Below, in pieces: positions 1 to 43,318 of a stretch of 43,318 bases of DNA (position 1 is the first letter of the stretch; each line of letters begins with the position of its first letter). Source of the stretch: Bacteroidia bacterium (GTDB taxonomy: Bacteria; Bacteroidota; Bacteroidia; UKL13-3). The DNA is taken from the NCBI GenBank assembly GCA_021740845.1, contig JAIOYZ010000030.1:1-43318 (forward strand), written 5' to 3'. The notes beneath the pieces were generated by a model. That model had not been told where the DNA came from and ran no database searches. It saw only the letters and a list, made by a program, of their open reading frames with translations. A program made the position numbers and the translations under genes.

Positions 1-115
1 TCAAAGAACTTTATTCTATTTTGTTTTCACCATCGCTGGTGTAGAATCTCTCAACTTTTTTCCCTCTCCAAATCTTCAATCCGCTTTCGCTTTTCGTCCT
101 TTCTTTAAGGGGATG
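1..115 (-). other. Transcribed leader, probably of an rRNA operon beyond the left edge
   Basis: Read on the minus strand, the sequence downstream of the proximal promoter runs about 105 nt without a credible ORF and ends at the window edge with AGTTCTTTGA. This resembles the boxA antitermination element that sits ahead of 16S rRNA in Bacteroidota (GTTCTTTGACA-like). Together with three stacked promoters, it suggests an rrn operon starting just off the left edge. The rRNA itself is not in the window, so this is an inference; a strongly expressed protein operon is the alternative. Confidence 0.5.
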
Positions 116-146
116 CAAAGGTAATGTTTTTAATTTAATGTGCAAA
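116..146 (-). promoter_or_regulatory. Proximal tandem promoter P1 (Bacteroidota sigma-A type)
   Basis: On the minus strand TTTG (146-143) is followed after exactly 19 nt by TACCTTTG (123-116), a full match to the Bacteroidota consensus TTTG-N19-TAnnTTTG. The start region just downstream, CATCCCCTTAAAGAAAGGA, closely resembles the one after the distal promoter P3. Confidence 0.8.
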
Positions 147-232
147 TTTTATTTTGACTTAACTTATCCACATTCAAAACACTCTCCAACTTCACTTTCT
201 CCCCTTCGCTACACCCTCTGAATTCGGGTTGG

Positions 233-263
233 CAAAGGTAAGATTGTTTATCTATTCTCCAAA
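233..263 (-). promoter_or_regulatory. Middle tandem promoter P2
   Basis: On the minus strand TTTG (263-260), 19 nt, then TACCTTTG (240-233): a full consensus match with the same -7 octamer as P1. It lies exactly 100 bp from P3 and 117 bp from P1 and points the same way. Confidence 0.78.
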
Positions 264-332
264 TGTTTTTTTTACTTTTTTAGAACTCTTTTCCCCTTTC
301 TCACTCACTCATCCTTTCTCTTAAGGGGGCTG

Positions 333-363
333 CAAAAGTAGAGAGATTTGCCACAGCTGCAAA
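333..363 (-). promoter_or_regulatory. Distal tandem promoter P3
   Basis: On the minus strand TTTG (363-360), 19 nt, then TACTTTTG (340-333). The start region GCCCCCTTAAGAGAAAGGA nearly repeats that of P1, suggesting duplication of promoter plus start site. A GGTTTGAACC motif (rc of 372-381) sits about nine bases upstream of the -33 box. Confidence 0.75.
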
Positions 364-779
364 TTTATTTTGGTTCAAACCATCTAAAATGCTGTATTAG
401 AGAATAAAATATTTTTAAGAGCATAAGAATTTAGCCTTAAAACACCCTATTTACTGCACTTTTCGCTATTTCACCTCCTTAAAATTACTTCTATTTTGGT
501 TCAAAATAATCTAAAATACTTTTCATTATAGATACAAAAGCATTGCTTAAGGATAAAACAGCCTTAAAAAATCAATGTTATATCTATATAGGCATATATA
601 ATAATAGCGTAAAGTGGCATGTGAATAAGACGAAATACATTTTATACAATAGTAAACTCAGGAAAATAAACTTCATTTAACCTTGCATACTTATTAAAGC
701 TAGCGAATATTATTCTTAGTTAAGATACAAAAACCATATAATAGATACTCCTTATATATATGTGTAATGAATAGAAAGG
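364..779. other. Gene-free AT-rich spacer with a 27/28-bp direct repeat
   Basis: No ORF or RNA gene is recognisable. The spacer separates the leftward tandem promoters from the rightward paaN promoter. It holds two copies of an element beginning ATTTTGGTTCAAA and ending ATCTAAAAT(G/A)CT, at 367-393 and 493-520, differing by one inserted base and a few substitutions. The rest is AT-rich with TATATA tracts around 580-600 and 755-765. Confidence 0.6.
372..381. repeat. Iterated motif GGTTCAAACC (intergenic copy)
   Basis: Exact copy of the 10-mer found 16 times in this window: plus-strand GGTTCAAACC starts at 372, 12128, 14777, 17732, 29733, 32361 and 42906; GGTTTGAACC starts at 8032, 10925, 12981, 17239, 25242, 27295, 28635, 30374 and 40851. 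This copy lies within the spacer direct repeat, upstream of promoter P3. Confidence 0.85.
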
Positions 780-810
780 TTTTGGATTATGGTGAAATCC
801 GATAACTTTG
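780..810 (+). promoter_or_regulatory. Promoter of the paaN-like gene
   Basis: TTTG (780-783), 19 nt, TAACTTTG (803-810): a full consensus match. The start codon is at 829, giving a short 5' UTR of roughly 10-15 nt. No strong Shine-Dalgarno is visible, as is usual in Bacteroidota. Confidence 0.8.
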
Positions 811-828
811 CCCTACTAATTCTGAAAA

Positions 829-2490
829 ATGAACACCAGTAACACATTATTTGAAAAACACCGCGCTACATTGGATGCAGCTTTGCATGCCTTAACCGTT
901 AGAAATTATTATTCACCTTATCCAGAAAATCCAAGGGCTTATGCAGAAGATGCAGATGCTATGGCAAAGAATTGGATAAGTGCATGCATGAATAATAACT
1001 ATACCTCTTTGGATCAAACCGAAGCCAATGGATGGATTGGAGAAGAAGTTTCACCTTTCTTACAAGTTGGAATTGGTGTTAAATACCCAGCATTTACTCC
1101 TGAAACATTATTAAAGAACGGTATTGTTGCCCAAGCAGCTTGGAGTAAAACAAGCACCGAACAAAGAACAGGTATATTGATTGAAGCTTTGGATAGAATT
1201 AAATCTCGCTTTTTTGATATTGCTTATGCAACCATGCATACCACAGGACAAAGTTATATGATGAGTTTTCAAGCAAGTGGTCCACATGCCAACGACCGTG
1301 CTTTGGAAGCGGTGGTAATGGGATACAAAGAATTGACCTCTGTGCCTGAGAAAGCAGAATGGATTAAGAACCTTGGAAAGTTTGATTTGAAAATGAACAA
1401 AACTTGGAAGGCAATTCCTAAAGGAATTTCTTTGGTAATTGGTTGTTCTACTTTTCCTGTTTGGAATACTGTTCCTGGTTTATTTGCCTCTTTGATTACT
1501 GGTAATGCTACTATTGTTAAGCCACATCCTAAAGCGATATTAGCTATTGCTATAGTTGTAGAAGAATTGCAAAAAGTTATGGTAGAAAATGGATTGCCAA
1601 AACAGGTTGTTCAATTGGGAGTTGATACATTAGAAAATCCTATCACCAAAGTATTGGCAGAAAACCCAATGGTTAAGATGGTAGATTTTACTGGTGGTAG
1701 CGAGTTTGGAAACTATATTGAAAGTTTGCCAAAAACAACCTTTACAGAAAAAGCTGGTGTTAACTCTATAATTTTAGATTCTGCTAAAGATTTAAAAGCT
1801 GTTTTAGGAAATATTGCTTTTAGCACAAGTTTGTATAGCGGACAAATGTGTACCGCACCACAAAATATCTTTGTTAGCAAACATGGTGTACAAACTGAAG
1901 AAGGAATTGTTGCCTACGAAGATGTGGTAAAAGGAATTGCTGCCGCTATAACGGGGTTGGTTGATAATCCAAAAGCTGGTCCTGGAACATTAGGTGCCAT
2001 ACAAGCCGAAGCTACTTTTGCAAGAGTTCAAGAGGCAAAGAACTTGGGCGGTAATTTGATATTGGATAGCAAGTCTATAGTGAATGAAGAGTTTAAGGAT
2101 GCTAGAATTGCCACGCCTGTTGTAATTGAATTAGAAAAAAATCAATCTGATATTTTTAACAGAGAATGTTTTGGTCCGGTTGTGTTTGTAATAAAAACTG
2201 ATGGATTAGCAGATTCTTTGGCCTTGGCGGAAGCTTTGGTTAAAGAAAAAGGAGCACTAACTTGTGGCGCTTATACTACAGATGAAACTACAAAAGCAAT
2301 GATTGCAGAAACTATGAACAATGCCTTTGTACCAGTTAGCTTTAATTTTACAGGAGCAGGATTTATCAATTCTCATGCTGCCTTTAGTGATTTCCATCTA
2401 ACTGGAGGAAACCCTGCAGGTAATGCCAGCTTTGCAAATTCTGAATTTGTAAGCAAGCGTTTTGTTTGGGTTGGAAATAGAGAAATGTAG
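829..2490 (+). CDS. paaN: PaaN-type aldehyde dehydrogenase family protein
   Basis: Cytosolic NAD(P)-dependent aldehyde dehydrogenase superfamily protein of 553 residues, matching in length and N-terminal pattern (HRATLDAALHAL, YYSPYPENPRAY) the family annotated as phenylacetic acid degradation protein PaaN. The likely catalytic nucleophile is Cys341 in YSGQMCTAPQN, and the likely general base is Glu307 in TEKAGVNS; FTGGSEFGN fits the cofactor-binding region. In phenylacetate catabolism, PaaN/PaaZ proteins oxidise the semialdehyde from ring opening, but no paaA-K genes are nearby, so the substrate here is unproven. It is monocistronic: a consensus promoter at 780-810 and a hairpin terminator right after the stop. 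Superfamily assignment is firm, the PaaN subgroup fairly confident, the pathway role inferred. Confidence 0.8.
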   Translation: MNTSNTLFEKHRATLDAALHALTVRNYYSPYPENPRAYAEDADAMAKNWISACMNNNYTSLDQTEANGWIGEEVSPFLQVGIGVKYPAFTPETLLKNGIVAQAAWSKTSTEQRTGILIEALDRIKSRFFDIAYATMHTTGQSYMMSFQASGPHANDRALEAVVMGYKELTSVPEKAEWIKNLGKFDLKMNKTWKAIPKGISLVIGCSTFPVWNTVPGLFASLITGNATIVKPHPKAILAIAIVVEELQKVMVENGLPKQVVQLGVDTLENPITKVLAENPMVKMVDFTGGSEFGNYIESLPKTTFTEKAGVNSIILDSAKDLKAVLGNIAFSTSLYSGQMCTAPQNIFVSKHGVQTEEGIVAYEDVVKGIAAAITGLVDNPKAGPGTLGAIQAEATFARVQEAKNLGGNLILDSKSIVNEEFKDARIATPVVIELEKNQSDIFNRECFGPVVFVIKTDGLADSLALAEALVKEKGALTCGAYTTDETTKAMIAETMNNAFVPVSFNFTGAGFINSHAAFSDFHLTGGNPAGNASFANSEFVSKRFVWVGNREM

Positions 2491-2504
2491 AAGAATAAAC
2501 CTCA

Positions 2505-2541
2505 TAAAAAAAGGCTGATCCAAATGGGTCAGCCTTTTTTG
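2505..2541. terminator. Bidirectional intrinsic terminator
   Basis: AAGGCTGATCC, short loop AAAT, GGGTCAGCCTT, flanked by an A-run on the left and a T-run on the right. It serves the convergent genes ending at 2490 (+) and 2555 (-). Confidence 0.85.
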
Positions 2542-2554
2542 TTATAGGAGATTT

Positions 2555-4309
2555 TCACCTCGAAACCATATCGAAGGCTTCATCTGGAATTCCTTTTACT
2601 TCTACTATCAAAAATCCATCTAGGGAATCATTGAAATTAGGATCTACATTAAAGGAAACGATTTTACCATTAAGCTTGAGGTATTTCTTTACAAGAATTG
2701 GCATTTTTAGTTTTTGGTTACCTTCAATTTCACCAATAAAATTATCCAATAACTTTATGTCTTGTGAATGTTTTTGCATCAAGATGTTTTTACCTTCTGT
2801 TTTGGATTGGTAATGGAAACGTTTCTTAGGTTCAATCCATTTGGCAATTTTATTATCCCAATGGTTGTGGCGGATATACGCAACTAGTAAGTCTTTAGAC
2901 AAGTTAGAAAAGCTATTGCTAATACTTACTGGCCCAATCATGTATAAAAATCTTTCCTTATTTAATTTAATGTACTCGTGGATTCCTTTCCAAAGAAGCA
3001 TTAAGCTAGCAGGTTTTCTTTGGTATTCTAATGAAACAAACGACCGACCCAATTCAATTGAACTAAACAACATTGGGTGCATTTCTTTGCTCATTTTAAA
3101 TAATTGGTTCAGGTAAAACCCTTTGACTCCAAACTTTTTAAACAAGACATCCCCTTCTCCAAATCTATAGGCACCTGCAATCTTCTTTGCTTCTTTATCC
3201 CAAATAAATAGGTGTTTGTAATGCTTGTCGAAATCATCGGTATCGCAGCTATGATTGGTGCCCTCCCCTACGCTTCTAAATACCACCTCGCGTAAACGAG
3301 AAAGTTCTCTCATTACATTTGGAATTTGAGCGTAATTGGCAATATGTACTTCTAGATTTTCGTATTTAAACAAAAATGTTTTGTCTCTTATTTCTTCAAT
3401 CTCTTTTTCTAAAATTTGGGCAGGAACTTCTGGAATTATATCCTCTGGTTTTGCCAACCTATTTAGGTTAAGGTTGAATTTTATTTTCTTATTTTGTTCT
3501 TCTGTTGCACCAAGAGCGTATGTTTTAGCTCTTAAGAAATCCAATAATTGATCGTTATCATAATTGGCCATATCTTTAGGAGCAATTGGTTTTCCTATTC
3601 GCAATTTGATATTGGATTTGCCCTTATTTAGCATCTCCGAAGGAAGTTTAATAGTGCGCAAATTGGGGTGTAATAAACCCATTAAATTAAAGGCTAAACT
3701 ATTATGACCCGAAAAATAAACAGGAACCACCTTTACTCCTGCTTTGGCAATAATTCTGCCCACACCGGGCTCCCATTTTTTATCGCTAATCTTAAGGTTA
3801 TTTAACTTCATGGCAGAAACTTCACCAGCGGGGAAAATGCCTAAGGGAGAAGTTTGGAGGTGGGATAAAATTTGTTTTACCCCTAAAATATTCACGCCTT
3901 TATCTCCAATATTTTCAAAAGGGTTTACAGCAATCAATGAATCTGCTAATTGAGGTATTTGTTTTAATAAATAATTGGCCACCATTTTATAATCAGGCCT
4001 AATTTTACTTATGATGGACAATAAAATAATGCCATCAATACCACCATAAGGATGGTTAGAAATTAAAATAAAAGGTTCTGTTTTAGGGATATTGGCTAAA
4101 TCTGTTTCACTAACTTGATAGCTAACTCCAAAACCTTCCAAGAGTTGATCAATAAAAGCGTGACCACTGCTATCTTTGGCACTAAAATAGGCATCGTTTA
4201 TGTTGTCTAATTTCAGCAATTTCATAATTGCTGGCGCAAGAACTTTCAATTTTACCTTTTCTAATTTAAGGGCTTTTGAAACATCTTCTTTACTGATTAA
4301 ATCGGTCAT
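2555..4309 (-). CDS. Fused O-/N-acyltransferase, OlsF/GlsF-like aminolipid synthase
   Basis: 584-residue two-domain protein. Residues about 70-270 are a PlsC/LPLAT-type acyltransferase: ISNHPYGGIDG puts His86 and Asp92 at the active-site motif, and GIFPAGE (157-163) resembles the FPEGT motif. Residues about 310-500 are a GNAT-like (hemolysin/OlsB type) N-acyltransferase with LREVVFRSVGEG, KIAGAYRFG and SIELGRSFVS. This order is that of OlsF, which makes ornithine lipids, and of the fused GlsF-type proteins linked to glycylserine lipids in Bacteroidota. The predicted role is N-acylation of an amino acid or dipeptide and O-acylation of the resulting lipid at the inner membrane. The amino-acid substrate cannot be read from sequence. 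It stands alone on the minus strand. Confidence 0.78.
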   Translation of the reverse strand: MTDLISKEDVSKALKLEKVKLKVLAPAIMKLLKLDNINDAYFSAKDSSGHAFIDQLLEGFGVSYQVSETDLANIPKTEPFILISNHPYGGIDGIILLSIISKIRPDYKMVANYLLKQIPQLADSLIAVNPFENIGDKGVNILGVKQILSHLQTSPLGIFPAGEVSAMKLNNLKISDKKWEPGVGRIIAKAGVKVVPVYFSGHNSLAFNLMGLLHPNLRTIKLPSEMLNKGKSNIKLRIGKPIAPKDMANYDNDQLLDFLRAKTYALGATEEQNKKIKFNLNLNRLAKPEDIIPEVPAQILEKEIEEIRDKTFLFKYENLEVHIANYAQIPNVMRELSRLREVVFRSVGEGTNHSCDTDDFDKHYKHLFIWDKEAKKIAGAYRFGEGDVLFKKFGVKGFYLNQLFKMSKEMHPMLFSSIELGRSFVSLEYQRKPASLMLLWKGIHEYIKLNKERFLYMIGPVSISNSFSNLSKDLLVAYIRHNHWDNKIAKWIEPKKRFHYQSKTEGKNILMQKHSQDIKLLDNFIGEIEGNQKLKMPILVKKYLKLNGKIVSFNVDPNFNDSLDGFLIVEVKGIPDEAFDMVSR

Positions 4310-4378
4310 TTGATAGGATAATTAGGGTAAAGATAACCAAAGAAAATACTCCATGCAATAGCTTGATATTAATTTTAT

Positions 4379-4927
4379 TTAATCGTTGTCTTGAAGGTCT
4401 TCAATGGATTTGTCGATCATTTCGGTGATAGCTTTCTTTTCTTTATCACTTAAAGTATTGCGTTCCAAGGCAATTTTCTTCAAGTTTTTATAAACATCTT
4501 TTTTGCGAGCTTCTACGGCCACCCAAACCAAATAATTTTTGTTCGGCTTCTGGTAAATTTTTTCATCAAATTGCACCGAACCTACCAAGTTGGTGCTTAG
4601 CACTTCTCTGGTTAATTGTTGAAAGCGCTCCCCAAAATCTCCAAGTTGTTCGCCAGAGGTTCTTTCGTTGGTATAGTTTTCTGTTACGTTTTTAATTTCG
4701 GTTTGAACCGAAGAGGCTATTCTTTGTTTGGCACTGAGAAGTGCTTTGTTGCGAGCTGTTTCTAAATTGATACTTTCACCGCTTGATACGGCTCTAAAAT
4801 ATCTTCTATTTGATTCGTAAGAATTTCCTTTGAAAGGAGTTTTTACTTCTTGAAGGTTAGATTTAGAAGAATTACATGCAAGGATAATGAACATACTGCT
4901 CATGATTCCGAATACTATTTTTTTCAT
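4379..4927 (-). CDS. LPP20-like lipoprotein
   Basis: 182 residues starting MKKIVFGIMSSMFIILACNS, a lipoprotein signal peptide with lipobox LAC and lipidated Cys18. An in-frame extension upstream lacks a better signal peptide and would overlap the Nudix gene, so the ATG at 4927 is chosen. The mature part has LETARNKALLSAKQRIASSV, then a segment ending NYLVWVAVEARKKDV, the arrangement of LPP20-family lipoproteins of unknown function. It follows the Nudix gene by 16 bp on the same strand, so co-transcription is likely. Envelope location is predicted; the function is unknown. Confidence 0.7.
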   Translation of the reverse strand: MKKIVFGIMSSMFIILACNSSKSNLQEVKTPFKGNSYESNRRYFRAVSSGESINLETARNKALLSAKQRIASSVQTEIKNVTENYTNERTSGEQLGDFGERFQQLTREVLSTNLVGSVQFDEKIYQKPNKNYLVWVAVEARKKDVYKNLKKIALERNTLSDKEKKAITEMIDKSIEDLQDND

Positions 4928-4943
4928 AACGATAGAATTGATG

Positions 4944-5393
4944 TTATTGGCCAAGTAGAAATTTTCGTGCCACAATTTTATCTATTGGAAAGGTCAATTG
5001 GTTCAAATCGAAATCTTTTGAAGCTGCCCAGAAAAAACGAAGGGTTTCCACTTTTCCGTTGATGGTAATTTCCTTTTCGTTCAAATCAATTTCTGCATCA
5101 AGATTTTTTGGTTCAACCCGATAATAAATTGCTATTAATTGATCTCCATTTTTGAATGCGCTAGCTTGAAAAAAATCTGTAGTATAAAGGTGTTCTTTTA
5201 CTTCAACTTCCAAACCTGTTTCTTCCATAAATTCTCTGGCCAGGCAATCGCGAGTACCCTCTCCTAACTCTAGTCCGCCACCTGGAAATTTGGTAAAGTG
5301 CAAATGAGGCATTTTCTCATGAACCAATAAAACTTCTTGATTTTGGTTCAACAATAAACCATAAACTCTTATGGTAAACTTACTAATTTCCAT
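4944..5393 (-). CDS. Nudix hydrolase
   Basis: 149-residue cytosolic protein with a complete Nudix box at residues 39-61 (G-x5-E-x7-REFMEETGL: Gly39, Glu45, Arg53, Glu54, Glu57, Glu58, Gly60). Nudix enzymes hydrolyse nucleoside diphosphates linked to another moiety using Mg2+ held by these glutamates. The substrate cannot be assigned. It starts 3 bp after the stop of the outer-membrane protein gene and is followed by the LPP20-like gene, so the three may form one leftward unit. Confidence 0.88.
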   Translation of the reverse strand: MEISKFTIRVYGLLLNQNQEVLLVHEKMPHLHFTKFPGGGLELGEGTRDCLAREFMEETGLEVEVKEHLYTTDFFQASAFKNGDQLIAIYYRVEPKNLDAEIDLNEKEITINGKVETLRFFWAASKDFDLNQLTFPIDKIVARKFLLGQ

Positions 5394-5396
5394 TCT

Positions 5397-6185
5397 TTAC
5401 TTGGAAGAAAATAACATTCCTAGGTTCAAACTAAAGAAATATGGAATGGCAGAGTTGTTAGATTTAGTAACCGACATTGGATAAATACCAATTAAAGGCT
5501 GAATAAAATAAATTTTACTCTTGGTTTCTCTGTACTCAATTTTTAATCCAACTTGCACATTGGCAGAAATTGGTCTTGCATCAAAACCGGTAGAATCAAA
5601 TTTAAATTGATTTTCACCCTCAATAGAATAACCTGGAATGCAGTTGGCCACCATACTATGCTTGATTAATACTTGAGGAGTGATGCCTGCGGTAAAATTA
5701 TACACCCATTTAAAATCGCCCGATCTTCCCAAATAGGAATTTATCATTAATGGAAATTGAAGGTAATTGAATTTATAATTGTACACTATTCCCTTTTCTG
5801 TATTGGATAAATCTTCTATTCTACCTGTACCAATTCCTGGGTAGGTGTAATTTTTGAAGGTTAGTCCCTCCTGCTTTCTGGCAAAACCAATTTGTTGGTA
5901 TCCAATTCCCAGTTGCAAATCTGCTTTTTTGCCTAAGGAATAAATTACCCAAGCATGAATTCCTTTATTGAAATGAGCATGTGATTTGGAAAGAACTGTA
6001 TCGGAATATTGTTTGTAGATAGCAGCATTGGTTATGGCCGAACCTACGCCAAGTGAAATACTGGCGCCATATTCTATATTGGATTTACTTTGACCAAAAC
6101 TTGTTGAGAAACTAGCCAAAAGGAATAAACTAAAAACTATTTTCAATTTATTCAGGTTCAAATTCGAGCTCATCTGGGTTATCAT
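5397..6185 (-). CDS. Outer-membrane beta-barrel protein (porin-like, unknown role)
   Basis: About 262 residues with a signal peptide (KIVFSLFLLASFSTSFGQ, cleavage after Gly-Gln likely), then alternating aromatic/polar strands such as IEYGASISLGVG, LQLGIGYQQIGF, WVYNFTAGITPQ and the terminal FFSLNLGMLF, typical of small Bacteroidota barrels. The start is uncertain: the ATG at 6185 overlaps the end of the upstream AsmA-like gene by 38 bp, and the ATG at 6173 is equally possible; a longer extension with no signal-like character was rejected. The overlap suggests translational coupling with the AsmA-like gene. No specific family is recognised. Confidence 0.65.
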   Translation of the reverse strand: MITQMSSNLNLNKLKIVFSLFLLASFSTSFGQSKSNIEYGASISLGVGSAITNAAIYKQYSDTVLSKSHAHFNKGIHAWVIYSLGKKADLQLGIGYQQIGFARKQEGLTFKNYTYPGIGTGRIEDLSNTEKGIVYNYKFNYLQFPLMINSYLGRSGDFKWVYNFTAGITPQVLIKHSMVANCIPGYSIEGENQFKFDSTGFDARPISANVQVGLKIEYRETKSKIYFIQPLIGIYPMSVTKSNNSAIPYFFSLNLGMLFSSK

Positions 6186-8640
6186 TTTTCTTTTCAATTT
6201 TTTTAAGTGTTGTATCTTTTTTGATACCAAACTCTTGTTTCAAAATCTCCTTGATATTTTCCTTTTCTACTTTAATATCTTGCTTTAATTGTTCTTTAGC
6301 GCCCTTTCTATCAAAGGTGAACTTTAATTTATCTAAAGGACCTTTTATACTCAGGTATAAATTAATGCCTTTGGTTTTAACATCTTCTTCGCCAAACTCG
6401 TTGGGCTGAGGTTTGCGTTTTTTGCTAAGTAATTCTGAAAGCGATAATTTAATGTTATAATCCAAAACATTCTCGAAAGTATGCGTACCACTTACTGTTA
6501 AGTTGAGAGCATTATTTTTCATATCCATGGCAGGAATGGTTAGTACTTTATTTTGAATTGCCAAGGTATTTTTGATTTCTGAGAACTTCAAATTCTTGAG
6601 GTCGTTTACATCTACAAATCTTGATAAAGAGTTAAGAGGTTCGTAATTAATTAACTCCCCATTTTTTATGCTCATTTCTGAAAGTACAACAACTTTATCG
6701 GTAAGTAAATTCATTTTCGCATCCCAAATAACTAGCAATTCTGTTTGGGCAGTAAGCAAGCCAGAAAGGTTTTTGCTAGTAAATTCTTCCTGACCAAAAT
6801 TATTGAACATTTTAAGCAATTCGGCCATTTGAATGCCTTTAGTTTGGTTCTTACTTTTTAGAACAAATTGATTCTTTTGGCTAATCCATTCTGCATTTCC
6901 GCTAATATTACCACCACAAGTATTGAGATTAATGCTAGAGAAATTTACTCTATTATTTGTTAACTCTAATTCTGCTTTTACCGCTTGAGCTATAAACTTA
7001 TCGTAGGTGAATTTATGAGCATCTATCTTTAGGGTAATTAAATAATCCAAAGGTTCTTCGCCCTCTTCTCTAGGATCTGAGGAATCGTATATAAAGAGAT
7101 CATTTGTATTAAGAACTTTAGATTGAGATTGAAAAACACCTTTGAAAGGAAAGTTCTTTTGGAAAAGGAAATTCATGAAACTAGGAATTTGGCCATTTAA
7201 GGTAAAATCTGATTCGCCAATATTTAAACTAGCCTTTTCCATAAGCAAGTTATTATTGGAAACGTTCCCGGTGAAATCAATATTTTCTATAGGTTTAGTA
7301 AGGTAATTTAATTTCAAGGCTTCCATTTTTAGAGAGAACAAACCTTTGTTCATAGCACTAGACCAATCCCAATTATCTTTAGTTTTAGAACCTCTTAAAG
7401 TGAGACTAAAATTTACCTGACCTATAATTTTCTTTACATCAGAAAATTTAAAAAACTGGTGAAGGGAATTTAAATCTGCATTTCCATTTAGGTTCAGGTC
7501 TAATAATGGGTTTTGAAAATTTTTGAGATATAAATTGCCACTAATTTTTGAACCCGCCAATTCTGCACTAAATTCTGGTATGGAAATTTGAGCATCGCTT
7601 AATTGCTTAGAAGCTCGGTTATCAAAACTGCCATTTAGATTGATACGCTCTAATTTCAGTGAGTTACCAGATTCTGAAAGTGCACCATTTTCAATACCAA
7701 ATTTAACTTTTATAGAAGGAGTACTTTTGGAAGATTGAATACCTTTTATAGCGCCTTCAAAAAACACCAAGCCCTCACTTTTGTATGCTAACATTGACTC
7801 TGGAAGAGAAACTGGCAGAGTAGATAAGAGATTTTGAATGCTAATTTTATCCCCTTTGAATGCTAGGTTATACTCGGTTTGTTTCTTTTGAGAAAGTACA
7901 TAACCAGTAACATTTAACAATAGCTCGTTGATTCCAAAATTGCCTTTTTTGAGGGAAAATTTGCTTTGTTTATTATCTACAGAAATTGTGCTAGCTATTT
8001 TTAGATCCTTGTTATTAAATAGGTTTGAACCACCTAATTGAAGTTCATGGCAAAAAGCATCCAATTCTAAATCCATATCAAACAATTGGTCGCTAAAATT
8101 ACCTGAGAAGTCTGAAGATTTTACATGAAGATCGGCCATTAAATTTGAACTTCTATCCACATAATTTATTTGGATTCGGTTCAAAGCCAATTTGGTTAAT
8201 TCAAATTGGAATTGTTTTGATTTCTTTCCTTTGGATTGATCCTCTTTGAGTAAATCAAAATTCATTCTACCGGCTGGGTCTATAAGTAGATTTAACTCCC
8301 CGCTATCAATATCAATGAGTTGAATTTTATAGTTTTTATTGAAGATATCGTAGATATTGAAGCCAAGAAAAATATTTTGAGCCTTTAATAAATACTTACC
8401 TTTTCTAAGTGGGTCGTTTATTTTTACTTCATTTAACGCCAAACTAACTTTAGGAAATGATTCTACAAAAGTAATATCGAGGCTCTTTGCAGAAAGTTCT
8501 GCTTTGAGTAAATCGTTTACTTCTTCTATGGCATACTTTTTTAGTTGATCTAAATTTTGGTAAACATAAAGTGCAACAGAACCTATCAATGTGATTAGCA
8601 CCAGTAATATAATTAAAAATATCTTTAAACCTTTTGCCAT
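6148..8640 (-). CDS. AsmA-like inner-membrane-anchored protein
   Basis: 830 residues. One N-terminal transmembrane helix (residues 5-27, IFLIILLVLITLIGSVALYV) is followed by a long beta-rich periplasmic region with the AsmA opening (AKSLDITFVESFPKVSLALNEV) and repeated SGN, DLNLNGNAD and LTVSGTH elements. It ends in a charged Lys/Glu-rich tail. AsmA/TamB-like proteins are implicated in moving phospholipid or affecting outer-membrane assembly; that role is by family only. The ATG at 8640 is preferred because MAKGLKIF leads directly into the anchor. The downstream barrel gene overlaps its 3' end. Confidence 0.82.
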   Translation of the reverse strand: MAKGLKIFLIILLVLITLIGSVALYVYQNLDQLKKYAIEEVNDLLKAELSAKSLDITFVESFPKVSLALNEVKINDPLRKGKYLLKAQNIFLGFNIYDIFNKNYKIQLIDIDSGELNLLIDPAGRMNFDLLKEDQSKGKKSKQFQFELTKLALNRIQINYVDRSSNLMADLHVKSSDFSGNFSDQLFDMDLELDAFCHELQLGGSNLFNNKDLKIASTISVDNKQSKFSLKKGNFGINELLLNVTGYVLSQKKQTEYNLAFKGDKISIQNLLSTLPVSLPESMLAYKSEGLVFFEGAIKGIQSSKSTPSIKVKFGIENGALSESGNSLKLERINLNGSFDNRASKQLSDAQISIPEFSAELAGSKISGNLYLKNFQNPLLDLNLNGNADLNSLHQFFKFSDVKKIIGQVNFSLTLRGSKTKDNWDWSSAMNKGLFSLKMEALKLNYLTKPIENIDFTGNVSNNNLLMEKASLNIGESDFTLNGQIPSFMNFLFQKNFPFKGVFQSQSKVLNTNDLFIYDSSDPREEGEEPLDYLITLKIDAHKFTYDKFIAQAVKAELELTNNRVNFSSINLNTCGGNISGNAEWISQKNQFVLKSKNQTKGIQMAELLKMFNNFGQEEFTSKNLSGLLTAQTELLVIWDAKMNLLTDKVVVLSEMSIKNGELINYEPLNSLSRFVDVNDLKNLKFSEIKNTLAIQNKVLTIPAMDMKNNALNLTVSGTHTFENVLDYNIKLSLSELLSKKRKPQPNEFGEEDVKTKGINLYLSIKGPLDKLKFTFDRKGAKEQLKQDIKVEKENIKEILKQEFGIKKDTTLKKIEKKNDNPDELEFEPE

Positions 8641-8753
8641 AATTTGTAAACGAAACAAATATCTTAGTATTTTGGCAAGGGATGAATTCTATAAATACAC
8701 AATTGGTGGATTAGCGTTAATGCTTAGTAAAAGAATGTACAAAAAAGGAACGC

Positions 8754-10721
8754 TTAGACCTTAGACAATTTCTTAATTTGGGGTTTGAGAATAGTTTTGT
8801 TTGCTCTGTTTTGTTTGTTGAGGTTGGTTAATAGTTTTTTGTACGACAAGTTTCTATTAGAAATCAATTCTAATTTAACCTTGAACCTTGTATTCTCGTA
8901 GGCATTTTCGGCAATTAAGCGTTTAGCTTGGGCTCTACTCTTTTTTAAAACAGGCTTTGCCCAATTTATTTCATAGGCGTAATAATTTTCAAAAACCTTG
9001 TGGCAAGCAAGGAGACTGTCGATGTTTTTGCAACTTAATTGCAAAATTTCTTGGTATTCTTTGCGGTTATCTAAACCCAAAGTGGCATTGGCATTAACGG
9101 CAGCTTTGGTTTGTTGAAGCAGACTTTTTAAGATGGCCAATAAATCTTTTGTATCTAATTCAAGATTTGCACTTTCTCGCATGTTTTGGTTTCTTACCCA
9201 AATGGCATATTTGAGAGAATCATTAAATAGGATTCTAAAGTTTTGGGCATCCTCAAGTTCTGCATCTAGGTTATCGTAGTGGTGGATGCGTAGGGAATTG
9301 GAATAAGAAGTGAGTTTGCATATTAAATCTTGGAAGCGGGCAATTTCGCTTAGTTTTTTATAGGTAGCAGGTATTAAAGAATCTGAAATAATATGAATGT
9401 TTCTTTTAATGAGTTTTTCAATAATTAGTGCTGAATCAAGGAAATTATTCATTTGCTTCTCGTTGTAAACAAATTCATTTTTAAACGATTCTGAATTGGT
9501 ATCTGAGAAAAGTTTAATGATTTGCAAAGAGCCTTCTATCAAGTTTGCCTTTTGAATTAAAAGATTCTCATCCATTTTTCCATAGTTTTTGAGTTTCCTT
9601 TTATTTTTAACAGGCACTTTTTTTGAAAATGAAAGCACGCGTTTATTTTGGTTCAAAACTGGATTAATTGTTTGCCTTGCTAATTTATGGCGGTATTGGT
9701 TTTTATATTTTCTACTATAATATTCTTCTTGAATAAAAGCACGCGCTACAGGAATGGTGAGCATGCTTGAATCTAGATAAACCATGCTCAATTTTAAACC
9801 AGCCAAATCGTTGGGAAGTTCTTTGGATTTAGGGTTATAGCCTAACTCAACTAAATTTTGGTAGGAAGCAATTTGGTAATCTAAGGCTTTGGTAATTTGA
9901 TTGCGAATATTAAAATTTACAGCCCCATTGGATTGCCACAACCTTCTATCCTTTTCTGTAGATGAAAACCAATCGTTGGGAGACCCATTCAATTTTATAT
10001 TATCATCGGTGCTAGGGCAATTGGACTCTAAACAATTTTGAAAATCATATAAACTAATGGGCTGATCCAAATTTTGAAATTCGGGAATGCTAGGTAAATG
10101 ATTGATTACAAATTTCTGTGGATTGGAAAGCAAATAAGTAGAATCTCTTTTCTTAACATATTTTAATTTAGAGCAAGTTACTGGACGAAACAAAATAACA
10201 TTTAAACGCTCCCAGAAACTAGGTCCATAATAAGAATAACCAGAAGCAAAAGTTAAATCCATCAAATGCCATGACTCATCTACTTTTACCATATTCCACA
10301 TATGGTCTGGCGTGTATAGAGTATCGTCTAATTCAAAATCAAAACCTTTGGAGTAACCCTCAACACTAAAACTTTTTACATTAACTACTTGGCACAAATC
10401 ATTGAATAAAACTGAATATTCATCACACATAGCATGTTTTCTAAATAAAACCCTTTTGGAAGAATAACGTTTTAAATCTGAATTAACAAAGCGCTTACAA
10501 TCATATTTAATATGGTAAGTTATCCAATTTGAAATGGCTCTTACTTTTTCTTCGTCGGTGCTTGCATTTTTACAAATTGCTTTGGCTAATTTATTGGGAT
10601 TGTAAAAAGAGAAAATTGGAAGATTTCCTTTTCCATTATTTTTTTGAGCATAGCTATTTGAACCCAAGCAAAGGGAAAAAACCAAAATAAACAGAAAATA
10701 GATTTTACAAGAATGGGGCAT
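8754..10721 (-). CDS. Exported transglutaminase-like cysteine protein
   Basis: 655 residues with an N-terminal signal peptide (IYFLFILVFSLCLGSNSYAQ). Residues about 40-160 form a transglutaminase-like core with the papain-type triad Cys99 (HAMCDEYS), His140 (TPDHMWNM) and Asp155 (WHLMDLTF). The remaining 450 residues are Lys/Asn-rich and mostly helical, and I recognise no domain in them. Such cores act as proteases, amidases or crosslinking enzymes in the envelope; the reaction is not predictable here. It is separated from the AsmA-like gene by about 110 bp, so it may be its own unit. The domain call is firm, the function open. Confidence 0.75.
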   Translation of the reverse strand: MPHSCKIYFLFILVFSLCLGSNSYAQKNNGKGNLPIFSFYNPNKLAKAICKNASTDEEKVRAISNWITYHIKYDCKRFVNSDLKRYSSKRVLFRKHAMCDEYSVLFNDLCQVVNVKSFSVEGYSKGFDFELDDTLYTPDHMWNMVKVDESWHLMDLTFASGYSYYGPSFWERLNVILFRPVTCSKLKYVKKRDSTYLLSNPQKFVINHLPSIPEFQNLDQPISLYDFQNCLESNCPSTDDNIKLNGSPNDWFSSTEKDRRLWQSNGAVNFNIRNQITKALDYQIASYQNLVELGYNPKSKELPNDLAGLKLSMVYLDSSMLTIPVARAFIQEEYYSRKYKNQYRHKLARQTINPVLNQNKRVLSFSKKVPVKNKRKLKNYGKMDENLLIQKANLIEGSLQIIKLFSDTNSESFKNEFVYNEKQMNNFLDSALIIEKLIKRNIHIISDSLIPATYKKLSEIARFQDLICKLTSYSNSLRIHHYDNLDAELEDAQNFRILFNDSLKYAIWVRNQNMRESANLELDTKDLLAILKSLLQQTKAAVNANATLGLDNRKEYQEILQLSCKNIDSLLACHKVFENYYAYEINWAKPVLKKSRAQAKRLIAENAYENTRFKVKLELISNRNLSYKKLLTNLNKQNRANKTILKPQIKKLSKV

Positions 10722-10919
10722 TTACCTTTACGTTTTCTTAGCCAGCAAATTAGCGCTTTTAATTAAAAATAATAATCCAGCAAACGGAGATATGCTCTAG
10801 TAATTTGTTTCTATGCAAGGAAATTGGACAGCACGTAAAAAATCAATTGTATGGTAAATGTAAGCAAATTGAATTATCTAAATCAAAGAATTTCGCTTGC
10901 TTGTTTACCAATAAAAAAA

Positions 10920-10934
10920 GGTTCGGTTTGAACC
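10920..10934. repeat. Extended iterated motif GGTTCGGTTTGAACC
   Basis: One of three identical 15-mers (others at 29733-29747 in the opposite orientation and 40846-40860), all intergenic. The 15-mer is itself an inverted repeat, GGTTC-N5-GAACC. Confidence 0.85.
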
Positions 10935-11037
10935 AAAAAATCAATATTATTAAATCATGAAAATTTTTAATTAATTGTTATTATGATACTTACAAAATAT
11001 TAAGTTCATTATTTAGTTTATAATATAAACTACTTTA

Positions 11038-11045
11038 TATATTTG
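11038..11045 (+). promoter_or_regulatory. -7 promoter element TATATTTG
   Basis: TATATTTG fits TAnnTTTG and lies 25 bp before the ATG at 11071. The -33 region (around 11012-11019, TTTAGTTT) is only a weak match. Confidence 0.5.
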
Positions 11046-11070
11046 TAGCCACAAACAAACACCTAAAAAC

Positions 11071-11970
11071 ATGAACACATTTTCGCGCAACTTAAGCTTA
11101 GCATTTCTACTATTTGTAGAAACAGCCATGGCACAAACGCCTCAATTTTTAAACAATGGTTTTGAAAATTGGGAAATTAAAACTGCCAATTCTGTTCCCT
11201 ATAACGATCCAAGCAATTGGTATTCTTTAAACTCCTTAAAGCAATTTGGTTTTGATGAAGGCACAACAAAAAGCACAGATGCGCATAGCGGGCAATATTC
11301 TGTGATGTTAGAGTCGATTGAAAACATTTTTGGAGATATACCTGGATTATTAAGCATAAATTATATGATGGATGCAACAGGAGCACCTGATTTTAGTTTA
11401 AACAAAATCGCTTTTACAGGCAGGCCGAGTGCGCTAACATTTTGGTTTAAGAGTCTACCAGAAAGTGGCGATTATTCTGCTTTGGTTATGTTGCTTACTA
11501 AATGGAACCCAAACACCCAAATAGGCGATACTATTGGTTATGTGGCATGGGAAAATAGTGATTTGGTAGATACTTTTACTTTTGCCAATTTACCTTTAAC
11601 TTATTTAAGCAATGAAGCTCCAGATTCGGTATATTTTATTGCCAGCTCAAGTAAGGATGGATTTAACCCATTACCCGGCAGCAGAATGTGGTTGGATGAT
11701 TTGATTTTGAATTATACCCCAACAGGAATTAAGGAAACCCCAGAGGTTACTAAAATATCAGTTTATCCAAATCCAATAAAGGACAAGGTTAATATTTCAG
11801 GATTAAACACTTTTATTAAAATTATACTTTTGGATCAAAGCGGAAGAGAAATAAAAATTAACTTAGACCAGGACCATTCAATAGATACAAAAGAATTGAA
11901 AGAAGGAATATATTTCTTAACTATTCAGTCGGAGACAAATTTACAAACCATTAAACTAATAAAATACTAA
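11071..11970 (+). CDS. Secreted protein with T9SS type A sorting domain
   Basis: 299 residues: signal peptide (LSLAFLLFVETAMAQ), then FLNNGFENWE and DAHSGQYSVMLES typical of Bacteroidota carbohydrate-binding-like jelly-roll modules, and a C-terminal T9SS type A sorting domain from about residue 230 (ISVYPNPIKDKVNISGL ... GIYFLTI ... KLIKY). The sorting domain directs export through the type IX system and usually attachment at the cell surface. The ligand is unknown. Its stop overlaps the start of the next gene (TAATG), so it is translationally coupled to the membrane protein and probably to the regulator that follows. Confidence 0.8.
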   Translation: MNTFSRNLSLAFLLFVETAMAQTPQFLNNGFENWEIKTANSVPYNDPSNWYSLNSLKQFGFDEGTTKSTDAHSGQYSVMLESIENIFGDIPGLLSINYMMDATGAPDFSLNKIAFTGRPSALTFWFKSLPESGDYSALVMLLTKWNPNTQIGDTIGYVAWENSDLVDTFTFANLPLTYLSNEAPDSVYFIASSSKDGFNPLPGSRMWLDDLILNYTPTGIKETPEVTKISVYPNPIKDKVNISGLNTFIKIILLDQSGREIKINLDQDHSIDTKELKEGIYFLTIQSETNLQTIKLIKY

Positions 11971-12563
11971 TGGAAAACGAACAATTAGACATGACGGAAA
12001 ACAAGGCATTGGAATTAATTGAGAACATGATTTTAAGTGCCAAAAGGGAAATTCACGATAATGGATTTTACTATATGCTTTGGGGATATTTGGTATTTAT
12101 ATCGGCATTGATAGATTATTATCTTTTGGTTCAAACCTACCCTAAACATGCTACAATTTGGGCTATTACCATGCCTTTGGGTGGAGTAATTAGCATCATA
12201 AAAGGATTTAAAGATAAAAAATCGCAACGAGTAGTAACCTATGTGGATGAAGTAATGCGACACGTTATAACTGCCTATGGAATTAGCCTATTTTTGGTTT
12301 GTTTTGTAATGCCAATGACAAGCAAAAATTGGCAATCCTTTTACCCAGTATTAATGGTAATTTATGCTTTTAGTTTATATGCAATGGGTGGGATAGTAAA
12401 ATTTAAACCGCTTCAATACGGAGCATTTAGTATATGGGCAATGGCTGTTGTTTCTTTTTTTATGACCTATGACATTCAATTATTAATTTTGGCCCTTGGA
12501 GTTCTCACTGGATTTATAATTCCTGGTCATTTGATGAATATCCGTTTTAACAAAAATGTTTAA
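11970..12563 (+). CDS. Six-helix membrane protein of unknown function
   Basis: 197 residues. A charged, soluble N-terminus of about 30 residues (ENKALELIENMILSAKREI) is followed by roughly six hydrophobic helices (about 34-56, 64-82, 91-112, 121-141, 150-168, 171-190). The ATG overlaps the preceding stop (TAATG), and the 3' end overlaps the winged-helix gene by 8 bp. Bacteroidota often pair a small membrane protein of this type with a downstream HTH_34-like regulator, which suggests signalling from membrane to regulator, but no function is established. Confidence 0.72.
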   Translation: MENEQLDMTENKALELIENMILSAKREIHDNGFYYMLWGYLVFISALIDYYLLVQTYPKHATIWAITMPLGGVISIIKGFKDKKSQRVVTYVDEVMRHVITAYGISLFLVCFVMPMTSKNWQSFYPVLMVIYAFSLYAMGGIVKFKPLQYGAFSIWAMAVVSFFMTYDIQLLILALGVLTGFIIPGHLMNIRFNKNV

Positions 12564-12846
12564 AGAACTCGACCCAATTTTACATTCTCAATTGCGCTTG
12601 GCAGTTATTAGTTTACTAATTTCTGTGAAGGAAGCTGAGTTTAATTATTTGAAAGAAAAAACGAAGGCCAGTTCTGGAAATTTGAGTGTGCAATTGCAGA
12701 AATTAAAGGAAGCGGGATATATAGAAATAGAGAAAAGTTTTAAGGATAATTTTCCGCTCACCACCTGTAAAATAAGCAATGCAGGAATTGAAGCCTTTGA
12801 GAATTATGTAAAAAATCTAAAGCAATATATACAGGTAAAAAAATAA
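12556..12846 (+). CDS. Winged-helix transcriptional regulator (HTH_34/MarR-like)
   Basis: 96-residue single-domain DNA-binding protein. LDPILHSQLRLAVISLLIS starts the wing-helix fold, ASSGNLSVQLQKLKEAGYIEI is the recognition-helix region, and ISNAGIEAFENYVKNLK is the C-terminal helix. This is the PF13601-like class of winged helix. It overlaps the membrane-protein gene by 8 bp and closes the three-gene unit; autoregulation is plausible but not visible. Confidence 0.82.
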   Translation: MFKELDPILHSQLRLAVISLLISVKEAEFNYLKEKTKASSGNLSVQLQKLKEAGYIEIEKSFKDNFPLTTCKISNAGIEAFENYVKNLKQYIQVKK

Positions 12847-12854
12847 GGATTGGA

Positions 12855-13268
12855 TTAGGCCTTGCTAACAAACCACTCGAACTCGCAAGAAAGTACGGCT
12901 TGATCCAATTCATTATAAAGTGTGGCCAAAACAGAAAATAAAACTCTTCCTTTTTCTAAAAGATCTTTTTCTATGGTTTCGGTTTGAACCAAATGAAGTT
13001 GCGCTTTACCATAAATTTTTCCTTCGGCTAATTTGCTAAATTTCACTTGCGCTTTTCTTACAACGGGAACAATTCCTTGAACATTAGGAAAAGCATCTAA
13101 TAAAAACTGAGCTGCGGTACCTTCGGCTAAAGCGAATAATGCGGCAGCATGTACCTTTTGCAAATGATTTTGAAACCTAAGCTCGTTGGGAAGCATAAGA
13201 ATATATCCTTCTTTATCTGAAGGCAGAATTCCCAAATGTTGGTTAAAAGGCAATTCTAATAAATTCAT
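12855..13268 (-). CDS. Hotdog-fold thioesterase-like protein (DUF4442-like)
   Basis: 137 residues. The pattern PNELRFQNHLQKVHAAALFALAEGTAAQF followed by VPVVRKAQVKFSKLAEGKI matches hotdog-fold proteins related to PaaI-type thioesterases (DUF4442 group). These often hydrolyse acyl-CoA thioesters; activity here is unproven. Its start codon overlaps the stop of the ytxJ gene by 4 bp (ATGA), so the two are coupled. It converges with the regulator gene, with only 8 bp between stops. Confidence 0.65.
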   Translation of the reverse strand: MNLLELPFNQHLGILPSDKEGYILMLPNELRFQNHLQKVHAAALFALAEGTAAQFLLDAFPNVQGIVPVVRKAQVKFSKLAEGKIYGKAQLHLVQTETIEKDLLEKGRVLFSVLATLYNELDQAVLSCEFEWFVSKA

Positions 13269-13600
13269 ACAACTGCTTCAAGTATTTCCTCAAGGTCAAT
13301 TTCAAAATGAGAAGCATTGTGCTTGCATTGTCCGTTTTGAATTAATAAAGATTGAGGAGATTGGTGCTCAACCTTATAATGGCGCGCAATTTCATTAGAG
13401 ATATCGCGGTGTTTTATTAAATCTAAATAATAAACTTTGATGGAATTTGAATTGGCATATGCTTTTTTAAACCTACTTAAAGCGGCAGAACTAATGCTGC
13501 ATCGAGTGCTGTGTTTAAAAATAATTACTGGCTCAAGTGCAGACTGGCTATCGATTTCGGCCAATTGGCTTATTTGAGATAATTCTATCATTTGGTTCAT
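13265..13600 (-). CDS. ytxJ: YtxJ-like bacillithiol-system protein
   Basis: 111-residue thioredoxin-fold protein of the YtxJ (DUF2847) family. The signature pieces are IIFKHSTRCSISSAAL with redox Cys34, VYYLDLIKHRDISNEIA and HQSPQSLLIQNG. YtxJ is proposed to be a monothiol bacilliredoxin that removes bacillithiol from protein cysteines, which implies that the organism makes bacillithiol. The downstream hotdog gene overlaps it by 4 bp. Confidence 0.88.
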   Translation of the reverse strand: MNQMIELSQISQLAEIDSQSALEPVIIFKHSTRCSISSAALSRFKKAYANSNSIKVYYLDLIKHRDISNEIARHYKVEHQSPQSLLIQNGQCKHNASHFEIDLEEILEAVV

Positions 13601-13643
13601 ATCTTAGCTAACAATTTGGTTCAAACAAAGTTTATTAAAAATG

Positions 13644-13665
13644 GAAAAGGGGCCGAAGCCCCTTT
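13644..13665 (-). terminator. Intrinsic terminator of rnpB
   Basis: On the minus strand AAAGGGGC-TTCG-GCCCCTTTT: a stable stem capped by a UUCG tetraloop and followed by T-rich sequence, immediately after the RNase P RNA 3' end. Confidence 0.88.
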
Positions 13666-13672
13666 ATCTTTT

Positions 13673-14069
13673 GCAAAACAATAAGCCGGGTTCTGTATTG
13701 TTTTAGGCTCAAAGCCCTCCACTCGACTATCATTTATCTGCCCCAATTATTGCTAATTGGATCTAGCAGCCTACCCGCAAGAAAAACAACTCGAGGTTGT
13801 TGGTGCTAAGCTAACACCCTTTTATTTCTTGCCTATTTGGCCTTGCAACGCATAAGGTTTACCATGCAATGTTTATCACTAAACACCCGGTGGGCTCTTA
13901 CCCCGCCTTTTCACCTTTTCCTTTTTGTTTTGCAACAAAGAGGTAGTTTATTTTCTGTGGCACTGTCTGTTCCCCAATTTGCATCAGAGACCTTCCCGTT
14001 AGGAAGTATGCTGCTTAAGTTGCCCGGACTTTCCTCTCGATGTTACCACCTAGCGATAGTCTATTTTGC
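13673..14069 (-). ncRNA. rnpB: RNase P RNA (bacterial class A)
   Basis: Catalytic RNA that removes 5' leaders from precursor tRNA. On the minus strand it carries the conserved GAGGAAAGTCCGGGC near the 5' end (around 14025-14042), GGGTAAGAGCCCACCGG in the centre, and the 3' hallmark ACAGAACCCGGCTTAT (around 13681-13696). GCAAAA at about 14069 can pair with TTTTGC ending at 13673 to form helix P1, which sets the ends at about 397 nt. It lies 45 bp downstream of parC with its own -7 element and is followed by a strong terminator. Ends are good to a few bases. Confidence 0.93.
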
Positions 14070-14073
14070 GAGG

Positions 14074-14081
14074 CAAATATA
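14074..14081 (-). promoter_or_regulatory. -7 element of the rnpB promoter
   Basis: TATATTTG on the minus strand, matching TAnnTTTG, about 5 bases before the inferred rnpB 5' end. No good -33 box at the right spacing was found. Confidence 0.55.
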
Positions 14082-14114
14082 TGAAAAAACAAATTGCTTC
14101 TGATGCTAGTTAGA

Positions 14115-16796
14115 TCAAAACAATTTTGGCTGATCTGGATCTATTTTGCCCGGTTTCTTCTTAGGTTGCTCATCCGTTTCGGGATCATCTTCTAGCAACT
14201 TTTTTATTTTCTCTTGCTCTTGGGTAAATAAATCTTCGTTTACCAAAGTTTCTTGTTCGTCTTGAATCTCCTCCTCTATTTCATCTTGAGGATCGGGAGG
14301 CAATAATTCTAGTTTGCTTAAATCTGCCAAAGCAAATCTATTTCCAATGGCTTTTGCTCCTTTTACTTCAATAAATTCTGTTAAGTTAATTTGAGTTTCA
14401 AGCAATGTTTTGCCCTTGCCGGTAGTTAAAATTACCACAGGATTTTTGTAATCAGTAGCCAATAAAATATAGTTTCCTTTTTCCTCAGGAATGCAAGCAA
14501 ATTTCTTATTTAGAGTTTGAGTTTCTATAATAAAACGTTTGATATTGTATTGTTTTGCTTTGGCATCATAGTAAACCAAAGCAATAGGACGTTCTGGTTT
14601 AAACTTAGAAATATGCAGCAATTGTTCGTATTCGTAATGGTTACTTACATCAAAATTGGTGAGCTCGTAATTTCCATCTTTGTAGAAAGCAATAATTAAA
14701 TCGTTGCCGGCAAAGTTGCCTAGGAAATTACCATGTTCTTGTGTGTTGATTCTACCAATTGCTTCATCGTACCATAGGTTCAAACCGCCTAATGTTGATA
14801 CCCCTTTTGTTTTAAGCTTGATACCTTTAACCAAATATTTACTTAAGATATTACCTTGAACTCCTCTGCCTTTAATAGCAAGTTCACTAAAATCGAAATC
14901 GAAGCTTAATTTTCTAGCGTGGCTCAAAGGACTTAAAGTAATGTTAACTACTTCTGCTTCACCAGCTGGATTTGCGGTGAAGTATAAAATTCTGGAGCCA
15001 TTAGAACCTTGAGTTAAATCGTATTCTTTATCGCGAGTAATGCCAGTGACTGGGAAACGTTTGGCATAACTAATTTTGGTTTTACCATCTAGGTAAATGA
15101 GGTTATAAATTCTTCTTTCGTCGTTTTTATGAAACACATCTACATGAAGAATGTCTTTGCCAAAGAAAGATTTTTCTTGCACCTTGCTCACCACCATTTT
15201 ACCATCTTTTCTGAATACGATGATATCATCTAAATCAGAGCAATCGCAAACGTATTCGTCTTTCTTTAAGCCAATACCTACAAAACCTTCTGCTTTGTTT
15301 ACGTATAATTTTTGATTGGCAATAGCAACGGTTTTAGAATCTATGGTATCAAAAGTTCTGATTTCTGTTTTGCGCTCTTTGCCTTTACCATATTTTTTCA
15401 ATAGATTCTCAAAATACTTGATGGCGTAGGCTCTTAGGTTATCTAAATTAAATTTCACCTCTTCTAAATTTGCCTCAATGCCTTTCATAATTTCATCGGC
15501 TTTAAAGGAATCGTATTTAGAAATTCGCTTAATTTTAATTTCTGTTAAACGTAAAATATCATCTTCTGTAAGCTCTCTTCTGAACAATTTTCTATACTTG
15601 TTCATACCCTTCCATATCACATCAATTACTTCTTCAAAGCTTTCCGATTCTTCAATATCGCGATAGATGCGTTTTTCAATAAATATTTTCTCGATGCTAC
15701 TATAATGCCATTGTTCTTCGAGTTCGTTTTTCTTTATTTCCAATTCTTGGCGAAGCAAGTCTTTGGTTTTCTCGGTAGAAATTTGAAGTAATTCCTCCAC
15801 CCCAATAAATACAGGCTTATCGTCTACAATTACGCAGGCATTTGGAGAAATACTAACCTCACAATCTGTAAAGGCGTATAAGGCATCCATGGTTTTATCT
15901 GGCGATACACCCGGAGCCAACTGAATTTCTATTTCTACATCTTTGGCGGTATTGTCAATAACCTTTTTGATTTTGATTTTACCCGAATCGTTTGCCTTAA
16001 TTATAGAATCAATTAATTGGGTTGTGGTAACACCATAAGGAACGTCTTTTACAAAAAGTGTTTTCTTATCAAACTCCTCAATTTTGGCTCTAACTCTTAT
16101 TTTACCGCCTTTTTTACCTTGGTTATAATTGGCCACATCCACCATTCCACCAGTTGGAAAATCGGGGAATAATTCGAATTTCTTACCCTTAAGATAATCT
16201 ATACTTGCTTGTAAAAGTTCGTTGAAATTGTGAGGCATTACTTTGGTAGCCAAGCCCACAGCAATACCTTCTACACCCTGAGCGAGTAGCAAAGGAAATT
16301 TCATTGGCAAAGCAATAGGTTCCTTTTTTCTACCATCGTAAGAACTTTGCCAAATGGTAGTTTGCTTATTGAAAGCAACTTCTAAAGCAAATTTTGACAA
16401 ACGCGCTTCAATATACCTTGGCGCAGCAGCAGAATCGCCTGTTCTAAAATCACCCCAGTTTCCTTGGGTTTCTATCATTAAATCTTTCTGACCCAAGTTT
16501 ACCATTGCATCACCAATGGCAGCATCACCATGCGGATGGTACTGCATAGTTTGCCCAATAACGTTGGCTACCTTATTAAAACGACCATCGTCCATTTCCT
16601 TCATAGAATGAAGGATACGGCGTTGCACTGGCTTTAAACCATCATCAATAGCAGGAACCGCACGCTCTAAAATTACATAAGATGCATAATCAAGAAACCA
16701 ATTTTCATAAAGACCATTTACTGTAGTAACATGGTATTCATTGTGTTTAGCTGATTCATGCAAATTTTTAGTTTCATCAATATTATTTTCTTCCAT
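14115..16796 (-). CDS. parC: DNA topoisomerase IV subunit A (GyrA/ParC family)
   Basis: 893 residues. Type IIA topoisomerase breakage-reunion subunit: LERAVPAIDDGLKPVQRRIL, YHPHGDAAIGDAMV and AAPRYIEARLSKFA with catalytic Tyr128. The C-terminal part is a beta-pinwheel-like domain, ending in a very acidic, Lys/Pro-rich tail (QDEIEEEIQDEQET ... DPDQPKLF). The C-terminal domain lacks an obvious GyrA box (QRRGGKG-like), which favours ParC over GyrA. ParC decatenates daughter chromosomes together with ParE; parE is not in this window. The ATG at 16796 (MEENNIDE) is preferred to the upstream TTG. A -7 element lies about 22 bp upstream. Confidence 0.88.
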   Translation of the reverse strand: MEENNIDETKNLHESAKHNEYHVTTVNGLYENWFLDYASYVILERAVPAIDDGLKPVQRRILHSMKEMDDGRFNKVANVIGQTMQYHPHGDAAIGDAMVNLGQKDLMIETQGNWGDFRTGDSAAAPRYIEARLSKFALEVAFNKQTTIWQSSYDGRKKEPIALPMKFPLLLAQGVEGIAVGLATKVMPHNFNELLQASIDYLKGKKFELFPDFPTGGMVDVANYNQGKKGGKIRVRAKIEEFDKKTLFVKDVPYGVTTTQLIDSIIKANDSGKIKIKKVIDNTAKDVEIEIQLAPGVSPDKTMDALYAFTDCEVSISPNACVIVDDKPVFIGVEELLQISTEKTKDLLRQELEIKKNELEEQWHYSSIEKIFIEKRIYRDIEESESFEEVIDVIWKGMNKYRKLFRRELTEDDILRLTEIKIKRISKYDSFKADEIMKGIEANLEEVKFNLDNLRAYAIKYFENLLKKYGKGKERKTEIRTFDTIDSKTVAIANQKLYVNKAEGFVGIGLKKDEYVCDCSDLDDIIVFRKDGKMVVSKVQEKSFFGKDILHVDVFHKNDERRIYNLIYLDGKTKISYAKRFPVTGITRDKEYDLTQGSNGSRILYFTANPAGEAEVVNITLSPLSHARKLSFDFDFSELAIKGRGVQGNILSKYLVKGIKLKTKGVSTLGGLNLWYDEAIGRINTQEHGNFLGNFAGNDLIIAFYKDGNYELTNFDVSNHYEYEQLLHISKFKPERPIALVYYDAKAKQYNIKRFIIETQTLNKKFACIPEEKGNYILLATDYKNPVVILTTGKGKTLLETQINLTEFIEVKGAKAIGNRFALADLSKLELLPPDPQDEIEEEIQDEQETLVNEDLFTQEQEKIKKLLEDDPETDEQPKKKPGKIDPDQPKLF

Positions 16797-16817
16797 GCTT
16801 TTAAACCCAATAGCAAG

Positions 16818-16825
16818 CAAAACTA
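16818..16825 (-). promoter_or_regulatory. -7 promoter element before parC
   Basis: TAGTTTTG on the minus strand fits TAnnTTTG, 21 bp before the parC ATG. The -33 box is not convincing. Confidence 0.4.
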
Positions 16826-16899
16826 TCTATATTAATAGAAAGGCTATCCACAAAAAACCAAAATTTTTGAGGATAAATCTATTTGACAGTTTGGAAAGC

Positions 16900-17685
16900 T
16901 TAAGAAAGAGTTGCCAAATAGCTACTAGACAAAAGTAAACGGCTACCATACCAACTAAACAACTCTCCATCAACTAATTGAATTTGGGCATACGGGCAAA
17001 TTTGCCTTAATTCTTCTAGATGAATTTCTTTAAAAGGGTAAGGTTCAGAAGATAATAAAATGGTTTCGGGCTGAACCAAGCGCAGCCATTCTGTAGTAAT
17101 TTGTGGATACCTGCCTTCCACTGTTTCCGCTAAATTTTCTATTTGGAGGCGTTGGAGTAAATCGTTGATGAAGGTATTTTTACCGGCCGCCATCCAAGGC
17201 TCTCTCCATATTAAATACACACCTTTCTTTTTGGTTTTGGTTTGAACCAAACTTTTAAAACCCAAATTTATTTGTTGAACCAATTGAGAAGCCTCCGTTT
17301 TTTTATGGCAGAGGTCTCCAATTTTTTGAATCATATCTAATGCTTGATCCAAATTTTGGATATCGCTCATCCAAACTGGAAATTCTTTCATGAGCTCTTC
17401 CACTTGAGATTGATCGTTTTCTTCTTTGTTGCCAATAATTAAATCTGGTTGGAGCTCCCGTATTTTCTGGAGGTTTAGTTTTTTAGTGCCACCAATTCTG
17501 GGTTTGGTTTTGTGGAACTCAGCAGGATGAATGCAAAAAAGGGTTTGACCTACTACTTCATTTTCAAGACCTAAATCGTAGAGCAATTCTGTTTGTGAAG
17601 GCACCAATGAAACAATGCGCTTGGGTGGAAATGGAATCTCTACCCTCCTATTCAATTGATCTATAAACCACAGATTGCTTTGCAT
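16900..17685 (-). CDS. BtuF-like helical-backbone metal/cobalamin-binding protein
   Basis: 261 residues starting MQSNLWFIDQLNRRVEIP. RIVSLVPSQTELLYDLGLENEVVG, then PRIGGTKKLNLQKIRELQPDLIIGN, is the standard pattern of class III periplasmic binding proteins of the BtuF/FhuD kind. It has no signal peptide or lipobox from this start, nor from the longer in-frame TTG start at 17721. A cytoplasmic location would be odd for an ABC-transporter binding protein, although related Bacteroidota proteins look similar. No permease or ATPase gene is adjacent. The ligand is unproven; cobalamin is the family default. Confidence 0.72.
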   Translation of the reverse strand: MQSNLWFIDQLNRRVEIPFPPKRIVSLVPSQTELLYDLGLENEVVGQTLFCIHPAEFHKTKPRIGGTKKLNLQKIRELQPDLIIGNKEENDQSQVEELMKEFPVWMSDIQNLDQALDMIQKIGDLCHKKTEASQLVQQINLGFKSLVQTKTKKKGVYLIWREPWMAAGKNTFINDLLQRLQIENLAETVEGRYPQITTEWLRLVQPETILLSSEPYPFKEIHLEELRQICPYAQIQLVDGELFSWYGSRLLLSSSYLATLS

Positions 17686-17731
17686 GCAACGAAAATGAAG
17701 AAAGAAATTCAGAAAAGCCAAATCAAATTTT

Positions 17732-17744
17732 GGTTCAAACCGAA
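17732..17744. repeat. Extended iterated motif GGTTCAAACCGAA
   Basis: Exact 13-mer form of the iterated motif, in the intergenic space between the divergent BtuF-like and yebC genes. It is flanked by TTTT on the left and ACC on the right. Confidence 0.85.
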
Positions 17745-17821
17745 ACCAGCAAATAAGCCTTGATTGGGATAAAACCTAAAAATTGGGGAAAGGTCATTTT
17801 TTTTAAATACCCAAAGCCTCT

Positions 17822-17829
17822 TATATTTG
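17822..17829 (+). promoter_or_regulatory. -7 promoter element of yebC
   Basis: TATATTTG, 28 bp before the yebC ATG. A T-run at 17797-17804 sits where the -33 box would be. Confidence 0.55.
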
Positions 17830-17856
17830 CCTGCATTGATAAACGACTAAATTAAT

Positions 17857-18573
17857 ATGGGTAGAGTATTTGAAAAGCGTAAACACAAGATGTTTGCGCG
17901 TTATGCCAAAATGAGTCAGGCATTTACCAAAATTGGAAAAGAGATTGCAATTGCTATTAAGGCAGGTGGAGGAATTGGCGACCCAGATAGCAATTCGCGT
18001 TTGCGCGTAATTATTGCAAATGCCAAATCTTTAAACATGCCTAAGGCAAATATTGATGCCGCTATTTCTCGCGCTACTAGCAAGCAAGACAAAGACTTTG
18101 AAGAAATTGCATATGAAGGAAAAGGTCCGCATGGTGTTGCAGTGGTTATTGAAACTGCCACCGACAACCCAACGAGAACCATTGCCAATTTAAGAACCCA
18201 TATGAACAAAACGGGAGGCACCATGCTTAACTCGGGCAGTTTAGATTTTATGTTCGACCGCAAAGGAATTTTCAGTATCAATTTAGTGGGAATTGATTTG
18301 GAAGAATTTGAGTTGGAGATGATTGATTACGGAATGGAAGAAATGGAAGACGATGGCGAAGGGCATTTGATTATTACTGTTCCGTTTACCGAATTTGGCG
18401 CTATGCAAAAGGCCTTAGAAGACCGTAAATACGAAATTGTAAACGCACAATTGATGCGCGTTCCTACCACACATGTAGAATTAACAGAAGAGCAACAAGA
18501 GGATTTTGGAAAACTTTTGGATCGTTTGGATGATGATGATGATGTTGTGAATGTTTGGCATAATTTGAAGTAG
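17857..18573 (+). CDS. yebC: YebC/PmpR/TACO1-family protein
   Basis: 238 residues, the usual family length. The N-terminus MGRVFEKRKHKMFARYAKMSQAF and the blocks AGGGIGDPDSNSRLR, NMPKANIDAAI and YEGKGPHGVAVVIETATDN are diagnostic. Members have been described as DNA-binding regulators and, more recently, as factors relieving ribosome stalling; the sequence does not decide between these. It has a very acidic C-terminus with a run of Asp codons (about 18531-18546). It is transcribed divergently from the BtuF-like gene and followed by a repeat-filled spacer. Confidence 0.92.
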   Translation: MGRVFEKRKHKMFARYAKMSQAFTKIGKEIAIAIKAGGGIGDPDSNSRLRVIIANAKSLNMPKANIDAAISRATSKQDKDFEEIAYEGKGPHGVAVVIETATDNPTRTIANLRTHMNKTGGTMLNSGSLDFMFDRKGIFSINLVGIDLEEFELEMIDYGMEEMEDDGEGHLIITVPFTEFGAMQKALEDRKYEIVNAQLMRVPTTHVELTEEQQEDFGKLLDRLDDDDDVVNVWHNLK

Positions 18574-18596
18574 GGAAGAAGGCTTTCGGCTTTCGG

Positions 18597-18759
18597 CTGT
18601 TGGCTTTGTCAGCCGAAGCTTCAGCGTAGGATGAGCTGTTGGCTGTTGGCTTTGTCAGCCGAAGCTTCAGCGTAGGATGAGCTGTTGGCTTTGTCAGCCG
18701 AAGCTTCAGCGTAGGATGAGCTGTTGGCTTTGTCAGCCGAAGCTTCAGCGTAGGATGAG
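18597..18759. repeat. Tandem array of four 39-bp units
   Basis: Units at 18597-18635, 18643-18681, 18682-18720 and 18721-18759. Each begins CTGTTGGCTTTGTCAGCCGA and ends AGCGTAGGATGAG. Seven bases (CTGTTGG) separate units 1 and 2; a partial fifth unit (CTGCTGGCTGTT) follows. Each unit contains the inverted repeat GGCT-TTGTC-AGCC and the HindIII-like AAGCTT. The units appear identical to one another, implying recent expansion. Confidence 0.92.
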
Positions 18760-18828
18760 CTGCTGGCTGTTTTGACGGGGAAGTCCATGGTCCATAGTTT
18801 TGGACTTTAATACACTCAGGGGCCAAGG

Positions 18829-18852
18829 AGCCCTTCGACAGGCTCAGGGGCT
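18829..18852. repeat. Dispersed palindrome-like repeat around CCCTTCGACAGGCTCAGGG
   Basis: Outer arms AGCCC(T) and (A)GGGGCT enclose TCGACAGGCTC. This sequence resembles a small intergenic repeat seen in many bacterial genomes, especially Bacteroidota; there is one copy here. Confidence 0.6.
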
Positions 18853-18998
18853 GGTCTTTGGCAGGCATAAGGAGATTGGGAGGTAAGTTGGCTTTTGCGT
18901 AATTTGTGGGCAAAACCACGAAGCATTGGGTTTATTTGATTTTGATATTATTCTAAACAAAAGCTAATGGCCAAAGGCTAAGAGCTAAAAGCAAGTAT

Positions 18999-20531
18999 AT
19001 GAAAACACGTCCTTCGAGAAAACCGAAACTTATTGAGCGAAATGCAGAGAGATCTGATTTGGATGAAATAATGGAACTTTCTAGAACCTGCTTTCCTAAG
19101 AATGATCCTTGGACAATTGGTATGCTGGAAAGTCAGTTTAAGATTTTTCCAGAAGGCATGCAGGTTATTGAATACGAAGGGCAAATTGTTGGATCGGCCA
19201 GCAGTTTAATTATTAGCTGGGATGAGTACGATGAGGACCATGAGTGGAAAGAGATTTGCGACAATGGTTTTATTACAAACCACGATGAAGAAGGCGATAC
19301 ACTTTATGGCATTGAGGTGATGGTACACCCCGAATATCAAGGCTTAAAAATTGGTAGGCGTTTGTATGAAATGAGGAAAATGCTTTGTTTGGAGAAAAAC
19401 CTCAAACGCATTTTGATTGGAGGAAGGGTTCCAAATTACCACAAACATTCAGAAGACTTTGGTATTCGTGCCTATATTAAGCGTGTAGTAGATAAAAAGT
19501 TTAAAGATCCAGTTGTTACTTTTCAATTGGCGCAAGGGTTTACTATTAGAAGAATTATAAAAGATTATTTACCAGAAGACAAAGAGAGTTTGGGTTATGC
19601 TTTATTGTTGGAATGGATAAACTTGGATTATGTTCCCGAGATTAAGGAACGCAGCGTATTAATGAAGAAGGTAAGAATTTGCTGTATTCAATACGAGTTG
19701 AGAAAGATTAGAGGCTTTAAAGAATTTGCCCAACAATGCGAATACTTTACCGATGTTGCTTCTAATTATAAATCGGATTTTGTTTTATTTCCAGAGCTTT
19801 TTACTACGCAGTTATTATCCTTACACGAATATAAAAGTATGAGTCCGGAGGATAGTATTCGTAAGATTGATGAATACACTGAAGATTATATGGAATTGTT
19901 TTCGAGGTTATCTTTGGAATACAATATCAATATTATTGCAGGAACACATTTGCAAGTAGAAGGAGAAAACTTATACAATATTTCTTACTTGTTTAAACGC
20001 GATGGTACTTATGAAAAGCAATATAAAATTCATATAACTAGCAATGAAAGCAAGTGGTGGGGAGTTAAGCCTGGCAATGAAATTAAAGCATTTAATACCG
20101 ATTGCGGCAAAGTAGCAATTAATATTTGTTATGATGTTGAGTTTCCGGAAATGGCCAGAATTGCTTGTGCTAAGGGAGCAAAAATATTGTTTGTACCATT
20201 TAGTACAGATGAAAAACATGGACATTTGCGCGTAAAGATTTGTGCACAAGCAAGAGCAGTTGAGAATCAAATTTTTGTGGCAACTGCTGGTACAATTGGT
20301 AATATTCCATCTGTAGATAATATGGATATTAACTATGCACAATCTGGAATTTATACTCCGAGTGATTTTGCATTTCCTCCTGATGCCATTGCCGGCGAAT
20401 GTAGCACCAATATTGAAACCGTAGTTATTGCAGATTTGGATTTAGCTGCATTAGAAAGAGCAAGAAATACGGGTACAGTTTTAAATTGGAAAGACCGCAG
20501 ACTGGATATGTATGAGGTTTTAGAAAAATAA
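18999..20531 (+). CDS. GNAT acetyltransferase / carbon-nitrogen hydrolase fusion
   Basis: 510 residues. Residues about 10-215 are a GNAT domain (IVGSASSLIISWDE; IEVMVHPEYQGLKIGRRLYE with the acetyl-CoA pyrophosphate loop). Residues about 225-510 are a nitrilase-superfamily amidohydrolase with the full triad Glu266 (LFPELF), Lys343 (QYKIHIT) and Cys377 (INICYDVEFPE). This fusion is known in several bacterial phyla, but its substrate is not established to my knowledge. A plausible scheme is acetylation and amide hydrolysis of related nitrogen compounds. The start ATG follows the repeat region directly, and no clear promoter was found. Confidence 0.9.
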   Translation: MKTRPSRKPKLIERNAERSDLDEIMELSRTCFPKNDPWTIGMLESQFKIFPEGMQVIEYEGQIVGSASSLIISWDEYDEDHEWKEICDNGFITNHDEEGDTLYGIEVMVHPEYQGLKIGRRLYEMRKMLCLEKNLKRILIGGRVPNYHKHSEDFGIRAYIKRVVDKKFKDPVVTFQLAQGFTIRRIIKDYLPEDKESLGYALLLEWINLDYVPEIKERSVLMKKVRICCIQYELRKIRGFKEFAQQCEYFTDVASNYKSDFVLFPELFTTQLLSLHEYKSMSPEDSIRKIDEYTEDYMELFSRLSLEYNINIIAGTHLQVEGENLYNISYLFKRDGTYEKQYKIHITSNESKWWGVKPGNEIKAFNTDCGKVAINICYDVEFPEMARIACAKGAKILFVPFSTDEKHGHLRVKICAQARAVENQIFVATAGTIGNIPSVDNMDINYAQSGIYTPSDFAFPPDAIAGECSTNIETVVIADLDLAALERARNTGTVLNWKDRRLDMYEVLEK

Positions 20532-20831
20532 TTTTCAAGAACCGTTTATTATTGTACTCTTTTAAGAACAAATTTATTTATTTCCTTTTAATTCAAATTA
20601 ATTGAATTGCATTTTATCTTTTGGTTCAAACAGAGCTATTTACAAGTTAATTTTACTAACTATTAAATTGGATTAACTACATTTTAACTTAGCTTAAACA
20701 TAAATAAATAATTTCTCTAACTAATCCACACAATTACTTGAAAATTCTGGCTCCTTGGGCATTTTGCACTATTGTATTTGATTCATTTTTGGCTATCATC
20801 GCGCAACAAAAATTAATCAAAAAAAACAAAA
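20532..20831. other. Intergenic region upstream of the small lipoprotein
   Basis: 300 bp, AT-rich. It contains a relaxed iterated motif GGTTCAAACA (20623-20632). The 5' UTR of the downstream gene is A-rich (AACAAAAATTAATCAAAAAA). No full promoter match, RNA gene or terminator was found. Confidence 0.5.
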
Positions 20832-21311
20832 ATGAGACTTACTAAGATTCAATTAAGAAAAGGACTTTTGCTTTTATCAACTTTTGCTTTGTTAACCTTA
20901 TCAAGTTGTTCTAAGAAGGAAGAAGCTACTTCTTCTAGTACAAGTGATTTTAGAGATGAGATGGTAGGCACTTACACTGGAATGGAGTATTATACCATTA
21001 ATAATGGTCCGCAATTATCTAGAACTAAAACTGTAACTGTATCTAAAGGCAGTAATAAATGTTTGACCCTAGATTTAGGTGCTGGATTAATTGTAAACAG
21101 TGCAGATTTAACAAGTGCTTCAGGAAATTCATTTGGAAATATTCCTACTCAAACAGTGGTTCTAGGTGCAACAGGTGATGCTACTGCCATAGGGACTGGG
21201 GTAGAAGGCAAACATGTTGGCTTTACAAGCTCAAGCAAAACTATAAATTATACCATAAAAATTTCTCAAACCTCAACGGTTTATGATTTGAATTTTTCTG
21301 GAAAGAAATAG
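20832..21311 (+). CDS. Small exported lipoprotein, unknown function
   Basis: 159 residues. Lipoprotein signal peptide (KGLLLLSTFALLTLSSC) with lipidated Cys26, then a Ser/Thr/Lys-rich linker and a short beta-rich domain (MVGTYTGMEYYTI, TVTVSKGSNKCLTLDL, NYTIKISQTSTVYDLNFSG). This looks like the small beta-sandwich or calycin-like lipoproteins common in Bacteroidota, but no family is recognised. It is a single gene ending at a strong bidirectional terminator. Confidence 0.75.
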   Translation: MRLTKIQLRKGLLLLSTFALLTLSSCSKKEEATSSSTSDFRDEMVGTYTGMEYYTINNGPQLSRTKTVTVSKGSNKCLTLDLGAGLIVNSADLTSASGNSFGNIPTQTVVLGATGDATAIGTGVEGKHVGFTSSSKTINYTIKISQTSTVYDLNFSGKK

Positions 21312-21329
21312 TACATCGGATTATGGGTA

Positions 21330-21367
21330 AAAAAAAAGGGAACAATGAAAATTGTTCCCTTTTTTTT
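21330..21367. terminator. Bidirectional intrinsic terminator
   Basis: A-run, GGGAACAAT, loop GAAA, ATTGTTCCC, T-run: a perfect 9-bp stem shared by the convergent lipoprotein (+) and exonuclease (-) genes. Confidence 0.9.
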
Positions 21368-22139
21368 ATGCTCCAAATTTCATTCGTAATTTTATTTTGG
21401 TCAAACGGCGTTTGGTATCTAATGAGAAATCATTGTCCATCATCCATTGGTAATAACCGGGTTCTTGTTTAAGAACTTGCTCTACCGCTTTACCTCTATG
21501 TTTACCAAAATTAAAAACTTCTACCCCTTGTGGGTTAAAAACCATTCTTCCAGCTAGGTCGACTAAATTGTGTTGACCCGAAATTTTCCCTAGCTCATCA
21601 ATTGTATTTTTGAGTTGAGGATAGCGGGTTATTTGAGATTGAATAACTTCCCAAGTTGCTCTGGTATCTGCCTCGGCGCTATGTGCATTTTCTAAATTTT
21701 TATCGCAGTAAAAACGGTAAGCAGCAGCTAAGTTACGAGGTTCCATCATGTGGTAAATTCGTTGCGCATCGATGAATTTTCTATTCTCCACGTCAAAATC
21801 AACACCAGCTCTTAAAAACTCTTCTACCAATAAAGGGAAATCAAATTTATTAGAATTGAACCCAGCAAAATCGCAGCCTTGCATGAAGTTTGCTAAATCG
21901 TGAGCCAGTTCTGCAAAGGAAGGTTTATCAGCCACATCAGCATCGGTAATACCATGAATGGCGGTAACTTCAGGAGGAATTGGCATACCTGGATTGATTC
22001 TTTCAAGACGAGATTCCTCGCGCCCATCTGGATAAACTTTAATACAGGCCATTTCCACTATGCGGTCTTTGGAAATGCTGATCCCAGTTGTTTCCAAATC
22101 GAAAACAATGAGGGGCTTATTAAGTTGTAAATTGAGCAT
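21366..22139 (-). CDS. DnaQ-like 3'-5' exonuclease with ExoX-type C-terminus
   Basis: 257 residues. DEDDh exonuclease with all catalytic residues: Asp14 and Glu16 (VFDLETTG), Asp100 (FNSNKFDFP), His153 and Asp158 (HSAEADT). After the nuclease domain (to about residue 185) comes a small domain, VFNFGKHRGKAVEQVL ... YYQWMMDNDF, like that at the C-terminus of exodeoxyribonuclease X-type proteins. It could act in proofreading, repair or RNA trimming. It lies 5 bp after the pRiA4-ORF3-like gene on the same strand, so the two are probably co-transcribed. Confidence 0.87.
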   Translation of the reverse strand: MLNLQLNKPLIVFDLETTGISISKDRIVEMACIKVYPDGREESRLERINPGMPIPPEVTAIHGITDADVADKPSFAELAHDLANFMQGCDFAGFNSNKFDFPLLVEEFLRAGVDFDVENRKFIDAQRIYHMMEPRNLAAAYRFYCDKNLENAHSAEADTRATWEVIQSQITRYPQLKNTIDELGKISGQHNLVDLAGRMVFNPQGVEVFNFGKHRGKAVEQVLKQEPGYYQWMMDNDFSLDTKRRLTKIKLRMKFGA

Positions 22140-22144
22140 GTTTG

Positions 22145-22747
22145 TTAATCTTCGAAACCAAATTCGCTGGCCTCGGCCTCTCCACCCTCTTCACCAGAAT
22201 CCAATAAACCAAATCCATCACCGCCATCTTCATCAGAGATATCACCCGGAACTTCATCTGAATGGTTGAGGTAATTTTTGGTTATTTCATCAAATTCATT
22301 GTCTTCAACCATACCAAATTTTTGCACTTTATCGTATTGCTTAGGCGCTAAACCAGTGCTTTTAATACAAACTGGGTAATTGGTTTTGGGTGTTTCTTCT
22401 TTTTGTATAGAAACCAATTCTATGTTCATGGCCCAACATTCAATAAAATCATAAACGTATAAGATTTTCTGATGTGGATCTGCCACAAATTGGTTCAACT
22501 TAGAATTGGCCATGATAGGAATGCGTTTTTCATCGCCCTCACTCATGTCTTCCAAGGTAATTTCCTGACCTTTTTTCCAGCTATCGTTACTCATGTAAAA
22601 CGACGCCATTTGTTTGTCGTCAAACTTGATACTATCGAGGATAGCTTTATGGAAATCGAGGAAAGTTTGGGTAGCTTTAATTTCAATTACGCGGCTAATG
22701 TCCTCATAATCTTCGAAGGATACTTTAAATTTATATACTATTGCCAT
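22145..22747 (-). CDS. Plasmid pRiA4b ORF-3-like protein
   Basis: 200 residues. YKFKVSFEDYEDISRVIEIKATQTFLDFHKAIL followed by FYMSNDSWKKGQEI matches the pRiA4b ORF-3 (IS1096 TnpR-like) family, which has no proven function despite the transposon-derived name. The C-terminal 50 residues are very acidic (DEVPGDISDEDGGDGFG ...). No transposase or terminal repeats are nearby, so this is a chromosomal, non-mobile member. It is immediately upstream of the DnaQ-like exonuclease, an arrangement hinting at a nucleic-acid-related role. Confidence 0.8.
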   Translation of the reverse strand: MAIVYKFKVSFEDYEDISRVIEIKATQTFLDFHKAILDSIKFDDKQMASFYMSNDSWKKGQEITLEDMSEGDEKRIPIMANSKLNQFVADPHQKILYVYDFIECWAMNIELVSIQKEETPKTNYPVCIKSTGLAPKQYDKVQKFGMVEDNEFDEITKNYLNHSDEVPGDISDEDGGDGFGLLDSGEEGGEAEASEFGFED

Positions 22748-22982
22748 GAATGCTTTTCTTACTGCGAATATTCAATTATTTATTTGAATTACAAATAGGT
22801 AAAAAAAAAGCGGTTGGCGGTGGGGTTATGAGTTGTTAGTTGTTGGTCTTTAGTAATTTTTCACACCATCCTACAAATAATCGTGCTTAAGCTCACGAAT
22901 AAAAATTGTAAGCCAAATCTTAATTTAATTGATATTTCCTCAAGCTAAAACTAATTTAGGTTTGAGCCAAAATAAATTTAGT
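22748..22982. other. Intergenic region, no gene recognised
   Basis: 235 bp. It holds an A-run (22800-22809), a GTTGGCGG/GTTGTTAGTTGTTGG low-complexity stretch, a hairpin-capable TCGTGCTTAAGCTCACGA (about 22882-22899), and a one-mismatch iterated motif GGTTTGAGCC (22959-22968). It lies just past the 3' end of the delta-60 gene (minus strand). Confidence 0.5.
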
Positions 22983-25900
22983 TTACTCCTTTATTAACTT
23001 TACTCTGACTACTTTTTCTTGCTTTGCAATCTCAATGAAATAAAATCCTGCTGCCAAATCAGCGAGGTTCAATCTGGTGGTTTCACTAATAACTAGGATT
23101 GGTTCAAACAGAACCTTACCAGAAATAGAACGTATAGAAATGCTTGAACCAATAAGTTGTTTTGAACCAACTAGGTTTAATTCATTTTTAGTTGGATTGG
23201 GAAATATTTGAATGTTTAGCTCTTCTAAAAAATTATGAATTCCTACACTCGTAATGGAATAACAATCGCTGGTATCTATGCAGTTATTTTGGGTAACAAT
23301 AACAGCATACTTGCCATTTTTTGTAGCTGTAAACAAATTATCATTTTCACCTGGCAAAATTGGATTTGATTGATTATCGCAATCTATCCATTGATAACTG
23401 GCATTTGTTGCATTTGATTTTAAAGTGGTTGAATTTACAATACTAACACCTGTTTCAATTTGATTAAGGGTAAGTTCAAGTTTTATAATTGAATCGCATG
23501 CAACTGAATTGTTTATTTTCTGGAAATAGGTACCCGATTTTTCATACTTTACTCCATTTAAACTATAGGATTTACAGGCAGTTTCTGTAAGGGTTAAGCT
23601 ACTACTATTCTTAATATTTAGGTTTAAAAATACCATGGAATCACATCCTGTGGTTCGTTTTAATTTAACATTAAATAAACCACTTCCATAAAGGGTTGTT
23701 CCACCAATAACAAAAGAATCACAAGCGGTTATTTCTAGCATACTAAAAGTATCGGTATAAATAGTTAGATTTAAGGTTATGATAGAATCACAGCCTCCAA
23801 CATTGGTATACGTTTTTTGGTAGGTTCCAGAATTGGAATAGGTTTGCCCACCAAAATCAAAACTTGAACATGCGGTTTGATTTAAAAAACGGTAATTTTT
23901 AATACAATTGTTATTTATCCTTACTACCCTATTTCGCCCAATGGAATTATAGGAAGTAAAATTACCACCTACAATAATTTTTCCATCTGCTTGCAAGGAA
24001 ATAGATTCTGGAGAAGTCAAAAAACCTGTCCCAAAATTGATGGTATTATCTAAAGCCCCATCTGGTAATAGTCGTGCAATTCTTGATTGCGGCGAAGTAT
24101 TAAATTGGGTAAATGCTCCAATAACTAAAATAGAGCCGTCGGCTTGAACCAATATTTTATTGACAATTCCATTAAAGGAACTACTTCCTGGATAAAAAGA
24201 ATTATCAAAAGTTCCATCAGAATTTAACCTTGCGATTCTATTTCTAGAAACCCCATTTACAGAGGTGAAAATTCCTGCAATTACAACCTTTCCATCGGGT
24301 TGCAATCCAATAGAATTGATGCCACCAACAATGGTATTGTTAAAATTAAAACTAGAATCAATTAAACCATTTTCATTCAATCGAATAATTCGAGTATTCA
24401 GGTATTGATTGTTATATTCATTAAAATTTCCAGCAGCCAATATTTTTCCATCAGGTTGAATTAGTATGTCTTTCACCGCATTATCAAAGCCTGGGTTTAC
24501 CAAAAAGGTGGTATCCAAAATTCCATTGGGAAGTAAGCGTGCAATTTTCTTTTGCATTTTCCCTTGGTAACTACCAAAATCTCCCGCAATTAATATTCTA
24601 CCATCATCTAGAATTTCTATATCGTTAATTATTTCGTTGTAATTATTTGAAATAAAACTAGTATCCAAAATTCCATTTGGAAAAAGACGGATAATGCTTG
24701 CCACCTGCTTTCCATTGAAATTAATAAAATTTCCTCCTACCAAAATTTTTCCATCCTTTTGCAATGCCAGAACATTTGCATAATACCCCGAAAGTTCGTC
24801 GTTAAAACCCGTTCCAATTGAAAAGCTAGTATCTGGAGTTCCAGCCATGTTTAATCTTACAATAGATGCAAATTCTTTTCCATGAACCAATTTAAAATCA
24901 CCTACGCAAAGTATTTTTCCATCGGGTTGAACCAAAAAATTTCTTGGTATGGCATTAAAACCTGTTGGTTCGTTTAAGGCATAATCTGGTTTTCCATCTG
25001 GATAGGTTCGAACCAAATGATTTCTAGATTTGTTAGAGTAATTAGCAAAACTGCCAACAAATATTGTCCTGCCTAAGGAATCCATAACACTTTCATAAAC
25101 TGTAATAGTAGTTCCACCAGTTATTCCACTTCCAGATAAATAGGTAGTATCTAATCCAGCCAAAGAATCTAGGCGAGCCACTTTTCCGCAAGAAATACCT
25201 CTATATGAAACAAAGGAGCCACTAGCAATAATTTTTCCGTCGGTTTGAACCAATAAAGAATACACTCCACTCGAAAAACCGAGAGAGGGATCGAATGCCA
25301 AATCTAAATTGCCCAAAGAATCGATAAGGGCTATTTTATTTCGCGATACTCCTTGGAAATTTATAAATTCACCTCCCACCAAAATTTTTCCTTTTCTATA
25401 GGGTTTAAGCGCATAAACGGTGGTATTAAAAGCAAAACCTATTGCGAAGTTTGAATCCAAACTTCCATCAGAATTTATTCGAGCAATTCTTTCCTTTATT
25501 ATTCCATCGTAAAGTGTAAACCCACCTCCTATTACAATTTTAGAATCAGGTTGAACAAATGCATCGTAAATTGTTCCATTTGCACCTGAATTAAAATCTG
25601 TATCTACCGTTCCATTCGTATTAATTCTAACGATAAAATTCCTAGGTATTCCACGGTAGGATGTAAAATTTCCAAAGGCTAAGATTTTCCCATCAGGTAA
25701 TACAATTAGCTTCCTAACCAAACCATTAAAACCTGCTCCAATATTGAATGACAAATCCAAACTGCCATCTGTATTAAGTCGAACTATTCTATTTCGATTT
25801 GTTCCTCCATAAGAAGTAAAGTTACCTCCAACTATTATTTTACCATCTGCTTGCAAAGCAATGCACTGAACATAATCGCTAAAACCTGTACCCACCTTAA

Positions 25901-26150
25901 ATGAGGTATCTAAAACACCTTCCTTTAATCGAGCAATTCTATTGATATTCTTTTCATTAAATTTAGTAAAAAAACCTCCTACCAATACCTTTCCGTCTGC
26001 TTGCAAGGCAACAGCCCTAAGCTGATCGTTTGGCCCTAGTCCATTAGAAAAACCTTGGTCTAATACATTAAACAAGCTATCATTGGTTCCAGGTTGGGCA
26101 TATAGAAATGAGCTAAATAGGCAAAAAAGAAAAAGGACAATTCTATTCAT
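22983..26150 (-). CDS. Delta-60 repeat protein with T9SS type A sorting domain
   Basis: 1055 residues. Signal peptide (IVLFLFCLFSSFLYAQ), then about 14 delta-60 repeats (residues about 40-755), each of about 50 residues with the core LQADGKIIVGGNF, a spacer, NRIARLNSDGSLDxSF. Three related modules follow (about 760-890) of the form TACDSF..G..Y..SG.Y...GCDS(I/M)..L.L. The C-terminus (about 980-1055, IQIFPNPTKNELNLVGS ... LAAGFYFIEIA ... VKLIKE) is a T9SS type A sorting domain. The delta-60 repeats probably form a beta-propeller-like surface structure. The ligand is unknown. The repeats are diverged rather than identical. The gene is unusually rich in near-matches to the iterated motif. Confidence 0.88.
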   Translation of the reverse strand: MNRIVLFLFCLFSSFLYAQPGTNDSLFNVLDQGFSNGLGPNDQLRAVALQADGKVLVGGFFTKFNEKNINRIARLKEGVLDTSFKVGTGFSDYVQCIALQADGKIIVGGNFTSYGGTNRNRIVRLNTDGSLDLSFNIGAGFNGLVRKLIVLPDGKILAFGNFTSYRGIPRNFIVRINTNGTVDTDFNSGANGTIYDAFVQPDSKIVIGGGFTLYDGIIKERIARINSDGSLDSNFAIGFAFNTTVYALKPYRKGKILVGGEFINFQGVSRNKIALIDSLGNLDLAFDPSLGFSSGVYSLLVQTDGKIIASGSFVSYRGISCGKVARLDSLAGLDTTYLSGSGITGGTTITVYESVMDSLGRTIFVGSFANYSNKSRNHLVRTYPDGKPDYALNEPTGFNAIPRNFLVQPDGKILCVGDFKLVHGKEFASIVRLNMAGTPDTSFSIGTGFNDELSGYYANVLALQKDGKILVGGNFINFNGKQVASIIRLFPNGILDTSFISNNYNEIINDIEILDDGRILIAGDFGSYQGKMQKKIARLLPNGILDTTFLVNPGFDNAVKDILIQPDGKILAAGNFNEYNNQYLNTRIIRLNENGLIDSSFNFNNTIVGGINSIGLQPDGKVVIAGIFTSVNGVSRNRIARLNSDGTFDNSFYPGSSSFNGIVNKILVQADGSILVIGAFTQFNTSPQSRIARLLPDGALDNTINFGTGFLTSPESISLQADGKIIVGGNFTSYNSIGRNRVVRINNNCIKNYRFLNQTACSSFDFGGQTYSNSGTYQKTYTNVGGCDSIITLNLTIYTDTFSMLEITACDSFVIGGTTLYGSGLFNVKLKRTTGCDSMVFLNLNIKNSSSLTLTETACKSYSLNGVKYEKSGTYFQKINNSVACDSIIKLELTLNQIETGVSIVNSTTLKSNATNASYQWIDCDNQSNPILPGENDNLFTATKNGKYAVIVTQNNCIDTSDCYSITSVGIHNFLEELNIQIFPNPTKNELNLVGSKQLIGSSISIRSISGKVLFEPILVISETTRLNLADLAAGFYFIEIAKQEKVVRVKLIKE

Positions 26151-26173
26151 CTTTGAGTTATTTTATAGAATAC

Positions 26174-26181
26174 CAAAGATA
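26174..26181 (-). promoter_or_regulatory. -7 element for the delta-60 gene
   Basis: TATCTTTG on the minus strand, 23 bp before the ATG at 26150; fits TAnnTTTG, no good -33 box. Confidence 0.45.
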
Positions 26182-26215
26182 GGTAATTATTTTTCCAGGA
26201 GGAAAAAGAAATCCC

Positions 26216-26223
26216 TAACTTTG
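26216..26223 (+). promoter_or_regulatory. -7 element abutting the rsmH-like start codon
   Basis: TAACTTTG ends only 4 bases before the ATG at 26228. If used, transcription would start at or within a few bases of the start codon, giving a leaderless or near-leaderless mRNA. The next in-frame ATG (26351) would remove most of the N-terminal extension. Confidence 0.5.
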
Positions 26224-26227
26224 GGCT

Positions 26228-27274
26228 ATGGAAAACGAGGAATCAAAGCCACCACGTAGAGTAAGATATAAAGGAACTCACCCAAAAACCTTTAAAGAAA
26301 AATACAAAGAATTGCAACCCCAAAAGTATGCAGAAGATGTAAAAAAGGTAATGGAGAAAGGTAATACTCCAGCCGGCATGCATCGTTCTATTTGTGTGAA
26401 TGAAATAATAGAAATTCTACAATTAAAACCGGGCATGATTGGCTTAGATGCCACCTTAGGTTATGGCGGACATTCATTAGAAATACTCAAAAAAATTACT
26501 CCGGGTGGTAAATTATTTGCAACAGATGTTGATCCATTAGAAATGCCTAAAACCGTTGAGCGACTAAAATCCTTTGGGTTTGGTGAAGATGTTTTGTTTC
26601 CAAGAAACTGCAATTTCTCACAGATAGATACTATTGCTCAAGAGGCGGGCTTGTTCCAATTTGTATTAGCAGATTTAGGGGTTTCTTCTATGCAAATAGA
26701 CAACCCAGAAAGAGGCTTTTCATTAAAAGTAGACGGACCATTAGATTTACGCTTGAACCCAAAATCAGGAATTCCTGCTTCCGAATTACTTTCACAATTA
26801 AGGCCAGACGAACTGGAAGAAATTTTAGTGGCCAACTCGGATGAACCTTACGCCAAATATTTATCGGAAGATATTTTTGCTTATTTGCAGGCTGGTAAAA
26901 AACTAGAAACCACCTTTCAATTAAAAGAACTCATTAAAGAAACCTTATCCTTTTTACCAGAACAAGAGCTATTAGAAAAATTCAAGAAAACTTGCCAGCG
27001 TTGTTTTCAGGCATTACGCATTGAGGTAAACAATGAATTTGGTGTTTTAGAAGAATTCTTAGAAAAACTACCCGATGCAGTTGGAGAAGGTGGACGTATT
27101 GCAATTCTATCCTTTCACTCAGGAGAAGACAGAAGAGTGAAGAAAATTTTTAAAGCAATGAACCGTGCAGGAATTTATAGTGAAATATCGGAAGATATAA
27201 TCCGACCAAGCTTTGAAGAAATCAGTAGCAACCCTAGAGCACGTTCCGCCAAATTAAGATGGGCAGTGAAGTAA
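26228..27274 (+). CDS. RsmH-family SAM-dependent methyltransferase, extended paralogue
   Basis: 348 residues. The core is that of 16S rRNA m4C1402 methyltransferase RsmH: IGLDATLGYGGHSLEIL is the SAM-binding motif, then ADLGVSSMQIDNPERGFS and RIAILSFHSGEDRRVKKIF. It differs from the usual RsmH: a basic N-terminal extension of about 55 residues (RRVRYKGTHPKTFKEKYKEL), MHRSICVNEI in place of the common HxPVLL opening, and GPLDLRLNP where most have GPLDMRMD. It is not in a division/cell-wall cluster. I infer a second RsmH-like subfamily rather than the housekeeping enzyme; its target could be another rRNA position or redundant. Confidence 0.82.
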   Translation: MENEESKPPRRVRYKGTHPKTFKEKYKELQPQKYAEDVKKVMEKGNTPAGMHRSICVNEIIEILQLKPGMIGLDATLGYGGHSLEILKKITPGGKLFATDVDPLEMPKTVERLKSFGFGEDVLFPRNCNFSQIDTIAQEAGLFQFVLADLGVSSMQIDNPERGFSLKVDGPLDLRLNPKSGIPASELLSQLRPDELEEILVANSDEPYAKYLSEDIFAYLQAGKKLETTFQLKELIKETLSFLPEQELLEKFKKTCQRCFQALRIEVNNEFGVLEEFLEKLPDAVGEGGRIAILSFHSGEDRRVKKIFKAMNRAGIYSEISEDIIRPSFEEISSNPRARSAKLRWAVK

Positions 27275-27294
27275 GCATATAGAAAAACAGAAAA

Positions 27295-27304
27295 GGTTTG
27301 AACC
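27295..27304. repeat. Iterated motif GGTTTGAACC (intergenic copy)
   Basis: Exact copy between the convergent rsmH-like gene (ends 27274) and the lipoprotein gene (ends 27350). It forms no terminator hairpin here. Confidence 0.85.
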
Positions 27305-27349
27305 AATAGCATACTCAAAAGGAAAACCTATCTAGGTGTTTAAAAATTT

Positions 27350-27844
27350 CTATTTTTGAAGTGCAGTTCTTACCTCACCAGTATGCTTATTATTAACAAT
27401 TAGTATTAAACATGCTTGCATTTCACTAGTTATTTTTTCACCCTCAACTACCTTATAATTCAATATTATTGAATCCGATTCCTTGATTAAACTAATTGCA
27501 TCAATGGAACTTAATCTATCTGTTACTTTTCCTATTACTGCAATTACAAATTCTTTTGAAAAATCAATCGAGCTTGGTTTACCATTTTCGCCCATAGTAG
27601 TTGCATAACCAAAAATATTCTCAAACTCCTCTTTTGTTGTAATTTTAGGATTAGTAAATTGCTTCTCATCAAAAGTGTTATTAACAAAAAATCCTTTGCC
27701 AATTTCAAAAGGAATTAAATTATCAACCTTGGTAGAATTTGCTTTCAATATCGCTTCCCCCTCACCTCTACTTTTTGTTGAGAAATTACATGAATTAAAA
27801 AATATGATAATTGCAAAAGCTGCTATTAAGGTTATCAATTTCAT
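27350..27844 (-). CDS. Lipoprotein, possibly PrcB-like
   Basis: 164 residues from MKLITLIAAFAIIIFFNSCNF, a lipoprotein signal peptide with Cys19; a longer in-frame start would overlap rsmG and bury the signal. The mature region ITTKEEFENIFGYA ... SIDFSKEFVIAVIG ... SIILNYKVVEGEKI ... ACLILIV loosely resembles the PrcB C-terminal domain (KxxWExLW / VDFSKxMVIAV), which would make it a partner of a surface protease, but the resemblance is weak. It starts 13 bp after the rsmG stop on the same strand. Confidence 0.65.
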   Translation of the reverse strand: MKLITLIAAFAIIIFFNSCNFSTKSRGEGEAILKANSTKVDNLIPFEIGKGFFVNNTFDEKQFTNPKITTKEEFENIFGYATTMGENGKPSSIDFSKEFVIAVIGKVTDRLSSIDAISLIKESDSIILNYKVVEGEKITSEMQACLILIVNNKHTGEVRTALQK

Positions 27845-27857
27845 TTTTTGAATTCCC

Positions 27858-28493
27858 CTAAAAAACATAAACCAATTTCTTGGTTTCAAAAAATTCTTCT
27901 TCAAAATAATTGGATAAGTTAACTTCCTCTACTACTAACTTTTTATTGATTTGCTTTAAAGCTTTATACTCCTCTTTTAAATCTCCACCTTTGAGAAAAA
28001 TATATCCGTTTATCTTGCTATTAAACTCTTCCTCTGCATCCAAATAATGTTGCGTCCAACGGTACAATTGATCTGCAGGAGCAACAGCTCTAGCCGTAAT
28101 AAAATGAAACGACTCTTTCAATTGCTCTACCCTACCAATGGCAAAATCCGTATTGGTTAATCCAATTGCCTCTGCAACTCCTTCTGCCACCTTAATTTTT
28201 TTGGCAATTGAATCCACCATTGTAAAGCTGCTCTCTGGAAAAAGGATGGCCAATGGAACTCCCGGAAAACCGCCGCCAGTGCCAATATCCAAAACTTGTG
28301 TACCCGGTTTAAACTGAATAAACTTAGCAATTGCCAAACTATGCAAAACATGTTTTTCGTACAAAGAATCAATGTCCTTTCTACTTATCACATTTATTTT
28401 CGAATTCCAATCGGCATACAATTCTTTCAAGGCAGTAAACTGCTTCTCTTGAGTTGGACTTAATTCAGGAAAGTATTTTTTAATAATATCCAT
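27858..28493 (-). CDS. rsmG: 16S rRNA (guanine527-N7)-methyltransferase RsmG
   Basis: 211 residues. WNSKINVISRKDIDSLYEKHVLHSL and VLDIGTGGGFPGVPLAILFP (SAM-binding) are diagnostic for RsmG/GidB, as is ITARAVAPADQL. It methylates N7 of G527 in 16S rRNA. The ATG at 28493 overlaps the stop of the upstream glycosyltransferase gene (TAATG), so the two are translationally coupled. A TTG six bases upstream is an unlikely alternative. Confidence 0.93.
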   Translation of the reverse strand: MDIIKKYFPELSPTQEKQFTALKELYADWNSKINVISRKDIDSLYEKHVLHSLAIAKFIQFKPGTQVLDIGTGGGFPGVPLAILFPESSFTMVDSIAKKIKVAEGVAEAIGLTNTDFAIGRVEQLKESFHFITARAVAPADQLYRWTQHYLDAEEEFNSKINGYIFLKGGDLKEEYKALKQINKKLVVEEVNLSNYFEEEFFETKKLVYVF

Positions 28494-29623
28494 TACCAAA
28501 TTTTTTGTGGTTTTGTAAACACTCCTATTGTACCAAAAATGAAAATATAAACCAAATATAGAAAATCTAAAACTGGAATAAACCAGATTAATTGAGTGCT
28601 TTTTAGTTTGCGTAATACCAAATAAAATATGGTGGTTTGAACCAAAAATCTAAAAAGATAAACGCCCAAAGTAAGTTGCCAGTTTAACCCCAAAATTAAC
28701 AAGGCAATGAGCCCTGAATAAAATAACAAATGAGAAGCATAATATGCCCCAAGCAAAGCTTTATCTTTGGTTTTATAATACTTACCTGTAGAACTATGTC
28801 TTGTTTTTTGCCTTTGCCAAGCATCAAAACTTGTCTTGGGTTCAGAATAAACAAAACTATCTGGATGAATTTGGATAGCAACATTATTCGGAGTTGAACA
28901 TTGATTCACAAACAAATCATCGTCGCCACTTAATATATGCTGGTGAGTTGCAAAACCTTTATTTTTAAAAAACAAAGCTCTGGTATAAGCGAGGTTTCTT
29001 CCCACACCCATAAACGGACTTTTACCAATTGCAGCACTAAAATATGCCATGGCCGTAAAAACACTTTCGAATCGAATAAATAGGTTCAAAAATGAATTTT
29101 TCTTTTTATAGGGTGAATAGCCTAAAACTATTTCTTTTTGATTGCTAAATTGGCCTTGCATCAATCGCAACCATTGATTACTCGCAGGCTCGCAATCGGC
29201 ATCAGTAAAAACCATGTGCTCATTTTTAGCAGCTTTAATACCTATGGTTAATGCAAATTTTTTGCCTGTTGGGTATTTCTCTTGCTCAATTAATTGGCAA
29301 ACTTTTAAATGCGCATATTGTTCTTGGTAATACTCCAATAATTTCTGACTATCATCCCAACTACAATCGTTAATAACTATTACCTCAAAATTGGGATAAT
29401 CTTGGTCTAAAATTAATTTTAAATTCTTCTCTAAATTTTTGTACTCATTTCTAGCAGCTATTAAAACAGAAATAGGCTTTAATTCGCTAGAACTTGGTTC
29501 GGACAAACCTTTATAAAAAGCCAATTTAGAGAAAACAACCAAATAATAAATTACTTGAACAACTGTGGCAACCGCTACTACCAACGCCAAAAACAACACC
29601 CAATTATTTTGAAAATCAAACAT
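28493..29623 (-). CDS. Family 2 glycosyltransferase, membrane-bound
   Basis: 376 residues. An N-terminal transmembrane helix (about 8-31) is followed by a GT2 domain: ISVLIAARNEYKNL, FEVIVINDCSWDD, the metal-binding FTDADCEP, LSGDDDLFVN, and WQRQKTRHSS resembling the QxxRW motif. Two to three C-terminal helices (about 295-365) follow. It likely transfers a sugar to a lipid or polysaccharide at the inner membrane; acceptor unknown. The gene is coupled to rsmG by a TAATG overlap, an arrangement that says little about function. Confidence 0.85.
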   Translation of the reverse strand: MFDFQNNWVLFLALVVAVATVVQVIYYLVVFSKLAFYKGLSEPSSSELKPISVLIAARNEYKNLEKNLKLILDQDYPNFEVIVINDCSWDDSQKLLEYYQEQYAHLKVCQLIEQEKYPTGKKFALTIGIKAAKNEHMVFTDADCEPASNQWLRLMQGQFSNQKEIVLGYSPYKKKNSFLNLFIRFESVFTAMAYFSAAIGKSPFMGVGRNLAYTRALFFKNKGFATHQHILSGDDDLFVNQCSTPNNVAIQIHPDSFVYSEPKTSFDAWQRQKTRHSSTGKYYKTKDKALLGAYYASHLLFYSGLIALLILGLNWQLTLGVYLFRFLVQTTIFYLVLRKLKSTQLIWFIPVLDFLYLVYIFIFGTIGVFTKPQKIW

Positions 29624-29732
29624 ACTCAACAAATGTAATTCCCCTCTAGGGTTATTGTTTTTGAGGATATCAACAAACTGTTAATAGTTCCAAAATATTG
29701 GAATATCTGCCTAATATTAATATTCTAAATTT

Positions 29733-29747
29733 GGTTCAAACCGAACC
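29733..29747. repeat. Extended iterated motif GGTTCAAACCGAACC
   Basis: Identical 15-mer to 10920-10934 and 40846-40860 (opposite orientation). It sits in the 211-bp AT-rich gap between the DUF4294 and glycosyltransferase genes. That gap also has TTCCAA-AATA-TTGGAA at about 29677-29692 but no recognised gene. Confidence 0.85.
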
Positions 29748-29834
29748 CTAAAAATATAAAACTGAACAAAAAAAAACAAAAACGAAAGGCAAACTAAGAA
29801 AGAATAGCCAGGCTAAAGAAATAAAAAAAAATTC

Positions 29835-30419
29835 TTAGTCAAAACCCAGTTCTTTAATTATTTGTTCAATTTGCCAATCTTCAATTGGGTCGTACTCTTC
29901 TTTTAGATTGGCATCAAAAACCTTTGCCATACCCTGCCAATAAATAGCTGTAATATCGCCTCTATAGGTTTGCAGCAAATCGTAGGTCGACTTACCTGTT
30001 TCGCGATAAATTAATTTAATTAGAATTTTGCCTTGACTACGAGTTAAATTTTTCAGGTCGTCCATAAACTGGTCTTTTATGGCCGCTTCAGTTTTCTTTA
30101 GATATTCTTTTCTGGCTCTATCCGAAGGTAAAACTTGGAGATTTTGTTCCATTAATTGAAACCTAAAACTAGCCATTTTTGCATAAGGCAGTACCTTCTT
30201 AACATTATAAACTAAACGCCTATATTTTTTCTCGTAGTTAGAGTCCTTTTGGGCTTCTACAATAAAATCTGGCAATGTGTAGGTATAGTTTAAAGTATCT
30301 GGTTCAGGTTCGGTTTGAGCCAAACTCGATTTACTGAATAAGAAAAAACCAGCTATAAAAAATAGGGCAATAAGGTTTGAACCAATTTTCTGTTTTAGGA
30401 TTTTCATGTTAAGTCTCAT
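29835..30419 (-). CDS. DUF4294 family exported protein
   Basis: 194 residues. Signal peptide (LIALFFIAGFFLFSKSSLAQ), then YRRLVYNVKKVLPYAKMAS, ARKEYLKKTEAAIKDQF and LTRSQGKILIKLIYRETG, the recognisable core of DUF4294, a Bacteroidota-specific family of unknown function. It follows lgt by 24 bp on the same strand, so co-transcription is likely. It may itself be periplasmic; there is no lipobox. A second ATG at 30407 (MKILKQK) is equally good. Confidence 0.82.
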   Translation of the reverse strand: MRLNMKILKQKIGSNLIALFFIAGFFLFSKSSLAQTEPEPDTLNYTYTLPDFIVEAQKDSNYEKKYRRLVYNVKKVLPYAKMASFRFQLMEQNLQVLPSDRARKEYLKKTEAAIKDQFMDDLKNLTRSQGKILIKLIYRETGKSTYDLLQTYRGDITAIYWQGMAKVFDANLKEEYDPIEDWQIEQIIKELGFD

Positions 30420-30443
30420 TTATTAAAGGCTACAACGAAAATA

Positions 30444-31601
30444 TCATGCCGTTTTTGTTTTATGTTTCTTAATTAAAACAGCCAAACCTATTAATGCACC
30501 AATTATGAATGTAAATGAAATTATTTCGGCTTGGGTAATATGTGCGCTTCCAATGTGGTAGGTTGTATTCACACGTATTTTCTCAATTAAGAATCTTTCA
30601 ATTCCGTTTAACAATAGGTAAAAAAGGAAAAATGTTCCAGGAATTGTAAAGCGTTTTCTTACCGACCATAAAACAAAAAACAATAAAATACAGGCAACCG
30701 CTTCATACAAAGGAGTTGGAAAAACTGGATTTAACAAGGCGTTGCAATGTGCGCCTTCGCAACCCGGAATTGGAATTCCTTCACCTAAAACATTATTTGG
30801 GTATTTATAAGACCAAGCCCAATCTGGTAAAAAGCTCAACCATTCTGGTTTTGGTGCCAAGTTATCAATACCCCAATCGCCGTCACCACTTAATTGACAA
30901 CCAATTCTACCCATTCCATAAGAAAGCATTAAGGCGGCTGCAGTAGCATCACACATAATCAAATTTGGAATACCTAACCTACCTGTATAATACAAAATTG
31001 CGACAGCAGCCACAATTAAGCCGCCATAAAAAGTTAAACCGCTAAATGAAAGTAATGACCCCATTGGATCAGCAATTAAATCATCTATATTTTCTAAATT
31101 ATGAAAAATCTTTGCTCCTAAAATCCCCCCAATGGCAGCAATACCAACCACATTGCCCATAACCTCGTAAGGATGCATTATTACCTCCTTCGTTTCTTGA
31201 ATTTTTCCTTCCAAGGCTTTTGCCTCTTTACTTTTCTGGTAGTAGGCATAAACGCCACCTAACAAAGCACCAAACCAACTCCCTTTTCCACTTAAAATAA
31301 ATTTTTGAGGATTGGCAACTAAGGAATCGTAATCCAATACCATTTCTAAAAGCTTAAACCCTAAAAATGCACCTATGATAACAGCGGTAACATAATCAAC
31401 TATGGTAATTGGCTCATTAAATTTGCGCTTTACTTTTAAAGGTTTTAATAAGCCATTTGCTTCCATCCTTTTTAGTTCAAGAACACTTACATAATATGCT
31501 CCCATAAAAGAAAGCGCCATCATAAAACCAAAGGTTTGTATTGGCAATGGAATTGAAATTCCAAATAGGTCTCTGAGTAAATCCGAAATAGTTGCGTACA
31601 T
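30444..31601 (-). CDS. lgt: Prolipoprotein diacylglyceryl transferase
   Basis: 385 residues, longer than the usual 260-300, with several transmembrane helices. The Lgt signature GMGRIGCQLSGDGDWGIDN is intact, and GSWFGALLGGVYAYY and GLTFYGGLIVAAVAILYY fit the family. It transfers diacylglycerol from phosphatidylglycerol to the lipobox cysteine of prolipoproteins in the inner membrane, the step needed by the lipoproteins encoded elsewhere in this window. The extra length is spread over a lysine-rich cytoplasmic loop (residues about 50-65) and a second loop (about 115-145). Confidence 0.92.
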   Translation of the reverse strand: MYATISDLLRDLFGISIPLPIQTFGFMMALSFMGAYYVSVLELKRMEANGLLKPLKVKRKFNEPITIVDYVTAVIIGAFLGFKLLEMVLDYDSLVANPQKFILSGKGSWFGALLGGVYAYYQKSKEAKALEGKIQETKEVIMHPYEVMGNVVGIAAIGGILGAKIFHNLENIDDLIADPMGSLLSFSGLTFYGGLIVAAVAILYYTGRLGIPNLIMCDATAAALMLSYGMGRIGCQLSGDGDWGIDNLAPKPEWLSFLPDWAWSYKYPNNVLGEGIPIPGCEGAHCNALLNPVFPTPLYEAVACILLFFVLWSVRKRFTIPGTFFLFYLLLNGIERFLIEKIRVNTTYHIGSAHITQAEIISFTFIIGALIGLAVLIKKHKTKTA

Positions 31602-31636
31602 AATAAAATAGTGCTACGAAGAAACATCAAAAAATC

Positions 31637-31644
31637 CAAAAATA
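31637..31644 (-). promoter_or_regulatory. -7 element before lgt
   Basis: TATTTTTG on the minus strand, 35 bp before the lgt ATG; fits TAnnTTTG. The -33 box is not clear. Confidence 0.4.
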
Positions 31645-31695
31645 CCCAATGAGCTACCAATGACTACATTTTGTTCATAAACACATGGTTTTTAC

Positions 31696-31703
31696 TATTT
31701 TTG
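31696..31703 (+). promoter_or_regulatory. -7 element before the threonine aldolase gene
   Basis: TATTTTTG, 15 bp before the ATG at 31719. A TTTG at 31670-31673 lies upstream at a longer spacing (22 nt) than consensus. Confidence 0.45.
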
Positions 31704-31718
31704 TTTAAACCTTTATTT

Positions 31719-32744
31719 ATGGAAGAGACGATACTTGATTTAAGGAGTGATACTGTTACCAAACCAACTCCAGAGATGTTGGAGTTTATGTTTAGTGCCA
31801 AAGTTGGCGATGATGTATTTGGTGAAGACCCAAGCGTGAACGAATTGCAAGAATATGCAGCAGACTTATTTGGTATGGAAGCAGCCCTTTTTTGCTCCAG
31901 TGGAACACAAACCAACCAAATTGCAATTAAGATACATACACAACCAGCAGATGAAGTAATTTGTGATGCTTTATCTCATGTTTATTTATATGAAGGTGGC
32001 GGTATCGCATTTAATAGTGGTGCCTCAACCCGTTTGATTCATAGCCAACGTGGCATATTTGAGGCAAAACAAGTGATTGAAAACATTAATCAAGAGAATG
32101 TTCATTTTCCAAGTAGTAGATTGCTTTGTGTTGAGAATACTGTAAACAAAGGTGGTGGAGCATGCTGGGATTGGAATGAATTAGTGAAATTGAAAGAAGT
32201 TTGCCAGAATAACAATTTGGCATTTCACTTAGATGGCGCTAGGTTATTCAACGCTTTGGTAGCTAAAAATCAAAACACACAACAATATGGTCAACTTTTC
32301 GATACCATTTCAATTTGTTTAAGTAAAGGTTTGGGTGCTCCTGTAGGGTCTTTGCTTTTAGGTTCAAACCAACACATACAAAAAGCCAAACGCATAAGAA
32401 AAGTGATGGGAGGCGGAATGAGACAAGCAGGATTTTTGGCAGCGGCTGGGTTATTTGCCTTAAAAAATAATGTAAATAGGTTGGCATTGGATCACCAAAA
32501 GGCTATCCAAATTGAAAGGGTTTTAAAATCCCTTAATTGGGTAAAAAAAACCCTAGCAGTAGAAACTAATATCCTGATTTTTGAAGTTCAGGAAAATTTT
32601 GAAATCATTCAATTTCTACAATACCTAGAAAATCACAACATAAAAGCGGTATCCATGGGTAAAAATTTGGTACGATTTGTTTTTCATTTAGATCAAAATG
32701 AGGAACAAATAAACCACCTATCCAATATACTCAAAAATGCCTGA
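31719..32744 (+). CDS. ltaE: Low-specificity L-threonine aldolase
   Basis: 341 residues. PLP-dependent fold-type I enzyme: [16 protein letters not shown] at the N-terminus, [27 protein letters not shown] (Asp for the PLP pyridine nitrogen) and [13 protein letters not shown] with PLP-binding Lys203. It cleaves L-threonine or allo-threonine to glycine and acetaldehyde in the cytosol. The ATG at 31719 is chosen; a longer in-frame TTG start would add a hydrophobic stretch overlapping the promoter region. It is transcribed divergently from lgt. Confidence 0.9.
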
Positions 32745-32942
32745 AAACATTAATAATTAAGTAACTATAAGGTATTAATAAATAAATTTATTGATATTTT
32801 TAAAAACAGGATTGTCTAAAAAAATGGGTAAACCCTTAGGCCTGTGAATCTTAATATTTCCTAAATCATATGTTTATTAAGGCCAAAGAGTTAATTTGTG
32901 CCTATAATTCTTACCGAATATTAACTAATTTATAATACTAGC

Positions 32943-35900
32943 ATGTTGAAAAAATTACTATTTGCGACACTAATTCTTGCAAATTTTTCAGCCTATTCCC
33001 AGCAATTCCCCAATTCTATTGGAAGTAGTAAACTACCTTCTGCAAATGGAATGATATTAGACGTTGTGGATTACAACAACGATGGATTTGAGGATGTTGT
33101 ATACCAAAATGGATTGTCGGGCAATATAGAACTTTACAGGAATTTGAACGGAGAATTTACGGCCGTAACTAACTCCGCTTTGCTTCCAATCATCCCTGGG
33201 GTAGGTGATGGTTCTGAAGGTGTAATTTCCTTTGACTACAACAATGATGGATTTCAAGATTTATTAATCATGAGTTCAGGTCCAACGGGATACATGCGTT
33301 TGTTTAAAAACAACTGTGGGGTAAATTTTATTGAAGTTACCACGGATGTAAATTTGCCTTCAACGCCAAATTTTATCCCTCAATACCTAACAAAAGATCC
33401 GATGGTTTTTATCTCTGACTACGATAAAGACAACGATAATGACATTATTTTTTGTAGAGACTCAGTAAGTAAATTTTGGATTACTGTGCTAAAAAATAAT
33501 GCGGGATCCTTTGATTTACCTCAAAACTTAATTACAAGTTTTAATTCTACTGAAATTCCCAATATTGCACTTTTTGATTTCGATAATTTTGGTGGTGAGG
33601 ATATTCTAATCATTAAAAATACAGGCATTTCTAATTCTTGTGAAATGGTTTTGTACCAAAATAATGGCGGAGGGGTTTTTACGGTAGTTTCAGGAACAAC
33701 GGGCTTAACCAATAGCAGTCCAATTGGATTTGCGAATATTTTGGATCTGAATGCTGATGGGTATTCAGATATTTTGTTAGGAACCAAAGAAGTAGTAAAC
33801 CCAGGTCCAGGAAATCTTGGAAACAAAATTTTCTTAAACAATTCTGGAGATGGTACTTTTACAGATATAACAGGTTTGGTAAATACTTCCTCTAGTACAG
33901 CAGGCGATTATACTCGTGCTCATATTTTTGATATTGAAAATGATGGCGACCAAGATATTTTATGGGAAATTAATAGTAATACTCTTGCAAATTCTGTCCC
34001 TGCCCTTATGAGTAGCAATGGAGCAGGAGTTTTTTCTAATATAGCTAGTTTAAAAATTGCTGCGGCTTCAAGCACCTCTTCCTATACTGGAAAATATGTT
34101 ATCTTCGATTATAACAACGATGGGGCAATGGATATTTTTCAGCCAGGTTCTGCGGCCGGTCCTGCGAGGTTATTTAGAAATAATAATGTTTCTAATAAGT
34201 TTTTAGGTGTTCGTTTACTTTCTTGTAATGGTCAGGCTGATCCAATTGGAGCAAAAGTATATGTTAAAGCTGGTGCCATTTCAACCTATAAATCATACAA
34301 TACTCAAGGAATTACAAGTACAACTACAGGTAAGAGTGAACGATTAAATTTTGGGTTGGATACCAATAGTGTCATTGATAGTTTGATTGTTTTTTGGCCT
34401 AATAATAACATTGATATCCTTACCAATATTAGCTCCAATCAAAACCTAACTTTATATGATGGTGTTTGTGAAATTGGAAAACCTCTGGTTTTTGATTTAG
34501 GGGCAGATACCTTTAATGTTTGTGGTCAAGATACAGGGTATGTGCTGGCCCCATCTGGTTATGTTAATTATTCATGGAGCACTGGAGAATTGACGGATTT
34601 AGCTAAAATAACCCAAAAAGGTTGGTACTTCTGTACAGTAACAAATGTGGAAGGTTGTAATGCAACGGATAGTATTTTTGTAGCCTTTGGAAATGCATCC
34701 ATCGTTCAAGCTGATGCCACCATTTGTTTTGGGGATATGGTAACTTTAGATGCCAACCCTAGGTACGATTGCTCACCATTTGGTGCTCCAAAGAAAAGAC
34801 CTGCCTTGCAAGGTGGTGAAGATATTGGTCCTGATTACATTTATGTAGGAACAAATAATGGCCATCATTATTATAAATTAAGAAATCCTGATAATTGGAC
34901 ACAATCAGCAAAATTAGCAAATGACGCTGGTGGGTATTTGGCTGTAATTACCTCTCAGGAAGAACAAGATTTTTTAGGTAACCATCCAGATTTAAATGGA
35001 ATGAACCTATGGATTGGTTTGCATAAGGACAATTCTGGTGGACAGTTTAGGTGGATGAATTGCGAAGAATTTGTTTATAACAATTGGGCAACTGGTCAAA
35101 GCGCACCTACACCAGGTGTAGATGATAATTATGTTTATATGAGAACCGAAACTTGTGTTGATCCTAGAGGATGGAAAAATAGAGATGAAAACCAAAGTTC
35201 TCCAGACCCATGTGAATCGAATATATTTGGATTGGTGGAATTTGATGCCTCCACTAATATTTCCTATTTATGGAGCACTGGAGATACTACAGCCACAATT
35301 ATTACCTCTCCAACTTCTACCACTTCGGTAGGGGTAAGAATAACTCAGAACGATGCCAATTGCTTTGCTTTTGTAAATGTAAATGTTATCAATCCAAACG
35401 ACCAATTTGCTTCGGATACCTTAAGTGAATGTAAAGCAAGTTTTATCCAAATCCAAGCAAAACCAGGCATGTCGAGCTATTCTTGGAGTACTGGTGGATC
35501 AACCAGCTCTATTTTTGTACCAGCTTCTGGTGCTGATAGGTGGTATTCAGTTGATGTTGTAACCCCAGAAGGTTGTATAGGAAGTGATAGTGTTTATGTT
35601 CAGTTGTACAATACTAGCATCAAAACACCAGATACGGCGGTTTGTTTGGGTACAACCGTTTATTTAAGAGGACCAAATGCTCCTTACAGTTATTCCCCAG
35701 ATTATTCTTACAATTTCACCTCTCCTCCGTTTTCTGAATTTGGTTCAAACAACTCAATTCTTTTTAATGGTTCAAGAGTATTGGGCCCATTTGCCAACGA
35801 CTCTGTTACATATTTCATGTCTGGTTTGCCATTGCACGATTCAATTCGGGTTACTTTTGATTTATTGATACACGATACTTGGGATGGCAATTGCTCCGTA

Positions 35901-38489
35901 AATGGACCAGATGAATTTAGGTTCAAAAATGGAGCAACTAACATTCTTAATACTACTTTTTCTAATACACCTGGATGTACCCAAAATTATAGTTCAGGTG
36001 GAGGATCTGGAACTTTTCCTGCCACAACAGGGGCGGCAGTTACTGGATTACCAAAACGATGTGATAACAATGGGGTTACTACTTTGTATACCATTACTAA
36101 ATCATTTTCTCACACTGCTGCCGATTTGGATTTATCTTGGGTAGGTTTATTAAGAGAGGCAACTAGTGATATTTGTTTCGAAAGTTGGTCTTTGGATAAT
36201 GTAATTATCGAAGTTCGTAAACCTGGTAATTTGGAATGGTCTACAGGTGATTTCGAACAAAATATATTTGTTACACCAGTTGACCCAGTTACAGAATATT
36301 GGGTAAAAATTCCTTTGGGAAATAGTTATTGCTATGATACCGTGGTGGTTTCTACCTTTATTGGGCAAATACCTGGCAAAATTTTTGGAACAGACACGGC
36401 TAGGTATTGCGGCTCGGATTATGCAAATTATTCACTACCTCCTAACTACGATAAATACACTTGGAGCAATGGAGATAACAACAGAGTTTCTCAATTTTAC
36501 AATACTGGTTGGTACACTGGCTATATTGAAAATACCACTGGTTGTTATGGTTCGGATAGTATTTATATTGATTTAGGAGGTGCTACTATGATTCCTAACA
36601 CAGATACAACAGTTTGCTATGGTAATCCTTTACTTTTAAGAGCTGATTTAAACAACGATTGTAGTCCTTTCGGTGCACCAGCAAAATCAGGTTACACAGC
36701 TGGGTCAACCATTCCTGGGTATACTTATATTGGAGATTATAGAGGCCATTCTTATTTCTTGGCTGATGTTAATAGTAGTTGGAGCATTGCTGCTCAAAAT
36801 GCATTGCAAGCTGGAGGATATTTGGTAAATATTAACGATACGGCAGAACAGAAATTTATTGAAGACAATGTGGATAGGAATATCTGGACTGGTTTACATA
36901 TGGGAGAAGATGGGTGGATGGTTTGGATGAATTGCGATACATTAACCTATACCAATTGGGCTCCAGGTGAACCAACAGCCACACCTAATGACTATGTATT
37001 TATGTCTAATTCAACTTGTCCAGAACCACATAAATGGAGAGCACATACAGATGACGACCAAACCAATCCTGATCCATGTTTATCTAATATTTTTGGTTTG
37101 TTAGAAATTACTGAATACTCTTATGTGCATAATTGGTACGAGAATTTTAATCTCATATCCAATTCGGATAGCTTATGGCTTTTACCTACAGCAGATGCAA
37201 GGTATTTTGGAACTGTTGCCACCTCTCCAGGAGCTGCAAATTGTGGAATCGGGTCTATTGTAGTTACGGTACAAAACGAGTTTTTTGATATCCTTCCTGA
37301 TAGTGTAGAGAAAATTAATTGCGAAGGTGATACCGTTATGATTGAAGCCAAGGCTGGTTATTCAAATTACAATTGGGATAATGGCGAAACCACACAAATT
37401 GCTGTTTACAAAGATTTAGTAGGTTGGGCTTATTGCATGTATGATAATGGCGTTTGTCAATTTAAAGATAGTGTATATGTAAATGTGCCTGCAAAGTTTG
37501 AAGGTAATCCTTCCCTAACCGATATTACTTGTTTTGGTTCAAATGATGGTGTAGCAGTGGCCGGTATTTTGGGTGGAACTTTCCCTTATGATATTCTTTG
37601 GGCACATAATGGGTCTACTCAAATTAATGAGCCAAACTTAGGACCTGGAGTTTATTACTATACCGTTACTGATATTAATGGTTGTAATATTACGGATAGT
37701 GTAATCATTACTAACCCTCCTTCACCACTTAATGTTACATTTAGTGTACTTAATCCAGTAACTTGTAATTCAGATACCAATGCAATGATTCTTCCAATTC
37801 CAGAGGGTGGCTCTCCATTGTATTCTGGAACTTGGTTTGGCTTGCCATATACAGATACCTTAATGAATGTTGGTGCAGGTATTTATAATTATTCAGTTAC
37901 TGATTCTAGAGGTTGTGTAGTAAGTATTGATTATGAAATAACACAACCTGAAAAACTGAATTTGTTCACCACTCAAATAAAACAAATCTTTTGTCCTGAG
38001 GATTCTAATGGAGTGGTTTTCTTAAATGCAACGGGTGGAGTTCAACCATATCAATTTATTTGGGGAACCAATTTATTAATAGGAGATACTGCTTTCAAAG
38101 TATATAATGGACAAGTATTAGCCATTGTAGTAGATCAAAACTTCTGTTACGATACCGTTACATTTGATATGCAACCTACCAATACCGACCCAGATAAGTG
38201 TGGCTTGGTTGTTCCATCTGGTTTTACACCTAATGGAGATGGAATGAATGATTTATTTTATATTAAAGGTTTAACTGATTTCCCAGACAACGAATTAACC
38301 GTGTTTAATCGTTGGGGTGAAACTGTTTACCATGCTGTTAACTATAAAAATAATTGGGATGGAAAGCCAGAAAAAAACACTCTTTTAGGTGGTAACGACG
38401 GAATAGTACCTAACGACACCTATTTCTATATTTTCGTTACCAAGGCCAATAATAAAACCCATACTGGTTATGTATACATTACCAAATAA
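32943..38489 (+). CDS. Giant T9SS type B surface protein with two C-type-lectin-like domains
   Basis: 1848 residues. Signal peptide (LLFATLILANFSAYSQ). FG-GAP/VCBS-like repeats (about 25-420, e.g. VVDYNNDGFEDVVYQN, FDYNNDGFQDLLIM), then an ASPIC/UnbV domain (about 420-510, GAKVYVKAGA ... INFGLDTN-like). Two C-type-lectin-like domains follow: about 630-767 (LWIGLHKDNSGGQFRWMNC, NNWATGQ) and 1256-1390 (IWTGLHMGEDGWMVWMNC, NWAPGEP). Both are preceded by NPRYDCSPFGAP- and NNDCSPFGAP-like segments, so the region is an internal duplication. An SprB-like repeat (about 1523-1590) and a CHU_C gliding-motility-type sorting domain (about 1755-1848, PSGFTPNGDGMNDLF) end it. Presumed adhesin. It is followed after 7 bp by porP/sprF. 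Confidence 0.88.
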   Translation: MLKKLLFATLILANFSAYSQQFPNSIGSSKLPSANGMILDVVDYNNDGFEDVVYQNGLSGNIELYRNLNGEFTAVTNSALLPIIPGVGDGSEGVISFDYNNDGFQDLLIMSSGPTGYMRLFKNNCGVNFIEVTTDVNLPSTPNFIPQYLTKDPMVFISDYDKDNDNDIIFCRDSVSKFWITVLKNNAGSFDLPQNLITSFNSTEIPNIALFDFDNFGGEDILIIKNTGISNSCEMVLYQNNGGGVFTVVSGTTGLTNSSPIGFANILDLNADGYSDILLGTKEVVNPGPGNLGNKIFLNNSGDGTFTDITGLVNTSSSTAGDYTRAHIFDIENDGDQDILWEINSNTLANSVPALMSSNGAGVFSNIASLKIAAASSTSSYTGKYVIFDYNNDGAMDIFQPGSAAGPARLFRNNNVSNKFLGVRLLSCNGQADPIGAKVYVKAGAISTYKSYNTQGITSTTTGKSERLNFGLDTNSVIDSLIVFWPNNNIDILTNISSNQNLTLYDGVCEIGKPLVFDLGADTFNVCGQDTGYVLAPSGYVNYSWSTGELTDLAKITQKGWYFCTVTNVEGCNATDSIFVAFGNASIVQADATICFGDMVTLDANPRYDCSPFGAPKKRPALQGGEDIGPDYIYVGTNNGHHYYKLRNPDNWTQSAKLANDAGGYLAVITSQEEQDFLGNHPDLNGMNLWIGLHKDNSGGQFRWMNCEEFVYNNWATGQSAPTPGVDDNYVYMRTETCVDPRGWKNRDENQSSPDPCESNIFGLVEFDASTNISYLWSTGDTTATIITSPTSTTSVGVRITQNDANCFAFVNVNVINPNDQFASDTLSECKASFIQIQAKPGMSSYSWSTGGSTSSIFVPASGADRWYSVDVVTPEGCIGSDSVYVQLYNTSIKTPDTAVCLGTTVYLRGPNAPYSYSPDYSYNFTSPPFSEFGSNNSILFNGSRVLGPFANDSVTYFMSGLPLHDSIRVTFDLLIHDTWDGNCSVNGPDEFRFKNGATNILNTTFSNTPGCTQNYSSGGGSGTFPATTGAAVTGLPKRCDNNGVTTLYTITKSFSHTAADLDLSWVGLLREATSDICFESWSLDNVIIEVRKPGNLEWSTGDFEQNIFVTPVDPVTEYWVKIPLGNSYCYDTVVVSTFIGQIPGKIFGTDTARYCGSDYANYSLPPNYDKYTWSNGDNNRVSQFYNTGWYTGYIENTTGCYGSDSIYIDLGGATMIPNTDTTVCYGNPLLLRADLNNDCSPFGAPAKSGYTAGSTIPGYTYIGDYRGHSYFLADVNSSWSIAAQNALQAGGYLVNINDTAEQKFIEDNVDRNIWTGLHMGEDGWMVWMNCDTLTYTNWAPGEPTATPNDYVFMSNSTCPEPHKWRAHTDDDQTNPDPCLSNIFGLLEITEYSYVHNWYENFNLISNSDSLWLLPTADARYFGTVATSPGAANCGIGSIVVTVQNEFFDILPDSVEKINCEGDTVMIEAKAGYSNYNWDNGETTQIAVYKDLVGWAYCMYDNGVCQFKDSVYVNVPAKFEGNPSLTDITCFGSNDGVAVAGILGGTFPYDILWAHNGSTQINEPNLGPGVYYYTVTDINGCNITDSVIITNPPSPLNVTFSVLNPVTCNSDTNAMILPIPEGGSPLYSGTWFGLPYTDTLMNVGAGIYNYSVTDSRGCVVSIDYEITQPEKLNLFTTQIKQIFCPEDSNGVVFLNATGGVQPYQFIWGTNLLIGDTAFKVYNGQVLAIVVDQNFCYDTVTFDMQPTNTDPDKCGLVVPSGFTPNGDGMNDLFYIKGLTDFPDNELTVFNRWGETVYHAVNYKNNWDGKPEKNTLLGGNDGIVPNDTYFYIFVTKANNKTHTGYVYITK

Positions 38490-38496
38490 CCTTTAA

Positions 38497-39447
38497 ATGT
38501 TTAGAAAGATGAAGACATCAAAAATAATTCTTGCTTCCCTAATTGGTATGACATGCTTTCAAGCGAAAGCGCAATTAACATACGGAAATGAGCAATTTAT
38601 ATTTAACCCTGTTATGGTAACTCCATCCTTGGCAGGAAACCATAACAATCAAATAAAATTAGGTTACGACGCTAGATGGGTAGGAATTGAGGGCGCCCCA
38701 AAAACGGCCTACCTTAATTACGATCGTTTCTTTAATGGAAATACGGGCTGGAATATTTCTGTAATTACAGATAAAATTGGTCCAATAAGCACCATTTCCT
38801 TAGCCAATGCCTTTTCTTTTAGTGTAAAAACAAGTGATGAAACCAAACTTGCTTTTGGAATTAAACACCATATTTCTCAATCTACATTAAATGTAGATAT
38901 AGGAAATATAATTGACCCAACCGATCAATTATTAGCTAGCAACCAAACAGGAGTACCTGTAAATAATTTTGATGCTTCCATTGCTTGGTTAAACCCAAAT
39001 ATGTTTATGGTAGGCTTCAGTTATAGAAATTTGATTCCTCAACCTAGATTTAGATTTACCAATACAATTATTGATCCTATATTGAGTTTGCATGGTTGGT
39101 ATAATTATGATTTTGGGGATGCTTCTCTTGAGGCATTTTTAAATATTAATGCTACAAGTAATACACCAATAAATTCGCAAATTGGAGTTATGGGTGCTAT
39201 TCAACATAAATTTGGAGTGGGTTTAAATTTCTCACCAAAAAATCAATTAGGGATTTTTGCTTTTATTAAAGCTACCGAAAAATTAAATGTTTTCTATAAT
39301 TATAATATGCCAATTTCAGATATTGCTAAGGCAAGTAAACAATCGCATGGAATTGGAATTTCATATAAAATAGGAAACGAAACACCCATTGGAAATACCT
39401 TCTTTATTCAACCAACCAATGAGAGTGTAAGATCAAGAATGTTTTAA
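38497..39447 (+). CDS. PorP/SprF family T9SS outer-membrane protein
   Basis: 316 residues. Signal peptide (IILASLIGMTCFQAKA), then QFIFNPVMVTPSLAGNHNNQIKLGYDARWVGIEGAPKTAYLNYD, the PorP/SprF opening, and repeated strands ending KQSHGIGISYKIG. PorP/SprF proteins are commonly encoded beside type B sorted surface proteins and appear to hold or help export their neighbour. Here the gene lies 7 bp after the large lectin-domain protein and is probably its dedicated partner. A second start (MKTSKII, 38509) is possible. A terminator follows. Confidence 0.9.
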   Translation: MFRKMKTSKIILASLIGMTCFQAKAQLTYGNEQFIFNPVMVTPSLAGNHNNQIKLGYDARWVGIEGAPKTAYLNYDRFFNGNTGWNISVITDKIGPISTISLANAFSFSVKTSDETKLAFGIKHHISQSTLNVDIGNIIDPTDQLLASNQTGVPVNNFDASIAWLNPNMFMVGFSYRNLIPQPRFRFTNTIIDPILSLHGWYNYDFGDASLEAFLNINATSNTPINSQIGVMGAIQHKFGVGLNFSPKNQLGIFAFIKATEKLNVFYNYNMPISDIAKASKQSHGIGISYKIGNETPIGNTFFIQPTNESVRSRMF

Positions 39448-39468
39448 TTTGCTGATTACACCAAATAG

Positions 39469-39502
39469 AACACGGATGGGAAAACCATTCGTGTTTTTTT
39501 TT
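39469..39502. terminator. Intrinsic terminator
   Basis: AACACGGATGG, short loop, CCATTCGTGTT, then a T-run (39494-39502). The 11-bp stem includes one G-T pair. It ends the porP/sprF unit and overlaps the stop of the convergent aminotransferase gene. Confidence 0.82.
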
Positions 39503-40760
39503 ATCTTAATTCTTCTAATGCAATTTCTACTTTTTTCAATAACTCCCCTATTTCGTCTGCATTTAAGGTGCCTACCGATATTCTGTACCAATCAGTTCCA
39601 GCCTCACAACCAAATGCGGTAAAAGGAACTAATGCCAATTGGGCTTTATCCAATAAAAATTGATTGATATCTGATGTTTCCTTAATAAATTTTCCTTCGG
39701 CAGTTTGTTTGCCCCAAATGTTAAATCTTACCGATAAATAAATTGCTCCTTCTGGCTCAATAATTTCTACGGGATATCCTTTTTCTTTTAGGGCAATAAA
39801 ACCTTTATACAATCCATCAAATCGTATCTGAAGCTTTACTTTTAAACTGTTTAAGAAATTTTGCAAGGCCATGTCATCCTTTAAAAATCTGGCAGTAGCA
39901 ACTTGTTCAGCCCTTGGCGCCCAAGCTCCAATATGACCAATTATGCTTTTCATTTTACCAATTATATTGGCCGGACCTAAACCCCATCCTACTCTCACCC
40001 CAGTGGCGGCAAGAGATTTGGAAATTCCATCAACAAAAATGGTATAAGTCTTCATTTCTGGTCGTAATGAAACAGGATTAATATGCTCCTTTCCCTCTGC
40101 CATTAACATCCAATACATTTGATCGTATAAAACATATAAGGGTTTTTCTTTTCCAGAACGTCTTTTATTTTCTGCTAAAACCATGTCGCAAATTGCTTCC
40201 AATTCTGCTTTCTTAAATGTAGTACCGGTTGGGTTTAAGGGTGAACATAAAGCCAATAAAACAACTCCTTCTAAATGTGGTGCTAACATCTCAGCAGTTG
40301 GCATAAAGCCATTTTCTGCAGTAGTATGTACTTCAACTTTTTGGGCATCGCTTAAATGACAATAGTGATTATTATTCCAACTTGGAACTGGATACAAAAC
40401 CTTATCACCTGGATCTACTAATGTTTGATAAATTGAATGAATCAATGGCCGCCCCCCTCCTGCAATAATTAGTTCATCTCCACCAAAACGCAATCCTTCG
40501 TATTTAAAAATAAAATCTGAAACCGCTTCCTTTAATTCAAGAATGCCATCTGCAGGAGGATAATTTGTTTGTCCTTCTTGATATGCAGCAATAATATGAT
40601 TCAACAATTCACTTGGGATTGGAAACAATTTAGGATTAAAATCACCAATAGTTAAATTGTATATTGAATGACCTTCTTTAATTTTTTGATTTATTTCATT
40701 TCCTAATTTAATGATTTCGGAACCAATTAAAGTGGCGGCTTTTACAGAAATTTCTTGCAT
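39501..40760 (-). CDS. Class I/II PLP-dependent aminotransferase
   Basis: 419 residues, cytosolic. YNLTIGDFNPKLFPIP and TNYPPADGILELKEAV lead the fold, LCSPLNPTGTTF holds the conserved Asn, LYDQMYWML the Asp/Tyr pair, and IFVDGISKSLAATGVRVGWG contains PLP-Lys248. It belongs to the aspartate-aminotransferase-like group; the amino donor is not determined by sequence. The gene is monocistronic, converging on porP/sprF and divergent from the ABC-F gene. Confidence 0.87.
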   Translation of the reverse strand: MQEISVKAATLIGSEIIKLGNEINQKIKEGHSIYNLTIGDFNPKLFPIPSELLNHIIAAYQEGQTNYPPADGILELKEAVSDFIFKYEGLRFGGDELIIAGGGRPLIHSIYQTLVDPGDKVLYPVPSWNNNHYCHLSDAQKVEVHTTAENGFMPTAEMLAPHLEGVVLLALCSPLNPTGTTFKKAELEAICDMVLAENKRRSGKEKPLYVLYDQMYWMLMAEGKEHINPVSLRPEMKTYTIFVDGISKSLAATGVRVGWGLGPANIIGKMKSIIGHIGAWAPRAEQVATARFLKDDMALQNFLNSLKVKLQIRFDGLYKGFIALKEKGYPVEIIEPEGAIYLSVRFNIWGKQTAEGKFIKETSDINQFLLDKAQLALVPFTAFGCEAGTDWYRISVGTLNADEIGELLKKVEIALEELR

Positions 40761-40845
40761 GGAGCAAGCTAATTTTTTTTATACATAAAAAGAAAATTTT
40801 CAGCCCTATTTTTTTAAAACCTCGCTAAAAAAGCCAGTTAAAATG

Positions 40846-40860
40846 GGTTCGGTTTGAACC
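40846..40860. repeat. Extended iterated motif GGTTCGGTTTGAACC
   Basis: Third copy of the 15-mer, in the 198-bp divergent intergenic region between the aminotransferase and ABC-F genes. A relaxed copy GGTTCAAAAC follows at 40893-40902. Confidence 0.85.
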
Positions 40861-40939
40861 AAATTAGGGTAAAAAGTAGTTTGATATTTTTTGGTTCAAA
40901 ACTTATTTAACCTCATACTCAACTTAGCCAAGCATTTCT

Positions 40940-40947
40940 TATCTTTG
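40940..40947 (+). promoter_or_regulatory. -7 promoter element of the ABC-F gene
   Basis: TATCTTTG, 11 bp before the ATG at 40959; fits TAnnTTTG. No clear TTTG at -33. Confidence 0.5.
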
Positions 40948-40958
40948 CCACCCATTTT

Positions 40959-42902
40959 ATGATAGCACTTACCAATATAGGATTTGAATTTGGCGGAAGA
41001 TTCCTTTACCGCAACGCAAACTGGCATATTAAACCCAATGAAAGAATTGGATTAATTGGCCTTAACGGAACCGGAAAATCAACTTTATTACGCATAATTA
41101 CCGGAGAGTATACCCTAACTGAGGGTACAATGTCTAAGCCTAGAGACCTCTCAATTGGCTTTTTGAACCAAGATCAATTAAGTTTTGATAGCGAAGAAAG
41201 CATATTAAAGGTTGCATTAACTGCTTTTGAAGATGCACTTCGTTTAGAAAAAGAAATTGAAGCCATTATAGAATTGCTGGAAACGGACCATAGTAATGAA
41301 ACCATCCAAAAATTAAGCGATAAACAGGAAGAGTTTGAGCGTTTGGACGGATATAATATCCACCACCGCACCGAAAAAATCTTGGAAGGCCTTGGTTTTA
41401 CAACCGAACAATTGTCGAAGCCATTTAATAAATTTTCTGGAGGTTGGCGCATGCGTGTGCTTTTGGCCAAAATGCTTTTGCAAGAACCAAATCTTTTAAT
41501 GCTAGATGAACCTACCAATCACTTGGATTTACCAAGTATTGAATGGTTAGAAGAATACCTAAAAAGCTACCAAGGTACTGTTATTGTGGTAAGTCATGAT
41601 AGATATTTCCTAGACAAAATGGTAAGTAAGATTGTGGAAGTAAGCATGCAGAAAATTTTTGAATACCCTGGTAACTACGAGTTTTATGTAGAAACTAAAA
41701 GTGGTAGAATGGAATTGCAACAACGTGCCTACGACAATCAACAACAATTTATTAAAGAACAAGAGAAATTGATTAATAGGTTCAAGGCAAAAGCAAGTAA
41801 GGCCACCATGGCGCAAAGCCGTGTAAAAATGTTGGATAAGATAGACCGCATTGAATCACCAGAAGACGATAACCGAGAAATAAATATTCAATTTAGAGTG
41901 GGTGTTCAACCTGGTAGAAACTTGGCCGAATTTCATAATGTAAGCAAAAGCTACCCAGGAGTGGATATTATTCACAACGCAGATGCACGAATTGAAAGAG
42001 GAGATAAAATTGCGTTGATTGGTGCAAACGGAAAAGGTAAATCTACTATTCTCCGCTTATTGGCACAAGCCGATACACATGAAGGTGAAATTATTATCGG
42101 CCATAATGTACGTAAAGCATTTTATGCTCAGCACCAATTGGAATCACTTCATTTGCAAAATGAGATTTTAGAAGAACTTAAAAACTTTGCTACCGATAGG
42201 TTAGAAACAGAATTAAGAACCGTTTTGGGTTGTTTCTTATTTGTTGGAGACGATGTATTTAAGAAAATTAAGGTGTTAAGTGGTGGTGAAAAAGCTAGGG
42301 TTGCCTTGGCCAAAACCCTTTTAACTGAAGCCAATTTTATGCTTTTGGATGAACCAACTAATCACTTGGACATGCGAAGCATTAACTTATTGATTCAATC
42401 GCTTCAAGCATACGAAGGTTCGTTTATTGTGGTGAGCCATGATAGGTATTTCGTTTCTGAAATTGCCAATAAAATTTGGTGGATTGAAGATGGAAAAATT
42501 AAAGAATACCCAGGCACTTTTGCAGAATACGAATATTGGAGAGAAAAGCGTGAAGCTGAAATGAAACTAAATGCTCCATCGCCTATAAAGAAAGAAAAGA
42601 AGGTGGCCGAGCCAACTCCAGTAGCTAAAGAAACACCTGCTCCAAAACAAAATAAGGTAAGCAACAATTACTTGTTGAACCTAAAGAAATCGTTTGATGA
42701 ATACGAGCAAAAAGTAAACAAAGCCAAATCAAAATTAAAGGAATTGGAAATGGCTTTTACTCTTCCCGAAAACACGAATGATTCTAAAAAAATTGCTGAA
42801 TTAAATAACTTTTACGAAGCAGAGAAAAAAGCTCTTATCCATTTAGAAAAAGAAATGGAAAGCGTAATGGAAGAACTTATTGAACTAGAATCAAATTCTT
42901 AG
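40959..42902 (+). CDS. ABC-F family ATPase (Uup/YdiF-like)
   Basis: 647 residues, cytosolic, with no transmembrane part. Two ATPase domains: Walker A GLNGTGKST (34-42) and GANGKGKST (355-363), signatures FSGGWRMR (about 160) and LSGGEKAR (about 440), and Walker B LLMLDEPTNHLD twice. An inter-domain linker (about 240-300) and a Lys/Glu-rich C-terminal coiled coil (about 575-647) complete the Uup-like layout. ABC-F proteins act on the ribosome in translation or resistance. The motif set gives no sign of an antibiotic-resistance subtype, so a housekeeping role is inferred. It has its own promoter and ends at a bidirectional terminator. Confidence 0.9.
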   Translation: MIALTNIGFEFGGRFLYRNANWHIKPNERIGLIGLNGTGKSTLLRIITGEYTLTEGTMSKPRDLSIGFLNQDQLSFDSEESILKVALTAFEDALRLEKEIEAIIELLETDHSNETIQKLSDKQEEFERLDGYNIHHRTEKILEGLGFTTEQLSKPFNKFSGGWRMRVLLAKMLLQEPNLLMLDEPTNHLDLPSIEWLEEYLKSYQGTVIVVSHDRYFLDKMVSKIVEVSMQKIFEYPGNYEFYVETKSGRMELQQRAYDNQQQFIKEQEKLINRFKAKASKATMAQSRVKMLDKIDRIESPEDDNREINIQFRVGVQPGRNLAEFHNVSKSYPGVDIIHNADARIERGDKIALIGANGKGKSTILRLLAQADTHEGEIIIGHNVRKAFYAQHQLESLHLQNEILEELKNFATDRLETELRTVLGCFLFVGDDVFKKIKVLSGGEKARVALAKTLLTEANFMLLDEPTNHLDMRSINLLIQSLQAYEGSFIVVSHDRYFVSEIANKIWWIEDGKIKEYPGTFAEYEYWREKREAEMKLNAPSPIKKEKKVAEPTPVAKETPAPKQNKVSNNYLLNLKKSFDEYEQKVNKAKSKLKELEMAFTLPENTNDSKKIAELNNFYEAEKKALIHLEKEMESVMEELIELESNS

Positions 42903-42905
42903 TTT

Positions 42906-42918
42906 GGTTCAAACCGAA
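42906..42918. repeat. Extended iterated motif GGTTCAAACCGAA
   Basis: 13-mer form starting 4 bp after the ABC-F stop and just before the terminator hairpin; it is not part of the hairpin. Confidence 0.85.
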
Positions 42919-42928
42919 ATAAAAAAAT

Positions 42929-42963
42929 TAGCCCCAGCAAACTTAATTGCCGGGGCTTTTTTA
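42929..42963. terminator. Bidirectional intrinsic terminator
   Basis: AGCCCCAGCAA, loop ACTTAA, TTGCCGGGGCT with one mismatch, flanked by A- and T-runs. It separates the convergent ABC-F (+) and LruC-domain (-) genes. Confidence 0.87.
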
Positions 42964-42992
42964 TTGTAAAGGTTGGCCCGAAGGCTATTGGT

Positions 42993-43318
42993 TTATTGAT
43001 AAATGTTTCCAGTATTGCGGTAACCACTTCCATTGGTATACCAATCTGCATAAGTGCTTCCTCCACTGCTAACCCAAGATGCAAAATGGTTGTATGCAGT
43101 ATTGATATCTGATTTTTCTTTAGGATAATCAAAGCTCACCGGAATATTTAATGCCCAAGGGAAACGACCATCTTTGCTTACATAAGTATCGCCATTTCCT
43201 AAATTGGTAGCATCACTGCCTGTTCCAAATAAAGAAGTAGTAGCTAAATCTGTTGGCAACTGACCAGGTAAATGAATTTCATAACCTCTACCAAAACCAG
43301 CTGTTCCGTTCCAGATAA
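42993..43318 (-). CDS. LruC domain-containing protein (partial, C-terminus only)
   Basis: The open frame runs off the right edge with no start, giving at least 108 residues. The frame through the edge reads GFGRGYEIHLPGQ, then LPTDLATTSLFGTGSDATN, FPWALNIPVSFDYPKEK, DINTAYNHFASWVSSGG, YADWYTNGSGYR, which is the C-terminal core of the LruC domain. LruC-domain proteins are large exported proteins of Bacteroidota and some Proteobacteria with unclear function. The protein ends with the LruC domain, without a T9SS sorting tail. An internal TTG or ATG should not be taken as the start. Confidence 0.8.
   Translation of the reverse strand, partial: IWNGTAGFGRGYEIHLPGQLPTDLATTSLFGTGSDATNLGNGDTYVSKDGRFPWALNIPVSFDYPKEKSDINTAYNHFASWVSSGGSTYADWYTNGSGYRNTGNIYQ

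Follow-up and report, generated by a model that had tools for sequence, protein, structure and literature searches.

The rRNA output of a bacterium sets its growth rate, and the promoters of Bacteroidota differ from the textbook ones. Their sigma-ABfr promoter, with a TTTG box at -33 and a TAnnTTTG box at -7, was defined from 23 promoters of Bacteroides fragilis (PMC7366714), and sigma-ABfr boxes lie upstream of 81% of the primary starts in B. thetaiotaomicron (PMC7366714). In the passages of that paper on sigma-ABfr the spacer between the boxes is described as variable, and no rRNA promoter is described. For the rrn operons of E. coli, a boxB, a boxA and a boxC have been placed after promoter P2 and again before 23S (PMC10250234), and the presence of boxB there has been called puzzling (PMC10250234). 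In Mycobacterium kumamotonense two promoters precede rrnA and one precedes rrnB (PMC10218544). In our literature search, which left most subscription journals outside its scope, we found, among the titles examined, no report on rRNA promoters or boxA of Bacteroidota.

The locus described here compares with each of these systems in part. It has the same two boxes as the Bacteroides sigma-ABfr promoter (PMC7366714), whereas the spacer, given as variable in the passages cited, is dominated here by a length of 19 bp, and a C tract follows the -7 box. As far as the cited passages on the E. coli rrn leader go, the two leaders are alike in having tandem promoters, a hairpin directly 5' of boxA and then 16S, with hairpin and boxA found again before 23S in a relative. 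They differ in that other sigma boxes are used here, that there are up to about five promoters and that the hairpin abuts boxA; the comparison covers boxB and boxA. With mycobacterial rrn operons (promoters P1 and PCL1), as the source passages describe them, our leaders share the feature of several promoters per operon in a number that varies between operons; mycobacteria belong to a different phylum, and the comparison is one of promoter number.

A promoter array at a contig end

The window, by which we mean the whole stretch of DNA analysed (43,318 nucleotides), is contig C20 of a Bacteroidia bacterium (JAIOYZ010000030.1, assembly GCA_021740845.1; 66 contigs, 4.09 Mb), bases 1-43318. Since it is the whole of that contig, the contig itself stops at the left edge. 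Positions 1-363 overlap no open reading frame of 60 residues or longer. A sequence-only reading had placed three minus-strand promoters of the form TTTG, 19 bp, TAnnTTTG in this part, and coordinates, strand and spacing proved exact (Table 1): a TTTG near -33 and a TAnnTTTG at -7 occur three times at the same fixed distance. It had also given P1 and P3 a shared start. The C-rich start is indeed common to both, whereas a single fixed string is not: compared with the P1 start (CATCCCCTTAAAGAAAGGA), that of P3 (CAGCCCCCTTAAGAGAAAGGA) is longer by one base each in its C run and its A/G stretch. In P2, CCAACCCGAATTC stands in place of this string, and the TTAA..GGA stretch of P1 and P3 is absent. 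The AGTTCTTTGA noted at the left edge is correct and belongs to the conserved element listed as boxA.

Table 1. Coordinates of the leader features and of the first listed open reading frame in the window
Feature	Position	Strand	Description
boxA	1..12	-	AAAGTTCTTTGA, at contig end
boxB-like hairpin	13..47	-	outer stem ATTCTA 47-42 with TAGAAT 18-13; inner stem CACC 41-38 with GGTG 31-28
promoter P1	116..146	-	TTTG 146-143, 19 bp, -7 box TACCTTTG 123-116; C-rich start CATCCCC 115-109
promoter P2	233..263	-	TTTG 263-260, 19 bp, -7 box TACCTTTG 240-233; start region CCAACCC 232-226
promoter P3	333..363	-	-33 box TTTG 363-360, 19 bp, -7 box TACTTTTG 340-333; C-rich start 330-325
paaN	829..2490	+	TIGR02288 above cut-off; first listed open reading frame, divergent from leader; synteny marker, outside leader

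On both strands of the whole window the exact TTTG-N19-TAnnTTTG pattern occurs four times (shuffles: mean 0.67, with 1 of 100 reaching four), the fourth match lying outside the array at 23816; three matches on the same strand within 250 bases would be far above the shuffle rate. With the spacer freed to 16-22, nine sites were found in the whole window versus 5.3 expected, and 7 of 100 shuffles reached nine, which is not significant. The strength of the array therefore rests on its clustering and on the spacing across 30 leaders, that is, on conservation between genomes.

A second copy of the leader was found at the end of contig C4, with 98% identity across 351 bases, and both contigs stop at the same base, so that the sequence is both a repeat within the genome and located at contig ends, as is characteristic of rRNA operon leaders. 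P2 is identical in the two copies and P1 has one change in its spacer; the similarity runs to the middle of the P3 spacer and gives way to divergence beyond, the distal half of this spacer differing while its TTTG is kept. Searches for 16S and 23S gave no match anywhere in the assembly, and the same searches were positive in 9 and 10 of 14 control genomes, respectively. An rrn operon at the assembly break would explain the break points of C20 and C4, and we infer that these contig-end leaders, in an assembly devoid of rRNA matches, are the remnant of a collapsed rRNA operon. A comparison of the leader with a plasmid collection gave no match. Between leader and paaN, TTTTGGTTCAAA followed by TCTAAAAT occurs twice, at window positions 369-395 and 493-520.

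Relatives supply the missing side of the break. In same-genus leaders (G014, G016) the 16S 5' end lies about 83-84 bases past AGTTCTTTGA, and in those that are syntenic with the window 16S follows directly downstream. Rfam found 16S in 5 of 20 homologous loci scanned; in the other 15 no rRNA was found, and many of these end at a contig break. A search with the first 200 residues of paaN gave matches next to the leader in G016, G006 and G008 and a partial one in G002, and the gene end before the C4 copy, which we take to be a RuvB-like gene (ruvB), has matches in G014, G008 and G002. Because the flanking genes agree with those of relatives, there are at least two rrn loci, one linked to paaN (in the window) and one linked to ruvB (on C4). 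The probable rRNA operon origin proposed by the sequence-only reading is thus supported: the adjacent 16S it had suggested looking for is present in homologous leaders about 84 bases beyond AGTTCTTTGA, and a protein gene directly left of the window, which it had named as the contrary case, is not what same-genus relatives show. The minus strand of positions 1-363 almost certainly holds the promoters and leader of an rRNA operon, one of two or more in the genome, and comprises up to three promoters in tandem, followed by the boxB-like hairpin and boxA. Sequence comparison establishes the array and its conservation, the covarying hairpin, boxA and the 16S at the syntenic place in relatives. The rrn promoter array itself is an ordinary kind of thing.

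Among 30 distinct family leaders (17,765 nt), the strict pattern with spacers of 10-30 gave 44 matches: 31 with a spacer of 19, seven with 21, three with 20 and one each with 17, 18 and 25. Dinucleotide shuffles of these leaders gave about 0.09 matches per spacer length, with a maximum of one at spacer 19 in 200. From the 27 loci, which include one without the 16S start motif (G069), the duplicates G086b and G002x were dropped for the spacer count; 4 of 15 contig-end loci were kept (L005, L006, L009, L023), and the 11 without TTCTTTGA in their last 400 bases were left out. Where a family leader is long enough for a count, it has roughly one to five promoters. Within the genus, too, fewer than three can suffice: leader G014 on C3 has just one. 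For a class survey we drew 30 loci from 74 matching genomes (22 in the class, 8 outside) and accepted [CT]TTG with spacers of 18-21. At least two promoters were present in 14 of the 17 class-level loci having at least 400 nt upstream; outside the class, seven loci with 800 nt had none (five loci) or one (two loci). Tandem rrn promoter arrays are thus usual in the class. In one rrn leader (L014/L077, G031) promoter modules recur every ~93 bases, with spacers of 21 rather than 19 bp.

boxA and the boxB-like hairpin

A TCTTTGA element lies upstream of 16S in all 26 family leaders with a 16S start motif, 80-97 bases before GAGTTTGATC, and thus forms a conserved boxA between the last promoter and 16S, as expected of an rrn antitermination leader. 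The hairpin (boxB) 5' of boxA that belongs to such leaders is likewise present: all 28 distinct family leaders tested have, right next to boxA, an outer stem of 5 bp or more, G-U pairs included. The inner CACC/GGTG stem was identified by eye and only the outer stem entered the counts; G075 (too short) and the C4 stretch (identical to C20) were excluded from the hairpin tests.

Exchanging arms between leaders that differ in arm type gave stems of at least 5 bp in 21.6% of 634 pairings. Shuffling the upstream 48 nt in 1000 rounds gave a mean of 8.66 and a maximum of 16 of 28 leaders, and with one leader per 3' arm the stem was present in 11 of 11 (shuffles: mean 4.4, maximum 9). These two kinds of test redo the search for the best arm in the control and are independent of the MAFFT alignment. 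In that alignment the outer stem had a covariation score of 0.393 (0 of 500 shuffles; at most 0.151 when slid), and 28 cells were changed on both sides (0 of 500 shuffles). Two of the five covariation measures were weaker, namely pairs changed on both sides (22 of 500 shuffles) and further pair types (7 of 500); on these two, slid versions scored as high or higher (up to 6 pairs and 12 types). As the aligned fragments were cut at the best-pairing 5' arm, the covariation count leans towards structure; MAFFT also misplaced the 5' arm in several rows.

On this comparison the hairpin abutting boxA covaries in the family, in a boxB-boxA layout as in E. coli rrn. One of the two operons of G086 has a hairpin (by eye, 9 bases ahead) and TTCTTTGA between its tRNA genes and 23S as well. 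That compensatory changes have preserved a hairpin 5' of boxA in so distant a phylum makes some function likely.

The C-rich start of stable-RNA and translation promoters

In 67 distinct rrn promoters of the family, the base at +4, +5 and +6 after TTTG is C in 63, 67 and 66 cases, respectively. We called a start C-rich when at least three C occur among positions +3..+7 after TTTG; a stricter measure required CCC at +4..+6. By the first measure 66 of 67 family rrn promoters are C-rich, as are 31 of 34 distinct rrn promoters from 16 genomes in other families of the class. As a protein-gene control we took 98 TAnnTTTG sites from ~442 kb of the own genome, on contigs that are a non-random sample of it; 6 of these sites, which may include chance matches that are no promoters, are C-rich, and two have CCC at +4..+6. 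For 27 control sites that also have TTG 17-22 upstream (two of them before tRNAs) the count of CCC is zero.

tRNA genes were treated likewise in the own genome (G000) and in G086. From 67 matches we picked 53 tRNA heads by hand, leaving out four in rrn spacers and ten downstream in clusters. A TAnnTTTG lies within 150 bases of 36 of these heads and is absent from 17; among the 36 the start is C-rich in 28 (14 of 18 per genome), and 14 have the stricter CCC (4 of 18 in the own genome). The difference between tRNA and protein-gene sites in C-rich starts is pronounced (Fisher p ~4e-16). Three tRNA genes of G086 without TAnnTTTG within 150 bases (L191, L232, L243) have the palindrome CTCCCGATAGCTATCGGGAG, or most of it, upstream.

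A gene-blind search of the own genome found TANNTTTGCNNCCC 25 times versus three times for the reversed pattern. Four of the occurrences belong to rrn, four precede tRNAs (in one case a tRNA and then the trigger-factor gene), eight go with translation, five with other genes, and four lie inside open frames. The translation carriers are infA, rpsL, rpmB, pth, prfC, two ABC-F genes (one below the family cut-off) and a stretch with rpsI 474 bases on; the others are pyrG, ndk, glmM, a TonB-receptor-like gene and an HU-like gene assigned by eye, with no family match. G086 has 31 occurrences versus six reversed: six in rrn, ten before tRNAs, six inside opposite-strand reading frames and one without a locus, the remaining carriers being infA, rpsL, rplM and miaB, together with four others (glmM, an amidase-like gene and two not scanned). 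The C-rich start thus precedes rpsL, infA and glmM in both genomes. In the window, TATCTTTGCCACCC (40940-40953, plus strand) lies 11 bases ahead of an ABC-F ATPase gene and carries the C-rich start. At pyrG, which encodes CTP synthase (L115, G000 C3), the C-rich start is found 96 bases ahead of the start codon, and 20 bp separate TTTG from the -7 box.

At sequence level, these comparisons demonstrate that the tract exists, that in two genera it is concentrated at promoters for stable RNAs and translation, and that rRNA promoters from across the class carry it. In E. coli, a GC-rich discriminator separates the -10 box from the start in stringently controlled promoters, those of stable RNAs and of ribosomal proteins. 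The Bacteroidia promoters resemble these: for the same two kinds of gene, the bases from the -10/-7 box to the start are rich in G+C, and the distribution is that of such a discriminator, G+C-rich at stable-RNA starts and not at general promoters (rrn 66/67, tRNA 28/36, protein 6/98). They differ from it in that the C tract has a fixed place and runs over the start by published coordinates: the -7 box of Flavobacterium psychrophilum is given as -12 to -5 in the relevant passages of PMC9723704, which puts CCC on -1, +1 and +2, so that the tract spans the start site. Transcription may thus start within the C tract and the rRNA begin with C. Such a position suggests a stringent-type discriminator or CTP-dependent initiation, and by analogy with the GC-rich discriminator of E. 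coli stable-RNA promoters the tract would act in initiation.

Proposed working of the leader and rival readings

In the working we propose, RNA polymerase with the primary sigma factor of Bacteroidota would start at up to three tandem promoters, each made up of TTTG and TAnnTTTG 19 bp apart, then a C-rich start. RNA from them would traverse the boxB-like hairpin and boxA, the latter presumably binding NusB and S10 and loading the Nus antitermination complex, and transcription would continue into 16S ~84 bases beyond the contig edge. All three promoters probably fire, and the C-rich start may be the means by which growth signals, be it ppGpp, CTP or the two together, control the output.

Could the array serve something other than rRNA? 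It is extremely improbable that its target is a small RNA or protein gene beyond the left edge, with boxes that are chance AT-rich matches. The window itself has no rRNA, its sole Rfam match at gathering thresholds being RNase P RNA (bacterial class A, full length, 13666-14072, minus strand); however, 16S is there in syntenic relatives, and spacing and boxes are far above shuffles. It might also be that this is an rRNA leader with a single working promoter, for example P1, the others being relics of promoter-module duplication that are kept alike by gene conversion between the two operons. The 98% identity of the copies over 351 bases suggests homogenisation, and promoter number differs between operons and species. 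Yet the arrays preserve spacing and boxes at every position, not merely nearest 16S, and P3 retains its distal TTTG at a point where the sequences next to it in C20 and C4 have diverged; we consider a single working promoter unlikely.

Less probable still, in our judgement, is that the C-rich start matters as RNA and not in initiation, pairing with a GGG that follows it into a hairpin at the 5' end (CCCCTT..AAGGGG). For the promoter closest to boxA, stems are indeed longer than with a shuffled 3' part (4.96 versus 4.18 bp; 26 promoters, mean z -1.24), whereas the other 41 promoters are at chance (4.22 versus 4.13, mean z -0.34) with an equally constant C tract. Such a hairpin explains the tract poorly, because promoters not nearest boxA keep the tract without it. 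As a general function of the tract it was rejected by stem length, folding and shuffles, the signal being weak nearest boxA and at chance elsewhere. Returning to a role in initiation, we put forward tentatively, and with more doubt than confidence, that the Bacteroidia C tract is a start code for the translation machinery: promoters of rRNA, tRNA, ribosomal proteins and translation factors would start in CCC, pre-rRNA would begin with C, and ribosome synthesis would be tied to the CTP pool and/or ppGpp through an initiation element common to all of them. This C-rich element of the translation-machinery promoters is also present at the CTP synthase gene. Animal TOP messages start with C and are pyrimidine-rich, and the Bacteroidia C start is like them in outward form.

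In our literature search, with most subscription journals outside its scope, we found, among the titles examined, neither a covarying boxB-like hairpin in Bacteroidota nor a C-tract start common to the translation machinery, and these two extensions, the hairpin and the C-tract start, are worth the time of specialists. What the comparison offers for testing is concrete: rRNA, tRNA and ribosomal-protein promoters share a C tract where the start is predicted. Its presence at tRNA and ribosomal-protein promoters makes growth control in Bacteroidota testable.
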